Shown one piece after another: positions 1 to 64,000 of a stretch of 64,000 bases of DNA. A program made the translations under genes and the position numbers. A model generated the notes under the pieces. That model worked only from the letters and a program-made list of their open reading frames with translations. It was not told the DNA's origin and did no database searches. Within the stretch, counting starts at the first letter, position 1. The number at the start of each line of letters is the position of its first letter. Source of the DNA: Thiobacillus sp. SCUT-2 (GTDB lineage Bacteria > Pseudomonadota > Gammaproteobacteria > Burkholderiales > Thiobacillaceae); NCBI RefSeq assembly GCF_035621355.1, contig NZ_CP141769.1, positions 1,116,001-1,180,000 of the forward strand, given 5' to 3'.

Positions 1-148
1 CGACGCGGGTGACGACACCCTTGTAGATGTTGCCCTTGCGTTGTTCCTTGCTGGCGGACTCGATGTCAAGGTCGACGAGCTTCTGCCCGTCGACGATGGC
101 AACCCGGAGTTCTTCCGCCTGGGTTGCGTTGAAAAGCATGCGCTTCAT
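1..148 (-). CDS. rne: Ribonuclease E, N-terminal fragment (runs off the left edge)
   Basis: The minus strand from 148 reads [21 protein letters not shown] and continues into the start of the S1-like RNA-binding domain ([11 protein letters not shown]) before the window ends. This is the conserved N-terminus of RNase E/G, the endonuclease that scaffolds the RNA degradosome. A GGGAGA ribosome site lies a few bases before the ATG; a second in-frame ATG three codons later is less likely. It is divergent from rluC, the usual arrangement in proteobacteria. Only about 49 codons are visible, so RNase E and RNase G are separated here mainly by the rluC neighbour. Confidence 0.88.
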
Positions 149-542
149 TATTTCTCCCGCGCGCGTGCATACGGGACAGGCCAGACTGCCGCCTTGTGTC
201 AGCGGCTCATGCGATCACGGGTTGAGTCGGGTGAATGGGCATGGATCAAGTGTCCTGTTCCTGGAGAGCTTCGCCGGCCAGGCCGGGGCGCTCTTTCCGG
301 TTCCCGCCGCGGGCCGGGCCCGGGCGTGAACGTGCATCTTCGTATGCTGTTTGTCGCGTCGTTGATAACATCGCTGCTTTGCCGACTGGCGGGGCGGGTG
401 GTTCGACTGTCCGCTCCGGCCCGATGAGGGGCAGAGCGGCAGGAATCCAGACGGGCCGGGCAGGCGGCGGCCGGTGAGCGTTTTAACCGGCATGGTATCC
501 AATCGATCAGGCGCTTTGCCACCTGATCCGGCAGTAGTGTAT
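149..542. other. Intergenic region between rne and rluC, no gene seen
   Basis: About 390 bases separate the divergent rne and rluC starts. Reading frames here overlap each other on both strands and look like high-GC chance frames. The region must hold both promoters and a long 5' leader for rne; in E. coli the rne leader mediates autoregulation. I see no promoter strong enough to mark. Confidence 0.5.
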
Positions 543-1508
543 ATGAAAATGAAGGACTTAGAGAAAGATTCGGTCAGGCGGCTGAAGATCGACGACGGCG
601 CGGACAGCCAACGGCTCGACAACTTTCTGATGGCGCGCCTGAAGGGGGTGCCGAAGAGCCGGATCTACAAGCTGGTGCGTGGCGGCGAGGTGCGGGTCAA
701 CGGCGGCCGGGTCGAGGTCAGCTACCGGCTGAAGCTCGGCGACGAGGTGCGCATCCCGCCGGTGCGCATGGCCGCGCCCGCCCAGCCGGCGGCGCCGAAG
801 CTGCCGCCCTCGGTCAACCGCCTGCTGCCGCACGTCCTCTACCGCGACGAGGCGCTGATCGCGCTCGACAAGCCGTCCGGGATGGCCGTCCACGGCGGCA
901 GCGGCGTCTCGCGCGGGGTGATCGAGCAGCTGCGGCTGGAACTGCCCGAATGCCGCTACCTGGAGCTGGTGCACCGGCTCGACCGCGAGACCTCGGGGGT
1001 GCTGCTGGTCGCGCTCAAGCGGCGCGCGCTCACCGGCCTGCACGCGGCGATGCGCGAGGGCAGGATCGAGAAGCGCTACCTGACCCTGGTGGCGGGGCGC
1101 TGGCCGAACCCGGTCCAGCACGTCAAGCTGCCGCTGCACAAGCGCGTCACGGACGAGGGCGAGAAGCGCGTCACGGTGCGCGACGAGGGGCAGGCCGCCC
1201 ACACGATCTTCCGCCGCCTGCAGCAGTTCGCCGACTTCAGCCTGCTGGAAGCGGAACTGAAGACCGGCCGCACCCATCAGATACGCGTGCATACCTCGCA
1301 TCTGGGCTTCCCCATCGCCGGGGACGACAAGTACGGCGATTTCGAACTCAACCGGCGGCTGATGAAGCAGGGCCTGAAGCGCATGTTCCTGCATGCCGCG
1401 AAACTCGTCTTCGACCACCCGATCACCGGCGAACGCCTGACGATCGAGGCGCCGCTTCCGGCCGACCTGGCCGCTTTTCTGGAAACATTGAATGCCCAAG
1501 CAATATGA
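543..1508 (+). CDS. rluC: 23S rRNA pseudouridine synthase RluC
   Basis: Converts uridines of 23S rRNA (955, 2504 and 2580 in E. coli) to pseudouridine. An N-terminal S4 RNA-binding domain (about residues 20-75, with KSRIYKLVRGGEVRVNG) is followed by the RluA-type catalytic domain; the motif HRLDRETSG places the catalytic Asp near residue 147, and RTHQIRVH is also present. The 321-aa length is normal. The frame is open back to 474, but the S4 domain and family length favour ATG 543 or 549. No strong ribosome site is visible. The 3' end overlaps the HAD gene by 17 bases, implying co-translation. Confidence 0.93.
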   Translation: MKMKDLEKDSVRRLKIDDGADSQRLDNFLMARLKGVPKSRIYKLVRGGEVRVNGGRVEVSYRLKLGDEVRIPPVRMAAPAQPAAPKLPPSVNRLLPHVLYRDEALIALDKPSGMAVHGGSGVSRGVIEQLRLELPECRYLELVHRLDRETSGVLLVALKRRALTGLHAAMREGRIEKRYLTLVAGRWPNPVQHVKLPLHKRVTDEGEKRVTVRDEGQAAHTIFRRLQQFADFSLLEAELKTGRTHQIRVHTSHLGFPIAGDDKYGDFELNRRLMKQGLKRMFLHAAKLVFDHPITGERLTIEAPLPADLAAFLETLNAQAI

Positions 1509-2148
1509 CCTGCTGATCTTCGACTGGGACGGCACCCTGATGGACTCCGCCGGCATCATCGTCGACTCGATCCAGCGCGCCTGCGAGGATATCGGCCTGC
1601 CCGCGCCGGGCGAGCGCGCGTCGCGCCAGATCATCGGCCTCGGCCTCGTGCAGGCGCTGCAGACCCTGCTGCCGGACCTGCCCACCGACGCCTACCCGCG
1701 GCTCGTCGAACGCTACCGCCACCATTACCTCGGGCGCGACGCCGACATTCCGCTGTTCGCCGGCGTCGCGAGCGGCGTTCGCGACCTTCATGCAAGCGGC
1801 TTCACCCTTGCGGTGGCGACGGGCAAGAGCCGCGTCGGCCTCGAGCGTGCGCTCGAAGCGAGCGGCCTCGGCGACTGGTTCGCCGCCACCCGCTGCGCCG
1901 ACCAGACGCATTCCAAGCCGCATCCGGCGATGGTGCTGGAGCTGATCGACGAGCTCGACGCCGATCCGGCGCGTACGCTGGTGATCGGCGACACCAGCCA
2001 CGATCTCCTGATGGCGTCCAACGCGGGCGTCGCGAGCCTGGGCGTCACCTACGGCGCGCACGAGGTCGACGACCTGCAGCCGCACGCGCCGCTGGCGCTG
2101 CTGGACAGCTTCGCGGGGGTGCATGCATGGCTTGCCGCGAACGCCTGA
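1492..2148 (+). CDS. HAD-family phosphatase, phosphoglycolate-phosphatase-like
   Basis: A 218-aa HAD hydrolase. Motif I is FDWDGTLMDS (nucleophile Asp11, general acid Asp13), motif II TGKSR, motif III a Lys in HSKPHP, and motif IV GDTSHD. The cap lies between residues 20 and 85, as in Gph-type enzymes. The substrate cannot be read from sequence; 2-phosphoglycolate or another small phosphoester is plausible. It overlaps rluC upstream and the Rieske gene downstream. A HAD phosphatase next to rluC is common in betaproteobacteria. Confidence 0.85.
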   Translation: MPKQYDLLIFDWDGTLMDSAGIIVDSIQRACEDIGLPAPGERASRQIIGLGLVQALQTLLPDLPTDAYPRLVERYRHHYLGRDADIPLFAGVASGVRDLHASGFTLAVATGKSRVGLERALEASGLGDWFAATRCADQTHSKPHPAMVLELIDELDADPARTLVIGDTSHDLLMASNAGVASLGVTYGAHEVDDLQPHAPLALLDSFAGVHAWLAANA

Positions 2149-2477
2149 TCTGCGCCGCCGGCGAGCTCGTCGAGCAGGGGCGCGGCGTGCGCTTCGAAGT
2201 GGAACGCTTCGGCAAGGCGATCCCTGCCTTCGTCGTGCGCTTCGAGGGACAGCCGCGCGCCTTCCTCAACCAGTGCGGCCACGTCCCGGTCGAGCTCGAC
2301 TGGCAGGAAGGCGCGTTCTTCGATGACTCGCGGCTATACTTGATCTGCGCAACCCATGGCGCGCTGTACCATCCGGCGAGCGGGCAATGCGTCGGCGGAC
2401 GCTGCGCGGGGCGCGGCCTGATCCCCGTTCCGGTCGTCGAGCGCGATGGCCATGTCTATCTGATGGAAGACCAATGA
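2127..2477 (+). CDS. Rieske [2Fe-2S] ferredoxin-like protein
   Basis: A 116-aa protein that is essentially a single Rieske fold. The cluster ligands are visible as CGH (Cys50, His52) and CATH (Cys74, His77). There is no signal peptide or membrane segment, so it is a soluble cytoplasmic electron carrier or a small regulator subunit rather than a bc1 component. It overlaps the HAD gene by 22 bases and its TGA overlaps the sppA ATG (ATGA). The partner is unknown. Confidence 0.85.
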   Translation: MACRERLICAAGELVEQGRGVRFEVERFGKAIPAFVVRFEGQPRAFLNQCGHVPVELDWQEGAFFDDSRLYLICATHGALYHPASGQCVGGRCAGRGLIPVPVVERDGHVYLMEDQ

Positions 2478-3412
2478 GTGAACCCACCCCGAATTGGGAA
2501 CGTGAAGTCCTGGAGAAACTGGCGCTGGCCGCAATCCAGGAGCAGCGCCGCAGCCGCCACTGGAGCATCCTGTTCAAGACGCTGGGCTTCCTCTACCTGT
2601 TCATCCTGCTGTTCCTCGCCGCCGGCTGGTTCCGCTCCGACGGCGTGTCGATCAAGGCGCACACCGCGCTCGTCGACCTGCAGGGCGAGATCGCGTCCGA
2701 CAAGGCCAGCGCCGACTCGATCATCGCCAGCCTGCAGAGCGCCTTCGACGACAAGAAGACCAAGGGAGTCATCCTGCGGATCAACAGCCCCGGCGGCAGT
2801 CCGGTGCAGGCCGGCCAGATCCACGACGAGATCAAGCGCCTGCGCAAGCTGCACCCGGGCATCCCGCTGTATGTCGTGGTGGACGACATCTGCGCCTCCG
2901 GCGGCTATTACGTCGCGTCCGCGGCGGACAGGATCTTCGTCGACAAGGCCAGCATCGTCGGGTCGATCGGCGTGCTGATGGACGGCTTCGGCTTCACCCA
3001 GACCATGCAGAAGCTCGGCGTCGAGCGCCGCCTGCTGACCGCGGGCAAGAACAAGGGCTTCCTCGATCCTTTCTCGCCCCTCGATCCGCAGCAGGAGGCC
3101 TATGCAAAAGAGATGCTCGAGGAGATCCACCAGCAGTTCATCGGCGTGGTGAAGGAGGGCCGCGGCGCGCGCCTGAAGGAGGTGCCCGACATGTTCAGCG
3201 GCCTGGTGTGGAGCGGCGAAAAGAGCATCCAGCTCGGGCTCGCCGACGGATTCGGCACCGTCGAGTCGGTGGCGCGCGATGTCATCAAGGCCGAGGACGT
3301 CGTCGACTTCACCCAGCACGAAGGCCTCGCCGAGCGGCTCGCGGGCCGCCTGGGTGCGTCGATGGCGGCCGCGCTGTCGCCGCTGGAGAAGGCCGGCTTC
3401 AGCCTGCGGTGA
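2474..3412 (+). CDS. sppA: Signal peptide peptidase SppA, 36-kDa type (S49)
   Basis: An inner-membrane serine protease that degrades cleaved signal peptides. One N-terminal transmembrane helix spans about residues 34-52. The S49 domain carries RINSPGGSP and the nucleophile Ser142 in CASGGYY; the dyad lysine is probably in AGKNKG. At 312 aa it is the short single-domain form, not the 67-kDa E. coli form. ATG 2474 is chosen because it overlaps the stop of the Rieske gene; the frame extends further upstream but into that gene. Confidence 0.92.
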   Translation: MSEPTPNWEREVLEKLALAAIQEQRRSRHWSILFKTLGFLYLFILLFLAAGWFRSDGVSIKAHTALVDLQGEIASDKASADSIIASLQSAFDDKKTKGVILRINSPGGSPVQAGQIHDEIKRLRKLHPGIPLYVVVDDICASGGYYVASAADRIFVDKASIVGSIGVLMDGFGFTQTMQKLGVERRLLTAGKNKGFLDPFSPLDPQQEAYAKEMLEEIHQQFIGVVKEGRGARLKEVPDMFSGLVWSGEKSIQLGLADGFGTVESVARDVIKAEDVVDFTQHEGLAERLAGRLGASMAAALSPLEKAGFSLR

Positions 3413-3618
3413 GCGACTACCGGCCGATTCCCTGCGTCCAGCACGAGCGCCTCGAATTCGCCGCGCTGACGAAGCAGTGGCTGGATCTCGAGGTCGACGG
3501 CGTGGCGCAGCGGCTGTTGCCGCTCGATGTGTATACCCGCGACGGGGCCGAATGGCTGCAGGCGCAAACCGAATCGGGTGAAACCGTCACGCTCCGCCTC
3601 GACCGCCTCCGCTTCTGA
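3409..3618 (+). CDS. rof: Rof/YaeO-like Rho-inhibitor protein
   Basis: A 69-aa protein starting at GTG 3409, which overlaps the sppA stop. It opens with SDYRPIPCVQHERLEFAAL and ends with ETVTLRLDRLRF, matching the layout of E. coli Rof (YQPINCDDYDNLE near the start, ETRELRLDKI near the end). Rof binds Rho and blocks its RNA entry, reducing Rho-dependent termination. The identification rests on motif memory across a very short protein. No terminator is visible between it and the convergent methyltransferase. Confidence 0.72.
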   Translation: MSDYRPIPCVQHERLEFAALTKQWLDLEVDGVAQRLLPLDVYTRDGAEWLQAQTESGETVTLRLDRLRF

Positions 3619-3630
3619 ATCTCCCGGCCG

Positions 3631-4353
3631 CTAAGCGGCGATCCCGAACACCACCAATCGGTCCTTGACCGTCGCGCCCTGGCCGCGCCAGGCGCTCGCG
3701 CTGCGGGTGCGGATCAGCTGGCTGGGCAGGCTGAGGTCGGCGCCGACGCTGACGAGCGTGTCCGGCGCCAGCGTGGCGGCGAGGGCGTCGAGCAGGGCCG
3801 CGCTGCGATAGGGCGTTTCGATGAAGAGCTGGGTGGCGCGATCGCGGCGCGCGGCCTTCTCCAGCTCGCGGATCCTCTGGCTGCGTTCGGGTTCCTTCGC
3901 CGGCAGGTAGCCGTGGAACGCGAAGCGCTGGCCGCCGAGCCCCGAGGCCATCAGCGCCAGCAGGATGGCCGACGGGCCGACGAGCGGCACCACCGGAATG
4001 TCCGCGCGGTGTGCCGCCAGCACGAGCGCCGCGCCGGGGTCGGCCACCGCGGGGCAGCCGGCCTCCGACAGCAGCCCGACGTCGTGGCCCGCCTTGAGCG
4101 GGGCCAGCAGCGCGGCGACGTCGTCGGCGGGTGTGTGCTCGTTGAGTTCCTCCAGATGCAGCGACTGCAGCGGGAGCGGGTGGCCCATCGCCTTGAGATG
4201 GGCGCGCGCGGTCTTGGCGCGCTCGACGACGAAATGCTGCAGCCGGCGCGCGACGGCGAGGGTGTCGGGCGGCAGGCAGGCGTCGGGGCTGACCGGCCCG
4301 AGCGGCACCGGGATCAGGTAGAGCGTCGCCACGTCAATCGGTTTGGGCCTCAC
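3631..4353 (-). CDS. SAM-dependent methyltransferase, RsmI-like (tetrapyrrole methylase fold)
   Basis: A 240-aa member of the RsmI/YraL group. It shows the early strand LYLIPVPLGP, the segment LSEAGCPAVADPG and the SAM-site segment VPLVGPSAILLALMASGLGG. RsmI 2'-O-methylates C1402 of 16S rRNA, but this protein is shorter, has a divergent N-terminus (no VATPIGNLxD motif) and may be the RsmI paralog common next to maf in betaproteobacteria. The target RNA or substrate is unknown. It is separated from maf by a short palindromic repeat. Confidence 0.78.
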   Translation of the reverse strand: MRPKPIDVATLYLIPVPLGPVSPDACLPPDTLAVARRLQHFVVERAKTARAHLKAMGHPLPLQSLHLEELNEHTPADDVAALLAPLKAGHDVGLLSEAGCPAVADPGAALVLAAHRADIPVVPLVGPSAILLALMASGLGGQRFAFHGYLPAKEPERSQRIRELEKAARRDRATQLFIETPYRSAALLDALAATLAPDTLVSVGADLSLPSQLIRTRSASAWRGQGATVKDRLVVFGIAA

Positions 4354-4360
4354 GTTTGCT

Positions 4361-4400
4361 CCCTCTCCCGCAAGCGGGAGAGGGTTGGGGAGAGGGGAGG
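4361..4400. repeat. Palindromic CCCTCTCCC...GGGAGAGGG element
   Basis: A perfect 11-base inverted repeat (4361-4371 with 4374-4384, two-base loop) is followed by a partial direct copy TTGGGGAGAGGGG. It sits between maf and the RsmI-like gene, both on the minus strand. This type of CTCTCCC palindrome is a widespread extragenic repeat in proteobacteria. It could form a strong hairpin in the transcript but has no U-run in the minus direction. Confidence 0.7.
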
Positions 4401-4408
4401 CGAAGCCT

Positions 4409-4999
4409 TCACGCCGCCTGCCAGGTGAGGACGTCGACGCCCTCGTGCATCAGCATGTCGGTCAGCGCCATCAGCGGCAGGCCGATCAGCGCCGTGGGGT
4501 CGGTGCTTTCCATGCGCGCCATGAGCGCGATGCCGAGCGATTCGCTCTTGGCCGAGCCGGCGCAGTCGTAGGGCTGTTCCTTCCTGAGGTAGGCCTCGAT
4601 CTGCGCGTCGGTCAGCGGTCGGATGTGCACCGCCGTCGGCACGTCGCGCGTCTGAGCCTGGCCGGTGCGGCTGTTCAGCAGGGTCAGCGCGGTATGGAAC
4701 ACCATCTCGCGGCCCTGCATCTTCTTCAGCTGGGCGAAGGCATTGTCGAAATTGCCGGGCTTGCCGAGCTGCGCGTCGCCGAGCATCAGGACCTGGTCGG
4801 AGCCGATGATGAGCGCGTCGGGGCAGGTGGCGGCGGCCGCCTGCGCCTTCAGGACCGACAGGCGCAGCGCGGTGGCGGAAGGCGATTCGCCGGGCAGCGG
4901 GGTTTCGTCGACGGCGGGGGCGAGCACCTCGAACGGCAGGTGCAGGCGCGCCAGCAGCTCGCGCCGGTAGCGCGAGGTGGAAGCCAGAACCAGTTTCAT
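4409..4999 (-). CDS. yceF: Maf-family nucleotide pyrophosphatase, YceF type
   Basis: A 196-aa Maf protein. It begins MKLVLASTSRYRRELL and contains the VDET segment, IIGSDQV and DCAGSAKSE. The E. coli YceF subgroup hydrolyses 7-methyl-GTP, in contrast to the dTTP/UTP-type YhdE; the QV (not T) after SD and the CAGS motif favour the YceF type. The ATG at 4999 overlaps the stop of the carboxylase subunit (ATGA). In E. coli yceF also neighbours yceD-rpmF-plsX, which start 3.4 kb away here. Confidence 0.88.
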   Translation of the reverse strand: MKLVLASTSRYRRELLARLHLPFEVLAPAVDETPLPGESPSATALRLSVLKAQAAAATCPDALIIGSDQVLMLGDAQLGKPGNFDNAFAQLKKMQGREMVFHTALTLLNSRTGQAQTRDVPTAVHIRPLTDAQIEAYLRKEQPYDCAGSAKSESLGIALMARMESTDPTALIGLPLMALTDMLMHEGVDVLTWQAA

Positions 5000-6843
5000 T
5001 CCGGCTGGATCTCGACCAGCGCCATGTCCGGCGTCACGGCGTCGCCCTTCTTGGCGAAGATGTTGATGACGACGCCGGCGATCGGCGCCTGCACCTCGCT
5101 CTCCATCTTCATCGCCTCGATGACCAGCACGCCGTCGCCCGCCTTGACGCGCTGGCCGACGCTGACCAGCACGTCGACGACGGTGCCGGGCATCGCCGCG
5201 GTCACGTGGCCGGGATGCGTGGGGCGCGGCTTCTGGCCGGCTGCCGCGGGCGCTGCCGCGGCTTTGCGCGGCGCGCTGTCGCCGCCCGCCGTGATCGCGA
5301 CTTCGTTGAGCGGCTCGACCAGCACTTCTTCCGAGACGCCGTCGACCGACACGAAATAGGGACGCTGGGCGGCGTCGGAGCGGCCGCTGCCGGAAAGCTT
5401 GATGTGATACGTCTCGCCGTGCAACGTGATCCTGAATTCGTCGGCGGCGTAGCGCGGGGCGGCCTCCTGCTGCGCCGCGCCCTGCGGCAGCAGCGGCTCG
5501 GGCTTGAGGCTGCCGGCGGCCCGTTCCTGCAGCCAGGTCTTGGCGACGTCGGGGAACATGGCATAGGTCAGGACATCCTCGTCGGAGCGCGCCAGGCTCT
5601 CGATTTCGCCGCGCAGCTTGTCGAGCTCGTCGGACAGGAGGTCGGCGGGGCGGCAGGTGGTCACCTCGAGGTCGCCGACCGCGAGCTTGCGCACTTCCTC
5701 GTTGACGTGGCCCGGCGCCCGGCCGTAGCGGCCCTGCAGGTACAGCTTCACCTCGTTGGTGACCGACTTGTAGCGCGCGCCGGTGAGCACGTTGAGCACG
5801 GCCTGGGTGCCGACGATCTGCGAGGTCGGCGTGACCAGCGGCGGGTAGCCGAGGTCCTCGCGCACGCGGGGAATTTCGTCGAGGACGGCGTCCATCCTGT
5901 CGAGCGCGCCCTGCTCCTTGAGCTGGTTCGCGAGGTTGGAGATCATGCCGCCCGGCACCTGGTTGATCAGCACGCGGGTGTCGGTGCCGGTGAAGGCGGA
6001 CTCGAACTGCCAGTATTTCTTGCGCACCTCCTTGAAGTAGGCGGAGATCTCCTCGATCAGCGGCAGCGACAGGCCGGTGTCGTAGGCGGTGCCGGCCAGC
6101 GCCGCAACGAGGCTCTGCGTCGTCGGATGGCTCGCGCCTTCGGAAAACGCGCCGACGCAGGTGTCGATGATGGTCGCGCCGGCTTCCACCGCCTTCAGGT
6201 GGGTCATGTGCGCGAGCCCCGAGGTGGCGTGGCTGTGCGTGTGGATCGGCAGGTGGGTCGCCTCGCGGATCGCGCATACCAGGTCGTAGGCCGTGTAGGG
6301 GGTCAACAGCCCCGCCATGTCCTTGATCGCGATGGTGTCGCAGCCCATCTCGGTCATGCCCTTCGCGAGCGCGACGAAATGGGGAATGTCGTGCACCGGG
6401 CTCGTCGTGTAGCAGATCGCGCCCTCGGCGTGCTTGCCGGCGGCCTTGACCGCCTCGATCGAGACGCGCAGATTGCGCACGTCGTTCATCGCGTCGAAGA
6501 TGCGGAACACGTCGACGCCGTTGTCGGCCGATTTCCGCACGAAGGCACGCACGACGTCGTCCGAGTAGTTGCGATAGCCGAGCAGGTTCTGGCCGCGCAG
6601 CAGCATCTGGATGCGGGTGTTGGGCAGCGCGCGGCGCAGCTTGCGCAGACGCTCCCACGGGTCCTCGCGCAGGAAGCGCACGCAGGCATCGAAGGTGGCG
6701 CCGCCCCAGGCCTCGAGCGACCAGAAGCCGACCTGGTCGAGCTTGCCGCAGATCGGCAGCATGTCTTCGGTGCGCATGCGGGTGGCGATGAGCGACTGGT
6801 GGCCGTCGCGCAGGACGAGGTCGGTGACGAATACTTGGGTCAT
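4996..6843 (-). CDS. Pyruvate carboxylase subunit B / oxaloacetate decarboxylase alpha-like
   Basis: A 615-aa biotin carrier and carboxyltransferase. The N-terminal HMGL-like TIM barrel begins LVLRDGHQSLIATRM and contains TSPVHDIPHF and HTHSHATSGLA. A linker rich in Ala/Pro leads to a biotinyl domain with AMKM (biotin-Lys near residue 579). No membrane beta or gamma subunits of an oxaloacetate decarboxylase pump are nearby, while a biotin carboxylase gene lies 15 bases upstream; the pair therefore most likely forms two-subunit pyruvate carboxylase, supplying oxaloacetate. Confidence 0.88.
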   Translation of the reverse strand: MTQVFVTDLVLRDGHQSLIATRMRTEDMLPICGKLDQVGFWSLEAWGGATFDACVRFLREDPWERLRKLRRALPNTRIQMLLRGQNLLGYRNYSDDVVRAFVRKSADNGVDVFRIFDAMNDVRNLRVSIEAVKAAGKHAEGAICYTTSPVHDIPHFVALAKGMTEMGCDTIAIKDMAGLLTPYTAYDLVCAIREATHLPIHTHSHATSGLAHMTHLKAVEAGATIIDTCVGAFSEGASHPTTQSLVAALAGTAYDTGLSLPLIEEISAYFKEVRKKYWQFESAFTGTDTRVLINQVPGGMISNLANQLKEQGALDRMDAVLDEIPRVREDLGYPPLVTPTSQIVGTQAVLNVLTGARYKSVTNEVKLYLQGRYGRAPGHVNEEVRKLAVGDLEVTTCRPADLLSDELDKLRGEIESLARSDEDVLTYAMFPDVAKTWLQERAAGSLKPEPLLPQGAAQQEAAPRYAADEFRITLHGETYHIKLSGSGRSDAAQRPYFVSVDGVSEEVLVEPLNEVAITAGGDSAPRKAAAAPAAAGQKPRPTHPGHVTAAMPGTVVDVLVSVGQRVKAGDGVLVIEAMKMESEVQAPIAGVVINIFAKKGDAVTPDMALVEIQPE

Positions 6844-6858
6844 GTTGGCTGGCCTTGT

Positions 6859-8277
<1,419 letters not shown>

Positions 8278-8290
8278 GGTCACCGCTTCT

Positions 8291-8319
8291 TTGACAAAAG
8301 TAACGCGAAATCATATCAT
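8291..8319 (+). promoter_or_regulatory. Sigma70 promoter for the yceD-rpmF-plsX-fab operon
   Basis: A perfect -35 TTGACA (8291-8296), a 17-base spacer and -10 TATCAT (8314-8319) point into the yceD-rpmF-plsX series. It lies in the short divergent gap to the pyruvate carboxylase operon, so the two operons may interfere or be co-regulated. The opposite strand has a TATGAT but no good -35. Confidence 0.8.
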
Positions 8320-8396
8320 TGCGGGCTAATGTTTAACCGGGTGCGTCATGTCGAGCCTGTGCATGCGGTCCCAGCGTGTTGTTAGTCGGGGGCGCC

Positions 8397-8840
8397 GTGC
8401 TCCAGCCTGTTGAAGTCGATCCACGGCGTTTCTGCAGGGATTCGCAGTCGTGGGAAGTCCGGTCCGACGTGTCCGAGTTCCCGCGGCTCGCCCACGAATT
8501 TACGCAAGGCGCGCTGTTCTGTCGAGTCTCCGGGCGGACGGATCAGCGGGGCGGCATCGCGCTGCAGTTGATGGTACAAGGCGAGGTCGAGCTGACCTGC
8601 CAGCGTTGTCTGGGCCCGTTGCGGCATGCGGTGGAAATCGGGCGCACGGTGCATCTGGCGCGCAACGAGACCGAACTGGAGCGGCTCGATGCGTTGCCCG
8701 ACGGCGATGCGATCCTGGTCGGCGAGAAGATCGACCTCGTCGACCTGGTTGAAGATGAAGTGCTGTTGAGCCTGCCGCTGGCGGCCATGCACGCAGAAGG
8801 TGAATGCCCCGCTGGCGGGGCCCCAATTTTTAAGGAGTAA
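8397..8840 (+). CDS. yceD: YceD/DUF177 family protein
   Basis: A member of the 23S rRNA accumulation protein family YceD, almost always upstream of rpmF. The diagnostic segment is ELTCQRCLGPL and the acidic VDLVEDEVLLSLPL; later Cys in GECP. GTG 8397 is chosen because a GGGGG stretch precedes it and it fits family length (147 aa); the frame is open to GTG 8376, which has no ribosome site. The exact start is uncertain. The gene ends 3 bases before rpmF. Confidence 0.82.
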   Translation: MLQPVEVDPRRFCRDSQSWEVRSDVSEFPRLAHEFTQGALFCRVSGRTDQRGGIALQLMVQGEVELTCQRCLGPLRHAVEIGRTVHLARNETELERLDALPDGDAILVGEKIDLVDLVEDEVLLSLPLAAMHAEGECPAGGAPIFKE

Positions 8841-8843
8841 GAA

Positions 8844-9023
8844 ATGGCAGTCCAGCAGAACAAGAAGTCCCCGTCCAAGCGCGGCATGCATCGCTCGCAC
8901 GATTTCCTGACCAACCCGCCGCTGGCCGTCGAGCCGACCACCGGCGAGACGCACCTGCGCCACCACATCAGCCCCAGCGGCTTCTATCGCGGCCGCAAGG
9001 TCGTCAAGGCCAAGGGCGAATAA
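8844..9023 (+). CDS. rpmF: 50S ribosomal protein L32
   Basis: A 59-aa protein starting [20 protein letters not shown], the hallmark of bacterial L32. A strong AAGGAG ribosome site lies 7 bases before the ATG. It sits between yceD and plsX as in most proteobacteria, linking ribosome and membrane-lipid synthesis. The zinc-binding cysteines found in some L32 proteins are absent. Confidence 0.97.
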
Positions 9024-9098
9024 TCTGCTTGCGCGCCGGGACGCAGCGGCGATCGCCGCTGCCCGGCGCGACCGATCCAGCCAACGATTTTCGGCTGC

Positions 9099-10118
9099 AT
9101 GAGAAACATCACAGTCGCCATTGATGTCATGGGGGGCGATCACGGTCCCCATGTCACGGTTCCGGCGGCGGTCCGCTGTCTTGCGCGCAATCCCGACCTC
9201 AACGTGATTCTGGTCGGGGCGCAGGACGTCATCGAAGCCGAGCTCAAGGCGCGCCATACCAAGGTCGGGCCGCGCCTGATCGTCCGTCACGCCAGCCAGG
9301 TGGTGGCGATGGACGAGCCACCGGCGCTCGCGCTGCGCAACAAGAAGGATTCGTCGATGCGGGTCGCGATCGACCTCGTCAAGTCCGGCGAGGCCGACGC
9401 CTGCGTGTCGGCGGGCAACACCGGCGCGCTGATGGCGACCGCCCGCTTCGTCCTGAAGACGCTGCCCGGCATCGACCGGCCCGCGATCGCGGCGGTGATG
9501 CCGACGATCAGCGGCCACGCGCTGGTGCTCGACATGGGTGCCAACGTCGACTGCAGCGCGGAGCACCTGCTGCAGTTCGGCATCATGGGCGCGATGCTGG
9601 TGTCGGCGGTGGAGCACAAGCCGAACCCCAGCGTCGGCCTGCTCAACATCGGCGAGGAAGACATCAAGGGCAACGAGATGGTGAAGAAGGCGGCCGAATT
9701 GCTGCGCGACAGCCATCTGAATTTCTACGGCAACGTCGAAGGCAACGACATCTTCAAGGGCACGACCGACGTGGTGGTCTGCGACGGCTTCGTCGGCAAC
9801 GTCACGCTGAAGGCGTCCGAAGGCCTGGCCAAGATGATTTCCACGACCCTGCGCGCCGAGTTCAAGCGCAACTGGCTGACCCGCATCGCCGGCCTCGTCG
9901 CGCTGCCGGTGCTGAATGCCTTCAAGCGCCGGATGGATCCGCGCCGCTACAACGGCGCCACGCTGCTGGGCCTGAAGGGCGTGGTCGTGAAGAGCCACGG
10001 CTCGGCCGACCGCTTCGCCTTCGAGCATGCCATCGACACGGCCAGCGACGAAGTCCGCAACAACGTGCTGAAACGCATCACCGATCAGATCCAACTCCTG
10101 CAACGGGTGGCCGCTTGA
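9099..10118 (+). CDS. plsX: Phosphate acyltransferase PlsX
   Basis: Makes acyl-phosphate from acyl-ACP for phospholipid synthesis. The 339-aa protein opens [14 protein letters not shown] and carries [12 protein letters not shown] and [11 protein letters not shown], all typical. The TGA overlaps the fabH TTG start. The 75-base gap from rpmF holds no obvious terminator. Confidence 0.96.
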
Positions 10119-11074
10119 CCTATTCCCGCATTCTCGGCACCGGCAGCTACCTGCCGGCGCGCACCCTCACCAATGCCGATCTCGAAAAGCTCGTCGAGAC
10201 GACCGACCAGTGGATCGTCGAGCGCACCGGCATCCGTGAGCGCCACATGGCCGCCGAAGGCGAGCTCACCAGCGACCTTGCCACCCAGGCGGCGCGCGCC
10301 GCGCTCGACGCCGCCGGCGTTGCGGTCGACGACATCGACCTGCTGCTGGTCGCCACCACCACGCCCGACCTGGTGTTCCCCAGCACCGCCTGCATCGTGC
10401 AGTCCAAGCTTGGAATGACCAACGGCAAGCCGGCCTTCGACCTGCAGGCCGTGTGCAGCGGATTCGTCTATGCGCTTTCGGTCGCGGACCAGTTCATCAG
10501 GAGCGGCACGGCGAAGCGCGCGCTGGTGATCGGCGCCGAGACGCTGTCGCGCATCACCGACTGGAACGATCGCAGCAACTGCATCCTGTGGGGCGACGGC
10601 GCCGGGGCCGTGGTGCTGGGCGCCTCCTCCGAACCGGGCATCCTCGCCACCCACCTCCACGCCGACGGCCGCCACAAGGAGTTGCTGCGCACCACGACCG
10701 GCGCGTCCACCGGCCTGCACGAGCCGGCCTACATGCGCATGGAGGGCAACGCCGTGTTCAAGATGGCGGTCAACACGCTCGACCGCATCGTCGACGAGAC
10801 GCTCGAGGCCAACGGCCTGGCGAAGTCCGACATCGACTGGCTGGTGCCGCACCAGGCCAATATCCGCATCATCGCGGCGACCGCCAAGAAGCTCGGCATG
10901 AGCATGGACAACGTCGTGACCACCGTCGCCGCGCATGGCAACACGTCGGCTGCCTCGGTGCCGCTGGCGTTCGACGTCGCCGTGCGCGACGGCCGCATCC
11001 AGCGCGGCCAGACCGTGCTGATGGAGGCCTTCGGCGGCGGCTTCACGTGGGGTTCCGCGCTCCTCAAATATTGA
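10115..11074 (+). CDS. fabH: Beta-ketoacyl-ACP synthase III
   Basis: Condenses acetyl-CoA with malonyl-ACP to start fatty-acid synthesis. The 319-aa sequence has the full triad: Cys114 in AVCSGF, His in VPHQAN and Asn in HGNTSA. The start is TTG 10115, overlapping the plsX stop, an arrangement that fits translational coupling. The N-terminus [10 protein letters not shown] is typical. Confidence 0.96.
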
Positions 11075-11090
11075 CTCCGAAGACACCCGC

Positions 11091-12014
11091 ATGAAACTCG
11101 CATTCGTTTTCCCCGGACAGGGTTCGCAATCGGTCGGCATGATGGCCGGCTGGGGCGGGCGCACCGAAGTGCGCAAGACGTTCAACGAAGCGTCCGACGC
11201 GCTCGGTCAGGACCTGTGGGCGCTCGTCAGCGACGGCCCCGCCGATCTGCTCAACCAGACCATCAACACCCAGCCGGCGATGCTTGCCGCCGACATCGCC
11301 GCGTGGCGCGTGTGGCGGGCGGCGGGCGGGGCGACGCCGGCGCTGCTGGCCGGCCACAGCCTCGGCGAGTATGCCGCGCTGGTGGCGGCGGGCGCGCTGG
11401 ATTTCGCCGACGCGATCCGCCTGGTGCGCTTCCGCGCCGAGGCGATGCAGGCGGCGGTGCCCGAGGGCGTCGGCGCGATGGCGGCGATCCTCGGCCTCGA
11501 CGACGATGCCGTGCGCGCCGTGTGCAGCGAGGCGGCCGCCGGCGAGGTGGTCGAGGCGGTGAACCTCAACTCGCCGGGCCAGGTGGTGATCGCCGGCAAC
11601 AAGGCGGCCGTCGAGCGCGCCATGGCGCTGGCCAAGGAAAAGGGCGCCAAGCGCGCATTGCCGCTGCCGGTTTCGGTGCCGTCGCACTCGTCGCTGATGC
11701 AGCCTGCGGCCGAGCAACTGCTCGCCCACCTGCAGGGCGTGGCGATCACGGCGCCGGCGATTCCGGTCCTGCACAACACCGACGTCAGGACCCACCCGGA
11801 GCCCGAAGCCATTCGCATCGCATTGGCCAAGCAACTGCATACCCCGGTGCGCTGGGTCGAGACCGTGCACGCGCTGAAGGCTGCCGGCGTGGAACGCGTG
11901 GTCGAGTGCGGCCCCGGCAAGGTGCTCGCGGGGCTCAACAAGCGTATCGACGACAGCCTCCCCGCCGTGGCGCTGGTCGACGAAGCCAGCCTCGGCGCTG
12001 CGCTCAACCCATAA
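11091..12014 (+). CDS. fabD: Malonyl-CoA:ACP transacylase
   Basis: Transfers malonyl from CoA to ACP. The 307-aa protein has the FPGQGSQ N-terminus, the GHSLGEYAAL nucleophile elbow, the catalytic His in VPSHSSLM and the Gln/Arg substrate residues in the expected order. It follows fabH by 16 bases and precedes fabG by 10. Confidence 0.96.
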   Translation: MKLAFVFPGQGSQSVGMMAGWGGRTEVRKTFNEASDALGQDLWALVSDGPADLLNQTINTQPAMLAADIAAWRVWRAAGGATPALLAGHSLGEYAALVAAGALDFADAIRLVRFRAEAMQAAVPEGVGAMAAILGLDDDAVRAVCSEAAAGEVVEAVNLNSPGQVVIAGNKAAVERAMALAKEKGAKRALPLPVSVPSHSSLMQPAAEQLLAHLQGVAITAPAIPVLHNTDVRTHPEPEAIRIALAKQLHTPVRWVETVHALKAAGVERVVECGPGKVLAGLNKRIDDSLPAVALVDEASLGAALNP

Positions 12015-12024
12015 GGAGACAAGC

Positions 12025-12765
12025 ATGCTGCAAGGACAAATCGCTCTGGTGACCGGCGCCAGCCGCGGCATCGGCCAGGCCATCGCGCTGGCGCTCGGCC
12101 GCGCCGGCGCCACCGTGGTCGGCACCGCCACCAGCGACAAGGGCGCGCAGGCGATCGGCGCGTATCTGGCGGCCGCCGGCGTCAAGGGCGCAGGCATGAA
12201 ACTCGACGTCTGCAACGCCGCCGAGGTCGACGCCGTGATCGCGGCGATCGAGAAGGATTTCGGCGCCATCGGCGTCCTGGTCAACAACGCCGGCATCACG
12301 CGCGACAACCTGCTGATGCGGATGAAGGACGAGGAATGGGACGAGATCATGGCGACCAACCTGACCTCGGTGTTCCGGCTGTCGCGCGCGGTGCTGCGCG
12401 CAATGATGAAGGCGCGCAGCGGCCGCATCATCTCGATCGCCTCGGTGGTCGGCGCCATGGGCAACGCCGGGCAGACCAACTACAGCGCGGCCAAGGCCGG
12501 CATCATGGGCTTCACCAAGTCGCTCGCGCGCGAGGTCGGCAGCCGCAACATCACGGTCAATTGCGTGGCGCCCGGCTTCATCGACACCGACATGACGCGC
12601 GCGCTGCCGGAGGCGCAACGCGCTGCTTTGCTCGGCCATATCCCGCTCGGACGACTGGGTGCCGCGGAAGACATCGCTGCCGCGGTCGCGTTCCTGGCGT
12701 CGCCCGCGGCGGGCTACATTTCGGGCACCACGCTGCATGTCAACGGCGGCATGTACATGGCGTGA
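12025..12765 (+). CDS. fabG: 3-oxoacyl-ACP reductase FabG
   Basis: A 246-aa short-chain dehydrogenase that reduces beta-ketoacyl-ACP with NADPH. The nucleotide motif TGASRGIG, the NNAG motif, catalytic Ser and the YSAAK dyad are all present. An AAGGAGACAAGC ribosome site precedes the ATG. It is followed by a hairpin and a separate promoter for acpP. Confidence 0.95.
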   Translation: MLQGQIALVTGASRGIGQAIALALGRAGATVVGTATSDKGAQAIGAYLAAAGVKGAGMKLDVCNAAEVDAVIAAIEKDFGAIGVLVNNAGITRDNLLMRMKDEEWDEIMATNLTSVFRLSRAVLRAMMKARSGRIISIASVVGAMGNAGQTNYSAAKAGIMGFTKSLAREVGSRNITVNCVAPGFIDTDMTRALPEAQRAALLGHIPLGRLGAAEDIAAAVAFLASPAAGYISGTTLHVNGGMYMA

Positions 12766-12780
12766 CCGCCCCGCAAAGTT

Positions 12781-12789
12781 TGGTAAAAT
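12781..12789 (+). promoter_or_regulatory. Extended -10 element ahead of acpP
   Basis: TGGTAAAAT (12781-12789) matches an extended -10 (TGnTAnAAT-like); no convincing -35 is visible. It would start a transcript ahead of the hairpin at 12812-12832, so this leader would contain the terminator-like structure. This fits the usual need for much more ACP than the enzymes around it. Confidence 0.45.
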
Positions 12790-12810
12790 CGCCGGGTTTT
12801 TGATTTATCC

Positions 12811-12839
12811 GGGCTTCAGGCAAATTGAAGCCTTTTTTC
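12811..12839 (+). terminator. Rho-independent terminator/attenuator between fabG and acpP
   Basis: GGCTTCA (12812-12818) pairs with TGAAGCC (12826-12832) and is followed by six T. It can end fabG transcripts or act as a leader attenuator for transcripts starting at the upstream -10. The acpP ribosome site AGAGAGGAG comes directly after. Confidence 0.75.
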
Positions 12840-12854
12840 TAGAGAGGAGCAGTA

Positions 12855-13088
12855 ATGGATAACGTACAGCGTGTAATCAAAGTCGTCGCCGAGCAATTGG
12901 GCGTGAATGAAGCGGACATCAAGAACGAGTCCTCCTTCGTCGGCGACCTGGGCGCTGACTCGCTCGACACCGTTGAACTGGTGATGGCGCTGGAAGAGGA
13001 ATTCGGCTGCGAGATCCCCGACGAGGACGCCGAGAAGATCACCACCGTCCAGCAGGCGATTGACTACGTCAACAGCCACTCGGCCTGA
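12855..13088 (+). CDS. acpP: Acyl carrier protein
   Basis: A 77-aa acidic carrier protein; the phosphopantetheine Ser36 sits in [16 protein letters not shown]. It serves fatty-acid and lipid A synthesis. GAGAGGAG precedes the ATG. Position between fabG and fabF is the standard one. Confidence 0.98.
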
Positions 13089-13113
13089 CCCCAACAGTAA
13101 GAAGGACTGACTT

Positions 13114-14346
<1,233 letters not shown>

Positions 14347-14351
14347 ATGCC

Positions 14352-15698
14352 GTGGGGGAAGGCCCCAGCGCAACCTGCCCGAACGGCCGCCCGGTGATCC
14401 GGGCATGGCCGCAGCGGCCTGATCTGCTCCGGCTGCAGGCAAGCGATCCACGGCGCTATCCCGGCCTCTTTGTCAGCAGCGGCGACAGCGGCTGGGACAT
14501 CCTGTTCGCGTTTCCCCGGGACCTTACGCGCGTCGGTGCCGCGGACGGGCTGGAGGCCATGAAGGCGCATCCCGCGATGGGCCTGCGCCCATGCCGCGTG
14601 CCGCCCTCGGACGGCGAACCGCCGTTTGCCGGCGGCTGGCTCTGTGCCTTCGCCTACGAACTGGGCGGCGTGTTCGAGCCGAGCGTCGGCATGGCAGCCG
14701 ATCCCGATTTTCCGCTCGCCTGGCTGGTGCGCATCCCCGCTGCGATCCTCGTCGAACGCGCGTCCGGACGCTGCCTGCTGGTCGCCGAGCCGGACGAGGC
14801 GGGGCTCGTCGACGCCATGGCGGACGACCTGACCCGGCTGCCCGCCGCGGTGGCGGCCCCGCCGGCACCCGTGTCGCTGCGCGAGGACGACCCTGCCGCG
14901 TTCCTCGCGGGCGTCGCGCGCATCCAGGACTACATCCGTGCGGGCGACGTCTTCCAGGTCAACCTGTCGCGTGGCTGGGAGGCCGAATTTCCGTCCGACG
15001 TCGCGCCGGCGGCGCTGCTGGCGCAGCTGCTGCGCAAGAATCCGGCACCGTTCTCCGCGCTGCTGCAGATGGACGACTGGGCCATCGTCAGCTCGTCCCC
15101 GGAACGCCTCGTGCGGCTCGGCCGTGACGGCGTGATCGAAACACGCCCGATTGCTGGCACCCACCCCAGAAGCGAAGATCCAGCCGAGGATGCCGCCTTG
15201 CGCGCGCGCCTCGAGGCGCACCCCAAGGAGCGCGCCGAGCACGTGATGCTCGTCGACCTCGAGCGCAACGACCTCGGCCGGGTGTGCGAACCCGGCAGCG
15301 TGCAGGTGGCGGCCCTCATGGAAATCGCCAGCTACCGCCATGTGCACCACATCGAATCGACGGTATGCGGCCGCCTGCGCGCGGACAGCACGGTCTTCGA
15401 CGCGCTGCGTGCCGTGTTCCCCGGCGGCACCATCACCGGCTGTCCGAAGGTGCGCACGATGCAGATCATCCGCGAACTCGAGCGCACGCCGCGGCGCAGC
15501 TACACCGGCAGCATCGGCTACATCAACCGCGACGGCAGCTTCGATTTCAACATCCTGATCCGCAGTTTCCTGCTGCGCGGGCGCCGGCTCAGCTTCCGCG
15601 CGGGAGCCGGCATCGTCGCCGATTCGGACGCGGCGCGCGAGCTCGACGAAACCCGCGCCAAGGCACGCGGCCTGCTGCGCGCGCTGGAGCCCGCATGA
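14352..15698 (+). CDS. pabB: Aminodeoxychorismate synthase component I
   Basis: Forms 4-amino-4-deoxychorismate for folate. The chorismate-binding core is clear: AGDVFQVNLSR, ETRPIAGTHPR, HVMLVDLERNDLGRVC, and PGGTITGCPKVRTM. No internal glutaminase domain is present, so PabA must be encoded elsewhere. The start is uncertain: GTG 14352, just after the fabF stop, is used; GTG 14394 is an alternative and neither has a good ribosome site. TGA overlaps the pabC ATG. Confidence 0.9.
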   Translation: MGEGPSATCPNGRPVIRAWPQRPDLLRLQASDPRRYPGLFVSSGDSGWDILFAFPRDLTRVGAADGLEAMKAHPAMGLRPCRVPPSDGEPPFAGGWLCAFAYELGGVFEPSVGMAADPDFPLAWLVRIPAAILVERASGRCLLVAEPDEAGLVDAMADDLTRLPAAVAAPPAPVSLREDDPAAFLAGVARIQDYIRAGDVFQVNLSRGWEAEFPSDVAPAALLAQLLRKNPAPFSALLQMDDWAIVSSSPERLVRLGRDGVIETRPIAGTHPRSEDPAEDAALRARLEAHPKERAEHVMLVDLERNDLGRVCEPGSVQVAALMEIASYRHVHHIESTVCGRLRADSTVFDALRAVFPGGTITGCPKVRTMQIIRELERTPRRSYTGSIGYINRDGSFDFNILIRSFLLRGRRLSFRAGAGIVADSDAARELDETRAKARGLLRALEPA

Positions 15699-16475
15699 TC
15701 CTCGTCAACGGCGAAGCGGCGCAGGCCATCAGCGCGCTCGATCGCGGCCTGGCCTATGGCGACGGCGTGTTTCGGACCCTGCGCACGCGCGACGGGCAGC
15801 CACTGTGGTGGGCCGATCAGGCGGCCAAGCTGGCAGCCGACTGCGCGGCCTTGCAGCTGGCCTGCCCGGACGCGGACTTGCTGCGCGCCGAGGTCGCGCG
15901 GGTGGCCGAGGCCGGGGAGGGGATGGTCAAGCTCATCGTGACCCGCGGCGTCGGCGCACGCGGCTACGCGCCGCCTGCCGGACAGGCGACAACCCGCATC
16001 GTCCTGGCGGCGCCGCTGCCGGCCCATGCGCGGGCCGACGCGGGCGACGCGATCGTCGTCCGCTGGTGCAGTCTGCGCCTGGCGCGGCAGCCGCGGCTTG
16101 CCGGGATCAAGCACCTGAACCGCCTGGAGAACGTGCTGGCGCGCGCCGAATGGGACGATCCGGCCATATTCGAGGGCCTGCTGTGCGACGAAGGCGGCGC
16201 CGTGATCGGCGGCACCATGAGCAATGTGGCCTGGATCAAGGATGGCGCCTTGTTCACGCCGGAGCTCGACGCGTGCGGCGTGGCGGGGGTGGCGCGGGCG
16301 CGCCTCCTGCGCGCCGCCGCGCGGCACGGGATTCCGGCGCGTATCGGCCGCTGGCATCCGGACGCTATACTCGCTGCCGATGAAGTCATGGTCTGCAACA
16401 GCCTCATCGGCGTGCGCCGGGTCGCCCGCCTCGGCGACGCGACCTGGGCGGCGGCGGGCTGGACGACTCTACTGA

Positions 16476-16504
<29 letters not shown>
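15695..16504 (+). CDS. pabC: Aminodeoxychorismate lyase
   Basis: A 269-aa class IV PLP enzyme that releases pyruvate to give p-aminobenzoate. It begins ILVNGEAAQAISALDRGLAYGDGVFRT (quoted in part) with the PLP lysine in GIKHLNRLEN and the GGTMSNV motif. It overlaps pabB by 4 bases and mltG by 29 bases. The pabB-pabC-mltG-tmk-holB order is a conserved proteobacterial arrangement. Confidence 0.92.
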
Positions 16505-19074
<2,570 letters not shown>

Positions 19075-19086
19075 GAGAAAACGACC

Positions 19087-19458
19087 ATGAATGCAGCAGT
19101 CAACGATACCGCAGGCCAGGTCCGCCCCGGCGTGCTGTCGCTGTCGATCAAGGAGAAGTCCGCGCTGTTCGCGGCCTACATGCCCTTCATCAAGGGGGGC
19201 GGCCTCTTCATCCCGACGAACAAGCAGTACAAGATGGGCGAGGAGGTCTTCATGCTGCTGACGCTGATGGACGACCCCGCCAAGCTGCCGGTTTCCGGCA
19301 AGGTGGTGTGGGTGACGCCGGCCGGCGCCCACGGCAGCCGCACCCAGGGGGTCGGCGTGCAGTTCGCCCACAACGAAAGCGGCAAGGCGGCGCACAACAA
19401 GATTGAAGGATTGCTCGGCGGTTCGCTAAAATCCGTGCGTCCTACCCACACCATGTAG
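19087..19458 (+). CDS. pilZ: PilZ-domain protein, type IV pilus assembly type
   Basis: A 123-aa single PilZ domain protein (GVLSLSIKEKSALFAAYMPF, GGGLFIPTN, QGVGVQF). It lacks the RxxxR c-di-GMP motif of canonical PilZ receptors, as does Pseudomonas PilZ, which works in type IV pilus biogenesis. The holB-pilZ-tatD neighbourhood supports this orthology. Pilus structural genes are outside the window. Confidence 0.88.
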   Translation: MNAAVNDTAGQVRPGVLSLSIKEKSALFAAYMPFIKGGGLFIPTNKQYKMGEEVFMLLTLMDDPAKLPVSGKVVWVTPAGAHGSRTQGVGVQFAHNESGKAAHNKIEGLLGGSLKSVRPTHTM

Positions 19459-19485
19459 CACCGCCATGCGGTGCACGGCCGCCGC

Positions 19486-20259
19486 ATGTTCATCGACTCC
19501 CACTGCCACATCAATTTCCCCGACCTCGCCGGCAAGCTGCCCGAGGTGTTCGGCCTCATGGCGGCCAACCAGGTCAGCCACGCGCTGTGCATCGGCGTCG
19601 AACTGGAGAAATTCCCCGAAATCCGCGCCCTCGCCGAGGCCTACCCGAACATCTACGCGTCGGTAGGCGTCCATCCGGATCATGAGGACTGCACCGAGCC
19701 GACGGTCGACCAACTGGTTGCGCTGGCCGACCACCCGAAGGTGGTGGCGATCGGCGAGACCGGGCTGGATTATTTTCGTCTTACCGGCGACCTCGAATGG
19801 CAGCGCGAGCGCTTCCGCACCCACATCCGCGCGGCGAAAATCAGCAGGAAGCCGCTGGTGATCCATACCCGCTCGGCGGCGGACGACACGCTGCGCATCA
19901 TGCGCGAGGAGAACGCGGGCGAGGCGGGCGGGGTGATGCATTGCTTCACCGAGAGCCTGGCGGTGGCCGAGGCCGCGATCGATCTCGGCTTCTACATATC
20001 CTTCTCCGGCATCGTGACCTTCAAGAATGCGGCGGCGCTGCGCGAGGTGGCGGCGGCGATCCCGCTCGATCGCGTGCTGATCGAGACCGACGCGCCGTAT
20101 CTGGCGCCCGTGCCGCATCGCGGCCAGACGAACCAGCCGGGCTTCGTGAAGCATGTCGCGGAGGAGATCGCACGGGTGCGCGGCATTCCCGTCGAAGCCG
20201 TGGGCGAGGCCACCAGCGAGAATTTCTTCCGCCTGTTCGCCGCCGCCCGCCCGCACTGA
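19486..20259 (+). CDS. tatD: TatD-family metal-dependent DNase
   Basis: A 257-aa TIM-barrel hydrolase with metal ligands in DSHCHINF, GETGLD, HTR, MHCFTES and ETDAPYL. TatD-family proteins have 3'-5' exonuclease activity; E. coli YcfH also neighbours holB. GTG 19471 is in frame, but ATG 19486 gives the standard MFIDSHCH start. The gene faces dnaJ with only 20 bases between them. Confidence 0.9.
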   Translation: MFIDSHCHINFPDLAGKLPEVFGLMAANQVSHALCIGVELEKFPEIRALAEAYPNIYASVGVHPDHEDCTEPTVDQLVALADHPKVVAIGETGLDYFRLTGDLEWQRERFRTHIRAAKISRKPLVIHTRSAADDTLRIMREENAGEAGGVMHCFTESLAVAEAAIDLGFYISFSGIVTFKNAAALREVAAAIPLDRVLIETDAPYLAPVPHRGQTNQPGFVKHVAEEIARVRGIPVEAVGEATSENFFRLFAAARPH

Positions 20260-20279
20260 AGCCGCGGCGCGCCCCGCGC

Positions 20280-21395
20280 TTACTGGCTGAAGAAGGCCTT
20301 CACTTTGTCCATGAAAGACTGGGCGCGCGGATTGTTGTTGCGCCCCGGGCTCAGCGACTCGAATTCGCGCAGCAGTTCACGCTGACGCTCGGACAGGTTC
20401 ACCGGCGTCTCCACCAGCATGTGGCACATGAGGTCGCCCGGTGCGTGGCTGCGCACGCCCTTGATGCCCTTGCCGCGCAGCCGGAACACCTTGCCCGTCT
20501 GGGTTTCGGCCGGGATCTTGATCTTGGCATGGCCGTCCAGCGTGGGGATCTCGACTTCGCCGCCCAGCGCGGCGGTGGCGAAGCTGATCGGCATCTCGCA
20601 ATGCAGGTCATCGCCGTCGCGCTTGAACACCGGGTGTTCCTTGAGGTGGATCACCACGTAGAGGTCGCCCGGCGGCCCGCCGTTGACGCCGGCTTCGCCC
20701 TCGCCGGCGAGGCGGATGCGGTCGCCGCTGTCGACCCCGGCGGGAATCTTCACCGACAGCGTCTTGTGCTTCTTGACGCGGCCTTCGCCGTGGCAGGCGG
20801 GGCAGGGGTCGGTCACCTGCTTGCCGGTGCCGCCGCAGCGCGGGCAGGTCTGCTGCACCGAGAAGAAGCCCTGCTGGATGCGCACCTGGCCGTGGCCGCC
20901 GCAGGTCGTGCAGGTCGTCGGCGTGGTGCCGGGCTTGGCACCGCTGCCGTGGCAGGTGCCGCACTCTTCCAGCGTGGGGATGCGGATCTTGGTCTCGGTG
21001 CCGCGCGCGGCCTCTTCCAGCCCGACTTCCAGGTTGTAGCGCAGGTCGGCGCCCCGGTAGACGCGGTCGCGCCGGCTGCCGCCGCCGCCGAAGATGTCGC
21101 CGAAGATGTCCGAAAACGCGTCGGAAAAACCGCCGCCGCCGAATCCGCCCCCGCCCATGCCGGCCTGCGGATCGACCCCGGCGTGGCCGAACTGGTCATA
21201 CGCGGCGCGCTTGTCCGAGTCGGACAGGATTTCGTAGGCCTGCTTGGCTTCCTTGAATTTCTCCTCAGCGTCCTTGTCGTCCGGGTTGCGGTCGGGGTGG
21301 AACTTCATGGCCAGCTTGCGGTAGGCCTTCTTGATTTCTTCGTCCGAGGCGTTCTTGGCGACGCCGAGGACTTCGTAGTAATCGCGTTTTGACAT
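20280..21395 (-). CDS. dnaJ: Chaperone DnaJ
   Basis: A 371-aa co-chaperone: J domain with HPD (residues 1-70), G/F-rich region, zinc domain with four CxxCxGxG repeats ([32 protein letters not shown]), then the substrate-binding C-terminus. It follows dnaK in the same transcript. No Shine-Dalgarno sequence is visible: the ATG is preceded by 7-bp units of the GCTCACC family. Confidence 0.97.
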
Positions 21396-21497
21396 GGTGG
21401 TGAGCGGTGAGCAGTGAGCGGTAGGGAGGGAAGCGGAAAAGCGGCAAGCGGTGAGCGACTTTCACCGCCCACCGCTTGCCGCCCACCGTTTACGCGC
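21396..21497 (-). repeat. Heptamer-repeat element between dnaK and dnaJ
   Basis: Read in the dnaKJ sense, this gap contains GGTGGGC/GGCAAGC-type units, a short loop, then GCTCACC/GCTTGCC-type units, ending GCTCACT-GCTCACC-GCTCACC-ACC just before the dnaJ ATG. The arms 21442-21454 and 21471-21483 are complementary, so the RNA can form a long hairpin. The same unit family precedes trpS and rarA. It leaves dnaJ without an SD site. Confidence 0.75.
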
Positions 21498-23432
<1,935 letters not shown>

Positions 23433-23491
23433 GATGTCTTCCTTCTGAAAAAGTTTGAATTGATTCGAATGTGGGGGAGGGGCGTGCTATT

Positions 23492-24016
23492 TCAAGCGCT
23501 CTGACCCTTGGAAACCATCACCAGTGCCGGGCGCAGGGTGCGGTCGTGCAGGCGGTAGCCCTTCTGCAGCACGGTGACGACCGTATTGGCCGGCTGATCC
23601 GAATCGACCATCTGGATCGCCTGGTGCAGATGCGGGTCGAATTTCTCGCCCAGGGGGTCGATGTCGGCGAGGTTGAACTTGCCGAAGGCCGCCGCGAGCT
23701 GCTTGAGCGTCAGTTCGACGCCGCCTTTCAGCGTCTCGACGCTCGGCGACGCATCGGCCAGCGCGGCCTCGAGACTGTCCTTCACTGCCAGGAGCTCGCC
23801 GGCGAAGCCTTCCACCGCGAACTTGCGCGCCTTGTCCACGTCTTCCGCCGCACGGCGGCGCATGTTCTCGGTTTCCGCCTTGGCGCGCAGCCAGGCGTCG
23901 TGATGCTCGGCCGCCTGCAGTTCGGCCGCCTTCAGCATCTCTTCGAGGCTGGGCATGGTGTCCTTCTCGGATTGGGTCTCAGGCGTGTTGGTGTCGGTGT
24001 TGAATTCGTCCTGCAT
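23492..24016 (-). CDS. grpE: Nucleotide exchange factor GrpE
   Basis: A 174-aa protein: acidic N-terminus, long coiled coil ([20 protein letters not shown]) and a beta domain with [10 protein letters not shown] and [20 protein letters not shown]. It releases ADP from DnaK. The frame extends upstream to 24118, but ATG 24016 has a GGGAGCC site and gives normal length. The upstream frame part overlaps the sigma32 promoter and is not coding. Confidence 0.96.
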
Positions 24017-24043
24017 GGGGGCTCCCGATTGTTTCTTGCGGCG

Positions 24044-24071
24044 AGTTGGGGACGAAAAACGGGGTTTCAAG
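24044..24071 (-). promoter_or_regulatory. Sigma32 heat-shock promoter of grpE-dnaK-dnaJ
   Basis: On the minus strand CTTGAAA (24071-24065), a 13-base spacer and CCCCAACT (24051-24044) match the sigma32 consensus CTTGAAA-N13/14-CCCCATNT closely. It lies 28 bases upstream of the grpE ATG. No HrcA CIRCE inverted repeat is seen here, so control appears to be by RpoH. Confidence 0.88.
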
Positions 24072-24124
24072 AGCGCGAAGTCAATTTTTCTTGGCGGATC
24101 GCGGGCGCCGCGGGGCATTCCGGT

Positions 24125-24153
24125 TTGCCGCGCGCAGGCGCTTCCGGTATGAT
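24125..24153 (+). promoter_or_regulatory. Sigma70 promoter of tRNA-Ser
   Basis: TTGCCG (24125-24130), a 17-base spacer and TATGAT (24148-24153), followed by a GC-rich discriminator GCGCGG typical of stringently controlled stable-RNA promoters. The tRNA starts 12 bases after the -10. Confidence 0.82.
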
Positions 24154-24165
24154 GCGCGGCTTCCC

Positions 24166-24256
24166 GGAGAGGTGGATGAGTGGTTTAAGTCGCACGCCTG
24201 GAAAGCGTGTTCAGGGTAATACCCTGACGGGGGTTCGAATCCCCCCCTCTCCGCCA
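24166..24256 (+). tRNA. tRNA-Ser (anticodon GGA)
   Basis: A 91-nt class II tRNA. The acceptor GGAGAGG pairs with CCTCTCC (24246-24252), followed by discriminator G and an encoded CCA. The anticodon loop CTGGAAA places GGA at 24200-24202 (codons UCC/UCU). A long variable arm (about CAGGGTAATACCCTG) and the GGTTCGAAT T-loop are present. Confidence 0.97.
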
Positions 24257-24276
24257 CATACGTCGGCCACCCGAAT

Positions 24277-25026
24277 ATGCCTAAATACGCCTACCACGGC
24301 AGGCTTTCCGTGGTTGTACCCGTCAAGAACGAGCAGGACAACGTCGAGCCGCTGGTACGCGAGATCGCCGCGGCGCTGTCCGGCAACACCACCTTCGAAA
24401 TCGTCTACGTGAACGACGGCAGCACCGATGCCACGCAGGCGAGGCTCGAGGTGCTGAAATCCGAGTTTCCCATGCTGCGGGTGATCCGCCATCGCGCCTC
24501 GTGCGGGCAAAGCCGCGCGGTCACGACCGGCGTCGGCGCGGCGCGCTACGAGTGGATCGCCACGCTCGATGGCGACGGCCAGAACGATCCCGCCGACATC
24601 CCCGCGTTGCTCGCGAAGCTGGCGGATCCGGCGCAGCCGCCCAATCTCGAACTGCTGGCAGGGTGGCGGTCGAAGCGCAACGACACCTTCGTGCGCCGCA
24701 TTTCGTCCAGGATCGCCAACGGCGTGCGTTCCCGCATGCTCAAGGACAACACGCCGGATACCGGCTGCGGCCTCAAGGTGTTCGCCCGCGAGACCTTCCT
24801 CGCGCTGCCGAACTTCGACCACATGCACCGCTTCCTGCCGGCGCTCGTCATGCGCAACGGCGGTGCCGTGGTCTCCGTGCCGGTCCATCATCGCGCGCGC
24901 GAGCGCGGGGCCTCGAAATACGGCGTGCACAACCGCCTGTGGGTCGGCATCGTCGACCTGTTCGGCGTGGCGTGGCTGCAGCGCAGGGTGCGACTGCCCG
25001 TGATCGAGGCCGATTCCGATCTCTAG
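24277..25026 (+). CDS. Family 2 glycosyltransferase (DPM1/ArnC-like)
   Basis: A 249-aa GT-A enzyme with VVVPVKNEQDNVEPL, DGSTD, the DxD-like DGDGQNDP and a TGCGLK segment typical of polyprenyl-phosphate sugar transferases. It lacks the C-terminal membrane helices of ArnC/GtrB, resembling the soluble Dpm1 form. With the downstream VTT-type membrane protein and PMT-like transferase it probably makes and uses a polyprenyl-phosphate sugar. The sugar is unknown. Confidence 0.82.
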   Translation: MPKYAYHGRLSVVVPVKNEQDNVEPLVREIAAALSGNTTFEIVYVNDGSTDATQARLEVLKSEFPMLRVIRHRASCGQSRAVTTGVGAARYEWIATLDGDGQNDPADIPALLAKLADPAQPPNLELLAGWRSKRNDTFVRRISSRIANGVRSRMLKDNTPDTGCGLKVFARETFLALPNFDHMHRFLPALVMRNGGAVVSVPVHHRARERGASKYGVHNRLWVGIVDLFGVAWLQRRVRLPVIEADSDL

Positions 25027-25041
25027 AATGGGCCGGGCCCG

Positions 25042-25761
25042 GTGAAAGCGCGCGTCGTTCTGAAGGGGCTGGCGCTGATGCTGAGCCTGGCGCTGCTCGG
25101 CTATCTGTTCGAGAGCAGCGACCTCGGCAACAGCGTCAACGAGGCCTGGATCGACACCCGTGTGCGCGGCCACGGCGTCAGCGGCGCATTGCTGTTTCTC
25201 CTGATGGGCGGCCTGTTCACCGCCATCGGCCTGCCGCGCCAGATCATCGCCTTCCTCGGCGGCTATGCCTTCAACGTGGGGCTGGGCACGCTGGTGGGCG
25301 CGCTGGCGGCGCTGCTCGGCTGCATGCTCAGCTTCGGGTATGCGCGGCTGTTCGGCCAGGGCCTGCTGCGCGCGCGCCTGGGCGAACGTGCGGGGCGCTT
25401 CGACCGCTTCATCCAGAATCACCCGTTCTCGATGACCGTTCTCGTGCGGCTGCTGCCGGTCGGGAACAACCTGCTGACCAACCTCGCGGCGGGCATTTCC
25501 AGCATTCCCGCCGTGCGCTTCTTCGCCGGCACGCTGCTCGGCTATCTTCCGCAGACGCTGGTGTTCGCGCTGGTGGGCAGCGGCGCGCACATCGACCCGG
25601 CGCTGAAGCTCGCGCTCGCCATCGGGCTGTTCCTGGTGTCGGGCGCGCTCGGTGCCTATCTCTATCGCCGCTTCCGCCATGGCCAGAGCCTCGACGACCA
25701 GGTGGATGCCGCACTGGATGAAACAGGAGGCTCGCACGATGAATCCCGGTTCCCACGCTGA
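25042..25761 (+). CDS. TVP38/TMEM64 (DedA-like, VTT) family membrane protein
   Basis: A 239-aa integral membrane protein, GTG start. It has an N-terminal helix, the conserved GLPRQIIAFLGGYAFN and the re-entrant RLLPVGNNLLTNLAAG segment of the VTT domain. Family members are implicated in lipid scrambling and polyprenyl-phosphate recycling. Placed between a polyprenyl-phosphate sugar synthase and a PMT-like glycosyltransferase, a role in flipping the lipid-linked sugar or recycling the carrier is a fair inference. It overlaps the next gene by 23 bases. Confidence 0.8.
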   Translation: MKARVVLKGLALMLSLALLGYLFESSDLGNSVNEAWIDTRVRGHGVSGALLFLLMGGLFTAIGLPRQIIAFLGGYAFNVGLGTLVGALAALLGCMLSFGYARLFGQGLLRARLGERAGRFDRFIQNHPFSMTVLVRLLPVGNNLLTNLAAGISSIPAVRFFAGTLLGYLPQTLVFALVGSGAHIDPALKLALAIGLFLVSGALGAYLYRRFRHGQSLDDQVDAALDETGGSHDESRFPR

Positions 25762-27343
25762 CGGCTCGGGGCGGACCCGGCTGCTGGCAAGCCTCGCGCT
25801 GCTGGCGGGCCTGACCGCAGTGGCGCTGCTGACGCGGCCGCTGTCGCCGATCGACGAGACACGCTACGTCAGCGCGGCGTGGGAGATGTGGCTGCGCGGT
25901 GATTTCCTGGTCCCGTTCAAGAACGGCGCACCCTACAGCGACAAGCCGCCTTTCCTGTTCTGGATGTTCCAGATTGGCTGGGCTTTGTTCGGCGTCAACG
26001 AGTGGTGGCCGCGCCTGGTGCTGCCGCTGTTCTCCGCCGGCGGCCTGTTCCTGACCTATCGACTCGCGGCCCGTCTCTGGCCGCAGCATGGAGGGCTCGG
26101 CGGACAGGCGGCGCTGGTGCTCGTCAGCGCGCTGCTGTGGATCGTGTTCTCCACCTCGGTCATGTTCGACGTGATGCTCGCGTTCTGGGTGCTGCTCGGC
26201 CTGCAAGGCGTACTGACGGCGGCGGAGGGGAAGCGCAGCGGTTTCGTCGTGATGGGAGTGGCGATCGGGTTCGGCGTGCTGAGCAAGGGACCGGTCATCC
26301 TGCTGCATCTGCTGCCGGTCGTGGCGCTGGCACCCTGGTGGAATCCGGGCCTGCGCTGGGCGCGCTGGTTCGGCGGCACGCTGCTGGCGGTGCTGCTCGG
26401 TGCGTTGATCGCCCTGGCGTGGGCGCTGCCGGCGGGATTCTCGGGCGGCGAGGCGTACCGCAACGCGATTTTCTGGGGGCAGACGGCCAACCGCATGGTC
26501 GAGTCCTTTGCGCACCGGCGCCCGTTCTGGTGGTACGTGCCGCTGCTGCCGCTGCTGCTGTTCCCGTGGTTTGCCTGGCCCGCCTGGTGGAAGGCGCTCG
26601 TGCACCAGCGCCGCCGCGGCCTCGACCGCGGCGCCAGGTTTTGTCTGGCGTGGATGCTGCCGGTATTCGTCGCCTTCTGCTTCATCAGCGGCAAGCAGCC
26701 GCATTATCTGGTGCCGCTGTTCCCCGCCTTCGCGCTGCTGACGGCGCGCCTGCTCGCCGGGACGGCTAAGGCGCGGACGGGCCTTCCGGCCTTGCTGGCG
26801 GCAGCGCTGGGCGTGCTGCTGATCCTGGCCGCCGGCGGCCGGATTGCGGCGCTGCACGGCCAGGTCGTCGCGCTACCGCCGATGTGGCCGGGCGTGGTCC
26901 TGATTATTCTGGCGGTTCTGGTCTGGGCCGGCGGGCGGCGCGGCGTCGCACCGGTCCCGAGCCTGGCGCTGCTCGGTGCCGCGACGATGGCCCTCGTGCA
27001 GGTCGCCGCCATGCATTCGATCGAGCCGCGCTATGACGTCAAGCCGATGGCGCGGGCGATCAAGGCGCTGCAGGGCGAAGGGCGCGTGGTGGCCAGCATC
27101 GCGACCTACCATGCCCAGTATCAGTTTCTGGGAAGATTGACGGAACCGCTGGTGGAACTGAACCAGTCGAGCGCGCCTGCCTGGCTGGCGTCACATCCGC
27201 AAGCCTACGCGGTGGTGTACCTGCACGGCAACACGCCGACCGGCGCAATTCCCGCGCGCCACAAGCAGCCCTACCGCGGCGACATCGCCGTGCTGGTTGA
27301 TGCCCCTACGGCCGCCTCGCTGCTGGCCGAGGCCGCCATGTAA
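25739..27343 (+). CDS. ArnT/PMT-like membrane glycosyltransferase (GT83 type)
   Basis: A 534-aa multi-spanning protein. The first periplasmic loop carries the DETRY motif and YSDKPPFLFW of the ArnT/PMT family; many hydrophobic helices follow, then a periplasmic C-terminal region. Such enzymes transfer a sugar from undecaprenyl phosphate to lipid A or another acceptor. The ATG at 25739 has an AGGAGG site within the end of the upstream gene. The acceptor and sugar are not determined; no arnA/arnB is in the window. Confidence 0.85.
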   Translation: MNPGSHADGSGRTRLLASLALLAGLTAVALLTRPLSPIDETRYVSAAWEMWLRGDFLVPFKNGAPYSDKPPFLFWMFQIGWALFGVNEWWPRLVLPLFSAGGLFLTYRLAARLWPQHGGLGGQAALVLVSALLWIVFSTSVMFDVMLAFWVLLGLQGVLTAAEGKRSGFVVMGVAIGFGVLSKGPVILLHLLPVVALAPWWNPGLRWARWFGGTLLAVLLGALIALAWALPAGFSGGEAYRNAIFWGQTANRMVESFAHRRPFWWYVPLLPLLLFPWFAWPAWWKALVHQRRRGLDRGARFCLAWMLPVFVAFCFISGKQPHYLVPLFPAFALLTARLLAGTAKARTGLPALLAAALGVLLILAAGGRIAALHGQVVALPPMWPGVVLIILAVLVWAGGRRGVAPVPSLALLGAATMALVQVAAMHSIEPRYDVKPMARAIKALQGEGRVVASIATYHAQYQFLGRLTEPLVELNQSSAPAWLASHPQAYAVVYLHGNTPTGAIPARHKQPYRGDIAVLVDAPTAASLLAEAAM

Positions 27344-27362
27344 GCATGGCGGGACCGGAGGC

Positions 27363-27605
27363 TCAGGCCTCGGCGTCGCGCTGCGGCAGCACGACCTCGC
27401 GCGACGGCGAAATGGTCGAGATGGCGTGCTTGAAGATCATCTGGGCCGCCTGGTCCTGCCCCTTCAGCAGGACGACGAACTGGTCGAAGGATTCGATGCG
27501 CCCCATCAGCTTGATCCCGTTGACGAGGAAGACGGACACCGGAATGCGCTCCTTGCGCAGGGTGTTGAGGAAGACATCTTGCAGGTGATTGTATTCTTTG
27601 GCCAT
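27363..27605 (-). CDS. Hfq-like RNA chaperone (possible second Hfq)
   Basis: An 80-aa Sm-like protein: [34 protein letters not shown] and KHAIST are Hfq signatures. Differences from canonical Hfq are a two-residue insertion before the Sm2 strand (KGQDQAAQ) and FKHA in place of YKHA. There is no hflX or miaA next to it (miaA is at 46 kb), so it may be a paralog of the housekeeping Hfq. It ends 20 bases from the convergent glycosyltransferase gene. Confidence 0.85.
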
Positions 27606-27628
27606 GTTCGGCTCCCTGTCAGGTGGAG

Positions 27629-27656
27629 ACGGGGCGAAGCCCCGTTTATATTATTA
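27629..27656. other. GC hairpin between ppiC-like gene and hfq-like gene
   Basis: ACGGGGC (27629-27635) pairs with GCCCCGT (27639-27645) with a GAA loop; the plus-strand side is followed by TTTATATTATT. Both flanking genes are on the minus strand, in which direction there is no U-run, so this is more likely an RNA processing or stability hairpin than a terminator for them. Confidence 0.5.
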
Positions 27657-27661
27657 GCGGA

Positions 27662-28495
27662 TTACTCGATTTTTGCACCGGCGCGCACCGCCTGGATCGC
27701 ATCGCGCACGCGCTCCTGCTGCAGCTGCTTGACGATGTCGCCGCGTACGGCGTCGAGCGGCGGGAACGTGGGCATCCGGGTGTCGTCGAGCCGGATGATG
27801 TGATAGCCGAACTGGGTCTTCACCGGCGTCTGGGTCATGCCGCCCTTCTTGAGCCCAGCCAATGCCTCGGAGAACTCCGGCACGAAAGCACGGCGGTCGG
27901 ACCAGTCAAGCGCGCCGCCGTTCTTGGCCGAGCCGGGGTCCTGCGAGTATTTCTTCGCCAGATCCTCGAACTTCGCCTTCTTCTTGTCGATCTCGGCGAT
28001 GAGCTTCTTCGCCTCGGCCTCGCTCTTCACCAGGATGTGATGGGCGCGGTACTCGGGCTCCATCGGCTGGGCCTTGGCCTTGTCGTACGTCGCCTGGATG
28101 TCGGCGTCGGTCACCGGGTGGGACTTGATGTAGTCCTCCAGATAGGCCTTCGCCAGCTGATCCTTGCGGCGGATGTCGAGGGCGGCCGCGAGGGTGGGGT
28201 CCTTGTCGAGACCCTTGTCGAGTGCGGCGCGCGACAGCAGCTCCAGGTTGATCAGGGACTCGCGTATCCGTGCGTCCAGCTGCGGGCTGTCGGGCTGGCC
28301 TGCGGCCATCTCGCTCTTGACCATTTGCCCGTAAATGGCGGGAATGGGCGTGCCGTTGACCACGGCCAGGGGCTTGCTGGCGTCGGCGGCCGGCGTCGCC
28401 GCCTTGGGCGCCGGCGCGGCAGGAGCGGGCGTTTGCGCCTGCGCCAGGGGGGCGAGCGCCAGCAGGATCAGGGCGGGGAGGCGTGCAACGCGCAT
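27662..28495 (-). CDS. Parvulin-type peptidyl-prolyl isomerase, exported
   Basis: A 277-aa protein with a Sec signal peptide (VARLPALILLALAPLAQAQ) and an Ala/Pro linker, a SurA-N-like helical region and one parvulin domain (EYRAHHILVKSEAEAKKLI, FGYHIIRLDD). It is expected to assist folding of periplasmic or outer-membrane proteins. It sits between bolA and the hfq-like gene on the same strand. Confidence 0.9.
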   Translation of the reverse strand: MRVARLPALILLALAPLAQAQTPAPAAPAPKAATPAADASKPLAVVNGTPIPAIYGQMVKSEMAAGQPDSPQLDARIRESLINLELLSRAALDKGLDKDPTLAAALDIRRKDQLAKAYLEDYIKSHPVTDADIQATYDKAKAQPMEPEYRAHHILVKSEAEAKKLIAEIDKKKAKFEDLAKKYSQDPGSAKNGGALDWSDRRAFVPEFSEALAGLKKGGMTQTPVKTQFGYHIIRLDDTRMPTFPPLDAVRGDIVKQLQQERVRDAIQAVRAGAKIE

Positions 28496-28506
28496 TCGGT
28501 TTCCTT

Positions 28507-28770
28507 TCAGAGTTCTTCCGGGGTCAGGGCAGTGATCGACAACGCATGGATCTCACGTTGCATGAGCTCGCCCATCGCCTCGTAGACGAGACGGTGGCGG
28601 GCAAGCGTGGAAAGATTGCGGAACCTGGGCGACACCAGCGTCAGCCGGAAATGTCCACCGCCGGATGCGGCACCGGCGTGTCCCTTGTGCTGGGCGCTTT
28701 CGTCTTCCAGCGTGTAGCTTTCGGGCTCCAGCGCGGCGAGGCGCTGGCGGATCAGGTCGGCGGTGCTCAT
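28507..28770 (-). CDS. BolA-family protein
   Basis: An 87-aa BolA domain ([40 protein letters not shown]). BolA proteins partner with monothiol glutaredoxins in Fe-S trafficking. Its ATG overlaps the stop of the YciI-like gene, and it precedes the parvulin gene by 11 bases. The His in IHAL is a likely cluster ligand. Confidence 0.9.
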
Positions 28771-29069
28771 GCGGGCAGGGTCTTATTGAAGGGCTTGACG
28801 CTGACGCTGCCGTACACGCCGGCCGCCACGTAGGGATCGGCCTCGGCCCACGACTGTGCATCGGCAAGCGAGTCGAATTCGGCGACGATCAGGCTGCCGG
28901 AGAAGCCCGCCGGCCCGGGGTCGCTGCTGTCGATGGCGGGAAACGGTCCGGCCAGCAGAAGCCGCCCGCCGGCCTGCAGCGCCTGCAGGCGTTCGACGTG
29001 GGCGGGGCGGGCGGCAAGTCGCCGGTCGAGGCTGTCGGGCACATCCTGGCCGACGATCGCGTAGAACAT
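28767..29069 (-). CDS. yciI: YciI-like protein
   Basis: A 100-aa ferredoxin-like fold protein of the YciI/YCII family ([37 protein letters not shown]-like segments). The conserved His in RPAHVE is the usual active-site residue. Its function is not established. ATG 29069 overlaps the TAA of yciB; the same yciB-yciI neighbourhood occurs in many proteobacteria. Confidence 0.85.
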
Positions 29070-29686
29070 TATTGCTTTTCTTCCTTGTCCAAGTATTTGG
29101 TGAGCATCATGCTCTGGCCAATCACAAAAACCAGCATCAGGCCCAGGCTGCCGAACAGCTTGAAGTCCACCCAGGTGTCGGTCGAGAAGTTGAAGGCGAC
29201 AACGAGATTTGCAACCCCCATGAAGGCAAAAAATCCGCCCCAGCTCGCGTTCAACCGACTCCATGCGACCTCGGGAAGTTCCATCTGCGTGTTCATCAGG
29301 CCCTTGATGACGTTGCGGCCGACGGCGGCGGAGCCAAGGATGATCGCGGCGAAGATCCAGTACAGCACCGTCGGCTTCCACTTGATGAAGGTTTCGTCGT
29401 GCAGCCAGAGCGTGGCGCCGCCGAACAGCACGATGAGGCCGAGGCTGACCCACATCATGGTTTCGATCGCCTGCCCGCGCAGCTTCACCCAGACGATCTG
29501 CCCGACGCTGGCGACGATGGCGACCAGCGTCGCGAGGTAGATCCCCGGCTTCTCGCCCACCCCGACCGGTTGCGGCAGACCGAGCCCGGCCATGAACGCG
29601 CGCGTCGCTTCGGCGTTGGCGTCGCCGATCTTGTAGGCGATGAAGAAGACGATGATCGGAAAGAGATCGAACAGCAGTTTTTTCAT
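29069..29686 (-). CDS. yciB: Septation protein YciB (IspZ) family
   Basis: A 205-aa inner-membrane protein with five or six helices; N-terminus [19 protein letters not shown] and internal [10 protein letters not shown] and [12 protein letters not shown] are characteristic. It is linked to cell-envelope synthesis and septation. ATG 29686 gives the standard start; the frame continues 12 codons upstream without support. Confidence 0.92.
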
Positions 29687-29793
29687 TAGGGTTCGGCACG
29701 CAACCGACCGTAATTCAAGCAATTTCTTATTTTGCTATGATTCCCCCTCCTGGCCAAGCGCTTTTGGCGCTGGTCGCCCGACCCCGATCATCG

Positions 29794-30657
29794 ATGCTCA
29801 ATATCGATCTGCATTGCCATTCCAACGTCTCTGATGGTGTGTTGCCGCCGGCCGAAGTGGTCCTGCGCGCCGCGGCCAACGGCGTCCATGCGCTTGCCCT
29901 GACGGACCACGACGATGTCGGCGGCATTGCGGCCGCACAGGCGACGGCGGACCGCGTCGGGGTGACACTGATCCCCGGCGTCGAGGTTTCCGTGACATGG
30001 AGCGGGCATACGGTGCACATCGTCGGCCTGCGCATCGACCCGTCGCATCCGGCGCTCGCCGACGGCCTCGGCGAGATTCGTCGCGGCCGCATGGCGCGTG
30101 CCCGGCGCATGGCCGACGACCTGGCGCAGGCCGGCATCGCGGGCGCCTACGAGGGCGCCTATGCGTATGCCGTGAACAAGCAGATGGTGGGGCGCACCCA
30201 CTTCGCGCGCTGGCTGGTGGCGCAGGGACACGCGCCCGACGTGCGCAGCGCGTTTCGCCGCTTTCTCACGCGCGGCAACCCCGGCTACGTCGAGCACCAG
30301 TGGACCACGCTGGAAAACGCCGTCGACTGGATCCGGGCGAGCGGGGGCGTCGCGGTGATCGCCCATCCCGGGCGCTACCCGCTCGACGCGTGTTCCCTGC
30401 ATCGCCTGCTGGATGCGTTCCGCGCCGCCGGTGGCGAAGGCATCGAGGTCATCACCGGCAGCCACCATCCCTCCGAGTTCGGCAAGTTTGCCGACCTGGC
30501 GCGCGCATTCGGCCTCAAGGCCTCGCGCGGGGCCGATTTCCACGCACCGGGCGAGGGCGTCGACATCGGACGCCTGCCCGCGCTGCCGCATTACTGCAAG
30601 CCGGTCTGGCAAGGATGGCCGGAACTCGAAGCACACCTTTCCCTTTCCCCGACCTGA
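29794..30657 (+). CDS. yciV: PHP-domain 3',5'-nucleoside bisphosphate phosphatase (RNase AM type)
   Basis: A 287-aa PHP phosphoesterase with metal ligands in DLHCHSNVSDG, DHDD, IPGVEVS, AHPGRYP, ITGSHHPSE and GADFHAPG. E. coli YciV (RNase AM) dephosphorylates 3',5'-bisphosphonucleotides and trims RNA 5' ends. ATG 29794 is chosen because it yields the family N-terminus; the frame extends to 29737. yciV-yciO are adjacent as in E. coli. Confidence 0.9.
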   Translation: MLNIDLHCHSNVSDGVLPPAEVVLRAAANGVHALALTDHDDVGGIAAAQATADRVGVTLIPGVEVSVTWSGHTVHIVGLRIDPSHPALADGLGEIRRGRMARARRMADDLAQAGIAGAYEGAYAYAVNKQMVGRTHFARWLVAQGHAPDVRSAFRRFLTRGNPGYVEHQWTTLENAVDWIRASGGVAVIAHPGRYPLDACSLHRLLDAFRAAGGEGIEVITGSHHPSEFGKFADLARAFGLKASRGADFHAPGEGVDIGRLPALPHYCKPVWQGWPELEAHLSLSPT

Positions 30658-30663
30658 CGATTC

Positions 30664-31287
30664 ATGGCGCAATTCTTCAACATTCATGCCGACACGCCGC
30701 AGCCCCGCCTGATCCAGCAGGCGGTCGAGATCCTACGGCGCGGGGGCGTGATCGTCTATCCGACCGATTCCTGCTACGCACTGGGCTGCCATATCGGCGA
30801 CAAGGAGGCCGCGATGCGGCTCTTGTCGGTGCGTGGCCTCGACACCGGCCACGATCTCACGCTGGTCTGCCGCGACTTGTCGGAGCTGGGGCGCTATGCG
30901 CAGGTCGACAACGCGCAGTTCCGCTTTCTCAAGGCGCATACGCCGGGCGCCTATACGTTCATCCTGCGCGGAACCCGCGAGGTGCCGAAGCGCCTGCTGC
31001 ACAAGAAGCACGACACCATCGGCCTCAGGGTGCCCGACCACGCGATCGTGCAGGCGCTGCTGGCGGAGCTGGGCGAACCCATCCTGTCGTCGACGCTGCT
31101 CCTTTATGGCGAGGACGTGCCGCTCACCGAGCCGTGGGAGATCCGCGAACGCCTCGAACACCGGGTCGATCTGGTCATCGACGGCGGCGCCTGCGGGCTC
31201 ACGCCGACCACGGTGGTCGACCTCACCACCGACACCCCCGCCGTGCTGCGCTACGGCAAGGGCGACACCGCCGACTTCGAGGGCTGA
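30664..31287 (+). CDS. yciO: YciO/Sua5 (TsaC-like) family protein
   Basis: A 207-aa YrdC-fold protein (GGVIVYPTDSCYALGC, KR..RGLDTGHDLTLVC, HTPGAYTFILRG). YciO is related to threonylcarbamoyl-AMP synthase but in E. coli has weak or different activity; tRNA t6A formation may be done by another paralog. It follows yciV by 6 bases and precedes the M50 protease by 5. Confidence 0.88.
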   Translation: MAQFFNIHADTPQPRLIQQAVEILRRGGVIVYPTDSCYALGCHIGDKEAAMRLLSVRGLDTGHDLTLVCRDLSELGRYAQVDNAQFRFLKAHTPGAYTFILRGTREVPKRLLHKKHDTIGLRVPDHAIVQALLAELGEPILSSTLLLYGEDVPLTEPWEIRERLEHRVDLVIDGGACGLTPTTVVDLTTDTPAVLRYGKGDTADFEG

Positions 31288-31292
31288 CGCGC

Positions 31293-31997
31293 ATGGAACT
31301 CACGCTGATCCAGAAGATTGCGGTGTTCGCCCTGCCGGTGATCTTCGCGATCACGCTGCACGAGGCAGCGCATGGCTATGTCGCGCGCTACTTCGGCGAC
31401 ATGACGGCGGCGGCCGCCGGCCGCATCTCGGCCAACCCGCTCAAGCACATCGATCCAGTCGGCACCATTCTCGTGCCGCTGGTGATCCTGCTGACCAGCA
31501 AGCTGCTTGGCGGCGGCGCGATCCTGTTCGGCTGGGCCAAGCCGGTGCCGGTCAATTTCGGCCGCCTGCGGCGTCCCAAGCAGGACATGCTGTGGGTGGC
31601 GGCGGCCGGCCCCGGCGTGAACCTCGTCATGGCGGTGTTCTGGGCGCTGATGATCCAGCTCGGCCATGCCCTCGGCAGCGGCTTCGCCAGCGCGCCGCTG
31701 ATGCTGATGGGCGCCGCCGGCGTGTTCATCAACGTCATCCTGATGGCGCTGAACCTGATTCCGTTGCCGCCGCTCGACGGCGGGCGCATCGCCGTGAGCC
31801 TGCTGCCGGTGAAGCAGGCGATGCAGTTCGCGCGGCTGGAACCCTACGGCCTGTTCATCCTGCTCGGCCTCATGTTCACCGGCATCCTCGGCATCATCCT
31901 GTGGCCGCTGATCAGCCTGTTCATCGGCTTGACCGCGCTCCTCACCGGCCTCGAGCCGGCCCAGCTGGTCGGCCTGATCCAGCTCGTGCTGTCCTGA
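31293..31997 (+). CDS. Site-2 protease family (M50) membrane metalloprotease
   Basis: A 234-aa polytopic membrane protein with the zinc motif HEAAH near residue 23 and the second ligand region NLIPLPPLDGGR. It has no PDZ or CBS domain, so it is the minimal M50 type often found between yciO and trpS. The substrate is unknown. Confidence 0.88.
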   Translation: MELTLIQKIAVFALPVIFAITLHEAAHGYVARYFGDMTAAAAGRISANPLKHIDPVGTILVPLVILLTSKLLGGGAILFGWAKPVPVNFGRLRRPKQDMLWVAAAGPGVNLVMAVFWALMIQLGHALGSGFASAPLMLMGAAGVFINVILMALNLIPLPPLDGGRIAVSLLPVKQAMQFARLEPYGLFILLGLMFTGILGIILWPLISLFIGLTALLTGLEPAQLVGLIQLVLS

Positions 31998-32005
31998 CCG
32001 CTACC

Positions 32006-32054
32006 GCTCACCGCTTACCACTTACTACTTACTACTCGCCACTCACCACTCGCC
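32006..32054 (+). repeat. Seven tandem heptamers directly upstream of trpS
   Basis: Seven 7-bp units run GCTCACC, GCTTACC, ACTTACT, ACTTACT, ACTCGCC, ACTCACC, ACTCGCC, ending 4 bases before the trpS ATG. They share the pattern RCTYRCY. They occupy the place of the ribosome site. Related arrays precede dnaJ and rarA in the same orientation. Confidence 0.85.
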
Positions 32055-32058
32055 CGAC

Positions 32059-33264
32059 ATGTATTCCGACCGCGTTCTTTCCGGCATGCGCCCCACCGGC
32101 CGCCTCCACCTCGGCCACTACCACGGCGTCCTGAAAAACTGGCTGCGCCTGCAGAACGAGTACCAGTGCCTGTTCTTCGTAGCCGACTGGCACGCGCTGA
32201 CCACGCACTACGACACACCGCAGGTCATCGACGCCAACGTGCGCGACATGACGGTCGACTGGCTGGCCGCAGGCGTCGATCCGGCGCAGGCGACGCTGTT
32301 CGTGCAGTCGCGCGTGATCGAGCACGCCGAACTCCATCTGCTGCTGTCGATGATGACCCCGCTGGGCTGGCTGGAGCGCGTGCCCACCTACAAGGACCAG
32401 CAGGAGAAGCTGGCCAGCAAGGATCTCTCGACCTACGGCTTCCTCGGCTATCCGCTGCTGATGAGCGCCGACATCCTGATCTATCGGGCGAACCGCGTGC
32501 CGGTCGGCGAGGACCAGATTCCGCACGTCGAGTTCACCCGCGAACTCGCGCGTCGCTTCAACCACATGTATGGCCGCGAGCCGGATTTCGAGGAGAAGGC
32601 GCGCGCGGCGGCGAAGAAGCTCGGCTCGAAGAAGGCCCGCCTGTACGAGGAATGCCGCACCGCGTATCAGGAAAAGGGCGACGACGAGGCGCTGGAGTCG
32701 GCGAAGGCCCTGCTGAACGACGCGCAGAACCTGTCGATGAACGACCGCGAGCGCCTGTTCGGCTATCTCGAAGGCTCCGGCAAGATGATCCTCGTCGAGC
32801 CCGAGGCGCTGCTTACCGAGGCATCGAGGATGCCGGGCCTGGACGGGCAGAAGATGTCGAAGTCCTACGGCAACACCATCGCCCTGCGCGAAGATCCGGA
32901 GACGGTGACGAAGCAGATCCGCACCATGCCGACCGACCCGGCGCGCGTGCGCCGCACCGATCCGGGCAATCCGGCCAACTGCCCCGTCTGGCAGTTCCAC
33001 CTCGTGTATTCGGACGACGGCGTGCGGCAGTGGGTCACCACGGGCTGCACCAGCGCCGGCATCGGCTGCCTGGAGTGCAAGCAACCCGTGATCGACGCGG
33101 TTCTGGCCGAGCTCGCGCCGATCCGCGAGCGTGCGCAGTACTACGAGGAGCACCCCGACCAGGTCCGCAACATCCTCGCGGACGGCTGCGAAAAGGCGCA
33201 GGAGCTGGCGCGCGACACCATGCGCGATGTGCGCGAGGCGATGGGGCTTACCTTCAGCTACTGA
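32059..33264 (+). CDS. trpS: Tryptophanyl-tRNA synthetase
   Basis: A 401-aa class I synthetase with HIGH-like HLGHYHG and KMSKSYGN. It is about 60 residues longer than E. coli TrpRS, the extra length being a Lys/Ala-rich stretch (residues about 175-235) and the C-terminus; this longer form occurs in other betaproteobacteria. The usual SD is missing because heptamer repeats run to the start codon. Cys residues near the C-terminus (GCTSAGIGCLECK) might bind a metal. Confidence 0.95.
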   Translation: MYSDRVLSGMRPTGRLHLGHYHGVLKNWLRLQNEYQCLFFVADWHALTTHYDTPQVIDANVRDMTVDWLAAGVDPAQATLFVQSRVIEHAELHLLLSMMTPLGWLERVPTYKDQQEKLASKDLSTYGFLGYPLLMSADILIYRANRVPVGEDQIPHVEFTRELARRFNHMYGREPDFEEKARAAAKKLGSKKARLYEECRTAYQEKGDDEALESAKALLNDAQNLSMNDRERLFGYLEGSGKMILVEPEALLTEASRMPGLDGQKMSKSYGNTIALREDPETVTKQIRTMPTDPARVRRTDPGNPANCPVWQFHLVYSDDGVRQWVTTGCTSAGIGCLECKQPVIDAVLAELAPIRERAQYYEEHPDQVRNILADGCEKAQELARDTMRDVREAMGLTFSY

Positions 33265-33436
33265 GCGCCGCAAAGGCGCTCGACGCGCCCGCGCGGCGCC
33301 CGGGCGGCGGGGACGAATCTGTCCTATAAAAACAGTGCCGTCAGCATGTGACTTGCCGCCGTGCCGGCGGCGGGTGCAATGCCAGCCGGCATGCCGCCCG
33401 GGTTTTTGGCACCCACATGTCATGGAGGAACGCGCA

Positions 33437-33772
33437 ATGAGCACTCAACCTGCGTCCGGCGAACCCGTCGCGCCCGAGGTGACCAAGGAGCAGCTGATCG
33501 CCGATTTCAAGACCGTGGTGGCGGATGCCGAGGCGCTGCTCAAGGCCACGGCGAATCAGGGCGGCGACGCCGTTGCATCGATCCGCGCACGCGCAGAGGC
33601 CTCGCTGGCCCGCGCCAAGGCGCAGATGGCCGACGCCGAAGCGGCGCTGGTGGCCCGCGCCAAGGCCGCCGCGAAGGCCACGGATGCCTATGTCCACGAG
33701 AATCCCTGGAAGTCGATCGGGATATCGGCCGGGCTCGGGCTGCTGATCGGCTTCCTCATGGGGCGCCGCTAG
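33437..33772 (+). CDS. YqjD/ElaB-type DUF883 protein
   Basis: A 111-aa protein: long Ala/Lys-rich helix followed by VHENPWKSIGISAGLGLLIGFLMGRR, the C-terminal tail anchor of the ElaB/YqjD/YgaM family, which bind ribosomes at the inner membrane in stationary phase (E. coli). GGAGGAA precedes ATG 33437 by 6 bases. It heads a three-gene yqjD-yqjE-yqjK-like set. Confidence 0.88.
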   Translation: MSTQPASGEPVAPEVTKEQLIADFKTVVADAEALLKATANQGGDAVASIRARAEASLARAKAQMADAEAALVARAKAAAKATDAYVHENPWKSIGISAGLGLLIGFLMGRR

Positions 33773-33781
33773 CCCGTCGCC

Positions 33782-34174
33782 ATGGGCGAGCCGGCGCCCG
33801 GTGGGGGCATGGGGCTGTTCGAATCGCTGAAGACCTTCGCGGGCAGCCTCGTCGCGATCGCGCATACCCGCCTCGACCTGCTTGCGAACGACCTCGAAGA
33901 GGAGCGGGACTGGCTGCTGTCGGTGCTGGGGCTGCTGCTGCTTGCCGCGTTCTGCCTGGGCCTGGGGCTCTTGCTGCTGGTGCTCCTGCTGGTCGTCGCA
34001 TTCTGGGAAAGCCACCGCCTGCTGGTGCTGGCAGGCCTCGCCGCGCTGTTTCTCGGCAGCGGTGCGGCGGCGGTCGGCTGGGCGCGCCACAAGCTCCGGA
34101 CCAAGCCCAGGCTGTTCGCGGCGAGCCTCGGCGAGTTGTCGAAGGACCGCGAGCGATTGATGGGCCGATCATGA
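33782..34174 (+). CDS. YqjE-like membrane protein (phage holin-like superfamily III)
   Basis: A 130-aa protein with two adjacent hydrophobic segments (VLGLLLLAAFCLGLGLLL and following) and GLFESLKTFAGSLVAIAHTRLDLLANDLEEE, the YqjE signature. ATG 33809 with a GGTGGGGG site is an alternative start. It lies 9 bases after the DUF883 gene. Confidence 0.85.
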   Translation: MGEPAPGGGMGLFESLKTFAGSLVAIAHTRLDLLANDLEEERDWLLSVLGLLLLAAFCLGLGLLLLVLLLVVAFWESHRLLVLAGLAALFLGSGAAAVGWARHKLRTKPRLFAASLGELSKDRERLMGRS

Positions 34175-34449
34175 GCGCCAGGTTGCGCCGTCGGGCCGAA
34201 CGCCGCGCGGGCTTGATCGCGCAGGCGGAGGCGCAGCGCGATGCGCTGGCGCGCGGCGTCGATCGCTGGCGTGGGCCGCTCGCCCTGGCCGATCGCGGGA
34301 TCGACGCGCTGCGCAGCATCGGGCGTCATCCCGGATGGGTGCTTGGCGGCGTCGTTCTGCTTGCCGCCGTGCGGCCGCGGCGTGCCGGCAGGTGGGCGCG
34401 ATGGCTGTGGACGGCGTGGCAGATCGGGCGTCGGCTGGCCGGCCGATGA
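34171..34449 (+). CDS. YqjK-like protein
   Basis: A 92-aa Arg-rich basic protein (MSARLRRRAERRAGLIAQAE) with a short hydrophobic segment near residues 55-66. Its size and position after yqjD- and yqjE-like genes match the YqjK family. The ATG overlaps the YqjE-like stop. Confidence 0.72.
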   Translation: MSARLRRRAERRAGLIAQAEAQRDALARGVDRWRGPLALADRGIDALRSIGRHPGWVLGGVVLLAAVRPRRAGRWARWLWTAWQIGRRLAGR

Positions 34450-34590
34450 GGCGGGTCGTTCCGGCGTCGAGCCGTCCTGAATGCGTCTAAAGTAAAAACA
34501 CCAGGCAGCGCGTCGGCGGCAGCGCTGCCGGCCGTCATGTCATCGTCCGCCAAGCGTTTCAGTGCATCCCTTTATGACAGGAGAACGAAC

Positions 34591-35253
34591 ATGCGCTACC
34601 TGCCCCTGGTCTTGTCCCTGCTGCTCGTGCCGTCCGCTGCCGTCCGCGCCGACGTCAGCGTCGGCGTCGGCATCAGCGTGCCCGGCGTCAGCATCGGCAT
34701 CAACGTGCCGGCCTATCCCAGGCTCGTTCGGATACCGGGCTATCCGGTCTATTACGACCCGCGCATCCACCTGAACCTGTTCTTCTACGACGGCCTTTAC
34801 TGGGTCTTCCAGGGCGACCACTGGTATGTGAGCAGCTGGTACGACGGCCCCTGGGACCTGGTCGACCCGTACGACGTGCCGCTCTTCGTGCTGCGCGTCC
34901 CGGTCCGCTACTACCGCGTGGCGCCGCCGTTCTTCCATGGCTGGCGTCCCGACGCACCGCCGCGCTGGGGCGAGCACTGGGGGCCGGACTGGGAACGGCA
35001 GCGCGGCGGCTGGGATCGCTGGGATCGTCGCGCTGCGCCGCGTCCTGCGCCGTTGCCGAGCTATCAGCGGCCTTACACGGGTGAGCGCTATCCGCGCGAA
35101 CCCGAGCAGCAGCGCTCGATCCGCACCGAGCGCTACCGCTATCAGCCGCGCGAGCCGGTGGGGCGCGAGCATTTCCAGCAGCAGCAACGGCCGGGCGGTC
35201 CGCAGGAGCGCGGCCGCGACGGGCGCGGCGATCACGGGCCGGATCGCCGCTAG
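34591..35253 (+). CDS. Exported Trp/Tyr- and Pro/Arg-rich protein of unknown function
   Basis: A 220-aa protein with a Sec signal peptide (MRYLPLVLSLLLVPSAAVRA). The mature part has repeats of Gly-Val-Ser (VGVGISVPGVSIGINVP), an aromatic block (YDGLYWVFQGDHWYVSSWYDGPW) like those in small periplasmic proteins with YxWxxGxW patterns, and a disordered tail rich in Arg, Gln, Pro and Gly. I do not recognise a function. A ribosome site ACAGGAGAAC precedes the ATG. Confidence 0.8.
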   Translation: MRYLPLVLSLLLVPSAAVRADVSVGVGISVPGVSIGINVPAYPRLVRIPGYPVYYDPRIHLNLFFYDGLYWVFQGDHWYVSSWYDGPWDLVDPYDVPLFVLRVPVRYYRVAPPFFHGWRPDAPPRWGEHWGPDWERQRGGWDRWDRRAAPRPAPLPSYQRPYTGERYPREPEQQRSIRTERYRYQPREPVGREHFQQQQRPGGPQERGRDGRGDHGPDRR

Positions 35254-35262
35254 GGTACGCGA

Positions 35263-35577
35263 ATGCTGGTGACGTTCACGTGCAAGGCCTACGCCGATAT
35301 CACGATGTTCGGCGAGGTGGCGCTGACGATGCTGAAGATGATGGGGCACAGCCCGACGGTTCCGGGCGCCATCCTGGCCGAGGACGTGCCGGCGGCGCTC
35401 GAGCGCCTGGAGGGCGCGATCGCTGCGGTGCGGCAGGCCGAGATGACGACGGCGCCGAAGAAGGCGCCGAGCGATGATGCGGACGAGGTCCCGGTCAGCC
35501 TGGCCCACCGGGCGTTGCCGCTGATCGAGTTGCTGACCGCCGCGGCGCGGCAACGCTGCGACGTGATGTGGAAGTGA
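35263..35577 (+). CDS. DUF1840 family protein
   Basis: A 104-aa protein beginning MLVTFTCKAYADITMFGEVAL and containing LLKMMGHS-like and IPAHRALPLIELL-like segments (here LKMMGHSPTVPGAI and SLAHRALPLIELL) of the betaproteobacterial DUF1840 family. Function unknown. It lies 9 bases after the exported protein gene. Confidence 0.85.
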   Translation: MLVTFTCKAYADITMFGEVALTMLKMMGHSPTVPGAILAEDVPAALERLEGAIAAVRQAEMTTAPKKAPSDDADEVPVSLAHRALPLIELLTAAARQRCDVMWK

Positions 35578-35623
35578 CGCGTGTGCCGGCGGGCTCAGCG
35601 CATCGCCATGTCGCGCGCCGCGT

Positions 35624-36421
35624 TCACCACTTCACCACGTGCACGTTGTTGAGCGTGCGGCCGAGGAAGCGCTCGCCGATGGTCTGGAAGCGGAGCGGCA
35701 CGTCGGTGACGTAGAAATCGTAGCGCGGCTGGCCGGGACCCGGGTTGGCGAGATGCGTCTCGGCCAGCACCGCGGCGACCTGCTCGGCCATCGCCTCCGC
35801 GGAATCGACGAGGTTCACGGCGTCGCCGACCACCTGCCGCAGCAGCGGCTTCAGCAGCGGGTAGTGGGTGCAGCCGAGCACCAGCGTGTCGATGTGCTCG
35901 GCGAGCAGCGGCTTCATGTATTCCTGCGCGGTCAGGCGGGTGACTTCGTGGTCGAGCCAGCCTTCCTCCACGAGCGGGACGAACAGCGGACAAGCCTGCG
36001 AATGGATGCGCGAGTCGGGCGCGTAGTCGTGGATCGCGCGCGCATAGGCATTGCTGTTGATCGTCGTCGGGGTACCGATGACGCCGATTTTCCGGCCGCC
36101 GCGCGCCGACACCGCGCCGGCGTCGATCACGTCGAGCACCGGCACCGGCGAGAGGTCCTTGACCACCTGCGCGGCAACCGCCGCCATGGTGTTGCAGGCG
36201 ATGACCAGCAGCTTGACCTCTTTCTCCAGCAGGAACTGCGCGATCTGCGTGGTGAAATGCGCGATCGTCTCGACGGACTTCACGCCATAGGGGACGCGCG
36301 CCGTGTCGCCGAAATACACGATGTTTTCAAAGGGCAGGCGCTCCATCAGCGCGCGCACCACGGTCAGCCCGCCGATGCCGGAATCGAATACGCCGATCGG
36401 GGAGTGTGCGTTCGTGGACAT
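35624..36421 (-). CDS. murI: Glutamate racemase
   Basis: Supplies D-glutamate for peptidoglycan. The 265-aa enzyme has both catalytic cysteines in IACNTMAAVA and VLGCTHYPLL, and the SPIGVFDSGIGGLTV N-terminus. ATG 36421 starts the family N-terminus; upstream frame is not supported. Divergent from the transporter gene. Confidence 0.95.
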   Translation of the reverse strand: MSTNAHSPIGVFDSGIGGLTVVRALMERLPFENIVYFGDTARVPYGVKSVETIAHFTTQIAQFLLEKEVKLLVIACNTMAAVAAQVVKDLSPVPVLDVIDAGAVSARGGRKIGVIGTPTTINSNAYARAIHDYAPDSRIHSQACPLFVPLVEEGWLDHEVTRLTAQEYMKPLLAEHIDTLVLGCTHYPLLKPLLRQVVGDAVNLVDSAEAMAEQVAAVLAETHLANPGPGQPRYDFYVTDVPLRFQTIGERFLGRTLNNVHVVKW

Positions 36422-36504
36422 GGATGGCAGGATGGCGGAATGACAAAGCTGGCATTCTACCCGCTGGACCTGTTGCAGAAGCGCGTTTCGAGGCGCCGTT
36501 CCGC

Positions 36505-37122
36505 ATGAGCGGCTGCGGCTGCAATTCGGCGTGCGACGCGGCGTCGCCGGACCCGGGCTACCGGCGCGCGCTGTGGGTCGCACTGGTGCTGAACGTGCTG
36601 ATGTTCGGCGTCGAACTCGTTTCCAGCTTCTCGGCCCACTCGGTGTCGCTGCTGGCCGACGCGGTCGATTTCCTCGGCGACGCCGGCAACTACGGCGTGG
36701 CGCTGTTCGTGCTGGGGCTGGCGCCGGTGTGGCGCTCGCGCAGCGCGCTGTGGAAGGGGGCGCTGATGTTCGGATACGGACTGTTCGTGCTTGGCAAGAC
36801 GGCGTGGCAGTGGTCGGCCGGTGTGGTGCCCGAGCCCGCGATCATGGGCTGGGTGAGTCTCATCGCGCTGGTGGTCAACCTTGGTGTCGCGGTCTTGCTC
36901 TATGCCCACCGCCAGGGTGATGCGCAGGCGCGCTCCGTGTGGCTGTGTTCGCGCAACGATGCGCTCGGCAACATCGCCGTGATGGGCGCGGCGGGTGCGG
37001 TGTGGGCGACCGGGCGGGGCTGGCCCGACATCGCCGTGGCGGTGGCGTTGGCGGCACTCGCGCTGACGTCGGGCGCGGCGGTGATTCGCCATGCGAAGGA
37101 CGAATTGCGGGCCGGGGTGTAA
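36505..37122 (+). CDS. CDF-like cation efflux membrane protein
   Basis: A 205-aa protein with a Cys-rich N-terminus (MSGCGCNSACDAAS) and six hydrophobic helices. HSVSLLADAVDFLGDAGNYG resembles the metal-binding TM2 motif of cation diffusion facilitators. It lacks the cytoplasmic C-terminal domain and is shorter than typical CDF proteins. Zinc, cobalt or another metal may be the substrate. ATG 36505 has no clear SD. Confidence 0.78.
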   Translation: MSGCGCNSACDAASPDPGYRRALWVALVLNVLMFGVELVSSFSAHSVSLLADAVDFLGDAGNYGVALFVLGLAPVWRSRSALWKGALMFGYGLFVLGKTAWQWSAGVVPEPAIMGWVSLIALVVNLGVAVLLYAHRQGDAQARSVWLCSRNDALGNIAVMGAAGAVWATGRGWPDIAVAVALAALALTSGAAVIRHAKDELRAGV

Positions 37123-37368
37123 GCGCGCCGCTCGCGTGGCGAGGGACGCCAGTTCGGACAGCAAGGGGCGAGTTGCTCACCCGTTTCGTGTCGGAAAACC
37201 TTACACCCGGCTTTCTCTCTCTCTCGAGAAAAACGCGACGAATCAGTTGCTTGCATGGGTTCTCCGGAAGTGTGCACGTTCCTTGCTTTCGCGCTGCGGA
37301 ACAAGCAGACGCGCAGCGCCAGCCAAGCGCGCCCGGAAAACACATGGCCATTTCAAGAGGAGGATTCC
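37123..37368. other. Gap between the CDF-like gene and the PEP-CTERM-like gene
   Basis: About 250 bases with no convincing gene. Short frames in it are unlike known proteins. It ends with the AGAGGAGG ribosome site of the next gene. No clear promoter was found. Confidence 0.4.
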
Positions 37369-37995
37369 ATGCGCGCCACCCTGATCACGTCCACGCTTCT
37401 CGTCGCCGGCCTCATCTCCGGCGCTGCCCAGGCCGCCCTCGTCGACCGCGGCGGCGGCCTCATCTACGACACTGACCTCGACGTCACCTGGCTCAAGGAC
37501 GCCAACTACGCCAAGACCAGCGGCTACGACGCCGACGGCCTGATGACCTGGAGCGAGGCCACCACCTGGGCCGCCAACCTCAGTTATTTTGATGCCGTGC
37601 GCAACGTCACCTACGCCGACTGGCGCCTGCCTACGAGCGATACCACCTGTGGAGCCTTCAACTGCTCCAACAGCGAAATGGGGCACCTGTTTTACAACGA
37701 ATTGGGCGGTACCGGAGGGCAATCCATCCTGACCAGCGGCGATCCGGATCTGGCCAAGTTCACCAATTTCCGGAATAGCTTGTATTGGTCCGGTACGGAG
37801 TACGCGCCGGACCCAGCCTACGCGTTTGTCTTCGATACCAACTACGGCCTCCAGGGCGTCGGCTCTAAGTACGGTAGTACGTATGCATTGGCTGTTCGTC
37901 CCGGCGATGTCGCCGCCTTGCCGGAGGCGCAGACCTATGCGCTGATGCTGGCCGGCTTGGGGCTAGTCAGGTGGCGCGCGCGGCGGCGTGGGTGA
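37369..37995 (+). CDS. Secreted DUF1566-type protein with PEP-CTERM-like tail
   Basis: A 208-aa protein: Sec signal peptide (MRATLITSTLLVAGLISGAAQA), a lectin-like DUF1566 region (DTDLDVTWLKDANY, ADWRLPTSD, YWSGTEY, ALAVRPG) and a C-terminus LPEAQTYALMLAGLGLVRWRARRRG. The last part copies the PEP-CTERM exosortase signal (VPEP-TYALMLAGLGLVG-RRR) but with LPEA at the PEP position. Such proteins are sorted and cleaved by EpsH-type exosortases; none is in the window. A strong AGGAGG precedes the ATG. Confidence 0.85.
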   Translation: MRATLITSTLLVAGLISGAAQAALVDRGGGLIYDTDLDVTWLKDANYAKTSGYDADGLMTWSEATTWAANLSYFDAVRNVTYADWRLPTSDTTCGAFNCSNSEMGHLFYNELGGTGGQSILTSGDPDLAKFTNFRNSLYWSGTEYAPDPAYAFVFDTNYGLQGVGSKYGSTYALAVRPGDVAALPEAQTYALMLAGLGLVRWRARRRG

Positions 37996-38022
37996 TTCGG
38001 TGCTTCAGCCCTTCGGGGGCGT

Positions 38023-38050
38023 GGGGGGCGGTAGCCCCCCATTTCGTTTT
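38023..38050. terminator. Terminator between PEP-CTERM-like gene and queG
   Basis: GGGGGGC (38023-38029) pairs with GCCCCCC (38034-38040) across a GGTA loop, followed by ATTTCGTTTT. It follows the plus-strand secreted-protein gene and abuts the queG stop. Confidence 0.75.
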
Positions 38051-39111
38051 CAGTGCCCAGCGGACTGGCGTGCCAACGCCCACACCACGTGCTCCCGCAC
38101 GGTGGCGGACGGGTGGTTCAGCTTCGCACTGAGCGCGGCGCGGATGTCGGGCGAGGGCGATGCGTTGCCCAGCGCGACGGCGATATTGCGCAGCCAGCGT
38201 TCGTGCCCGATGCGGCGGATCGGCGAGCCCGCCAGGCGTTCGTTGAAATCGGCCTCGCTCCAGGCGAACAGCTCGACCAGGCGCGCGCCGTCGAGCCCGT
38301 TCCTCACCGCGAAGTCCGGCAACTCGGCAGTTTGCGCGAAGCGGTTCCACGGACACACCAGCTGGCAGTCGTCGCAGCCGTAGATGCGGTTGCCGATCAG
38401 CGGCCGCAGTTCGGGCGGGATGCTGCCCTTCAGTTCGATGGTGAGATAGGAAATGCAGCGCCGCGCATCGAGCGAATAGGGCGCGACGATCGCCTGGGTG
38501 GGACAGACGTCGAGGCAGGCGCGGCAGGTGCCGCAGTGGCCGGCCTCCGGCGCATCCACCGGCAACGGCAGGTCGGTGTAGATCTCGCCGAGGAAGAACC
38601 ACGAGCCGTGCTGCCGGTTCAGCAGCAGCGTGTGCTTGCCGCGCCAGCCGAGTCCGGATTGCGTGGCGAGCGCCACTTCCATCACCGGCGCGCTGTCGGT
38701 GAAGACGCGATAGCGATGCTCGCCGACAGCGGCGCTGATCTGGTCCGCGAGCGCCTGCAGGCGCTGGCGCAGCACCTTGTGGTAGTCGCGGCCGAGCGCG
38801 TAGCGCGACACGTAGGCCGCCTGTGCGTCGGCCAGCACGGTGTGCGGGTCGGCTCCCGCGGGGGGAAAATAGTCGAGCCGCGCGCTGATGATGCGTACGG
38901 TGCCGGGCACCAGTTCGGCCGGCCGGCTGCGCTTGGTGCCGTGCGCGGCCATATAATCCATTTCGCCATGAAAGCCCCGTTCCAGCCACGCCAGCAGGCC
39001 GGCTTCGGCCTCGGCGAGGTCGCCGTCGGAGATGCCTACCGCGGCGAAGCCGAGCGCGCGGCCCCATTGCTTGATTTGTTCCGCCAACCGGCTTAGATCG
39101 TGCGCATGCAT
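38050..39111 (-). CDS. queG: Epoxyqueuosine reductase
   Basis: Last step of queuosine synthesis in tRNA. The 353-aa enzyme has two [4Fe-4S] motifs (CGTCRACLDVCP, and C-DDCQLVCPW) after the cobalamin-binding N-terminal domain, then a C-terminal HEAT-like region. ATG 39111 lies inside the palindrome ATGCAT, which also gives the tsaE start on the other strand. Divergent queG/tsaE (yjeS/yjeE) is a conserved pair. Confidence 0.94.
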   Translation of the reverse strand: MHAHDLSRLAEQIKQWGRALGFAAVGISDGDLAEAEAGLLAWLERGFHGEMDYMAAHGTKRSRPAELVPGTVRIISARLDYFPPAGADPHTVLADAQAAYVSRYALGRDYHKVLRQRLQALADQISAAVGEHRYRVFTDSAPVMEVALATQSGLGWRGKHTLLLNRQHGSWFFLGEIYTDLPLPVDAPEAGHCGTCRACLDVCPTQAIVAPYSLDARRCISYLTIELKGSIPPELRPLIGNRIYGCDDCQLVCPWNRFAQTAELPDFAVRNGLDGARLVELFAWSEADFNERLAGSPIRRIGHERWLRNIAVALGNASPSPDIRAALSAKLNHPSATVREHVVWALARQSAGH

Positions 39112-39591
39112 AGAACCAATGATACCGTCCGCTGCCGCCGCCATCTTGCCGACGAGGCCGCGACGCTGGCGTTCGGCGCGCAGCTCGCGGCCTCGTTGCA
39201 GCCAGGGATGACGTTCTATCTCGAGGGAGACCTCGGGGCGGGGAAGACCACGCTGGTGCGCGGCGTCCTCCGCGCGCTGGGCTACGGCGGCCGCGTGAAG
39301 AGCCCGACCTACACGCTGGCCGAGACCTACAGCCTGCCTGCGTTTGAGTTGTATCATTTCGACCTGTATCGTATGCACGACCCGCGCGAATGGCTCGATG
39401 CCGGTTTTCGCGACGTCAGCGACGGCCGTGCGGTGAGCCTGATCGAGTGGCCCGAAAAGGCAGCCGGCTGGCTGCCGCCGCCCGACGTGGTGATCCGCCT
39501 GACGATCGCCGACGAGGCGCGCGATATCGAATGCGAGGCGGCGAGCCCGCGCGGCGCACAGTATCTGGAGACATGTTGCACGCACTGCTGA
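39106..39591 (+). CDS. tsaE: tRNA t6A biosynthesis ATPase TsaE
   Basis: A 161-aa P-loop ATPase (LEGDLGAGKTTLVRG, SPTYTLAETY, HFDLYR, IEWPEKA) of the threonylcarbamoyl-adenosine complex. ATG 39106 is used; GTG 39100 is in frame and possible. Its 5' end overlaps the divergent queG start by 6 bases, and its 3' end overlaps amiC by 19 bases. Confidence 0.93.
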   Translation: MHRTNDTVRCRRHLADEAATLAFGAQLAASLQPGMTFYLEGDLGAGKTTLVRGVLRALGYGGRVKSPTYTLAETYSLPAFELYHFDLYRMHDPREWLDAGFRDVSDGRAVSLIEWPEKAAGWLPPPDVVIRLTIADEARDIECEAASPRGAQYLETCCTHC

Positions 39592-40790
39592 AACTCTTCC
39601 TGCTATGCGGCCTGCTGGCGTCGGGCTGGGCCCAGGCGGCCCAGCTCTCCGCCGTCCGCCTGTGGCCCTCGCCCGACTACACGCGGCTGACCCTGGAGGC
39701 ACCGCAGGCCGTCGGCTACAAGTACTTCACGCTGTCCAACCCCGATCGCCTCGTGATCGATCTCGAGGATGTCGAGGCGGGGCCGGCGCTGGACGGTCTG
39801 GCGGCGCAACTGAGCCAGGACGACCCGTTCATCGGGGCGATCCGCGTCGGCATGAACCGGCCCGGCGTGATGCGCCTCGTGCTCGATCTGAAGAGCGCCG
39901 TCAAGCCTTCCGTGTTTCAGCTCGGCCCGCGCGGGCAGTACGGCAATCGGCTGGTCGTGGACCTCTATCCGGCCAAGGCGGACGTGCCTGCCCCCGACAC
40001 AGCGCCACCGATGGCCGAGAGCGAGCGGCCGAAGGCGGGCAAGCCGGCGCGCCCGGAGGCGCCCCGCTTCGCGCGCCTGGTCACGGTCGCGGTCGACGCC
40101 GGCCACGGCGGCGAGGACCCCGGCGCCAGCGGCGCCAACGGCTCGCACGAGAAGGACATCACCCTGGCGCTGGCGAAGAAGCTCAAGCAGAGGATCGATG
40201 CGCAGGAGAACATGCGCGCCGTGCTGATCCGCGACGGCGACTACTTCGTGCCGCTCGGGCAGCGCGTCGTCAAGGCGCGCGCGCTGAAGGCCGACCTCTT
40301 CATGTCGATCCACGCCGACGCCTTCATCAAGCCGCATGCCCGCGGCTCGTCGGTGTTCGCCCTCTCCGAGAATGGCGCGACCTCGGTCGCCGCGCGCTGG
40401 CTGGCCAAGCGCGAGAACGATGCCGACCTGATCGGCGGGGTCAATGTCGATGTCAAGGATCCGTTCCTGAAGCGGACCCTGATCGACCTGTCACAGACCG
40501 CGACGATCAACGACAGCCTGAAGCTGGGGCGCGCGGTGCTGAAGGAGATCGGCACCATCAACACGCTGCACCGGGGCGAGGTCGAGCAGGCCGGTTTTGC
40601 CGTGCTGAAGGCGCCTGACATTCCCTCGATCCTGATCGAGACCGCCTTCATCTCGAATCCTGACGAAGAAAAACGCCTGAACGACCCGGCCTACCAGGAC
40701 AAGCTGGTCGACGCCATCGTCGAGGGCGTCAAGGATTACTTCGACAAGCATCCGTTGACTGCGCCGTCGCGGCTGACGCGCAATCCATGA
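39573..40790 (+). CDS. amiC: N-acetylmuramoyl-L-alanine amidase (AmiC type, AMIN domain)
   Basis: A 405-aa exported amidase: signal peptide (MLHALLKLFLLCGLLASGWAQA), AMIN domain (about residues 25-130), Pro/Ala linker and an Amidase_3 domain with zinc ligands in VDAGHGGEDPGA, EKDITL, SIHADAF and a catalytic Glu in ILIETAFISNP. It splits septal peptidoglycan. tsaE-amiC-mutL-miaA is a classic order; here miaA is 2.9 kb further on. TGA overlaps the hemerythrin ATG. Confidence 0.94.
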   Translation: MLHALLKLFLLCGLLASGWAQAAQLSAVRLWPSPDYTRLTLEAPQAVGYKYFTLSNPDRLVIDLEDVEAGPALDGLAAQLSQDDPFIGAIRVGMNRPGVMRLVLDLKSAVKPSVFQLGPRGQYGNRLVVDLYPAKADVPAPDTAPPMAESERPKAGKPARPEAPRFARLVTVAVDAGHGGEDPGASGANGSHEKDITLALAKKLKQRIDAQENMRAVLIRDGDYFVPLGQRVVKARALKADLFMSIHADAFIKPHARGSSVFALSENGATSVAARWLAKRENDADLIGGVNVDVKDPFLKRTLIDLSQTATINDSLKLGRAVLKEIGTINTLHRGEVEQAGFAVLKAPDIPSILIETAFISNPDEEKRLNDPAYQDKLVDAIVEGVKDYFDKHPLTAPSRLTRNP

Positions 40791-41326
40791 CCGCGAGCCT
40801 GCTCGGGCCGGCGGCCCCGGGCTTCGACCGGCCGCTCGACGTCCTGGAAGCCTGCCATGGCCGCATCGCCCGGCAGTGCGACACCCTCGACCGGCTGCTG
40901 GCGCATCTTCCCGGCCATGGGGCGGACCGCCAGGCGCAGCAGGCCGCACGCGCGGTGCTGGCCTACTTCGACACCGCCGGCGTACATCACCACGACGACG
41001 AGGAGCGCAACCTGTTTCCGCTGCTGGAAGAGGCTGGCGCAGCGGGGACGTGCGACCTGGTCGAGGCGCTGACGCTCGAGCACGACGAGCTGGCGCTGTT
41101 GTGGCAGCATCTGCGCATCCAGCTCGCGCCGATCGCCGAGGGCCGGGCGGCTGACCTGGACGCCCCGCTCACGCAGCGGTTCATCGCCCTCAACCGCAGC
41201 CATCTCGACTTCGAAAACGCGCACGTCCTGCCGCTCGCCCGCGCCGTTCTGGACGCGGCGGCCCGCGAGCGGCTGGGGCGCGCGATGGCGGCGCGGCGCC
41301 GGGTGCCGTTTCCGGAGGCGCCGTGA
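40787..41326 (+). CDS. Hemerythrin-domain protein
   Basis: A 179-aa helical protein with the diiron ligand pattern: His24 (EACHGRI), HHHDDEE at 67-73, EHDE at 98-101 and HLDFEN near residue 146. It likely binds O2, NO or iron. It is inserted between amiC and mutL with 4-base overlaps on both sides, an uncommon place, implying co-transcription with mismatch repair. Confidence 0.87.
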   Translation: MTASLLGPAAPGFDRPLDVLEACHGRIARQCDTLDRLLAHLPGHGADRQAQQAARAVLAYFDTAGVHHHDDEERNLFPLLEEAGAAGTCDLVEALTLEHDELALLWQHLRIQLAPIAEGRAADLDAPLTQRFIALNRSHLDFENAHVLPLARAVLDAAARERLGRAMAARRRVPFPEAP

Positions 41327-43125
41327 GCATCCGCGTCCTGCCCGACGTCCTCATCTCGCAGATCGCCGCCGGCGAGGTGGTCGAACGCCCTGCGTCGGCG
41401 TTGAAGGAGATGCTGGAGAACAGTCTCGACGCCGGCGCGACGGAAATCCAGGTCGAGCTCGAGCAGGGCGGCATCAAGCGGATTCGCGTTTCCGACAACG
41501 GCAGCGGCATTCCACGCGACGAACTGGTGCTCGCACTGACGCGCCACGCCACCAGCAAGATCGCGAGTCTTGCCGATCTCGAGCAGGTCGCGAGCCTGGG
41601 TTTCCGCGGCGAGGCCCTGGCCTCGATCGCCGCGATCGCGCGGGTGCAGCTGGTGAGCCGCGGTGCGGGCGATGCGCATGCCTGGGCGATCCAGGCTGAG
41701 GGCGGCCGCCTCGAGGCATCGTCCCCCGCCGCGCGCGGGCAGGGGACGACGATCGACATCCAGGACCTGTTCTTCAACACGCCGGCGCGGCGCAAGTTTC
41801 TGAAAACCGAGGCGACCGAGTACGCGCACTGCGCCGAAACCGTCCGGCGGCTGGCGCTGGCCCATCCGCAGGTCGCGTTCACGCTCGCGCACAACGGCCG
41901 CACGCAGCTGCGCCTCGGCACCGAATCCGCGGTCGCGCGCGTGCGCCACGTACTGGGCGATGCATTCGAGACGAACGCCATCGCCGTCGAGGCGGCGGCG
42001 GGGCCGCTGCGCGTGTCGGGCTGGGTCGTGCGACCCGCCGCCGCGACGGCCAGCCGCGACGGCCAACACATCTTCGTCAATGGCCGCTACGTGCGCGACA
42101 AGCTGATCGTGCATGCGCTGAAGGAAGCCTACCGCGACGTCCTGCACCATCAGCTCAACCCGGCCTACTGCCTGTTCGTCGAATTGCCGCCGGAGGCCGT
42201 CGACGTCAACGTGCACCCGGCCAAGACCGAGATCCGCTTCCGCGACGGCCGTGGGGTGCACCAGTTCCTGTTCCACGCGGTCGAGCGCATGCTGGCCGCG
42301 CCGGTGACGGCGGACAGCGGGCCGGCCGCGGTACCGGCGGCGCGTCCGGCGTGGACGCCGCCGCAGCAGGCGAGCATGCCCTTGCAGGTCGCCGAGGCCA
42401 TGGCACTCTATGCGCCGCTTGCCGCGCACGCGTTGAGTGGCGCGCCGCCTGCGTCGCAAGCGGCAGAACTCGGCGGTCTGGATTCAGTGCGTGCGGTTGC
42501 GACTGTGGCGCAGCCCTTGCCGGCGGCGTGCGAGGGTGACGTGCCGCCGTTGGGCTACGCACTGGGCCAGCTGCACGGGGTCTACGTGCTGGCGCAGAAC
42601 GCCCACGGGCTGGTGCTGGTCGACATGCACGCGGCGCACGAGCGCGTCGTCTACGAGAAGCTCAAGTCCGCGCTCGACGCCCGTGCAGTGCCGGCGCAGA
42701 CGCTGCTGATTCCGGTCGCGCTGACGGTCGATGCGCGCGACGTCGCGGAGATCAGCCCGCATCTCGACGCACTTGCGGAGATCGGCTTCGAGCTGTCGGT
42801 GAGCTCGCCGACTTCGGTTGCGGTGCGGTCGGTGCCATGGCTGTTGAAGGATGCCGACCCCGTCGAACTGACCCGCGCGGTGCTCGCCGAAGTCGCCGAG
42901 TACGGCGTCGGGCGGCTGCTGGCCGAGCGGCGCAATGAACTGCTGGCGACGCTCGCCTGCCACGGCGCGGTGCGCGCCAACCGGCGCCTGACGCTGCCGG
43001 AAATGAACGCGCTGCTGCGCGAGATGGAGGCGACCGAGCGCGCCGCGCAGTGCAACCACGGGCGCCCGACCTGGTTCCAGCTGAGCCTGCGGGAGCTCGA
43101 CGCGATGTTCATGCGCGGCCGCTGA
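41323..43125 (+). CDS. mutL: DNA mismatch repair protein MutL
   Basis: A 600-aa GHKL ATPase (IAAGEVVERPASALKEMLENSLDAG, DNGSGI, GFRGEAL-SIA) with a C-terminal dimerisation domain. The C-terminal region ends CNHGRPTWFQLSLRELD and lacks an obvious DQHAxxER-like intact endonuclease set (it has DMHAAHERVVYE), resembling the MutH-less type as judged from sequence; this point is uncertain. GTG start with GGAGG upstream, overlapping the hemerythrin stop. Confidence 0.95.
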   Translation: MSIRVLPDVLISQIAAGEVVERPASALKEMLENSLDAGATEIQVELEQGGIKRIRVSDNGSGIPRDELVLALTRHATSKIASLADLEQVASLGFRGEALASIAAIARVQLVSRGAGDAHAWAIQAEGGRLEASSPAARGQGTTIDIQDLFFNTPARRKFLKTEATEYAHCAETVRRLALAHPQVAFTLAHNGRTQLRLGTESAVARVRHVLGDAFETNAIAVEAAAGPLRVSGWVVRPAAATASRDGQHIFVNGRYVRDKLIVHALKEAYRDVLHHQLNPAYCLFVELPPEAVDVNVHPAKTEIRFRDGRGVHQFLFHAVERMLAAPVTADSGPAAVPAARPAWTPPQQASMPLQVAEAMALYAPLAAHALSGAPPASQAAELGGLDSVRAVATVAQPLPAACEGDVPPLGYALGQLHGVYVLAQNAHGLVLVDMHAAHERVVYEKLKSALDARAVPAQTLLIPVALTVDARDVAEISPHLDALAEIGFELSVSSPTSVAVRSVPWLLKDADPVELTRAVLAEVAEYGVGRLLAERRNELLATLACHGAVRANRRLTLPEMNALLREMEATERAAQCNHGRPTWFQLSLRELDAMFMRGR

Positions 43126-43142
43126 AGGTCGGTCTCTGCTAG

Positions 43143-43167
43143 AATTCCGAGTTATTTAGTCAGGTAT
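43143..43167 (+). promoter_or_regulatory. IscR-type-1-like motif upstream of the S24-like gene
   Basis: Positions 43143-43167 match the IscR type 1 consensus (ATASYYGACTRWWWYAGTCRRSTAT) at 20 of 25 positions by hand, with a perfect AGTCAGGTAT half. It ends 14 bases before the ATG. A TAGAAT at 43139-43144 could be a -10. The identity of the regulator is inferred from the motif only. Confidence 0.5.
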
Positions 43168-43181
43168 TACCGAGGTCCCCC

Positions 43182-43544
43182 ATGAGCGAATCCTCTCCCC
43201 GCAAGACCATTCCCATCCAGGACATCAACGAGGCAAGCAACTGCGCCGGCTCCGAGCCCTATGCCCTGATGGTGCTGGGCGACTCGATGCTGCCCGAGTT
43301 CGAGGAGGGCGAGATCATCGTCGTCGAACCCTCGGGCCTGGTGAAGGACGGGTCCTATGTCGTTGCCTACGTCAACGACGAGTACATCTTCCGGCAGATC
43401 GTGAAGCGCGACGGCGGCTGGATGCTGAAACCGCTCAATCCGCTGTACGAGAACATCCCCGTCGACGACATCGGCGTCGCCCGGGGCGTGGTCATCATGA
43501 AGAAGCGCCCGGGCAGGCGCAGCGAACAGAAGCGCTACGTGTGA
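43182..43544 (+). CDS. Lone S24/LexA-like peptidase domain, apparently inactive
   Basis: A 120-aa protein equal to the C-terminal half of LexA/UmuD without a DNA-binding domain. The serine motif GDSMLPEFEEGEIIVVEP is intact (Ser35), but the position expected to hold the catalytic lysine reads IFRQI (Arg71), so self-cleavage is doubtful. Basic tail RRSEQKRY. Its function is unknown; the IscR-like motif just upstream and the neighbouring gene with the same motif point to Fe-S or redox control. Confidence 0.72.
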   Translation: MSESSPRKTIPIQDINEASNCAGSEPYALMVLGDSMLPEFEEGEIIVVEPSGLVKDGSYVVAYVNDEYIFRQIVKRDGGWMLKPLNPLYENIPVDDIGVARGVVIMKKRPGRRSEQKRYV

Positions 43545-43628
43545 TTCCGGAAGGGATTGACAAACGGCGAACGGCGTCTCGGTGCCGTAATTCAATTCGT
43601 TTATGAATAAATTAACCCTACTAATAAA

Positions 43629-43660
43629 GTAGTTGACTAATTCACTCAGGTATCTAGACT
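43629..43660 (+). promoter_or_regulatory. Promoter overlapping an IscR-type-1-like operator
   Basis: -35 TTGACT (43633-43638), 16-base spacer, -10 TAGACT (43655-43660). The 25 bases 43629-43653 match the IscR type 1 consensus at 23 positions, and the arrangement (-35 inside the operator) is that of the isc operon promoter. The surrounding 43560-43660 is unusually AT-rich for this chromosome. Confidence 0.68.
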
Positions 43661-43697
43661 GGGATCGTGTCCAACGTTCCCGAGAGGAGAAATGACC

Positions 43698-44153
43698 ATG
43701 AGTGGATTGATCGCAAACTTCCCGTCCGACGGCATCGTGACCGTCAACCGGGTGATTCTGAAGCCGGAGTACACGGTCGACGACCTTCAGGAGCGGGTGG
43801 CGTTCCTGTGCGAGAACGTGAAGACCTACCATTCGGACACCGGCTTCGTCGGCGGCTTCGTCGCATTGAATTCCGGCCAGGTCTCGAACGAAGGCTCGAC
43901 CATCGGCCAGGCCGTCGGAAGCCCGCTGAAAGGCCGGGAAGCGCTGATCGTGACGTTCTGGACCGACTTCGAGAGCCACGAGAAGTCGCACCGTTCGGAA
44001 ACCTTCCAGCCGCTGTTCCGGAGAGCGCTGGAACTGTGCGAGAACGGCAACGAGGAAATCGCCTACGAGATGCTGTGGTCCGGCAAGGCCTACGGCCCGG
44101 AGGAAATCGAGGCCGCACGCAAGGCCAAGGCACATTACGCGCATGCGGCCTGA
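43698..44153 (+). CDS. Small dimeric alpha/beta-barrel-like protein with an HxxxH...E pattern
   Basis: A 151-aa cytoplasmic protein. TFWTDFESHEKSHRSETFQPLFRRA resembles the region of sulfur oxygenase reductase that binds iron; His94, His98 and Glu120 stand where the SOR ligands would be, Cys38 precedes a GFVGGF segment as in SOR. The protein is half the size of SOR, and ABM-type monooxygenases share the fold and sometimes an HE-rich helix, so the match is suggestive only. ATG 43698 is chosen because GAGGAG is 8 bases upstream; ATG 43692 is also in frame. A strong terminator follows. Confidence 0.7.
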   Translation: MSGLIANFPSDGIVTVNRVILKPEYTVDDLQERVAFLCENVKTYHSDTGFVGGFVALNSGQVSNEGSTIGQAVGSPLKGREALIVTFWTDFESHEKSHRSETFQPLFRRALELCENGNEEIAYEMLWSGKAYGPEEIEAARKAKAHYAHAA

Positions 44154-44168
44154 CGGACGCGGTTCAGC

Positions 44169-44198
44169 AAAAAACGGCGGGGAGACCCGCCGTTTTTT
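44169..44198. terminator. Bidirectional Rho-independent terminator
   Basis: Six A, CGGCGGG (44175-44181), GAGA loop, CCCGCCG (44186-44192), six T. It serves the plus-strand HxxxH gene and, in reverse, the convergent PagL-like gene. Confidence 0.93.
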
Positions 44199-44222
44199 CT
44201 TGTGGGGCAGCCTGAAGCCCTG

Positions 44223-44795
44223 TCAGAAGGCCCGCAGGTAGCGCAGGCCGATGTGGTCGATGCCCTCGTTCTCGCCGCTCACGATCCACTTGTGCGACAT
44301 GTGGTCGTAGAGGAGCGAGACGGTCGCCTGCGGCCCGATCCGGTAGCCGGCCTCCAGGCCCAGGCGGGGCAGGAAGCGGGTGCCGAAGCCGCAATCGCTG
44401 TAGAGATCGCAGCGGACCGGATCCTTGTGGAGCGGGCCGTTGTGGACCGCAACGCCGAGCAGTGCATCGACGAAGCCCTTCGGTTGCTCGTGCAGGCGAA
44501 AGCCGAGACCGGCGTATGCCGCACTGGTCTCGCCGGCAAAGTTCGCCGTCACCCCCAGGTGGGCGCGTGGCGAGCCTGGAAAGGCCAGCGGCGCGAACTG
44601 CACCTCCAGGTTCAGGTCGACGCCATCCTCGTTGTGGTCGCTGAACGGGCCATGGTCGTGCGCCAGCACGCCAATCGCCAGCGTTCTTTCCGCATGGCCG
44701 CCCGACTCCTTCGCCTGGACGGGGCCATGGAGGCCAACGCTCAGGGCCAATCCCAGAAGCCTGCCTGCTCGACGTGCAAGCAATCGATGCTTCAT
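44223..44795 (-). CDS. PagL-like lipid A 3-O-deacylase (acyloxyacyl hydrolase)
   Basis: A 190-aa outer-membrane-type protein: signal peptide (MKHRLLARRAGRLLGLALSV), alternating beta-strand pattern and the PagL C-terminal block YDHMSHKW...GENEGIDHIGLRY, ending in Phe. His165 and Ser167 correspond to the active His/Ser; the acidic residue is in GENEGID. It would remove the 3-acyl chain of lipid A. The usual Asn of HxSN is His here, an unusual change. Start at ATG 44795; the frame continues upstream to 44828. Confidence 0.75.
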   Translation of the reverse strand: MKHRLLARRAGRLLGLALSVGLHGPVQAKESGGHAERTLAIGVLAHDHGPFSDHNEDGVDLNLEVQFAPLAFPGSPRAHLGVTANFAGETSAAYAGLGFRLHEQPKGFVDALLGVAVHNGPLHKDPVRCDLYSDCGFGTRFLPRLGLEAGYRIGPQATVSLLYDHMSHKWIVSGENEGIDHIGLRYLRAF

Positions 44796-44840
44796 TTCCG
44801 GTTCTGTACTGAATGACTGGCTTCGCATAATGGCTCGGTG

Positions 44841-45863
44841 TCAGGCCGCTTCTTCCATGGCTCGCACATATTGTCCGTCGCGCGCCAGGCCGTTGAGGCG
44901 GCAGCGCTTGAGGAGCGCCCGCTGTGCGGCGGCGACATGGATTTCCTGCCCCCTCCAGGCGGCCAGCACCGGTGCCTGCAGCGCCCGTCCATACGAGAAG
45001 CTGACCTGCCACGGGTGTGCCCCCATCGCGTTCATGGCGTTCAGATGGTCGGTGGCGTCTTCCGCGCTCTGCCCGCCCGAGAGGAACACGATCCCCGGTA
45101 CTGCCGCCGGCACGTAACGCTTCAGACAACGGATGGTGGTTTCTGCCACTGCCTGCACGCCGGCCTGCTGCACACTTTTCTTGCCGGCGATCACCATGTT
45201 CGGCTTCAGCAGCATGCCCTCGAACTGCACGCGGTGGAAATCCAGTTCGGCGAACACCGCCTGCAGCACCTGCGCCGTCACCACCTCGCAGCGCTCGATA
45301 CCGTGGGCGCCGTCCATCAGCACTTCCGGCTCCACGATCGGCACCAGCCCGGCCTCCTGGCATAGCGCAGCGTAGCGCGCCAGCGCGTGGGCATTGGCGC
45401 GGATGCCGAACGCCGAGGGAAGATCGCGTTCGTCGATCTCGATCACCGCCCGCCACTTGGCGAACTGGGCGCCCAGCTGCTTGTATTCGGCGAGCCGCTC
45501 GCGCAGGCCGTCGAGGCCCTCGGTCACCTTGTCGCCGGGGCAGAGGGCCAGCGCCTTGGCGCCCTGGTCGACCTTGATGCCCGGAATGATGCCGCGGCCC
45601 GCCAGCAGTTTGGGAAAGGGGACGCCCTCGCGCGTGCACTGGCGCAGGGTTTCGTCGAACAGGATGACGCCACCGACATAGCGTTCGATGCCGTCGGCGG
45701 TGAACAGGATTTCGCGGTAGCGCCGGCGGTTTTCCTCGGTGGATTCGACCTGGATGCTGTCGAAACGCTTCTTGATGGTGGGGCTGCTTTCGTCCGCAGC
45801 CAGTACGCCTTTCTGCCTGGCGACAATGGCGTTCGCCACGGACTTGAGTTCGTCTAGGTTCAT
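44841..45863 (-). CDS. Fructose-bisphosphate aldolase, class I
   Basis: A 340-aa class I (Schiff-base) aldolase like animal enzymes: GVLAADESSPTIKKRF, the GIKVDQG segment, EPEVLMDG, LLKPNMVIAG with the Schiff-base lysine, and VFLSGGQSAEDATDHLN. Class I aldolases are a minority in proteobacteria and occur in thiobacilli, methylotrophs and phototrophs. It probably works in the Calvin or gluconeogenic direction together with the PPi-PFK at 54 kb. It is divergent from miaA. Confidence 0.93.
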   Translation of the reverse strand: MNLDELKSVANAIVARQKGVLAADESSPTIKKRFDSIQVESTEENRRRYREILFTADGIERYVGGVILFDETLRQCTREGVPFPKLLAGRGIIPGIKVDQGAKALALCPGDKVTEGLDGLRERLAEYKQLGAQFAKWRAVIEIDERDLPSAFGIRANAHALARYAALCQEAGLVPIVEPEVLMDGAHGIERCEVVTAQVLQAVFAELDFHRVQFEGMLLKPNMVIAGKKSVQQAGVQAVAETTIRCLKRYVPAAVPGIVFLSGGQSAEDATDHLNAMNAMGAHPWQVSFSYGRALQAPVLAAWRGQEIHVAAAQRALLKRCRLNGLARDGQYVRAMEEAA

Positions 45864-46009
45864 CGGTTGCGACCCTCCGGTAGGGATAAGAGAGCAGGGA
45901 CCCGCTATTGCCCCGCATGTTCACTCTAGACCCTGATCTCTGCGCTTCATCCAGGATTCGCCCGCGCGACCGCACGTGGCGCCCGGCAGGCTGGGGGATA
46001 ATCGTCCCC

Positions 46010-46957
46010 ATGCCTCCTCCCAGCGTTTCCCCCGCCATTTTCCTCATGGGCCCGACCGCCTCGGGCAAGACCGCGCTCGCGGTGGCGCTCGTCGAGCGTT
46101 TTCCCCTCGAGATCATCAGCGTCGATTCGGCGCTGGTGTATCGCGGCATGAACATCGGCACGGCCAAGCCGGACGCCGCCACGCTGGCGCGCGCGCCGCA
46201 TCATCTGCTCGACATCCGCGATCCCGACCAAACCTATTCGGCCGCTGCCTTTCGCGAGGACGCCCTGCGGCTGATGGCCGACATCGTCGCGCGCGGCAAG
46301 GTGCCGTTCCTGGTGGGCGGCACGATGCTGTATTTCCGCGCGCTGCTGCAGGGGCTGGACGACCTGCCGCGCGCCGACGCGGACGTGCGCAGGCAGCTCG
46401 ACGCCGAGGCGGCGGCGCGCGGCTGGCCGGCCCTGCACGCCGAACTCGCCCGGATCGATCCGGTCACCGCGGCGCGCCTCGCGCCCAACGATTCGCAGCG
46501 CATCGGCCGTGCACTCGAGATCTACCGGCTGACCGGCAGACCGATGGCGTCGCTTCTCGCGCGCGCGCAGGCTGAATTGCCCTATCGGCTGCTGCAGCTC
46601 GCATTGGTGCCGTCCGATCGCGCGGTGCTGCACGAACGCATCGCGGCGCGCTTCGACACCATGCTCGCCGCGGGCTTCGTCGACGAAGTCGAGCGGCTGC
46701 GCCGCCGCTACGCGCTGACGCCCGATCTCCCGTCGATGCGTGCGGTCGGCTATCGCCAGGCGTGGGCCTATCTCGACGGCGAAATCGACCTGACGCAGCT
46801 GCGCGAGCAGGGCATCGCCGCGACGCGCCAGCTCGCCAAGCGCCAGCTGACGTGGCTGCGCTCCTGGCCGGATGCGGTCGTGCTCGATTGCCTGGCGGCG
46901 GATGTGGAGGTGCAGGCGGCCGCTGCAGCGGCCCGGCATCTGGGGCGCATGGGCTGA
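46010..46957 (+). CDS. miaA: tRNA dimethylallyltransferase
   Basis: Adds dimethylallyl to A37 of UNN-reading tRNAs. The 315-aa protein shows [53 protein letters not shown] and YRQAW. The frame continues upstream to 45908, but ATG 46010 gives the standard N-terminus. Confidence 0.96.
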
Positions 46958-46990
46958 AGTCGGGTCCCGAGGGTCGCGCGCCGGCGCGGC

Positions 46991-48358
46991 TCAGTCGACC
47001 GAGGTCGACTCGACCCGGGTGCGGGCGCGGCCGCGATGAAGGCGGAGGTCGAGCGTGTCGCCCGCCGCGAGCGTGGCTGCGTCCTGCACCACGCGGCCGT
47101 CCTGCCGCTGTACGATCGCGTAGCCGCGCGCCAGCACGCCGTCGGGATTGAGATGGGCGAGGCTGCTCGTCAGACGCGCCAGGGTGAGCCGGCGCCGCGC
47201 AAGCGCGCTCTCGACGGCGCGGCCGCTGCGACCGGCCAGCGCGGCGAGCCGCTGCTGTTCGCGCTGAACCGCGTGCCGCGGCGTCACCAGCTGCTGGGCG
47301 AACCGCGCCATGCGCAGCGCTTCGCGTGTCAGGCGTGCCCGCAGGCCGTTCCGCAGGCGCAGCGCCAGCTGGTCAAGGCCGTCGCGCTGGCGTCGCAGCT
47401 GTTCCGCCGGATGCACCAGGCGCCGCGCCAGATAGTCCAGGCGCTGCATCTCGCCGTGCTGCCTGCGTGCATGGTGACGATGCAGCTGGCGGGCCAGTTG
47501 CCCGAGCTGCAGAAGCAGTTCCCGTCGCACCGGGCTCGCGAGCTCGGCCGCCGCCGTGGGGGTCGGCGCGCGCAGGTCGGCGGCGAAGTCGGCAAGGGTG
47601 AAGTCGGTTTCGTGGCCGACGCCGCTCACCACCGGGATCGGGCTCGCCGCGATCGCGCGCGCCACGGCCTCGTCGTTGAAGCCCCACAGGTCCTCGAGCG
47701 AGCCGCCGCCGCGGCATACCAGCAGGACGTCGCATTCGGCGCGTGCGCCGGCGGTCCGGATCGCCCCGGCGATCTGCGCGCCGGCCCCGGCGCCCTGCAC
47801 GGGCGTCGGGTAGAGGATCACCGGCAGGCCCGGCATGCGCCGCGCCAGCGCCGTGAGCACATCATGCAGCGCCGCCGCCTGGGGCGACGTCACGATGCCG
47901 AGCCGGCGCGGAAAACGGGGCAGGGCGCGCTTTTTCGCGGGATCGAAGAGGCCTTCGGCTTCCAGCTTGGTTTTCAGTCTGAGGAAGGCCTCGTAGAGGC
48001 GGCCGGCACCGGCACGCCGGATCTGCTCGGCGCCGAGCTGGAACTCGCCGCGCGCCTCGTACAGCGACGGCAGCGCGCGGACTTCGACATGGTCGCCGTT
48101 GGCCGGCGTGAAGCCGGCGAACTGGTTGCGCCCGCGGAACATTACGCAGCGCACCTGTGCGGCGGCGTCCTTCAGCGAGAAATACCAGTGTCCCGACGCG
48201 GCGCGGGTGAAGTTGGAGACTTCGCCCTCCACCCAGAGGAGCGGCAATTGTGACTCGAGCGCGCGCCGTGCCATGCGGTTGAGCTCACTCACCGTGAGTA
48301 CGGGCAGGGGGGAAGGGCTGTCGGAGAGATCGTCCGCAAGATCCATGGCCGCGAGCAT
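46991..48358 (-). CDS. xseA: Exodeoxyribonuclease VII large subunit
   Basis: A 455-aa nuclease subunit: OB domain (VSELNRMARRALESQLPLLWVEGEVSNF), core with GHWYFSLKD, CRGGGSLEDLWGFNDE and GVGHETDFT, then a coiled C-terminus. It degrades single-stranded DNA with XseB. ATG 48358 has GGAAGGA 7 bases upstream and is preferred to ATG 48346. Convergent with miaA. Confidence 0.95.
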   Translation of the reverse strand: MLAAMDLADDLSDSPSPLPVLTVSELNRMARRALESQLPLLWVEGEVSNFTRAASGHWYFSLKDAAAQVRCVMFRGRNQFAGFTPANGDHVEVRALPSLYEARGEFQLGAEQIRRAGAGRLYEAFLRLKTKLEAEGLFDPAKKRALPRFPRRLGIVTSPQAAALHDVLTALARRMPGLPVILYPTPVQGAGAGAQIAGAIRTAGARAECDVLLVCRGGGSLEDLWGFNDEAVARAIAASPIPVVSGVGHETDFTLADFAADLRAPTPTAAAELASPVRRELLLQLGQLARQLHRHHARRQHGEMQRLDYLARRLVHPAEQLRRQRDGLDQLALRLRNGLRARLTREALRMARFAQQLVTPRHAVQREQQRLAALAGRSGRAVESALARRRLTLARLTSSLAHLNPDGVLARGYAIVQRQDGRVVQDAATLAAGDTLDLRLHRGRARTRVESTSVD

Positions 48359-48683
48359 AGCTGGTTCCTTCCGCTACCGTTCATGCACAGCCTTCAAAAA
48401 CGGTACAAAAAAAACCGATGACCCTATTGACGGCGGGCGCTATTTTATAAGTCATTGATATTAAACGGGATGGGGGGTTGTCTACTTTTTGGGCCGCGCA
48501 GCTTTTTCCTTTGGCGGCGGGCGTTTGCGGGGACCGTTCGCGCGTTTCGCACAGACTTATCCACACCTATTGTGGAGAACTCGCGCAGCCGGCCAAAAAC
48601 GCCGTCCATCGCAATTGGTGCTTGCCGAAACCCGCGCGTGAGCGCTACATTTCGCCTGATTGCTTTATCGGGAGTCGTATCCA
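48359..48683. other. Gap between xseA and exbB with paired DnaA-box-like sites
   Basis: Over 300 bases without a gene. TTATCCACA (48557-48565, a perfect DnaA box) is followed five bases later by TGTGGAGAA, an inverted copy with one mismatch. An AT-rich tract around 48410-48470 contains ATTTTATAAG and a run of eight A. No nearby dnaA, dnaN or parAB suggests that it is not the origin. Confidence 0.5.
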
Positions 48684-49289
48684 GTGCTTGCCATCATCGA
48701 GGCGGCCGGTTGGCCGGTCTGGCCGTTGATCCTGGCGTCGGTCCTTGCCGTCGCCATCATCATCGAGCGCGCCTACAGCTTGCGTTCCCAGGAAGTCGCG
48801 CCCGCGGGCCTGCTGCCTGAGACGATCAAGGTCTATCAGGAACGCGGCGTCACCCAGGAGCTCGTGACGCATCTGGCCGAAGGGTCGCCCATGGGACGTA
48901 TCTTCGCCACCGCGCTGCGGAATGCAGCGAACTCGCGCGAGGTCATGAAGGAATCGATCGAGGAATCCGGGCGCGCCGTGACGCATGAACTCGACCGTTT
49001 CCTGACCTCGCTCGGGACGATCGCCAGCATGGCTCCGCTGCTCGGCCTGCTCGGCACGGTGATCGGCATGATCGAGATCTTCGGCGCGCAGACCGGCACC
49101 GGCACCAATCCGGGCCAGCTTGCGCACGGCATCTCGATCGCGCTCTACAACACCGCGTTCGGCCTGATCGTGGCGATTCCGGCGATGATCTTCTACCGCT
49201 ATTTCCGCGCCAAGGTGGAGTCGCTCGTCGTCGACATGGAGCAGCAGGCGATCAAGCTGGTCGAAATCGTGCATGGCGACCGGAAGTAG
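48684..49289 (+). CDS. exbB: ExbB/TolQ-type proton channel protein
   Basis: A 201-aa MotA/TolQ/ExbB protein with three membrane helices: IIEAAGWPVWPLILASVLAVAIIIERA, the long cytoplasmic loop, and MAPLLGLLGTVIGMIEIF. GTG 48684 is used, with GGGAG nine bases upstream; a TTG at 48660 is less likely. It powers an outer-membrane transport or integrity system with ExbD; no TonB is adjacent. Confidence 0.9.
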   Translation: MLAIIEAAGWPVWPLILASVLAVAIIIERAYSLRSQEVAPAGLLPETIKVYQERGVTQELVTHLAEGSPMGRIFATALRNAANSREVMKESIEESGRAVTHELDRFLTSLGTIASMAPLLGLLGTVIGMIEIFGAQTGTGTNPGQLAHGISIALYNTAFGLIVAIPAMIFYRYFRAKVESLVVDMEQQAIKLVEIVHGDRK

Positions 49290-49295
49290 ATCGAC

Positions 49296-49712
49296 ATGAA
49301 TTTTCGCAAGGGCCGCCGCGAGGACTATCCGGAAATCAACTTGATTCCGTTCATCGACATCCTGCTCGTCATCGTGATCTTCCTCGCCGTGACGACGACC
49401 TATGCGCGCTTCGCCGACCTCAAGATCAACCTGCCCTCGACCAGCGCACAGCAGACGCCGACGCCACCCAAGCAGATCGACGTGGCGGTGGCCGAGGACG
49501 GCCGCTACCAGATCGACGACACGCCGATCGGCGATGCCTCGGTCGACCAGCTCGCCGCCGCGTTGAAGAAGGCTGCCGCCAACCGCAGCGACGTCGTCGT
49601 GGTGATCGACGCCGATGCGCAGGCGACGCATCAGTCCGTGGTGAACGTGATGGAAGCCGCGCGCCGCGAAGGGCTGACCCGCATCACCTTCGCCACCCAG
49701 ACCGCCCAGTAG
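49296..49712 (+). CDS. exbD: ExbD/TolR-type proton channel protein
   Basis: A 138-aa protein with one N-terminal membrane helix bearing the proton-conducting Asp (INLIPFIDILLVIVIFLAV) and a periplasmic domain. It follows exbB by 6 bases and precedes lpxK by 11. The exbB-exbD-lpxK-ycaR-kdsB order is a known betaproteobacterial arrangement. Confidence 0.93.
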   Translation: MNFRKGRREDYPEINLIPFIDILLVIVIFLAVTTTYARFADLKINLPSTSAQQTPTPPKQIDVAVAEDGRYQIDDTPIGDASVDQLAAALKKAAANRSDVVVVIDADAQATHQSVVNVMEAARREGLTRITFATQTAQ

Positions 49713-49723
49713 CGGGCACCCCG

Positions 49724-50761
49724 ATGTTCTCCCTTCAGCACGCCTGGACGCGCCGCGGCGTCCTCGCCGTGCTGCTGCTGCCGCTTGCGCTGCCGTTTGC
49801 CGCGCTGTCCGCCTTGCGCCGCCAGGCCTATCGGCGCGGCTGGCTCCGTGCGGTCGCGGTCGGCGTGCCGGTCATCGTGGTCGGCAACATCACCGCCGGC
49901 GGCAGCGGCAAGACGCCGCTGGTGATCTGGCTGGTCGCATGGCTGCGCGGCCAGGGTTTCCGCCCCGGGGTCGTCAGCCGCGGCTACGGCGGGTCCGCGC
50001 GCGGCTGCGTCGACGTCGAAGACGACAGCGATCCGGCTGTGGTCGGCGACGAGCCGGCCCTCATCCGGCACAAGGCGGGGGTGCCGGTCGTGGTCGGACG
50101 CGACCGCGTGGCGGCGGCGCGCACCTTGCTGGAGCGCCACCCGGGGATCGACGTCATCGTCTCGGACGACGGCTTGCAGCATTATCGCCTGCGCCGCGAC
50201 GTCGAGCTCGCCGTCGTCGACGCGGCGTCCGGCCTGGGCAACGGCTGGCCCTTGCCGGCCGGGCCGCTGCGCGAGCCGCCCGCCCGGCTGCGGGAGGTCG
50301 ACGCGGTCGTGCAGGTCGTGCGCGGCGCGGCCCCCCCGCGCCGCCTGGGGGCGCGCGCGGCCTGGCGCGTCGATTACCGGCCGGGCCAGGCCTACCGCCT
50401 GCGCACGCCGCACGAGAAGCGGGCCCTGCGTGAACTGCCGCAGCGGGACTGGCTCGCGGCGACGGGCATCGGCCGGCCGCACGGCTTCTTCGCCATGCTC
50501 GACGCCCAGGGCCTGCGCTACCGGCCGCGCGCGTTTGCGGATCATCATGCGTTCCGGCCGCAGGACCTGCCCGCGGACGGCGCGGTGCTGATGACCGAAA
50601 AAGACGCGGTAAAATGTCGCGCATTCGCAGGGCCGGACTGGTGGGCGATCGAACTCGACGTTGCCCCGGAGGCCGGGTTCACGCGCTGGCTGCTTGCGCG
50701 CCTCAAACAACAAGACGCCGGCGCGCGCGGACCGAGGGAGGAAGGACATGAAGAGTTCTGA
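49724..50761 (+). CDS. lpxK: Tetraacyldisaccharide 4'-kinase
   Basis: Phosphorylates the lipid A precursor at 4'. The 345-aa protein has an N-terminal membrane anchor (LAVLLLPLALPFAALSALR), VVGNITAGGSGKTPLV (P-loop), VVSRGYGG and VSDDGLQHYRL. The 3' end overlaps the diguanylate cyclase by 14 bases. Confidence 0.95.
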   Translation: MFSLQHAWTRRGVLAVLLLPLALPFAALSALRRQAYRRGWLRAVAVGVPVIVVGNITAGGSGKTPLVIWLVAWLRGQGFRPGVVSRGYGGSARGCVDVEDDSDPAVVGDEPALIRHKAGVPVVVGRDRVAAARTLLERHPGIDVIVSDDGLQHYRLRRDVELAVVDAASGLGNGWPLPAGPLREPPARLREVDAVVQVVRGAAPPRRLGARAAWRVDYRPGQAYRLRTPHEKRALRELPQRDWLAATGIGRPHGFFAMLDAQGLRYRPRAFADHHAFRPQDLPADGAVLMTEKDAVKCRAFAGPDWWAIELDVAPEAGFTRWLLARLKQQDAGARGPREEGHEEF

Positions 50762-51857
50762 ATGGAGCGATCGCCGCCACCCTTGCCTATGGGCGGCCGA
50801 AGGCGACGATGCCGGGTTCTGGGTGCCCGAACGCGCCGAGATCGTGACCCAGTTCTTCACCCGCTACCTGTTCTTCTCGCTGGCGGTCATCTATTTTTCC
50901 ACGCTGAACAGCGTGCCGCAGGTCCTGTTCACCATCGAACAGCTGCTGGTCGTTCTCGGCGCCTATTTCTTCGTCAACAGCTGGTTTTTCCATCTTGCGC
51001 TGCGCGAAGTGACGCTGCTGAGGATCCGCAGCGCGATGGCCGCCGACCTCGTCCTCGTCACCCTGTGCGTGATTCACGATCCCAACCCCATCCCGCCGTC
51101 GGCGCTGGCCTTCCTGATGGTGCTCCTGGGCAACGGCATGCGCTACGGGATGCGCCTGTTTGCCGAAGTCCTGGGTGGCGCCGTGCTCGGCATGGCCGTC
51201 GCTTTCGCGCTGCGCTACCGCGTGGCCGGATTCGACGTCAGCTCGGGCGACGTGTTCTTCGGCGTGTTCTGGGTGACCCTGGCGCTGTATGCCTACATCC
51301 TGATGGGACGGATCGAGGAACAGCGGCGTGAACTGGATTTCCGCAGTCGCTTCGATGCGCTCACGGGCCTGCTGAACCGCCATGGCCTGCTGGCCGAGGC
51401 CGACATCATCTTCGCCAGGGCCAGCGCTGGCACGCCGGCGACGGTGCTGTTCGCCGATCTCAACCAGTTCAAGATGGTCAATGACCACTACGGCCACGGC
51501 GTGGGCGATCGGGTGCTCGCCGAATTCGCCCAGATCTTCAGCGAATCGGCCGAAGGCGGCGTCTGCGGGCGCTGGGGCGGCGATGAATTCGTCGCACTCC
51601 TGCCGGAGGTCGACGATGCCGGCGTGCGGCAGATCTTCGAGCGGGTCCGCAGCCGCACCGAAGCATGGAGCGCCAGCAACGGCCTGCCGATGGCCGTGAG
51701 CCTGGGCGTCGCCCATGCGCCGCGCGACGGCCATGACCTGATCACCCTGCTGTCGGTCGCCGACATCCATCTGTACCAAAGCAAGTCGCAGCCGGCCGAA
51801 ACGCCCGCTGCGTTTCCGATCTACAGGACGCTCAACGATGAACCCCAAGCTACTTGA
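50748..51857 (+). CDS. Membrane-bound diguanylate cyclase (GGDEF)
   Basis: A 369-aa protein with about six N-terminal helices (residues 35-180) and a GGDEF domain (about 195-355). The catalytic signature is [34 protein letters not shown] and SLGVA fit an active cyclase. There is no RxxD inhibitory site clearly visible before the GGDEF motif. GGGAGGAAGG precedes the ATG. It overlaps lpxK and ycaR, so it is made within the lipid A/Kdo operon. Confidence 0.88.
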
Positions 51858-52023
51858 AATCCTCGTCTGCCCCGTCTGCAAGGGCCCCCTCGACTGGAAG
51901 AAGACCGCCCACGAACTGGTCTGCCGCGCCTGCCGCCTCGCCTATCCGATCCGCGACGACATTCCGGTGATGCTGCCGGAGGAGGCGCGCGCGCTGTCCG
52001 CCGAAGAAATCCACGGCAGCTAG
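51838..52023 (+). CDS. ycaR: Trm112-like protein YcaR
   Basis: A 61-aa zinc-ribbon-like protein ([33 protein letters not shown]) with CxxC pairs, characteristic of the bacterial Trm112/YcaR family that sits between lpxK and kdsB. Its partner is unknown. It overlaps the cyclase by 20 bases. Confidence 0.92.
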
Positions 52024-52038
52024 GGCGGACGCGCCGAC

Positions 52039-52797
52039 ATGCGTTTCCGTGTCGTGATTCCGGCGCGCTATGCGTCGAGTCGCCTGCCGGGCAAGCCGCT
52101 CGCGGACATCGGCGGCAGGCCCATGGTGCTGCACGTGCTCGAGCGCGCGCTCGAGGCGGGCGCCGACTCGGTCGTGGTCGCGACCGACGACGCGCGCGTG
52201 CAGCAGGCCGTCGAGGCCGCCGGCCACCAGGCGTTGATGACCTCGCCCGAACATCAGTCGGGCACCGAGCGGCTCGTCGAGGTCGCCGAGACGCTCGGCT
52301 GGCCGGACGACGCCCTCGTCGTCAACGTGCAGGGCGACGAGCCGCTGATCGACCCTGCGCTGATCCGCGAGGCCGCGCGCCAGCTGGTGGTGCACGACGA
52401 CGCGGTGATGGCGACGCTGGCACATCCGATCCACGACCATGCGGACTTCGTCAATCCCAATGTCGTCAAGGTCGTCGCCGACGAGGCCGGCTACGCGCTG
52501 TATTTCAGCCGCGCGCCCATTCCGTGGCCGCGCGACGCGTTCGGCGCGAACCAGCCGATGCCGCGCGAGCTCGGCGCGCTGCGCCACATCGGGCTGTATG
52601 CCTACCGCGCGGGTTTCCTGCGTACCTATGCGAGCCTGCCCGGTTCGCCGCTCGAGCGCCACGAAATGCTGGAGCAGTTGCGCGTACTGTGGCACGGCTA
52701 TCGCATCAGCCTCGGCATCACGCCCGGCGCGCCGGCTCCGGGGGTCGATACGGCGGAGGATCTCGAGCGCGTCCGCGGTCTCTTTAAAGCTGCATAG
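52039..52797 (+). CDS. kdsB: 3-deoxy-manno-octulosonate cytidylyltransferase
   Basis: Activates Kdo as CMP-Kdo for LPS. The 252-aa protein shows [40 protein letters not shown] and [12 protein letters not shown]. Downstream gap to adk is 105 bases. Confidence 0.96.
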
Positions 52798-52857
52798 CAG
52801 CTGCTTGAATCCCGCAATAAAAAATTTTAAGTGTTGCTCGACCCGCGCATGGCTTAG

Positions 52858-53556
<699 letters not shown>

Positions 53557-53590
53557 CCGGCAACGTCCGTCGCAGGCAGGCCGAAGCCTC

Positions 53591-53956
53591 ATGCCCCAGC
53601 AGATCGCACCGATGACCGACACCGAGCGCTGGGTCGTCCAGCAGGCGGTGAACGAGCGTTATGGCCGTGAGGTCGTGATACAGGACGTCGAGACCGAGAT
53701 CCGCCTGCACATCGACGACCGCGAACTGACGCTGTGCCCCGGTTTCTACTGGAACGAGCACGGCTGTCATTTCGTGTTGTCGAAGACCGGCGACTCACGC
53801 TATCGCAGCATGTTCTTCTACCGCATCCGCGACCGCTTCGCGACCGGGCGCGAGGAGTATGACGACGTCGGCGACTGCGTCACCACGCTGCTGAAGATGC
53901 AGGCGGACGAGGAGGCCAAGCGGCTCGCCGAGGGCGAGACGTCGGGCAGCAGTTGA
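53591..53956 (+). CDS. Conserved hypothetical protein
   Basis: A 121-aa acidic soluble protein (ERWVVQQAVNERYGREVVIQDVETEIRL in part, CPGFYWNEHGCHFVLSKTG). Three Cys are present. I do not recognise the family. ATG 53612 is an alternative start. It lies between adk and the PPi-PFK terminator, so it may share the adk transcript. Confidence 0.68.
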   Translation: MPQQIAPMTDTERWVVQQAVNERYGREVVIQDVETEIRLHIDDRELTLCPGFYWNEHGCHFVLSKTGDSRYRSMFFYRIRDRFATGREEYDDVGDCVTTLLKMQADEEAKRLAEGETSGSS

Positions 53957-53962
53957 GCTTTC

Positions 53963-53992
53963 AAGCCAGCGGCGACGCTGGCTTTTGTTTTT
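53963..53992 (+). terminator. Terminator ahead of the PPi-PFK gene
   Basis: AGCCAGCG (53964-53971) pairs with CGCTGGCT (53976-53983); TTTTGTTTTT follows. It ends the adk/hypothetical transcript. Confidence 0.85.
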
Positions 53993-54023
53993 GGCAAACG
54001 GGAAACAACGAGGAGACACCACC

Positions 54024-55280
54024 ATGGCGAAAAAAATGAACGCGTTCTACGCGCAGTCCGGCGGGGTGACCGCGGTCATCAACGCCTCGGCCTGCGGCGT
54101 CATCGAGACGGCGCGCAAGCACAAGGACAAGATCGGCAAGGTCTACGCGGGCCGCAACGGCATCATCGGCGCGCTGACCGAGGACCTGATCGACACCACC
54201 AAGGAATCCGCCGCCGCGATCGCCGCGCTGCGCAACACGCCGTCGGGCGCCTTCGGCTCCTGCCGCTTCAAGCTGAAGTCGCTGGAAGCCAACAAGCGCG
54301 AGTACGAGCGCCTGATCGAGGTGTTCAAGGCGCACAACATCGGCTACTTCTTCTACAACGGCGGCGGCGACTCGGCCGACACCTGCTTCAAGGTCAGCCA
54401 GTTGTCCGAGGCGATGGGCTACCCGATCCAGGCGATCCACGTGCCGAAGACCGTCGACAACGACCTGCCGATCACCGACTGCTGCCCCGGCTTCGGCTCG
54501 GTCGCCAAATACATTGCCGTCTCCACGCTGGAAGCCAGCTACGACGTGCGCTCGATGGCCAAGACCTCGACCAAGGTGTTCGTGATCGAAGTGATGGGCC
54601 GTCATGCCGGCTGGATCGCCGCCGCCGGCGGTCTGGTCGAGGACCATGGCATTCCGGTCGTCATCCTGTTTCCTGAAGTCGAATTCGACCAGAAGAAATT
54701 TCTCGCGGCCGTCGACAAGAAGGTCAAGGAGTTCGGCTTCTGCACGGTCGTCGTGTCCGAAGGCTGCCACTATCCGGACGGCCGCTTCCTCGCCGAGCAG
54801 GGCACGCGCGACGCGTTCGGCCACGCGCAGCTGGGCGGCGCGGCGCCGGTGGTCGCCAACATGATCAAGGACGCGCTCGGCCACAAGTTCCACTGGGCGG
54901 TCGCCGACTACCTGCAGCGCGCTGCGCGCCACATCGCCTCGAAGACCGACGTGAAGCAGGCCTATGAACTCGGCAAGAAGGCGGTCGAACTGGCGGTCAA
55001 GGGCCACAACTCGGTGATGCCGACGGTCGACCGCCTGTCAGACAGCCCCTACAAGTACAAGATCGGCATGGCGCCGCTGTCCAAGGTCGCCAACGTCGAG
55101 AAGTTCATGCCGCGCGACTTCATCACCAAGGACGGCTTCGGCATCACGCCCAAGTGCAAGCGCTATCTGACGCCGCTGATCCAGGGCGAGGACTATCCGA
55201 AGTACAAGGATGGCCTGCCGGTCTACGTGACGCTGAAGAACGTGGCGGTGGCGAAGAAGCTGCCTACGTTCAAGCTCTGA
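54024..55280 (+). CDS. Pyrophosphate-dependent 6-phosphofructokinase
   Basis: A 418-aa PFK of the PPi-using group: NGGGDSADT carries the Asp typical of PPi specificity, PKTVDNDLP the catalytic loop, and EVMGRHAGWIA the substrate site. The enzyme is reversible and in autotrophs and methylotrophs can also serve sedoheptulose steps of the Calvin or RuMP cycle. GAGGAGA precedes ATG 54024; the frame runs to 53985 without support. A proton pyrophosphatase gene follows closely, linking PPi supply and use. Confidence 0.92.
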   Translation: MAKKMNAFYAQSGGVTAVINASACGVIETARKHKDKIGKVYAGRNGIIGALTEDLIDTTKESAAAIAALRNTPSGAFGSCRFKLKSLEANKREYERLIEVFKAHNIGYFFYNGGGDSADTCFKVSQLSEAMGYPIQAIHVPKTVDNDLPITDCCPGFGSVAKYIAVSTLEASYDVRSMAKTSTKVFVIEVMGRHAGWIAAAGGLVEDHGIPVVILFPEVEFDQKKFLAAVDKKVKEFGFCTVVVSEGCHYPDGRFLAEQGTRDAFGHAQLGGAAPVVANMIKDALGHKFHWAVADYLQRAARHIASKTDVKQAYELGKKAVELAVKGHNSVMPTVDRLSDSPYKYKIGMAPLSKVANVEKFMPRDFITKDGFGITPKCKRYLTPLIQGEDYPKYKDGLPVYVTLKNVAVAKKLPTFKL

Positions 55281-55317
55281 CCGCGCAGCGGCAAGACATC
55301 AGGGTGATTCCCCGGCG

Positions 55318-55533
55318 ATGACACTCGACCGCGCGCGCCAGCTGCTCAAGGTCCAGGCGGACTTCGGCGGCTTCTACAACGGCAATTCGGCCAAGCTGAT
55401 CCTGTCCGAGGTACAGCGCGAGCACGGGCAGACGGCAGTGGATCAGCTCATTCGCGAGCTCGAGCTCGACCGGATATTCGGCTTCGAGCAAGGCACGCGG
55501 TTCGAGGGCGGCCTCGCCATGGGGAAACAATGA
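55318..55533 (+). CDS. Small conserved hypothetical protein
   Basis: A 71-aa protein (MTLDRARQLLKVQADFGGFY, SAKLILSEVQREHGQ). It lies between PPi-PFK and hppA in the same direction and has a terminator just after it. Function unknown; a role tied to PPi metabolism is only suggested by position. Confidence 0.68.
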   Translation: MTLDRARQLLKVQADFGGFYNGNSAKLILSEVQREHGQTAVDQLIRELELDRIFGFEQGTRFEGGLAMGKQ

Positions 55534-55537
55534 GTCG

Positions 55538-55565
55538 ACGGCAGCGCAAGCTGCCGTTTTGTTTT
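55538..55565 (+). terminator. Terminator before hppA
   Basis: ACGGCAGC (55538-55545) pairs with GCTGCCGT (55550-55557), GCAA loop, then TTTGTTTT. It separates the PPi-PFK unit from hppA, so hppA must have another promoter or read-through. Confidence 0.85.
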
Positions 55566-55596
55566 GGGTAGGTGTGAAAGTGAAAAAGGAGGAGTG

Positions 55597-57639
55597 ATGG
55601 AGACGCAGTTGATTTGGATCCTGGCCAGCGCCGTGCTGGCCCTGGTGTACGGGGTGGTATCGATCGGCTGGATCATGAAGAAGCCCGCCGGCAACGCACG
55701 CATGCAGGAGATCGCATTGGCCGTGCAGCAGGGCGCGCAGGCGTATCTCAGCCGCCAGTACACGACCATCGCCATCGTAGGCGTGGTGCTCTTCATCGCG
55801 CTCTGGCTCGCGCTCGGCGCGCACACCGCCATCGGCTTCCTGATCGGCGCCATTCTCTCGGGTGCCGCCGGCTTCATCGGCATGAACGTCTCGGTGCGCG
55901 CCAACGTGCGCACGGCGCAGGCGGCCTCGGACGGCCTCAACGCGGCGCTCAACGTCGCCTTCAAGGGCGGCGCGATCACCGGCATGCTGGTCGTCGGCCT
56001 CGGGCTGCTCGGCGTGGCCGGCTACTACGCCGTGCTGACCGCAATGGGCGCGACGCCACAGGAGGCGATCCATGCGCTGGTCGGACTCGGCTTCGGCGGC
56101 TCGCTGATTTCCATCTTCGCGCGTCTCGGCGGCGGCATCTTCACCAAGGGCGCCGACGTGGGTGCCGACCTCGTCGGCAAGGTCGAGGCGGGAATTCCGG
56201 AGGACGACCCGCGCAATCCGGCGGTCATCGCCGACAACGTGGGGGACAACGTCGGTGACTGCGCGGGCATGGCGGCCGACCTGTTCGAAACCTATGCGGT
56301 GACGCTGATCGCCACCATGCTCCTCGGCGCGCTGATGGCGAGCCAGGCGGGCGCCCACGCGGTGATCTATCCGCTGGCGCTCGGCGCGGTGTCGATCGTC
56401 GCGTCCATCATCGGCTCCTTCTTCGTCACCGCGCGCGAAGGCGGCAAGATCATGAACGCGCTGTACCGCGGCCTCGCCGTCGCCGGGGGCCTGAGCCTGA
56501 TCGCCTTCTATCCGGTGACGACGATGCTGCTGGGCGACGGCCTGCAGATGAACGACGGCACGGTCATTCCGACGATGAACCTGTACTACTCGGCGCTGAT
56601 CGGCCTGGCGCTGACCGCTGCCATGGTGGTGATCACCGAGTACTACACCGCGACCGAATACAGTCCGGTGCGCCACATCGCGCAGGCCTCGACCACCGGC
56701 CATGGCACCAACATCATCGCCGGCCTCGGCGTCTCGATGAAGTCGACCGCCGCGCCCGTGCTGGCCGTGTGCCTGGCGATCTGGGGCGCCTACGCGCTGG
56801 CCGGGCTGTACGGCATCGCCATCGCCGCCACGGCCATGCTGTCGATGACGGGCATCATCGTCGCGCTCGACGCCTACGGCCCGGTCACCGACAACGCCGG
56901 CGGCATCGCCGAGATGGCCGAACTGCCGAGCGCGATCCGCGACATCACCGATCCGCTCGACGCGGTCGGCAACACGACCAAGGCGGTCACCAAGGGCTAT
57001 GCCATCGGCTCGGCCGGCCTCGCCGCGCTGGTGCTGTTCGCCGACTACACCCACGCGCTCGAAGCGAAGACCGGCGGCGTCACGCTGTTCGATCTGTCCG
57101 ACCACATGGTCATCATCGGCCTCTTCATCGGCGGCATGGTGCCGTATCTGTTCGGCGCCATGGGCATGGAGGCGGTGGGGCGCGCGGCAGGTTCCGTCGT
57201 CGTCGAGGTGCGCCGCCAGTTCCGGGAGATCGCCGGCATCATGGAAGGCAAGGCGAAGCCCGACTACTCGAAGGCGGTCGACATGCTGACGAAGGCGGCG
57301 ATCAAGGAGATGGTCGTGCCGTCGCTGCTGCCGGTGCTCGTGCCACTGCTGGTCGGCCTCATCCTCGGCCCCAAGGCACTCGGCGGCGTGCTGCTCGGCA
57401 CCATCGTCACCGGCATCTTCGTCGCCATCTCGATGACGACCGGCGGCGGCGCGTGGGACAACGCCAAGAAGTACATCGAGGAAGGCAACCACGGGGGCAA
57501 GGGGTCGGACGCGCACAAGGCGGCCGTGACCGGCGACACCGTGGGCGATCCGTACAAGGACACTGCCGGTCCCGCGGTCAACCCGCTGATCAAGATCATC
57601 AACATCGTCGCGTTGCTGATCGTGCCGCTGATCGTCTGA
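55597..57639 (+). CDS. hppA: Proton-translocating pyrophosphatase, K+-independent type
   Basis: A 680-aa, about 16-helix protein that hydrolyses PPi while pumping H+. The PPi site shows [38 protein letters not shown] in part (quoted segment [19 protein letters not shown]) and [14 protein letters not shown]. In [16 protein letters not shown] the Lys (not Ala) marks the K+-independent class. AAGGAGGAG precedes the ATG. Works with PPi-PFK in PPi economy. Confidence 0.94.
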
Positions 57640-57678
57640 TCCTGGATTACGCCCGGCGCGGCGGAATGCGCTAAGCTT

Positions 57679-57704
57679 GCAACCGGGGCTGCGGCCCCGG
57701 TTGC
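57679..57704. other. GC-rich hairpin after hppA
   Basis: GCAACCGGGGC (57679-57689) pairs with GCCCCGGTTGC (57694-57704). No T-run follows, so it may stabilise or delimit the hppA message rather than terminate it. Confidence 0.6.
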
Positions 57705-57745
57705 GCTTGCAGGATTCATTCAAACACGAAGAAAAGGAGTCGGGA

Positions 57746-57952
57746 ATGGCAAAGAACGTTGGAGCTGTGGATCGCGTGATCCGTGCGGTGGTGGGGGTCG
57801 CTCTCATCTATTACGCAATGTCGACGCTGCCGGGGGCGGAAGACTGGATGGTGCCGGCGGGCATCGTCGGCTTCGTGCTGCTGCTGACCGCGATTTTCGG
57901 TTTTTGCCCGGCGTATCTGCCGTTCGGCATCAAGACTTGCAAGACGAAATAA
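57746..57952 (+). CDS. DUF2892 small membrane protein
   Basis: A 68-aa protein ([20 protein letters not shown] and [15 protein letters not shown]) of the DUF2892/YgaP-like membrane family, with two helices and two Cys near the C-terminus. Family members are often fused to or next to rhodanese domains. AAAAGGAG precedes the ATG; a terminator follows. Confidence 0.88.
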
Positions 57953-57978
57953 ACTTTCGCCCGCTTGCAGGGTCAACG

Positions 57979-58007
57979 AAGTGCGCCCGCGGGGCGCACT
58001 TTTTTTC
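57979..58007 (+). terminator. Rho-independent terminator before lolA
   Basis: AAGTGCGCCC pairs with GGGCGCACTT (57979-57988 with 57992-58001), followed by T6. lolA starts 14 bases later, so its promoter must overlap or lie just downstream, or its transcript reads through. Confidence 0.9.
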
Positions 58008-58020
58008 GGGAAAGCAGCCT

Positions 58021-58629
58021 ATGCGTCTAGTGTTTCTTCTGTTCGCGCTCGTCGTCGCGGGAACGGCCCATGCCGGCGGCATCGAGCGCCTGCGCGCCTT
58101 CATCTCCGGCGCCCGCACGGCCCAGGCCGACTTCACCCAGACCGTGACGGACAGGAACGGCCGCGTCACGCAGCAGGCCAGCGGCACGATGGCGTTCGCC
58201 CGGCCCGGCAAGTTCCGCTGGGATTACCGGAAGCCGTACGAGCAGGTCATCGTCGGCGACGGCGCCAGGCTGTGGCTGTACGATACCGACCTCAACCAGG
58301 TCACCGTCAAGCCGCTCGGTGACGTCATCGCCGGCACGCCGGCCGCCCTGCTGGCGGGTGACGACGCCATCGACAAGTATTTCAGCCTGAAGGATGCCGG
58401 CGAGCGGGATGGTCTCGACTGGCTGGACGCGACGCCCAAGACGCGCGACACGACGTTCAGCGGCATCCGCATGGGCTTCCGCGGGGATGCGCTGGTGCGG
58501 ATGGAACTGCTGGACCAGTTCGGCCAGCGGACGACGCTGGAGCTTTCGCACTTCGTGCGCAACCCGGCCATTCCGGCGTCGCGTTTCCGCTTCACGCCCC
58601 CGAAGGGGGCGGACGTGATCGGTGAGTAG
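58021..58629 (+). CDS. lolA: Outer-membrane lipoprotein carrier LolA
   Basis: A 202-aa periplasmic chaperone: signal peptide ([18 protein letters not shown]), [30 protein letters not shown]. It carries lipoproteins from LolCDE to LolB. lolA-rarA is a conserved neighbourhood. Confidence 0.94.
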
Positions 58630-58632
58630 TGC

Positions 58633-58757
58633 GTGGTGAGCGGCAAGCGGCAAGCAGCTCGCGGAGCTAGTCTGCTCACCGCTCACCGCTCACCGCTCAC
58701 CGCTCACCGCTCACCGCTCACCGCTCACCGCTTACTGCTTACTGCTTACTGCTTACG
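58633..58757 (+). repeat. Heptamer-repeat array with inverted arm between lolA and rarA
   Basis: Eight tandem GCTCACC units (58674-58729), three GCTTACT (58730-58750) and GCTTACG (58751-58757). Upstream lie inverted units GGTGAGC and two GGCAAGC (about 58635-58655), separated by a small hairpin (GCTCGCGGAGC region), so the transcript can fold into a long stem. Variation between units is at fixed positions. Confidence 0.9.
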
Positions 58758-58781
58758 GCATGCCCTTGCCAATGGGATAAT
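58753..58781 (+). promoter_or_regulatory. Candidate promoter for rarA overlapping the last heptamer
   Basis: TTACGG (58753-58758, inside the last repeat unit), 17-base spacer, GATAAT (58776-58781). The expected start point falls on or next to the rarA ATG at 58789, which has no SD, suggesting a leaderless message. Confidence 0.5.
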
Positions 58782-58788
58782 TCGTCCC

Positions 58789-60117
58789 ATGTGCCCTCAG
58801 GACCTGTTCAGTGCCGATGTCGCCGAGCCGGCGCCGAATCCGCGTGCGCCGCTGGCCGAGCGGCTGCGTCCCCACACCCTCGACGAGGTCGTCGGGCAGA
58901 CCCACCTGCTCGGTCCCGGCAAGCCGCTGCGGCTGGCGTTCGATGCCGGCAAGCTGCATTCGATGATCCTGTGGGGGCCGCCGGGCGTGGGCAAGACCAC
59001 GCTCGCCCGGCTCACGGCGCAGGCCTTCGGTGCCGACTTCATCGCGATCTCCGCCGTGCTCTCGGGCGTCAAGGACATCCGCGAGGCGGTCGAGCGCGCG
59101 CGCATGAACCAGTCCATGGGCCGCGCGACGATCGTCTTCGTCGACGAAGTGCACCGCTTCAACAAGGCGCAGCAGGACGCCTTCCTGCCGCACGTCGAGG
59201 CCGGCCTCTTCACCTTCATCGGTGCCACGACCGAGAACCCGTCGTTCGAGGTCGTCGGCGCGCTGCTGTCGCGCGCCCAGGTCTACGTGCTGAAATCGCT
59301 CACGCCCGACGAACTCGGCCAGTTGATGACGCGTGCGCTGAAGGAGTTGCCCGCGCTCAAGCTGGCCGACGGCGTCGACACGCTTCTGGCGGCCTATGCC
59401 GACGGCGACGCGCGGAAGCTCCTCAACCTGCTGGAGCAGCTCGATGTCGCGGCGCGCACGGCCAAGGTGGCGGAAGTCGACGCGGCGTTCATCGAGAACG
59501 CGCTTGCGCAATCGCTGCGCCGCTTCGACAAGGGCGGCGAAGCCTTCTACGACCAGATCTCCGCGCTGCACAAGAGCGTCCGCGGCAGCGACCCGGATGC
59601 GTCGCTGTACTGGCTGGTGCGCATGCTCGACGGCGGCACCGATCCGCGCTACGTTGGCCGGCGGCTTGTCCGCATGGCGAGCGAGGACATCGGGCTCGCC
59701 GACCCGCGCGCCCTGAGGCTCGCGCTCGATGCCGTGGAAACCTACGAGCGGCTGGGCTCGCCCGAAGGCGAACTCGCGCTCGCCGAGGCCTGCCTCTACC
59801 TCGCGTGCGCCCCCAAGAGCAATGCCGTCTACGTCGCCTACAACGCCGCGCGTGACTTCGTGCAGTCGCATCCTTCCAGCGACGTGCCGCTGCACCTGCG
59901 CAACGCGCCGACGAAACTGATGAAGGCGCTGGGCTATGGGCACGCGTACCGCTACGCGCACGACGAGCCCGAAGCCTATGCGGCCGGCGAGCGCTACTTC
60001 CCCGACGATGTGCCCGAGCAGCGGTTCTATGAACCGACCCCGCGCGGGCTCGAAGGCAGGATCGCCGAGAAGCTCGCGCATCTGAAGCGGCTGGACGAGG
60101 AAGCCGGCAAGACGTGA
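58789..60117 (+). CDS. rarA: Replication-associated recombination protein RarA (MgsA)
   Basis: A 442-aa AAA+ ATPase: WGPPGVGKTTLARL, VFVDEVHRFNKAQQDAFLP, GATTENPSFEV, and the C-terminal tetramer domain PEGELALAEACLYLA. It acts at stalled forks and gaps. The ATG at 58789 starts the common N-terminus; the frame continues upstream through the repeat array but should not be coding. Confidence 0.95.
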   Translation: MCPQDLFSADVAEPAPNPRAPLAERLRPHTLDEVVGQTHLLGPGKPLRLAFDAGKLHSMILWGPPGVGKTTLARLTAQAFGADFIAISAVLSGVKDIREAVERARMNQSMGRATIVFVDEVHRFNKAQQDAFLPHVEAGLFTFIGATTENPSFEVVGALLSRAQVYVLKSLTPDELGQLMTRALKELPALKLADGVDTLLAAYADGDARKLLNLLEQLDVAARTAKVAEVDAAFIENALAQSLRRFDKGGEAFYDQISALHKSVRGSDPDASLYWLVRMLDGGTDPRYVGRRLVRMASEDIGLADPRALRLALDAVETYERLGSPEGELALAEACLYLACAPKSNAVYVAYNAARDFVQSHPSSDVPLHLRNAPTKLMKALGYGHAYRYAHDEPEAYAAGERYFPDDVPEQRFYEPTPRGLEGRIAEKLAHLKRLDEEAGKT

Positions 60118-60184
60118 ACCGCCGTCCGGCGGAGGCACGCGCAGGGCCGCCCGGCCCGACGACGGTCCCGCGGAACCGCAGGTA

Positions 60185-60454
60185 TCAGCGTTCCTGCTCC
60201 CCGACCGGCTCGGCATCGTGCATCTGCGGATGCGCCGTACGCAGCCAGCCCGCCTCGGTGTCCCAGAACACCGGCTTCTCGGTCTGCAGCATGTGGAGCA
60301 GGTTGCGGTAGTCCTCGGACCCCAGGTTGGTGAGGCGGTAAAGATCCGTGAGCCGGCTTGCGCTGCGCAGGATGATGCGGCCGCGGCCGGGTCTCTCCGG
60401 CGAACCGGACGGCATCCATTCGGCATAGTAGTGACCAATGTTGACGACGGCCAT
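60185..60454 (-). CDS. Small hypothetical protein
   Basis: An 89-aa protein (MAVVNIGHYYAEWMPSGSPE, RIILRSASRLTDLYRLTNLG) on the minus strand. I do not recognise it. The reverse strand of the region has a competing plus-strand frame, but GGAGAA before ATG 60454 supports this one. Confidence 0.6.
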   Translation of the reverse strand: MAVVNIGHYYAEWMPSGSPERPGRGRIILRSASRLTDLYRLTNLGSEDYRNLLHMLQTEKPVFWDTEAGWLRTAHPQMHDAEPVGEQER

Positions 60455-60574
60455 CAGCTTCTCCTTTCCTGTCGTTCCTGTCTAAAGATAGGCCGTTTTC
60501 GCGCAAGGCTTGCCCGGCGGCGAGCGCGGACTAGATTGGAATCATTGGAAGCGGCTTGCGGGGAGCAGACGGAG

Positions 60575-61219
60575 ATGGGGATCCGGCGATGGATGGGGGT
60601 ACTGACGATGATCGTGACGGCAGGCGCAATGGCGCACGAAACCACAATCCCGCTGCCGGCTCCGGACACGGCCGGCGGCATGCCCTTGATGCAGGCCCTG
60701 AAGGCGAGGCATTCGGCCCGGGAGTTCGCGAGCCGGCCCTTGCCGCGGCAGGTCTTGTCCGATCTGTTGTGGGCGGCGAGCGGCGTGAACCGGCCGTCCA
60801 CGGGCGCGCGCACCGCGCCCTCGGCACACGACTGGCGGGAGGTCGACGTCTATGCGGTGACCGCAGACGGCGCGTACCGCTACGATCCGCCGACGCACAC
60901 GCTGAAACAGGTGGCGAGCGGCGACCTGCGCCGGCTGACCGGCGTGCAGGACTTCGTCGCCAGCGCGCCGCTGAATCTCGTGTATGTGGCCGATTTCGAC
61001 CGCATGAGCGGGGCGGGTGCGGAGGACAAGGCGTTCTACAGCGCAGCCGATACCGGATTCGTCGCGCAGAACGTCTACCTCTACGCCGCGTCAGCCGGTC
61101 TCGCGGTCGTCGTGCGCGGTCTGGTCGACCGTGAGGCGCTCGGCAAGGCGCTGGGACTCACGCGGCATCAGCGCATCATCCTGTCGCAGTCTGTCGGCTA
61201 TCCAGCCGCCACGCATTGA
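60575..61219 (+). CDS. Exported nitroreductase-family (SagB-like) protein
   Basis: A 214-aa protein with a signal-peptide-like start (MGIRRWMGVLTMIVTAGAMAH) and a nitroreductase core: KARHSAREF, LLWAASGVNRP, SAHDWREVDVY, AADTGFVAQNVYLYAASAGL. FMN-binding Arg/Ser residues are as in the family. The electron donor in the periplasm is unknown. GGAGCAGACGGAG precedes the ATG. Confidence 0.82.
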   Translation: MGIRRWMGVLTMIVTAGAMAHETTIPLPAPDTAGGMPLMQALKARHSAREFASRPLPRQVLSDLLWAASGVNRPSTGARTAPSAHDWREVDVYAVTADGAYRYDPPTHTLKQVASGDLRRLTGVQDFVASAPLNLVYVADFDRMSGAGAEDKAFYSAADTGFVAQNVYLYAASAGLAVVVRGLVDREALGKALGLTRHQRIILSQSVGYPAATH

Positions 61220-61228
61220 CCCGGGCCG

Positions 61229-61321
61229 ATGCCTAAGCTCGCCAGGATCGCATTGGCCTGCCTGCTCTGCCTCGCCGTCGTGGGTGCCGCGAGCCTGCTC
61301 GCACGGCATTTCCTGGCGTGA
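61229..61321 (+). CDS. Possible 30-residue membrane peptide
   Basis: MPKLARIALACLLCLAVVGA followed by ten more residues: a short basic N-terminus and one hydrophobic helix. It starts 10 bases after the nitroreductase stop. No SD is visible; it may be chance. Confidence 0.3.
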   Translation: MPKLARIALACLLCLAVVGAASLLARHFLA

Positions 61322-61459
61322 CGCCGTCCCGCTGTCACGCAGCGTCGCTGCGGCGCGTCCGTGCGGGCGTGGAGAGCGGCGTCCTGGCGGGCGGTTATGA
61401 TGGGCAGGGCTCGGCCATGCGCGCCAGCCCTTTCGATGACGGAGTGACAAGGAGGCCTG

Positions 61460-61708
61460 ATGAGCAAAGCGATCTGGTTCGGGATGCTGCCGCTGCTGTG
61501 CGGCGCGGGCGTTGCAATGGCGCAGGCGGAGGCCCAAGGTGGAGCGCCCGCTGCGGAAGAAGCCGCAGCGCCGCCACAGGTATCGCCTGCCGGGCAACAC
61601 GTGTCCCGGCACGCCGTCCGGCGCCAGGGCCAGGACATGCGGCGCTGCCTCAAGCTTGGAACGAATGCGGCGATCATTCGCTGCGCCGAGCCCGGCCGCA
61701 AGCCCTGA
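61460..61708 (+). CDS. Small exported hypothetical protein
   Basis: An 82-aa protein with a signal peptide (MSKAIWFGMLPLLCGAGVAMAQA), an Ala/Glu/Pro-rich spacer and a Cys pair in the last 20 residues (RRCLKLGTNAAIIRCAEP). ACAAGGAGG is a good ribosome site. No recognised family. Confidence 0.65.
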   Translation: MSKAIWFGMLPLLCGAGVAMAQAEAQGGAPAAEEAAAPPQVSPAGQHVSRHAVRRQGQDMRRCLKLGTNAAIIRCAEPGRKP

Positions 61709-61872
61709 GGCGTCTGCGTGACGCCGGGGGCGCTTCGTCGCCCCGCCGGGCGAGTCTGCGCAGCGGCGCTGCGACGCGCGGCGGCGCCATTTGCTACCTG
61801 TTGCACAAACCCTTCTTTATCAGCAGGTTAACAAATGGCAAGCTGAGGCCTTGGCCTCGACTCACTTCTAGC
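61709..61872. other. Boundary segment between core genes and the IetS-like gene
   Basis: Base composition changes from GC-rich to a mixed sequence around 61790. Short features are an imperfect AACCTGC/GCAGGTT pair around 61795-61830 and a GAGGCCTTGGCCTC hairpin at 61845-61858. No integrase or tRNA is present on this side. Confidence 0.45.
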
Positions 61873-64000
61873 TTACGTCCGAAGCGGCAGCGACACTTGA
61901 GGTTCCAAGGCTTGCAGCACAGCGTGTGCCGCTAGGATGTCTTGATGCAACTGGGCATGCTTCGGCGCCTGCACTGTGACAACCAAGGCATAGCGGATGG
62001 AGGGCGTTCCGGAAGATGCAAGACCGCCTGCTTCCCGGGCGTTGTAATGCACATCGAACACGGGTTCAAGCAGGCTACTGCCGTAGTAATTGTGCTCTGC
62101 GTGTAACACGGTTTCCCATTTGCCCAGATCCGCCCGCAACTCCGCCTCGGTCCGAAAATCGGCCGCAGGGAAAAAACTGGCCGACGAAGCATTCTTAGCT
62201 TTGCCCTTAAGCTTGCTACTATTGGGCCGGAAGGTAATGCCCAGGCCGGCCTTCGTATAGGCAGCGGCGTCCTGAGGGTCGACCGGACTAGCGTAGCAGA
62301 ACGTTGCCCGCAAACGCACTTTGCCTTCCAGCTGGAAGGCTGGCAGGGGGATGGGCGCCCGCAGGAATTTGCCGGGACGCAGTTCACCCTGATAGATGAT
62401 TCGGGCTTCCCCTTCACCGCAGGTAATCAGTCGGTTGATGTTGGCCGGCACGCGACCCCAGCCGACGTGATGGACATCGTGCTCCTCCTTCATTTCGCAG
62501 CCATGGATCAAAAGTGTTTTGATGGTCAATGGATGTACGGGATCACCCAGGATGGCACGGATGCCAACAGCCGAACGCAAGGCGAGCGGCGCTGCAAAGC
62601 TGGTTCCCAGGTTGGCGGCCAAGTTCGGCCGCTTACCGGGCGCGGCGACGTGGAAATATTCTTTCGGGGCGCCACCAAATGCCACAACATCCGGCTTGCG
62701 GCGCCCAGGGCTACGGCCAGGGCCTGTAGCGCTGTAGTTTGCACGCTTCCAGTCATCACCGCTCCCGTCAGCTGCGCCTACAGACAAGGCATTCACGCTA
62801 TCGGATGGGACTTGGATACGGTTTAAACCAAGGGCTGAATCTAGAGCTCCATTGTTCCCGACTGCGACGGTCATCAGGGTTTCTCCGTCGCTCAGAATGC
62901 TGTCGATGACAGCTGTCCAAGCATGAACATCCTGATCCTCCACTGGTAGGTCCGGTCCCAGGCTGAGGTTGATAAACTGATATTGGCGGGAAAGCAGCAC
63001 GGTTTCGACGTGACCGAGTGTGCGATACAACTCGTAGGGATCTTCCCCTTCAATTCTGGCATCCAGCACGCGATGATGGTCAACTGGCGCATAGGGGCGT
63101 TCCGCCGTTCCTTCCGGCTCGATCGGCCCGAACAGCAACGCTGACGTGACGCCAAGTCCATGCTCGGTGAAATCGGGTACATCGCTCGCTTCATCGTCAG
63201 CCAGAAAATAGCGGCGGACATACCCATCAAGAACATGCTCTGTCGGCAGGCCGCCATCGAGAATGGCCACCTTGGGTTCGCGGGAAAGTGGCTCGCCGCT
63301 TGGTAGTGAGAACGATACTGCAAGCGGCATGCTGCGGGTGACCGGACGGGCTGCCCGCAAGTGCGGCATCGGCCGAATTACTCGGGTCATAGTGAACTGG
63401 GCCAAGCTTTCGAGGTTAGCAGCGTCGCCTTCCACTGCGATGAAAAGCAGTCGGCCGGCTTCGAATTCGAACTCACCATTGACCTTGAAGCCGCAGTCCT
63501 TGGCGTAGTCGGCGAACATGGCACGAACATCGGAGGCATTGCCCTCTGGGGGTAGATGTAGGCCGACCTCGAAAACATGTCCGATCTCAGCACCCTCAAG
63601 ATGCAGGCGATCGGCCGGTGTCATGGCCACAAAGGTCTCAATGCGGGAGAACTGCTCGGCGACCGGCATTTGTTCATTCAGGCTCCGGGCGAAGGTTGGG
63701 AGATTCCCCAATGCAGCCCGCGTGCCAGCCACGAAAAGTTCCGTGGTTTCCATCTCGGTTGGCGCCTTCTTCTGGGTCTGACGACGCGGCCGGATGCGGC
63801 GGGTACGTGACCCTACCGAGGCCAACCCCGCCTGATCGAGCAGCAGCTTCGGAAAAAAGGACTTCGCCAGGTAGGCCGGGTGCAATACCAGACGGGCCAC
63901 CGCCAGATCGTCGGCGCAGGCCTTCGGTGGAAGGGCCTGGAAAATGCTGTTGGCTGCCTCGATCTCCGGGACGATGATGCGCTTGGCCTCGCCGAGCGTA
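61873..64000 (-). CDS. IetS-like S8 (subtilisin) protease, N-terminus beyond the window
   Basis: An open frame of over 700 codons continuing past the right edge (GTG 63900 is internal; the preceding 33 codons are also open and read EAKRIIVPEIEAANSIFQAL). The S8 triad is Asp in AILDGGLP (about 63258), His in TEHGLGVTS (about 63162) and Ser in GTSFAAP (about 62601); the oxyanion Asn is in AVGNNG. It has no signal peptide visible and a long N-terminal domain, as in IetS of the IetAS defence/plasmid-stability pair. The gene's AT content is higher than its neighbours. Confidence 0.78.
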   Translation of the reverse strand, partial: TLGEAKRIIVPEIEAANSIFQALPPKACADDLAVARLVLHPAYLAKSFFPKLLLDQAGLASVGSRTRRIRPRRQTQKKAPTEMETTELFVAGTRAALGNLPTFARSLNEQMPVAEQFSRIETFVAMTPADRLHLEGAEIGHVFEVGLHLPPEGNASDVRAMFADYAKDCGFKVNGEFEFEAGRLLFIAVEGDAANLESLAQFTMTRVIRPMPHLRAARPVTRSMPLAVSFSLPSGEPLSREPKVAILDGGLPTEHVLDGYVRRYFLADDEASDVPDFTEHGLGVTSALLFGPIEPEGTAERPYAPVDHHRVLDARIEGEDPYELYRTLGHVETVLLSRQYQFINLSLGPDLPVEDQDVHAWTAVIDSILSDGETLMTVAVGNNGALDSALGLNRIQVPSDSVNALSVGAADGSGDDWKRANYSATGPGRSPGRRKPDVVAFGGAPKEYFHVAAPGKRPNLAANLGTSFAAPLALRSAVGIRAILGDPVHPLTIKTLLIHGCEMKEEHDVHHVGWGRVPANINRLITCGEGEARIIYQGELRPGKFLRAPIPLPAFQLEGKVRLRATFCYASPVDPQDAAAYTKAGLGITFRPNSSKLKGKAKNASSASFFPAADFRTEAELRADLGKWETVLHAEHNYYGSSLLEPVFDVHYNAREAGGLASSGTPSIRYALVVTVQAPKHAQLHQDILAAHAVLQALEPQVSLPLRT

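Follow-up and report, generated by a model that had tools for sequence, protein, structure and literature searches.

A divergent IetAS-type ATPase-protease gene pair in a low-GC island of Thiobacillus sp. SCUT-2, with close relatives on Tn3-family transposons

The chromosome of Thiobacillus sp. SCUT-2 carries an intact gene pair, ietA and ietS, predicted to encode an AAA+ ATPase and a subtilisin-type serine protease. Our main reading, to which we give a probability of about 0.68, is that this is an IetAS operon in which IetA would restrain the protease and repress the operon's own transcription, that it acts as an addiction or abortive-defence module, and that it was once the cargo of a transposon. 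IetAS is already known, and the pair is a divergent, intact new member and an ordinary chromosomal example of it. As far as our searches of open-licence PubMed Central go, two things are new: IetAS as co-linear cargo in front of a Tn3-family recombinase and transposase, and the promoter repeats of the clade to which the pair belongs, where earlier reports on IetA regulation are possible.

The ietA and ietS genes

The window is the whole stretch of DNA analysed here, 64,000 nucleotides long (G000:C1:1116001-1180000), from a genome of 3.01 Mb in a single contig. Sequence past its right edge was read in L002 (C1:1174001-1194000); a window coordinate equals the L002 coordinate plus 58000. The pair and its promoter elements are as follows.

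61873..64000 in the window, to 64092 in the window's frame, minus strand: ietS, S8 (subtilisin-type) serine protease, from profiles and the intact active site
64093-65265 in the window's frame, beyond the edge, minus strand: ietA, AAA+ ATPase of 390 aa, from profiles; the start is the GTG common to relatives
65291-65313 in the window's frame, minus strand: direct repeat ATCGCCATAAAC-TTCGCCATAAT, upstream of ietA
65325-65330 in the window's frame, minus strand: TTGACT, a -35-like box upstream of the direct repeat

The window's right edge cuts ietS, and in the whole genome the gene is complete and encodes 739 aa (L002:3873-6092, window frame 61873-64092). A preliminary description of the window, made from its letters, had proposed an IetS-like cytoplasmic protease with an intact S8 triad and no signal peptide, and had expected its partner ATPase upstream, past the right edge. 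The catalytic residues D279, H311, N413 and S498 are all present and are invariant in 99/99 aligned IetS (near-identical copies included), an alignment in which only sequences longer than 690 aa were kept and shorter ones dropped. The PADLOC IetS profile matches at 3e-39, compared with 3.5e-06 for the generic subtilase model of PADLOC, and six IetS models match in all; Pfam Peptidase_S8 is found at 4e-17. The N-terminus, MTTRYLIGRAELLTYPIEAPKKK, read by eye, has no hydrophobic, signal-like stretch, and the predicted IetS model has a pro-domain-like fold at this end. Two profile searches of solved structures gave no IetA- or IetS-named entry among the matches listed.

On the extended contig an AAA ATPase gene lies directly upstream, where it had been expected; the stop codon TAA of ietA abuts the ATG of ietS, with 0 nt between them. 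IetA is matched by PADLOC at 6e-74 and by the Pfam AAA domain at 6.8e-28. Its Walker motifs are intact, and G159, K160, D212, E213, D215, N255, R266 and R267 are invariant in 98/98 IetA (near-identical copies included). The proposals on triad, N-terminus, family and partner thus all held on the extended sequence, and a secreted subtilisin as best match, named in advance as a contrary outcome, was not what the profiles returned. The anti-phage equivalogs of NCBIfam also match most of the length of both proteins, IteA (NF042959) at 1.9e-63 and IteS (NF042956) at 2.8e-30, with scores far under the cut-offs (214.8 of 510 bits and 105.3 of 900 bits, respectively). Because of these scores the pair, judged from its sequence, is of the IetAS kind but of another subfamily than NCBI's curated IteA/IteS equivalogs. 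What the preliminary description had not seen is this divergence, the probable helix-turn-helix (HTH) of IetA, the repeats at the promoter and the carriage of several close relatives by Tn3-family elements.

The two genes occur together in other genomes as well. IetA adjoins IetS, on the upstream side, in 33/34 loci, a count made without the partial or duplicate loci L006, L015, L020, L065, L080-L090, L095 and L096; the exception is L100, in which the contig ends 144 bases before ietS. On viral contigs IetA lies beside IetS in 66/70 loci, and 64 of the 66 are spaced at -17 to +23 nt. Three of the four viral loci that have no IetA begin just upstream of ietS, and the fourth, L126, is a partial ietS match.

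The island around the pair

The pair lies in an island together with other genes.

61718..64000 in the window, to 68575 in the window's frame, no strand: island of 6,858 bp in total, from genus comparison
65579-67099 in the window's frame (L002:7579-9099), minus strand: LA2681-type HEPN gene with intact RX4H motif (RHHLEH), from profiles
67310-68245 in the window's frame, minus strand: NAD-kinase-like gene, an island neighbour outside the pair

An island edge near ietS had been suspected, and the comparison places it: homology to the genus relatives G027 and G008 stops at window position 61717 (L002:3717) and resumes at 68576 (L002:10576). G027 and G008 have 682 and 680 bp, respectively, in place of the 6,858 bp; at this site G017, another relative, carries roughly 2.7 kb. 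The interval of G027 and G008 holds a 174-aa frame that is absent from the window's island, so the island is a replacement and no clean insertion. It is flanked by a conserved 82-aa frame on one side and by an OmpA-family gene on the other. A tRNA as the insertion site was rejected, as none was found in the 36 kb scanned.

Stretches of the same size taken from elsewhere in the window average 0.675 in GC (sd 0.020); the part of ietS inside the window has 0.594, and 0/1195 of the other stretches are as low. This bears out the earlier statement that ietS is less GC-rich than everything before it, though one 1-kb bin, at 43001-44000, is equal to it at 0.594. Low GC extends to about L002:9.5 kb.

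From ietS onwards the island holds ietS, ietA, the HEPN gene and the NAD-kinase-like gene, which is preceded by a truncated SPFH-like start (both within L002:9310-10405). This truncated frame looks like the start of an SPFH protein, in keeping with some Rhizobium plasmids, where the homologue's match coincides with features annotated as sugar kinase and as SPFH domain-containing protein. A direct repeat of 57 bp and 84% (L002:7417-7473 and L002:9311-9365) duplicates the 3' end of the NAD-kinase-like gene around the HEPN gene, which suggests, from the sequence, a scar of earlier recombination. The HEPN gene was rejected as a third component, because it lies beside ietAS in 1/104 loci, the window's own, and the NAD-kinase-like gene was rejected with the same result (1/104); each rests on one query by tblastn at 1e-6 over loci of which many are short. 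The HEPN gene is likely to be a separate RNase defence module.

Relatives and ancestry of the pair

IetS is rare around Thiobacillus. Counting its own genome, it is found in 3/60 genomes of relatives (the other two are 38-39% identical, one of them partial), in 5/398 genomes of the phylum and in 11/399 genomes of the order; the loci L007 and L008 apparently come from G767 and G532, which are thus no independent cases. In the GTDB-220 species collection, 14 loci have IetS relatives of 80-92% identity by best segment, from records of Dechloromonas, Azonexus, Zoogloea, Methyloversatilis, Rhodocyclaceae and Betaproteobacteria. IetS relatives also occur in 46/72,556 plasmid records, every one below 60% identity, in 12/50,697 phage records and in 70 loci of viral contigs. 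The DNA shared with the 14 close loci is limited to the pair and its promoter, at most L002:3873-7332. The rare presence, the low GC and the fact that its nearest relatives belong to other families within the order point to horizontal transfer of the pair into this chromosome, as far as sequence can tell.

Other genes stand near ietAS in more distant loci. Multiubiquitin and/or ThiF genes lie near it in L072:256-2682, L074:233-2665, L099:1253-3300 and L079:9374-10021 (L079 by annotation), which are plasmid or chromosomal loci, and in L100 there is a ThiF match alone; none of the 70 viral loci has ubiquitin-like genes near ietAS. A caspase-family gene, together with partner genes, is found upstream of ietAS in divergent orientation on two plasmids (L070:518-2774 and L071:523-2774).

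Several close relatives are carried by a transposon. In L007 (Dechloromonas), L010 (Rhodocyclaceae), L011 (Azonexus), L018 (Zoogloea) and L097 (the genome G466), a tyrosine recombinase gene begins 17-38 nt behind ietS, and behind it stands a Tn3-family transposase gene. The transposase gene is whole in L007, L011 and L097; L018 has an interrupted one, and in L010 the contig cuts it. Partial recombinases are found in L015 and L016. Pfam detects PF00589 in L007, L011 and L016 and PF01526 in L007 and L018, and calls outside the loci run against Pfam are by similarity. L008, where 826 nt were available, L012-L014, with 4.9-8 kb, and L017, with 7.8 kb, gave no recombinase or transposase match, and L009, L019 and L020 are not assessable; transposon genes are thus present in 7/12 assessable relatives, or 7/10 with L012-L014 counted once. 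A Zoogloea strain apparently has two ietAS copies of the clade, L018 with and L014 without transposon genes.

The ends of these elements were also found. The same 18-bp right end follows tnpA in 4/4 loci that reach that far. In G466 both ends are present, they match at 32/38 positions and delimit 18,221 bp, and no 5-bp target duplication was seen. For the L007 element no left end was found, either in the locus or in the 19 kb beyond it on the upstream side (L254). The relatives belong to the Tn3 family by their transposase, recombinase and inverted repeats; none of these marks was found around the window copy. L002 and L003 have no recombinase or TnpA match, and no TnpA was found in the window's genome in a search that had no positive control. 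Nor did the window and L002 contain transposon ends with up to 11 mismatches in 36, or L002 ends with up to 4 mismatches in 18.

The window copy is nested among transposon-borne copies in a midpoint-rooted tree. It is sister to L007, L008, L010 and L018 (support 0.92); L009 with L097, L011 and L016 branch further out, and the transposon-free L012-L014 furthest of all (supports 0.78-1.0). Because of this nesting, its ancestor was probably the cargo of a Tn3-family transposon that has since been lost.

A candidate operator in front of ietA

IetA probably carries a C-terminal HTH. The C-terminus is HTH-like, with the majority sequence SQRxISxxTGVSRDTIRK, and it can be aligned across 98 IetA. The alignment is looser for the most distant members, and the motif is poorly conserved in L077 and L078, the two that are furthest removed. 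Pfam HTH_29 matches at 0.0018 and 18.8 bits, under its cut-off of 28.1, and the region is helical in the predicted IetA model.

In the window's clade, two copies of TTCGCCATAA spaced 12 bp apart precede ietA, and the first overlaps the likely -10 element. We compared 12 of the 14 clade loci with upstream sequence, omitting L013 and L014, which are 99-100% like L012 over 3.6 kb. With the pattern loosened to fit them, the repeat is present in 12/12 of these loci, and TTGAC is found upstream of ietA in 11/12. The pattern TCGYCAYAANNTTCGYCAYAA occurs in 4/399 genomes of the order, in one copy each and always before ietA; it was written after the clade loci had been seen, and these genome counts test its specificity only. 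The four genomes are those whose IetS is the window's or at least 90% identical to it, and the pattern is absent from the seven other genomes of the order with an IetS match. The reversed pattern gave 0 among the matches listed for the same 399 genomes.

Upstream regions were also compared with shuffled sequences; 95/98 were long enough and 70 of these were distinct. The best repeat lies at the ietA promoter site, at 0.015 or better against shuffles, in 8/10 distinct clade regions, the exceptions being L012, whose best pair is elsewhere, and L016 (0.115). Outside the clade, 2/60 distinct regions reach 0.03 or better, which is about what chance gives. An operator as a feature of the whole family was therefore rejected, and the idea of a putative operator, drawn from sequence comparison, holds for the window's clade only.

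The repeats might instead be an irs-type resolution site of the transposon's tyrosine recombinase. A recombinase gene lies close behind ietS in several relatives. According to the portion of PMC7157771 available to us, resolution sites of TnpI-type elements hold direct repeats and promoters, and toxin-antitoxin (TA) pairs mostly abut the resolvase gene, which is how the thought arises. We consider this unlikely. The window copy, L012-L014 and L017 keep the repeats with no recombinase match nearby. A closely related element of an Azospira plasmid (TnpA 94%, recombinase 88%), which has the same right end, shows no ietA-type repeat within the 15.3 kb that were read, even when 5 mismatches are allowed, and a Variovorax element (TnpA 67%, recombinase 54%) has none in 11.3 kb. 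The repeats travel with ietAS rather than with the transposon. The Azospira element (L256:86-11278) has ribonucleotide reductase genes where its relatives carry ietAS.

How the pair may work

We propose that IetA, as an AAA+ ATPase, would restrain IetS, a cytoplasmic serine protease, and that the C-terminal HTH of IetA would repress the operon by binding at the direct repeats over the promoter. Disturbance of the balance, by loss of the genes or by phage, would free IetS, which would then cleave proteins of the cell and stop growth. The pair would have come by horizontal transfer from an ancestor that was probably Tn3-family cargo, and this copy would have lost the transposon. The putative roles of IetS as toxin and IetA as antitoxin are drawn from sgiAT of Salmonella Genomic Island 1 (SGI1) and TA132/3 of Mycoplasma mycoides, because these systems work in this way in what we have of their reports (PMC5006074, PMC8562856). 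In L017:8001-9533 the ietS match breaks off at residue 451, next to an ietA and promoter repeats that are both undamaged. Such a locus fits the idea that an antitoxin is able to persist after its toxin is lost.

More tentatively, and against the balance of our own judgement, IetA might be at once an antitoxin, an ATP-driven machine and an autorepressor acting on the 12-bp-spaced operator, and the pair a new class of TA passenger in Tn3 elements that shares a transcript with the recombinase, coupling the switching of addiction to that of transposition. If this is true, an autorepressor acting in trans would also explain the plasmid incompatibility in the title of the pTiC58 paper. Against our main reading stand the widely missed NCBIfam equivalog cut-offs, the weak HTH match, the chance-level repeats outside the clade, the SGI1 operon's failure to give post-segregational killing from its own putative promoter, and the searches that found no transposon remnant in the window's island.

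Rings of the FtsH, PAN or p97 type unfold and feed proteins. IetA and IetS might accordingly form a working AAA protease, in which IetA unfolds proteins, for example of phage, and feeds them to IetS, and is no strict antitoxin. The AAA module of IetA belongs to the classic p97/FtsH/PAN type, all 98 IetA have a hydrophobic or aromatic residue at pore-loop position 187 (L 48, Y 38, F 12), and ietA and ietS form a pair almost everywhere that the contig reaches far enough to show it. On the other side, the window's IetA has a leucine in the pore and no aromatic residue, and in SGI1 and mycoplasma the ATPase is the antitoxin and the protease the toxin, as far as the accessible text of PMC5006074 and PMC8562856 goes. 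We regard a feeding machine as possible and on the whole doubtful. The pore-loop leucine as a sign that IetA does not translocate was dropped, since Y or F is found in 50/98 relatives. It is far less probable that the pair is a non-functional relic within a decaying island. Some neighbours in the island are indeed remnants (the duplicated NAD-kinase-like 3' end and the truncated SPFH-like start), and L017 has a broken ietS next to an intact ietA; in the window copy, both frames, the catalytic residues, the abutting junction and the promoter repeats are all intact. The Peptidase_S8 domain would also fit an ordinary secreted or housekeeping subtilisin, a reading that we find scarcely credible, because the best family is IetS, a partner ATPase is present, the N-terminus is not signal-like, and this protein is the sole S8 match in its genome and is shared with so few relatives.

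Relation to known systems

IetAS of the Agrobacterium plasmid pTiC58 (Yamamoto et al., 2009) is reportedly named in its title for plasmid stability and incompatibility. Like it, the window's pair joins an AAA ATPase to an S8 protease, and both genes are matched by the family models that bear its name. Unlike that system, which by its title stabilises a plasmid, the pair is chromosomal, and the likeness is by family models and not by sequence identity.

A parallel in function is sgiAT of SGI1, in which, by the portion of PMC5006074 available, the same two protein families act as antitoxin (ATPase) and toxin (protease), the ATPase gene is transcribed first, and the operon gives no post-segregational killing from its own putative promoter. 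The main text of that paper, as we have it, has 0 matches for HTH, repress or autoregul. Like the transposon-borne relatives, sgiAT adjoins a resolvase gene (PMC9035990, as far as available); unlike them, it lies on an integrative element and not on a Tn3-family transposon. TA132/3, an AAA-ATPase antitoxin with a toxic subtilisin protease, shares the operon order and has no intergenic region, according to the available part of PMC8562856; its host is distant, and it is likened here by description and not by sequence. In a 2023 survey, ietAS is listed as an anti-phage system whose mechanism awaits description (PMC9958689, in the part available). A putative anti-phage role of the window's pair rests on this listing and on the family annotation.

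For Tn3-family elements, the part of PMC7157771 at hand states that most TA passengers lie directly upstream of the resolvase gene. The ietAS relatives do likewise, ahead of tnpA, and TnPosp1 is a co-linear case among the known passengers. The toxins in its table of 39 elements are RelE/ParE, PIN and HEPN types only, with no ATPase-protease pair, and in its two tnpI cases the pair is divergent from the recombinase, unlike in the ietAS relatives. The main text, as available, has 0 matches for 'aaa' and 'protease'.

In summary, the clade offers a defined promoter, a candidate operator and naturally paired loci, one carrying the transposon and the other free of it. Two questions thereby become testable: whether an ATPase antitoxin controls its own transcription, and whether transposons carry an ATPase-protease pair as an addiction module.
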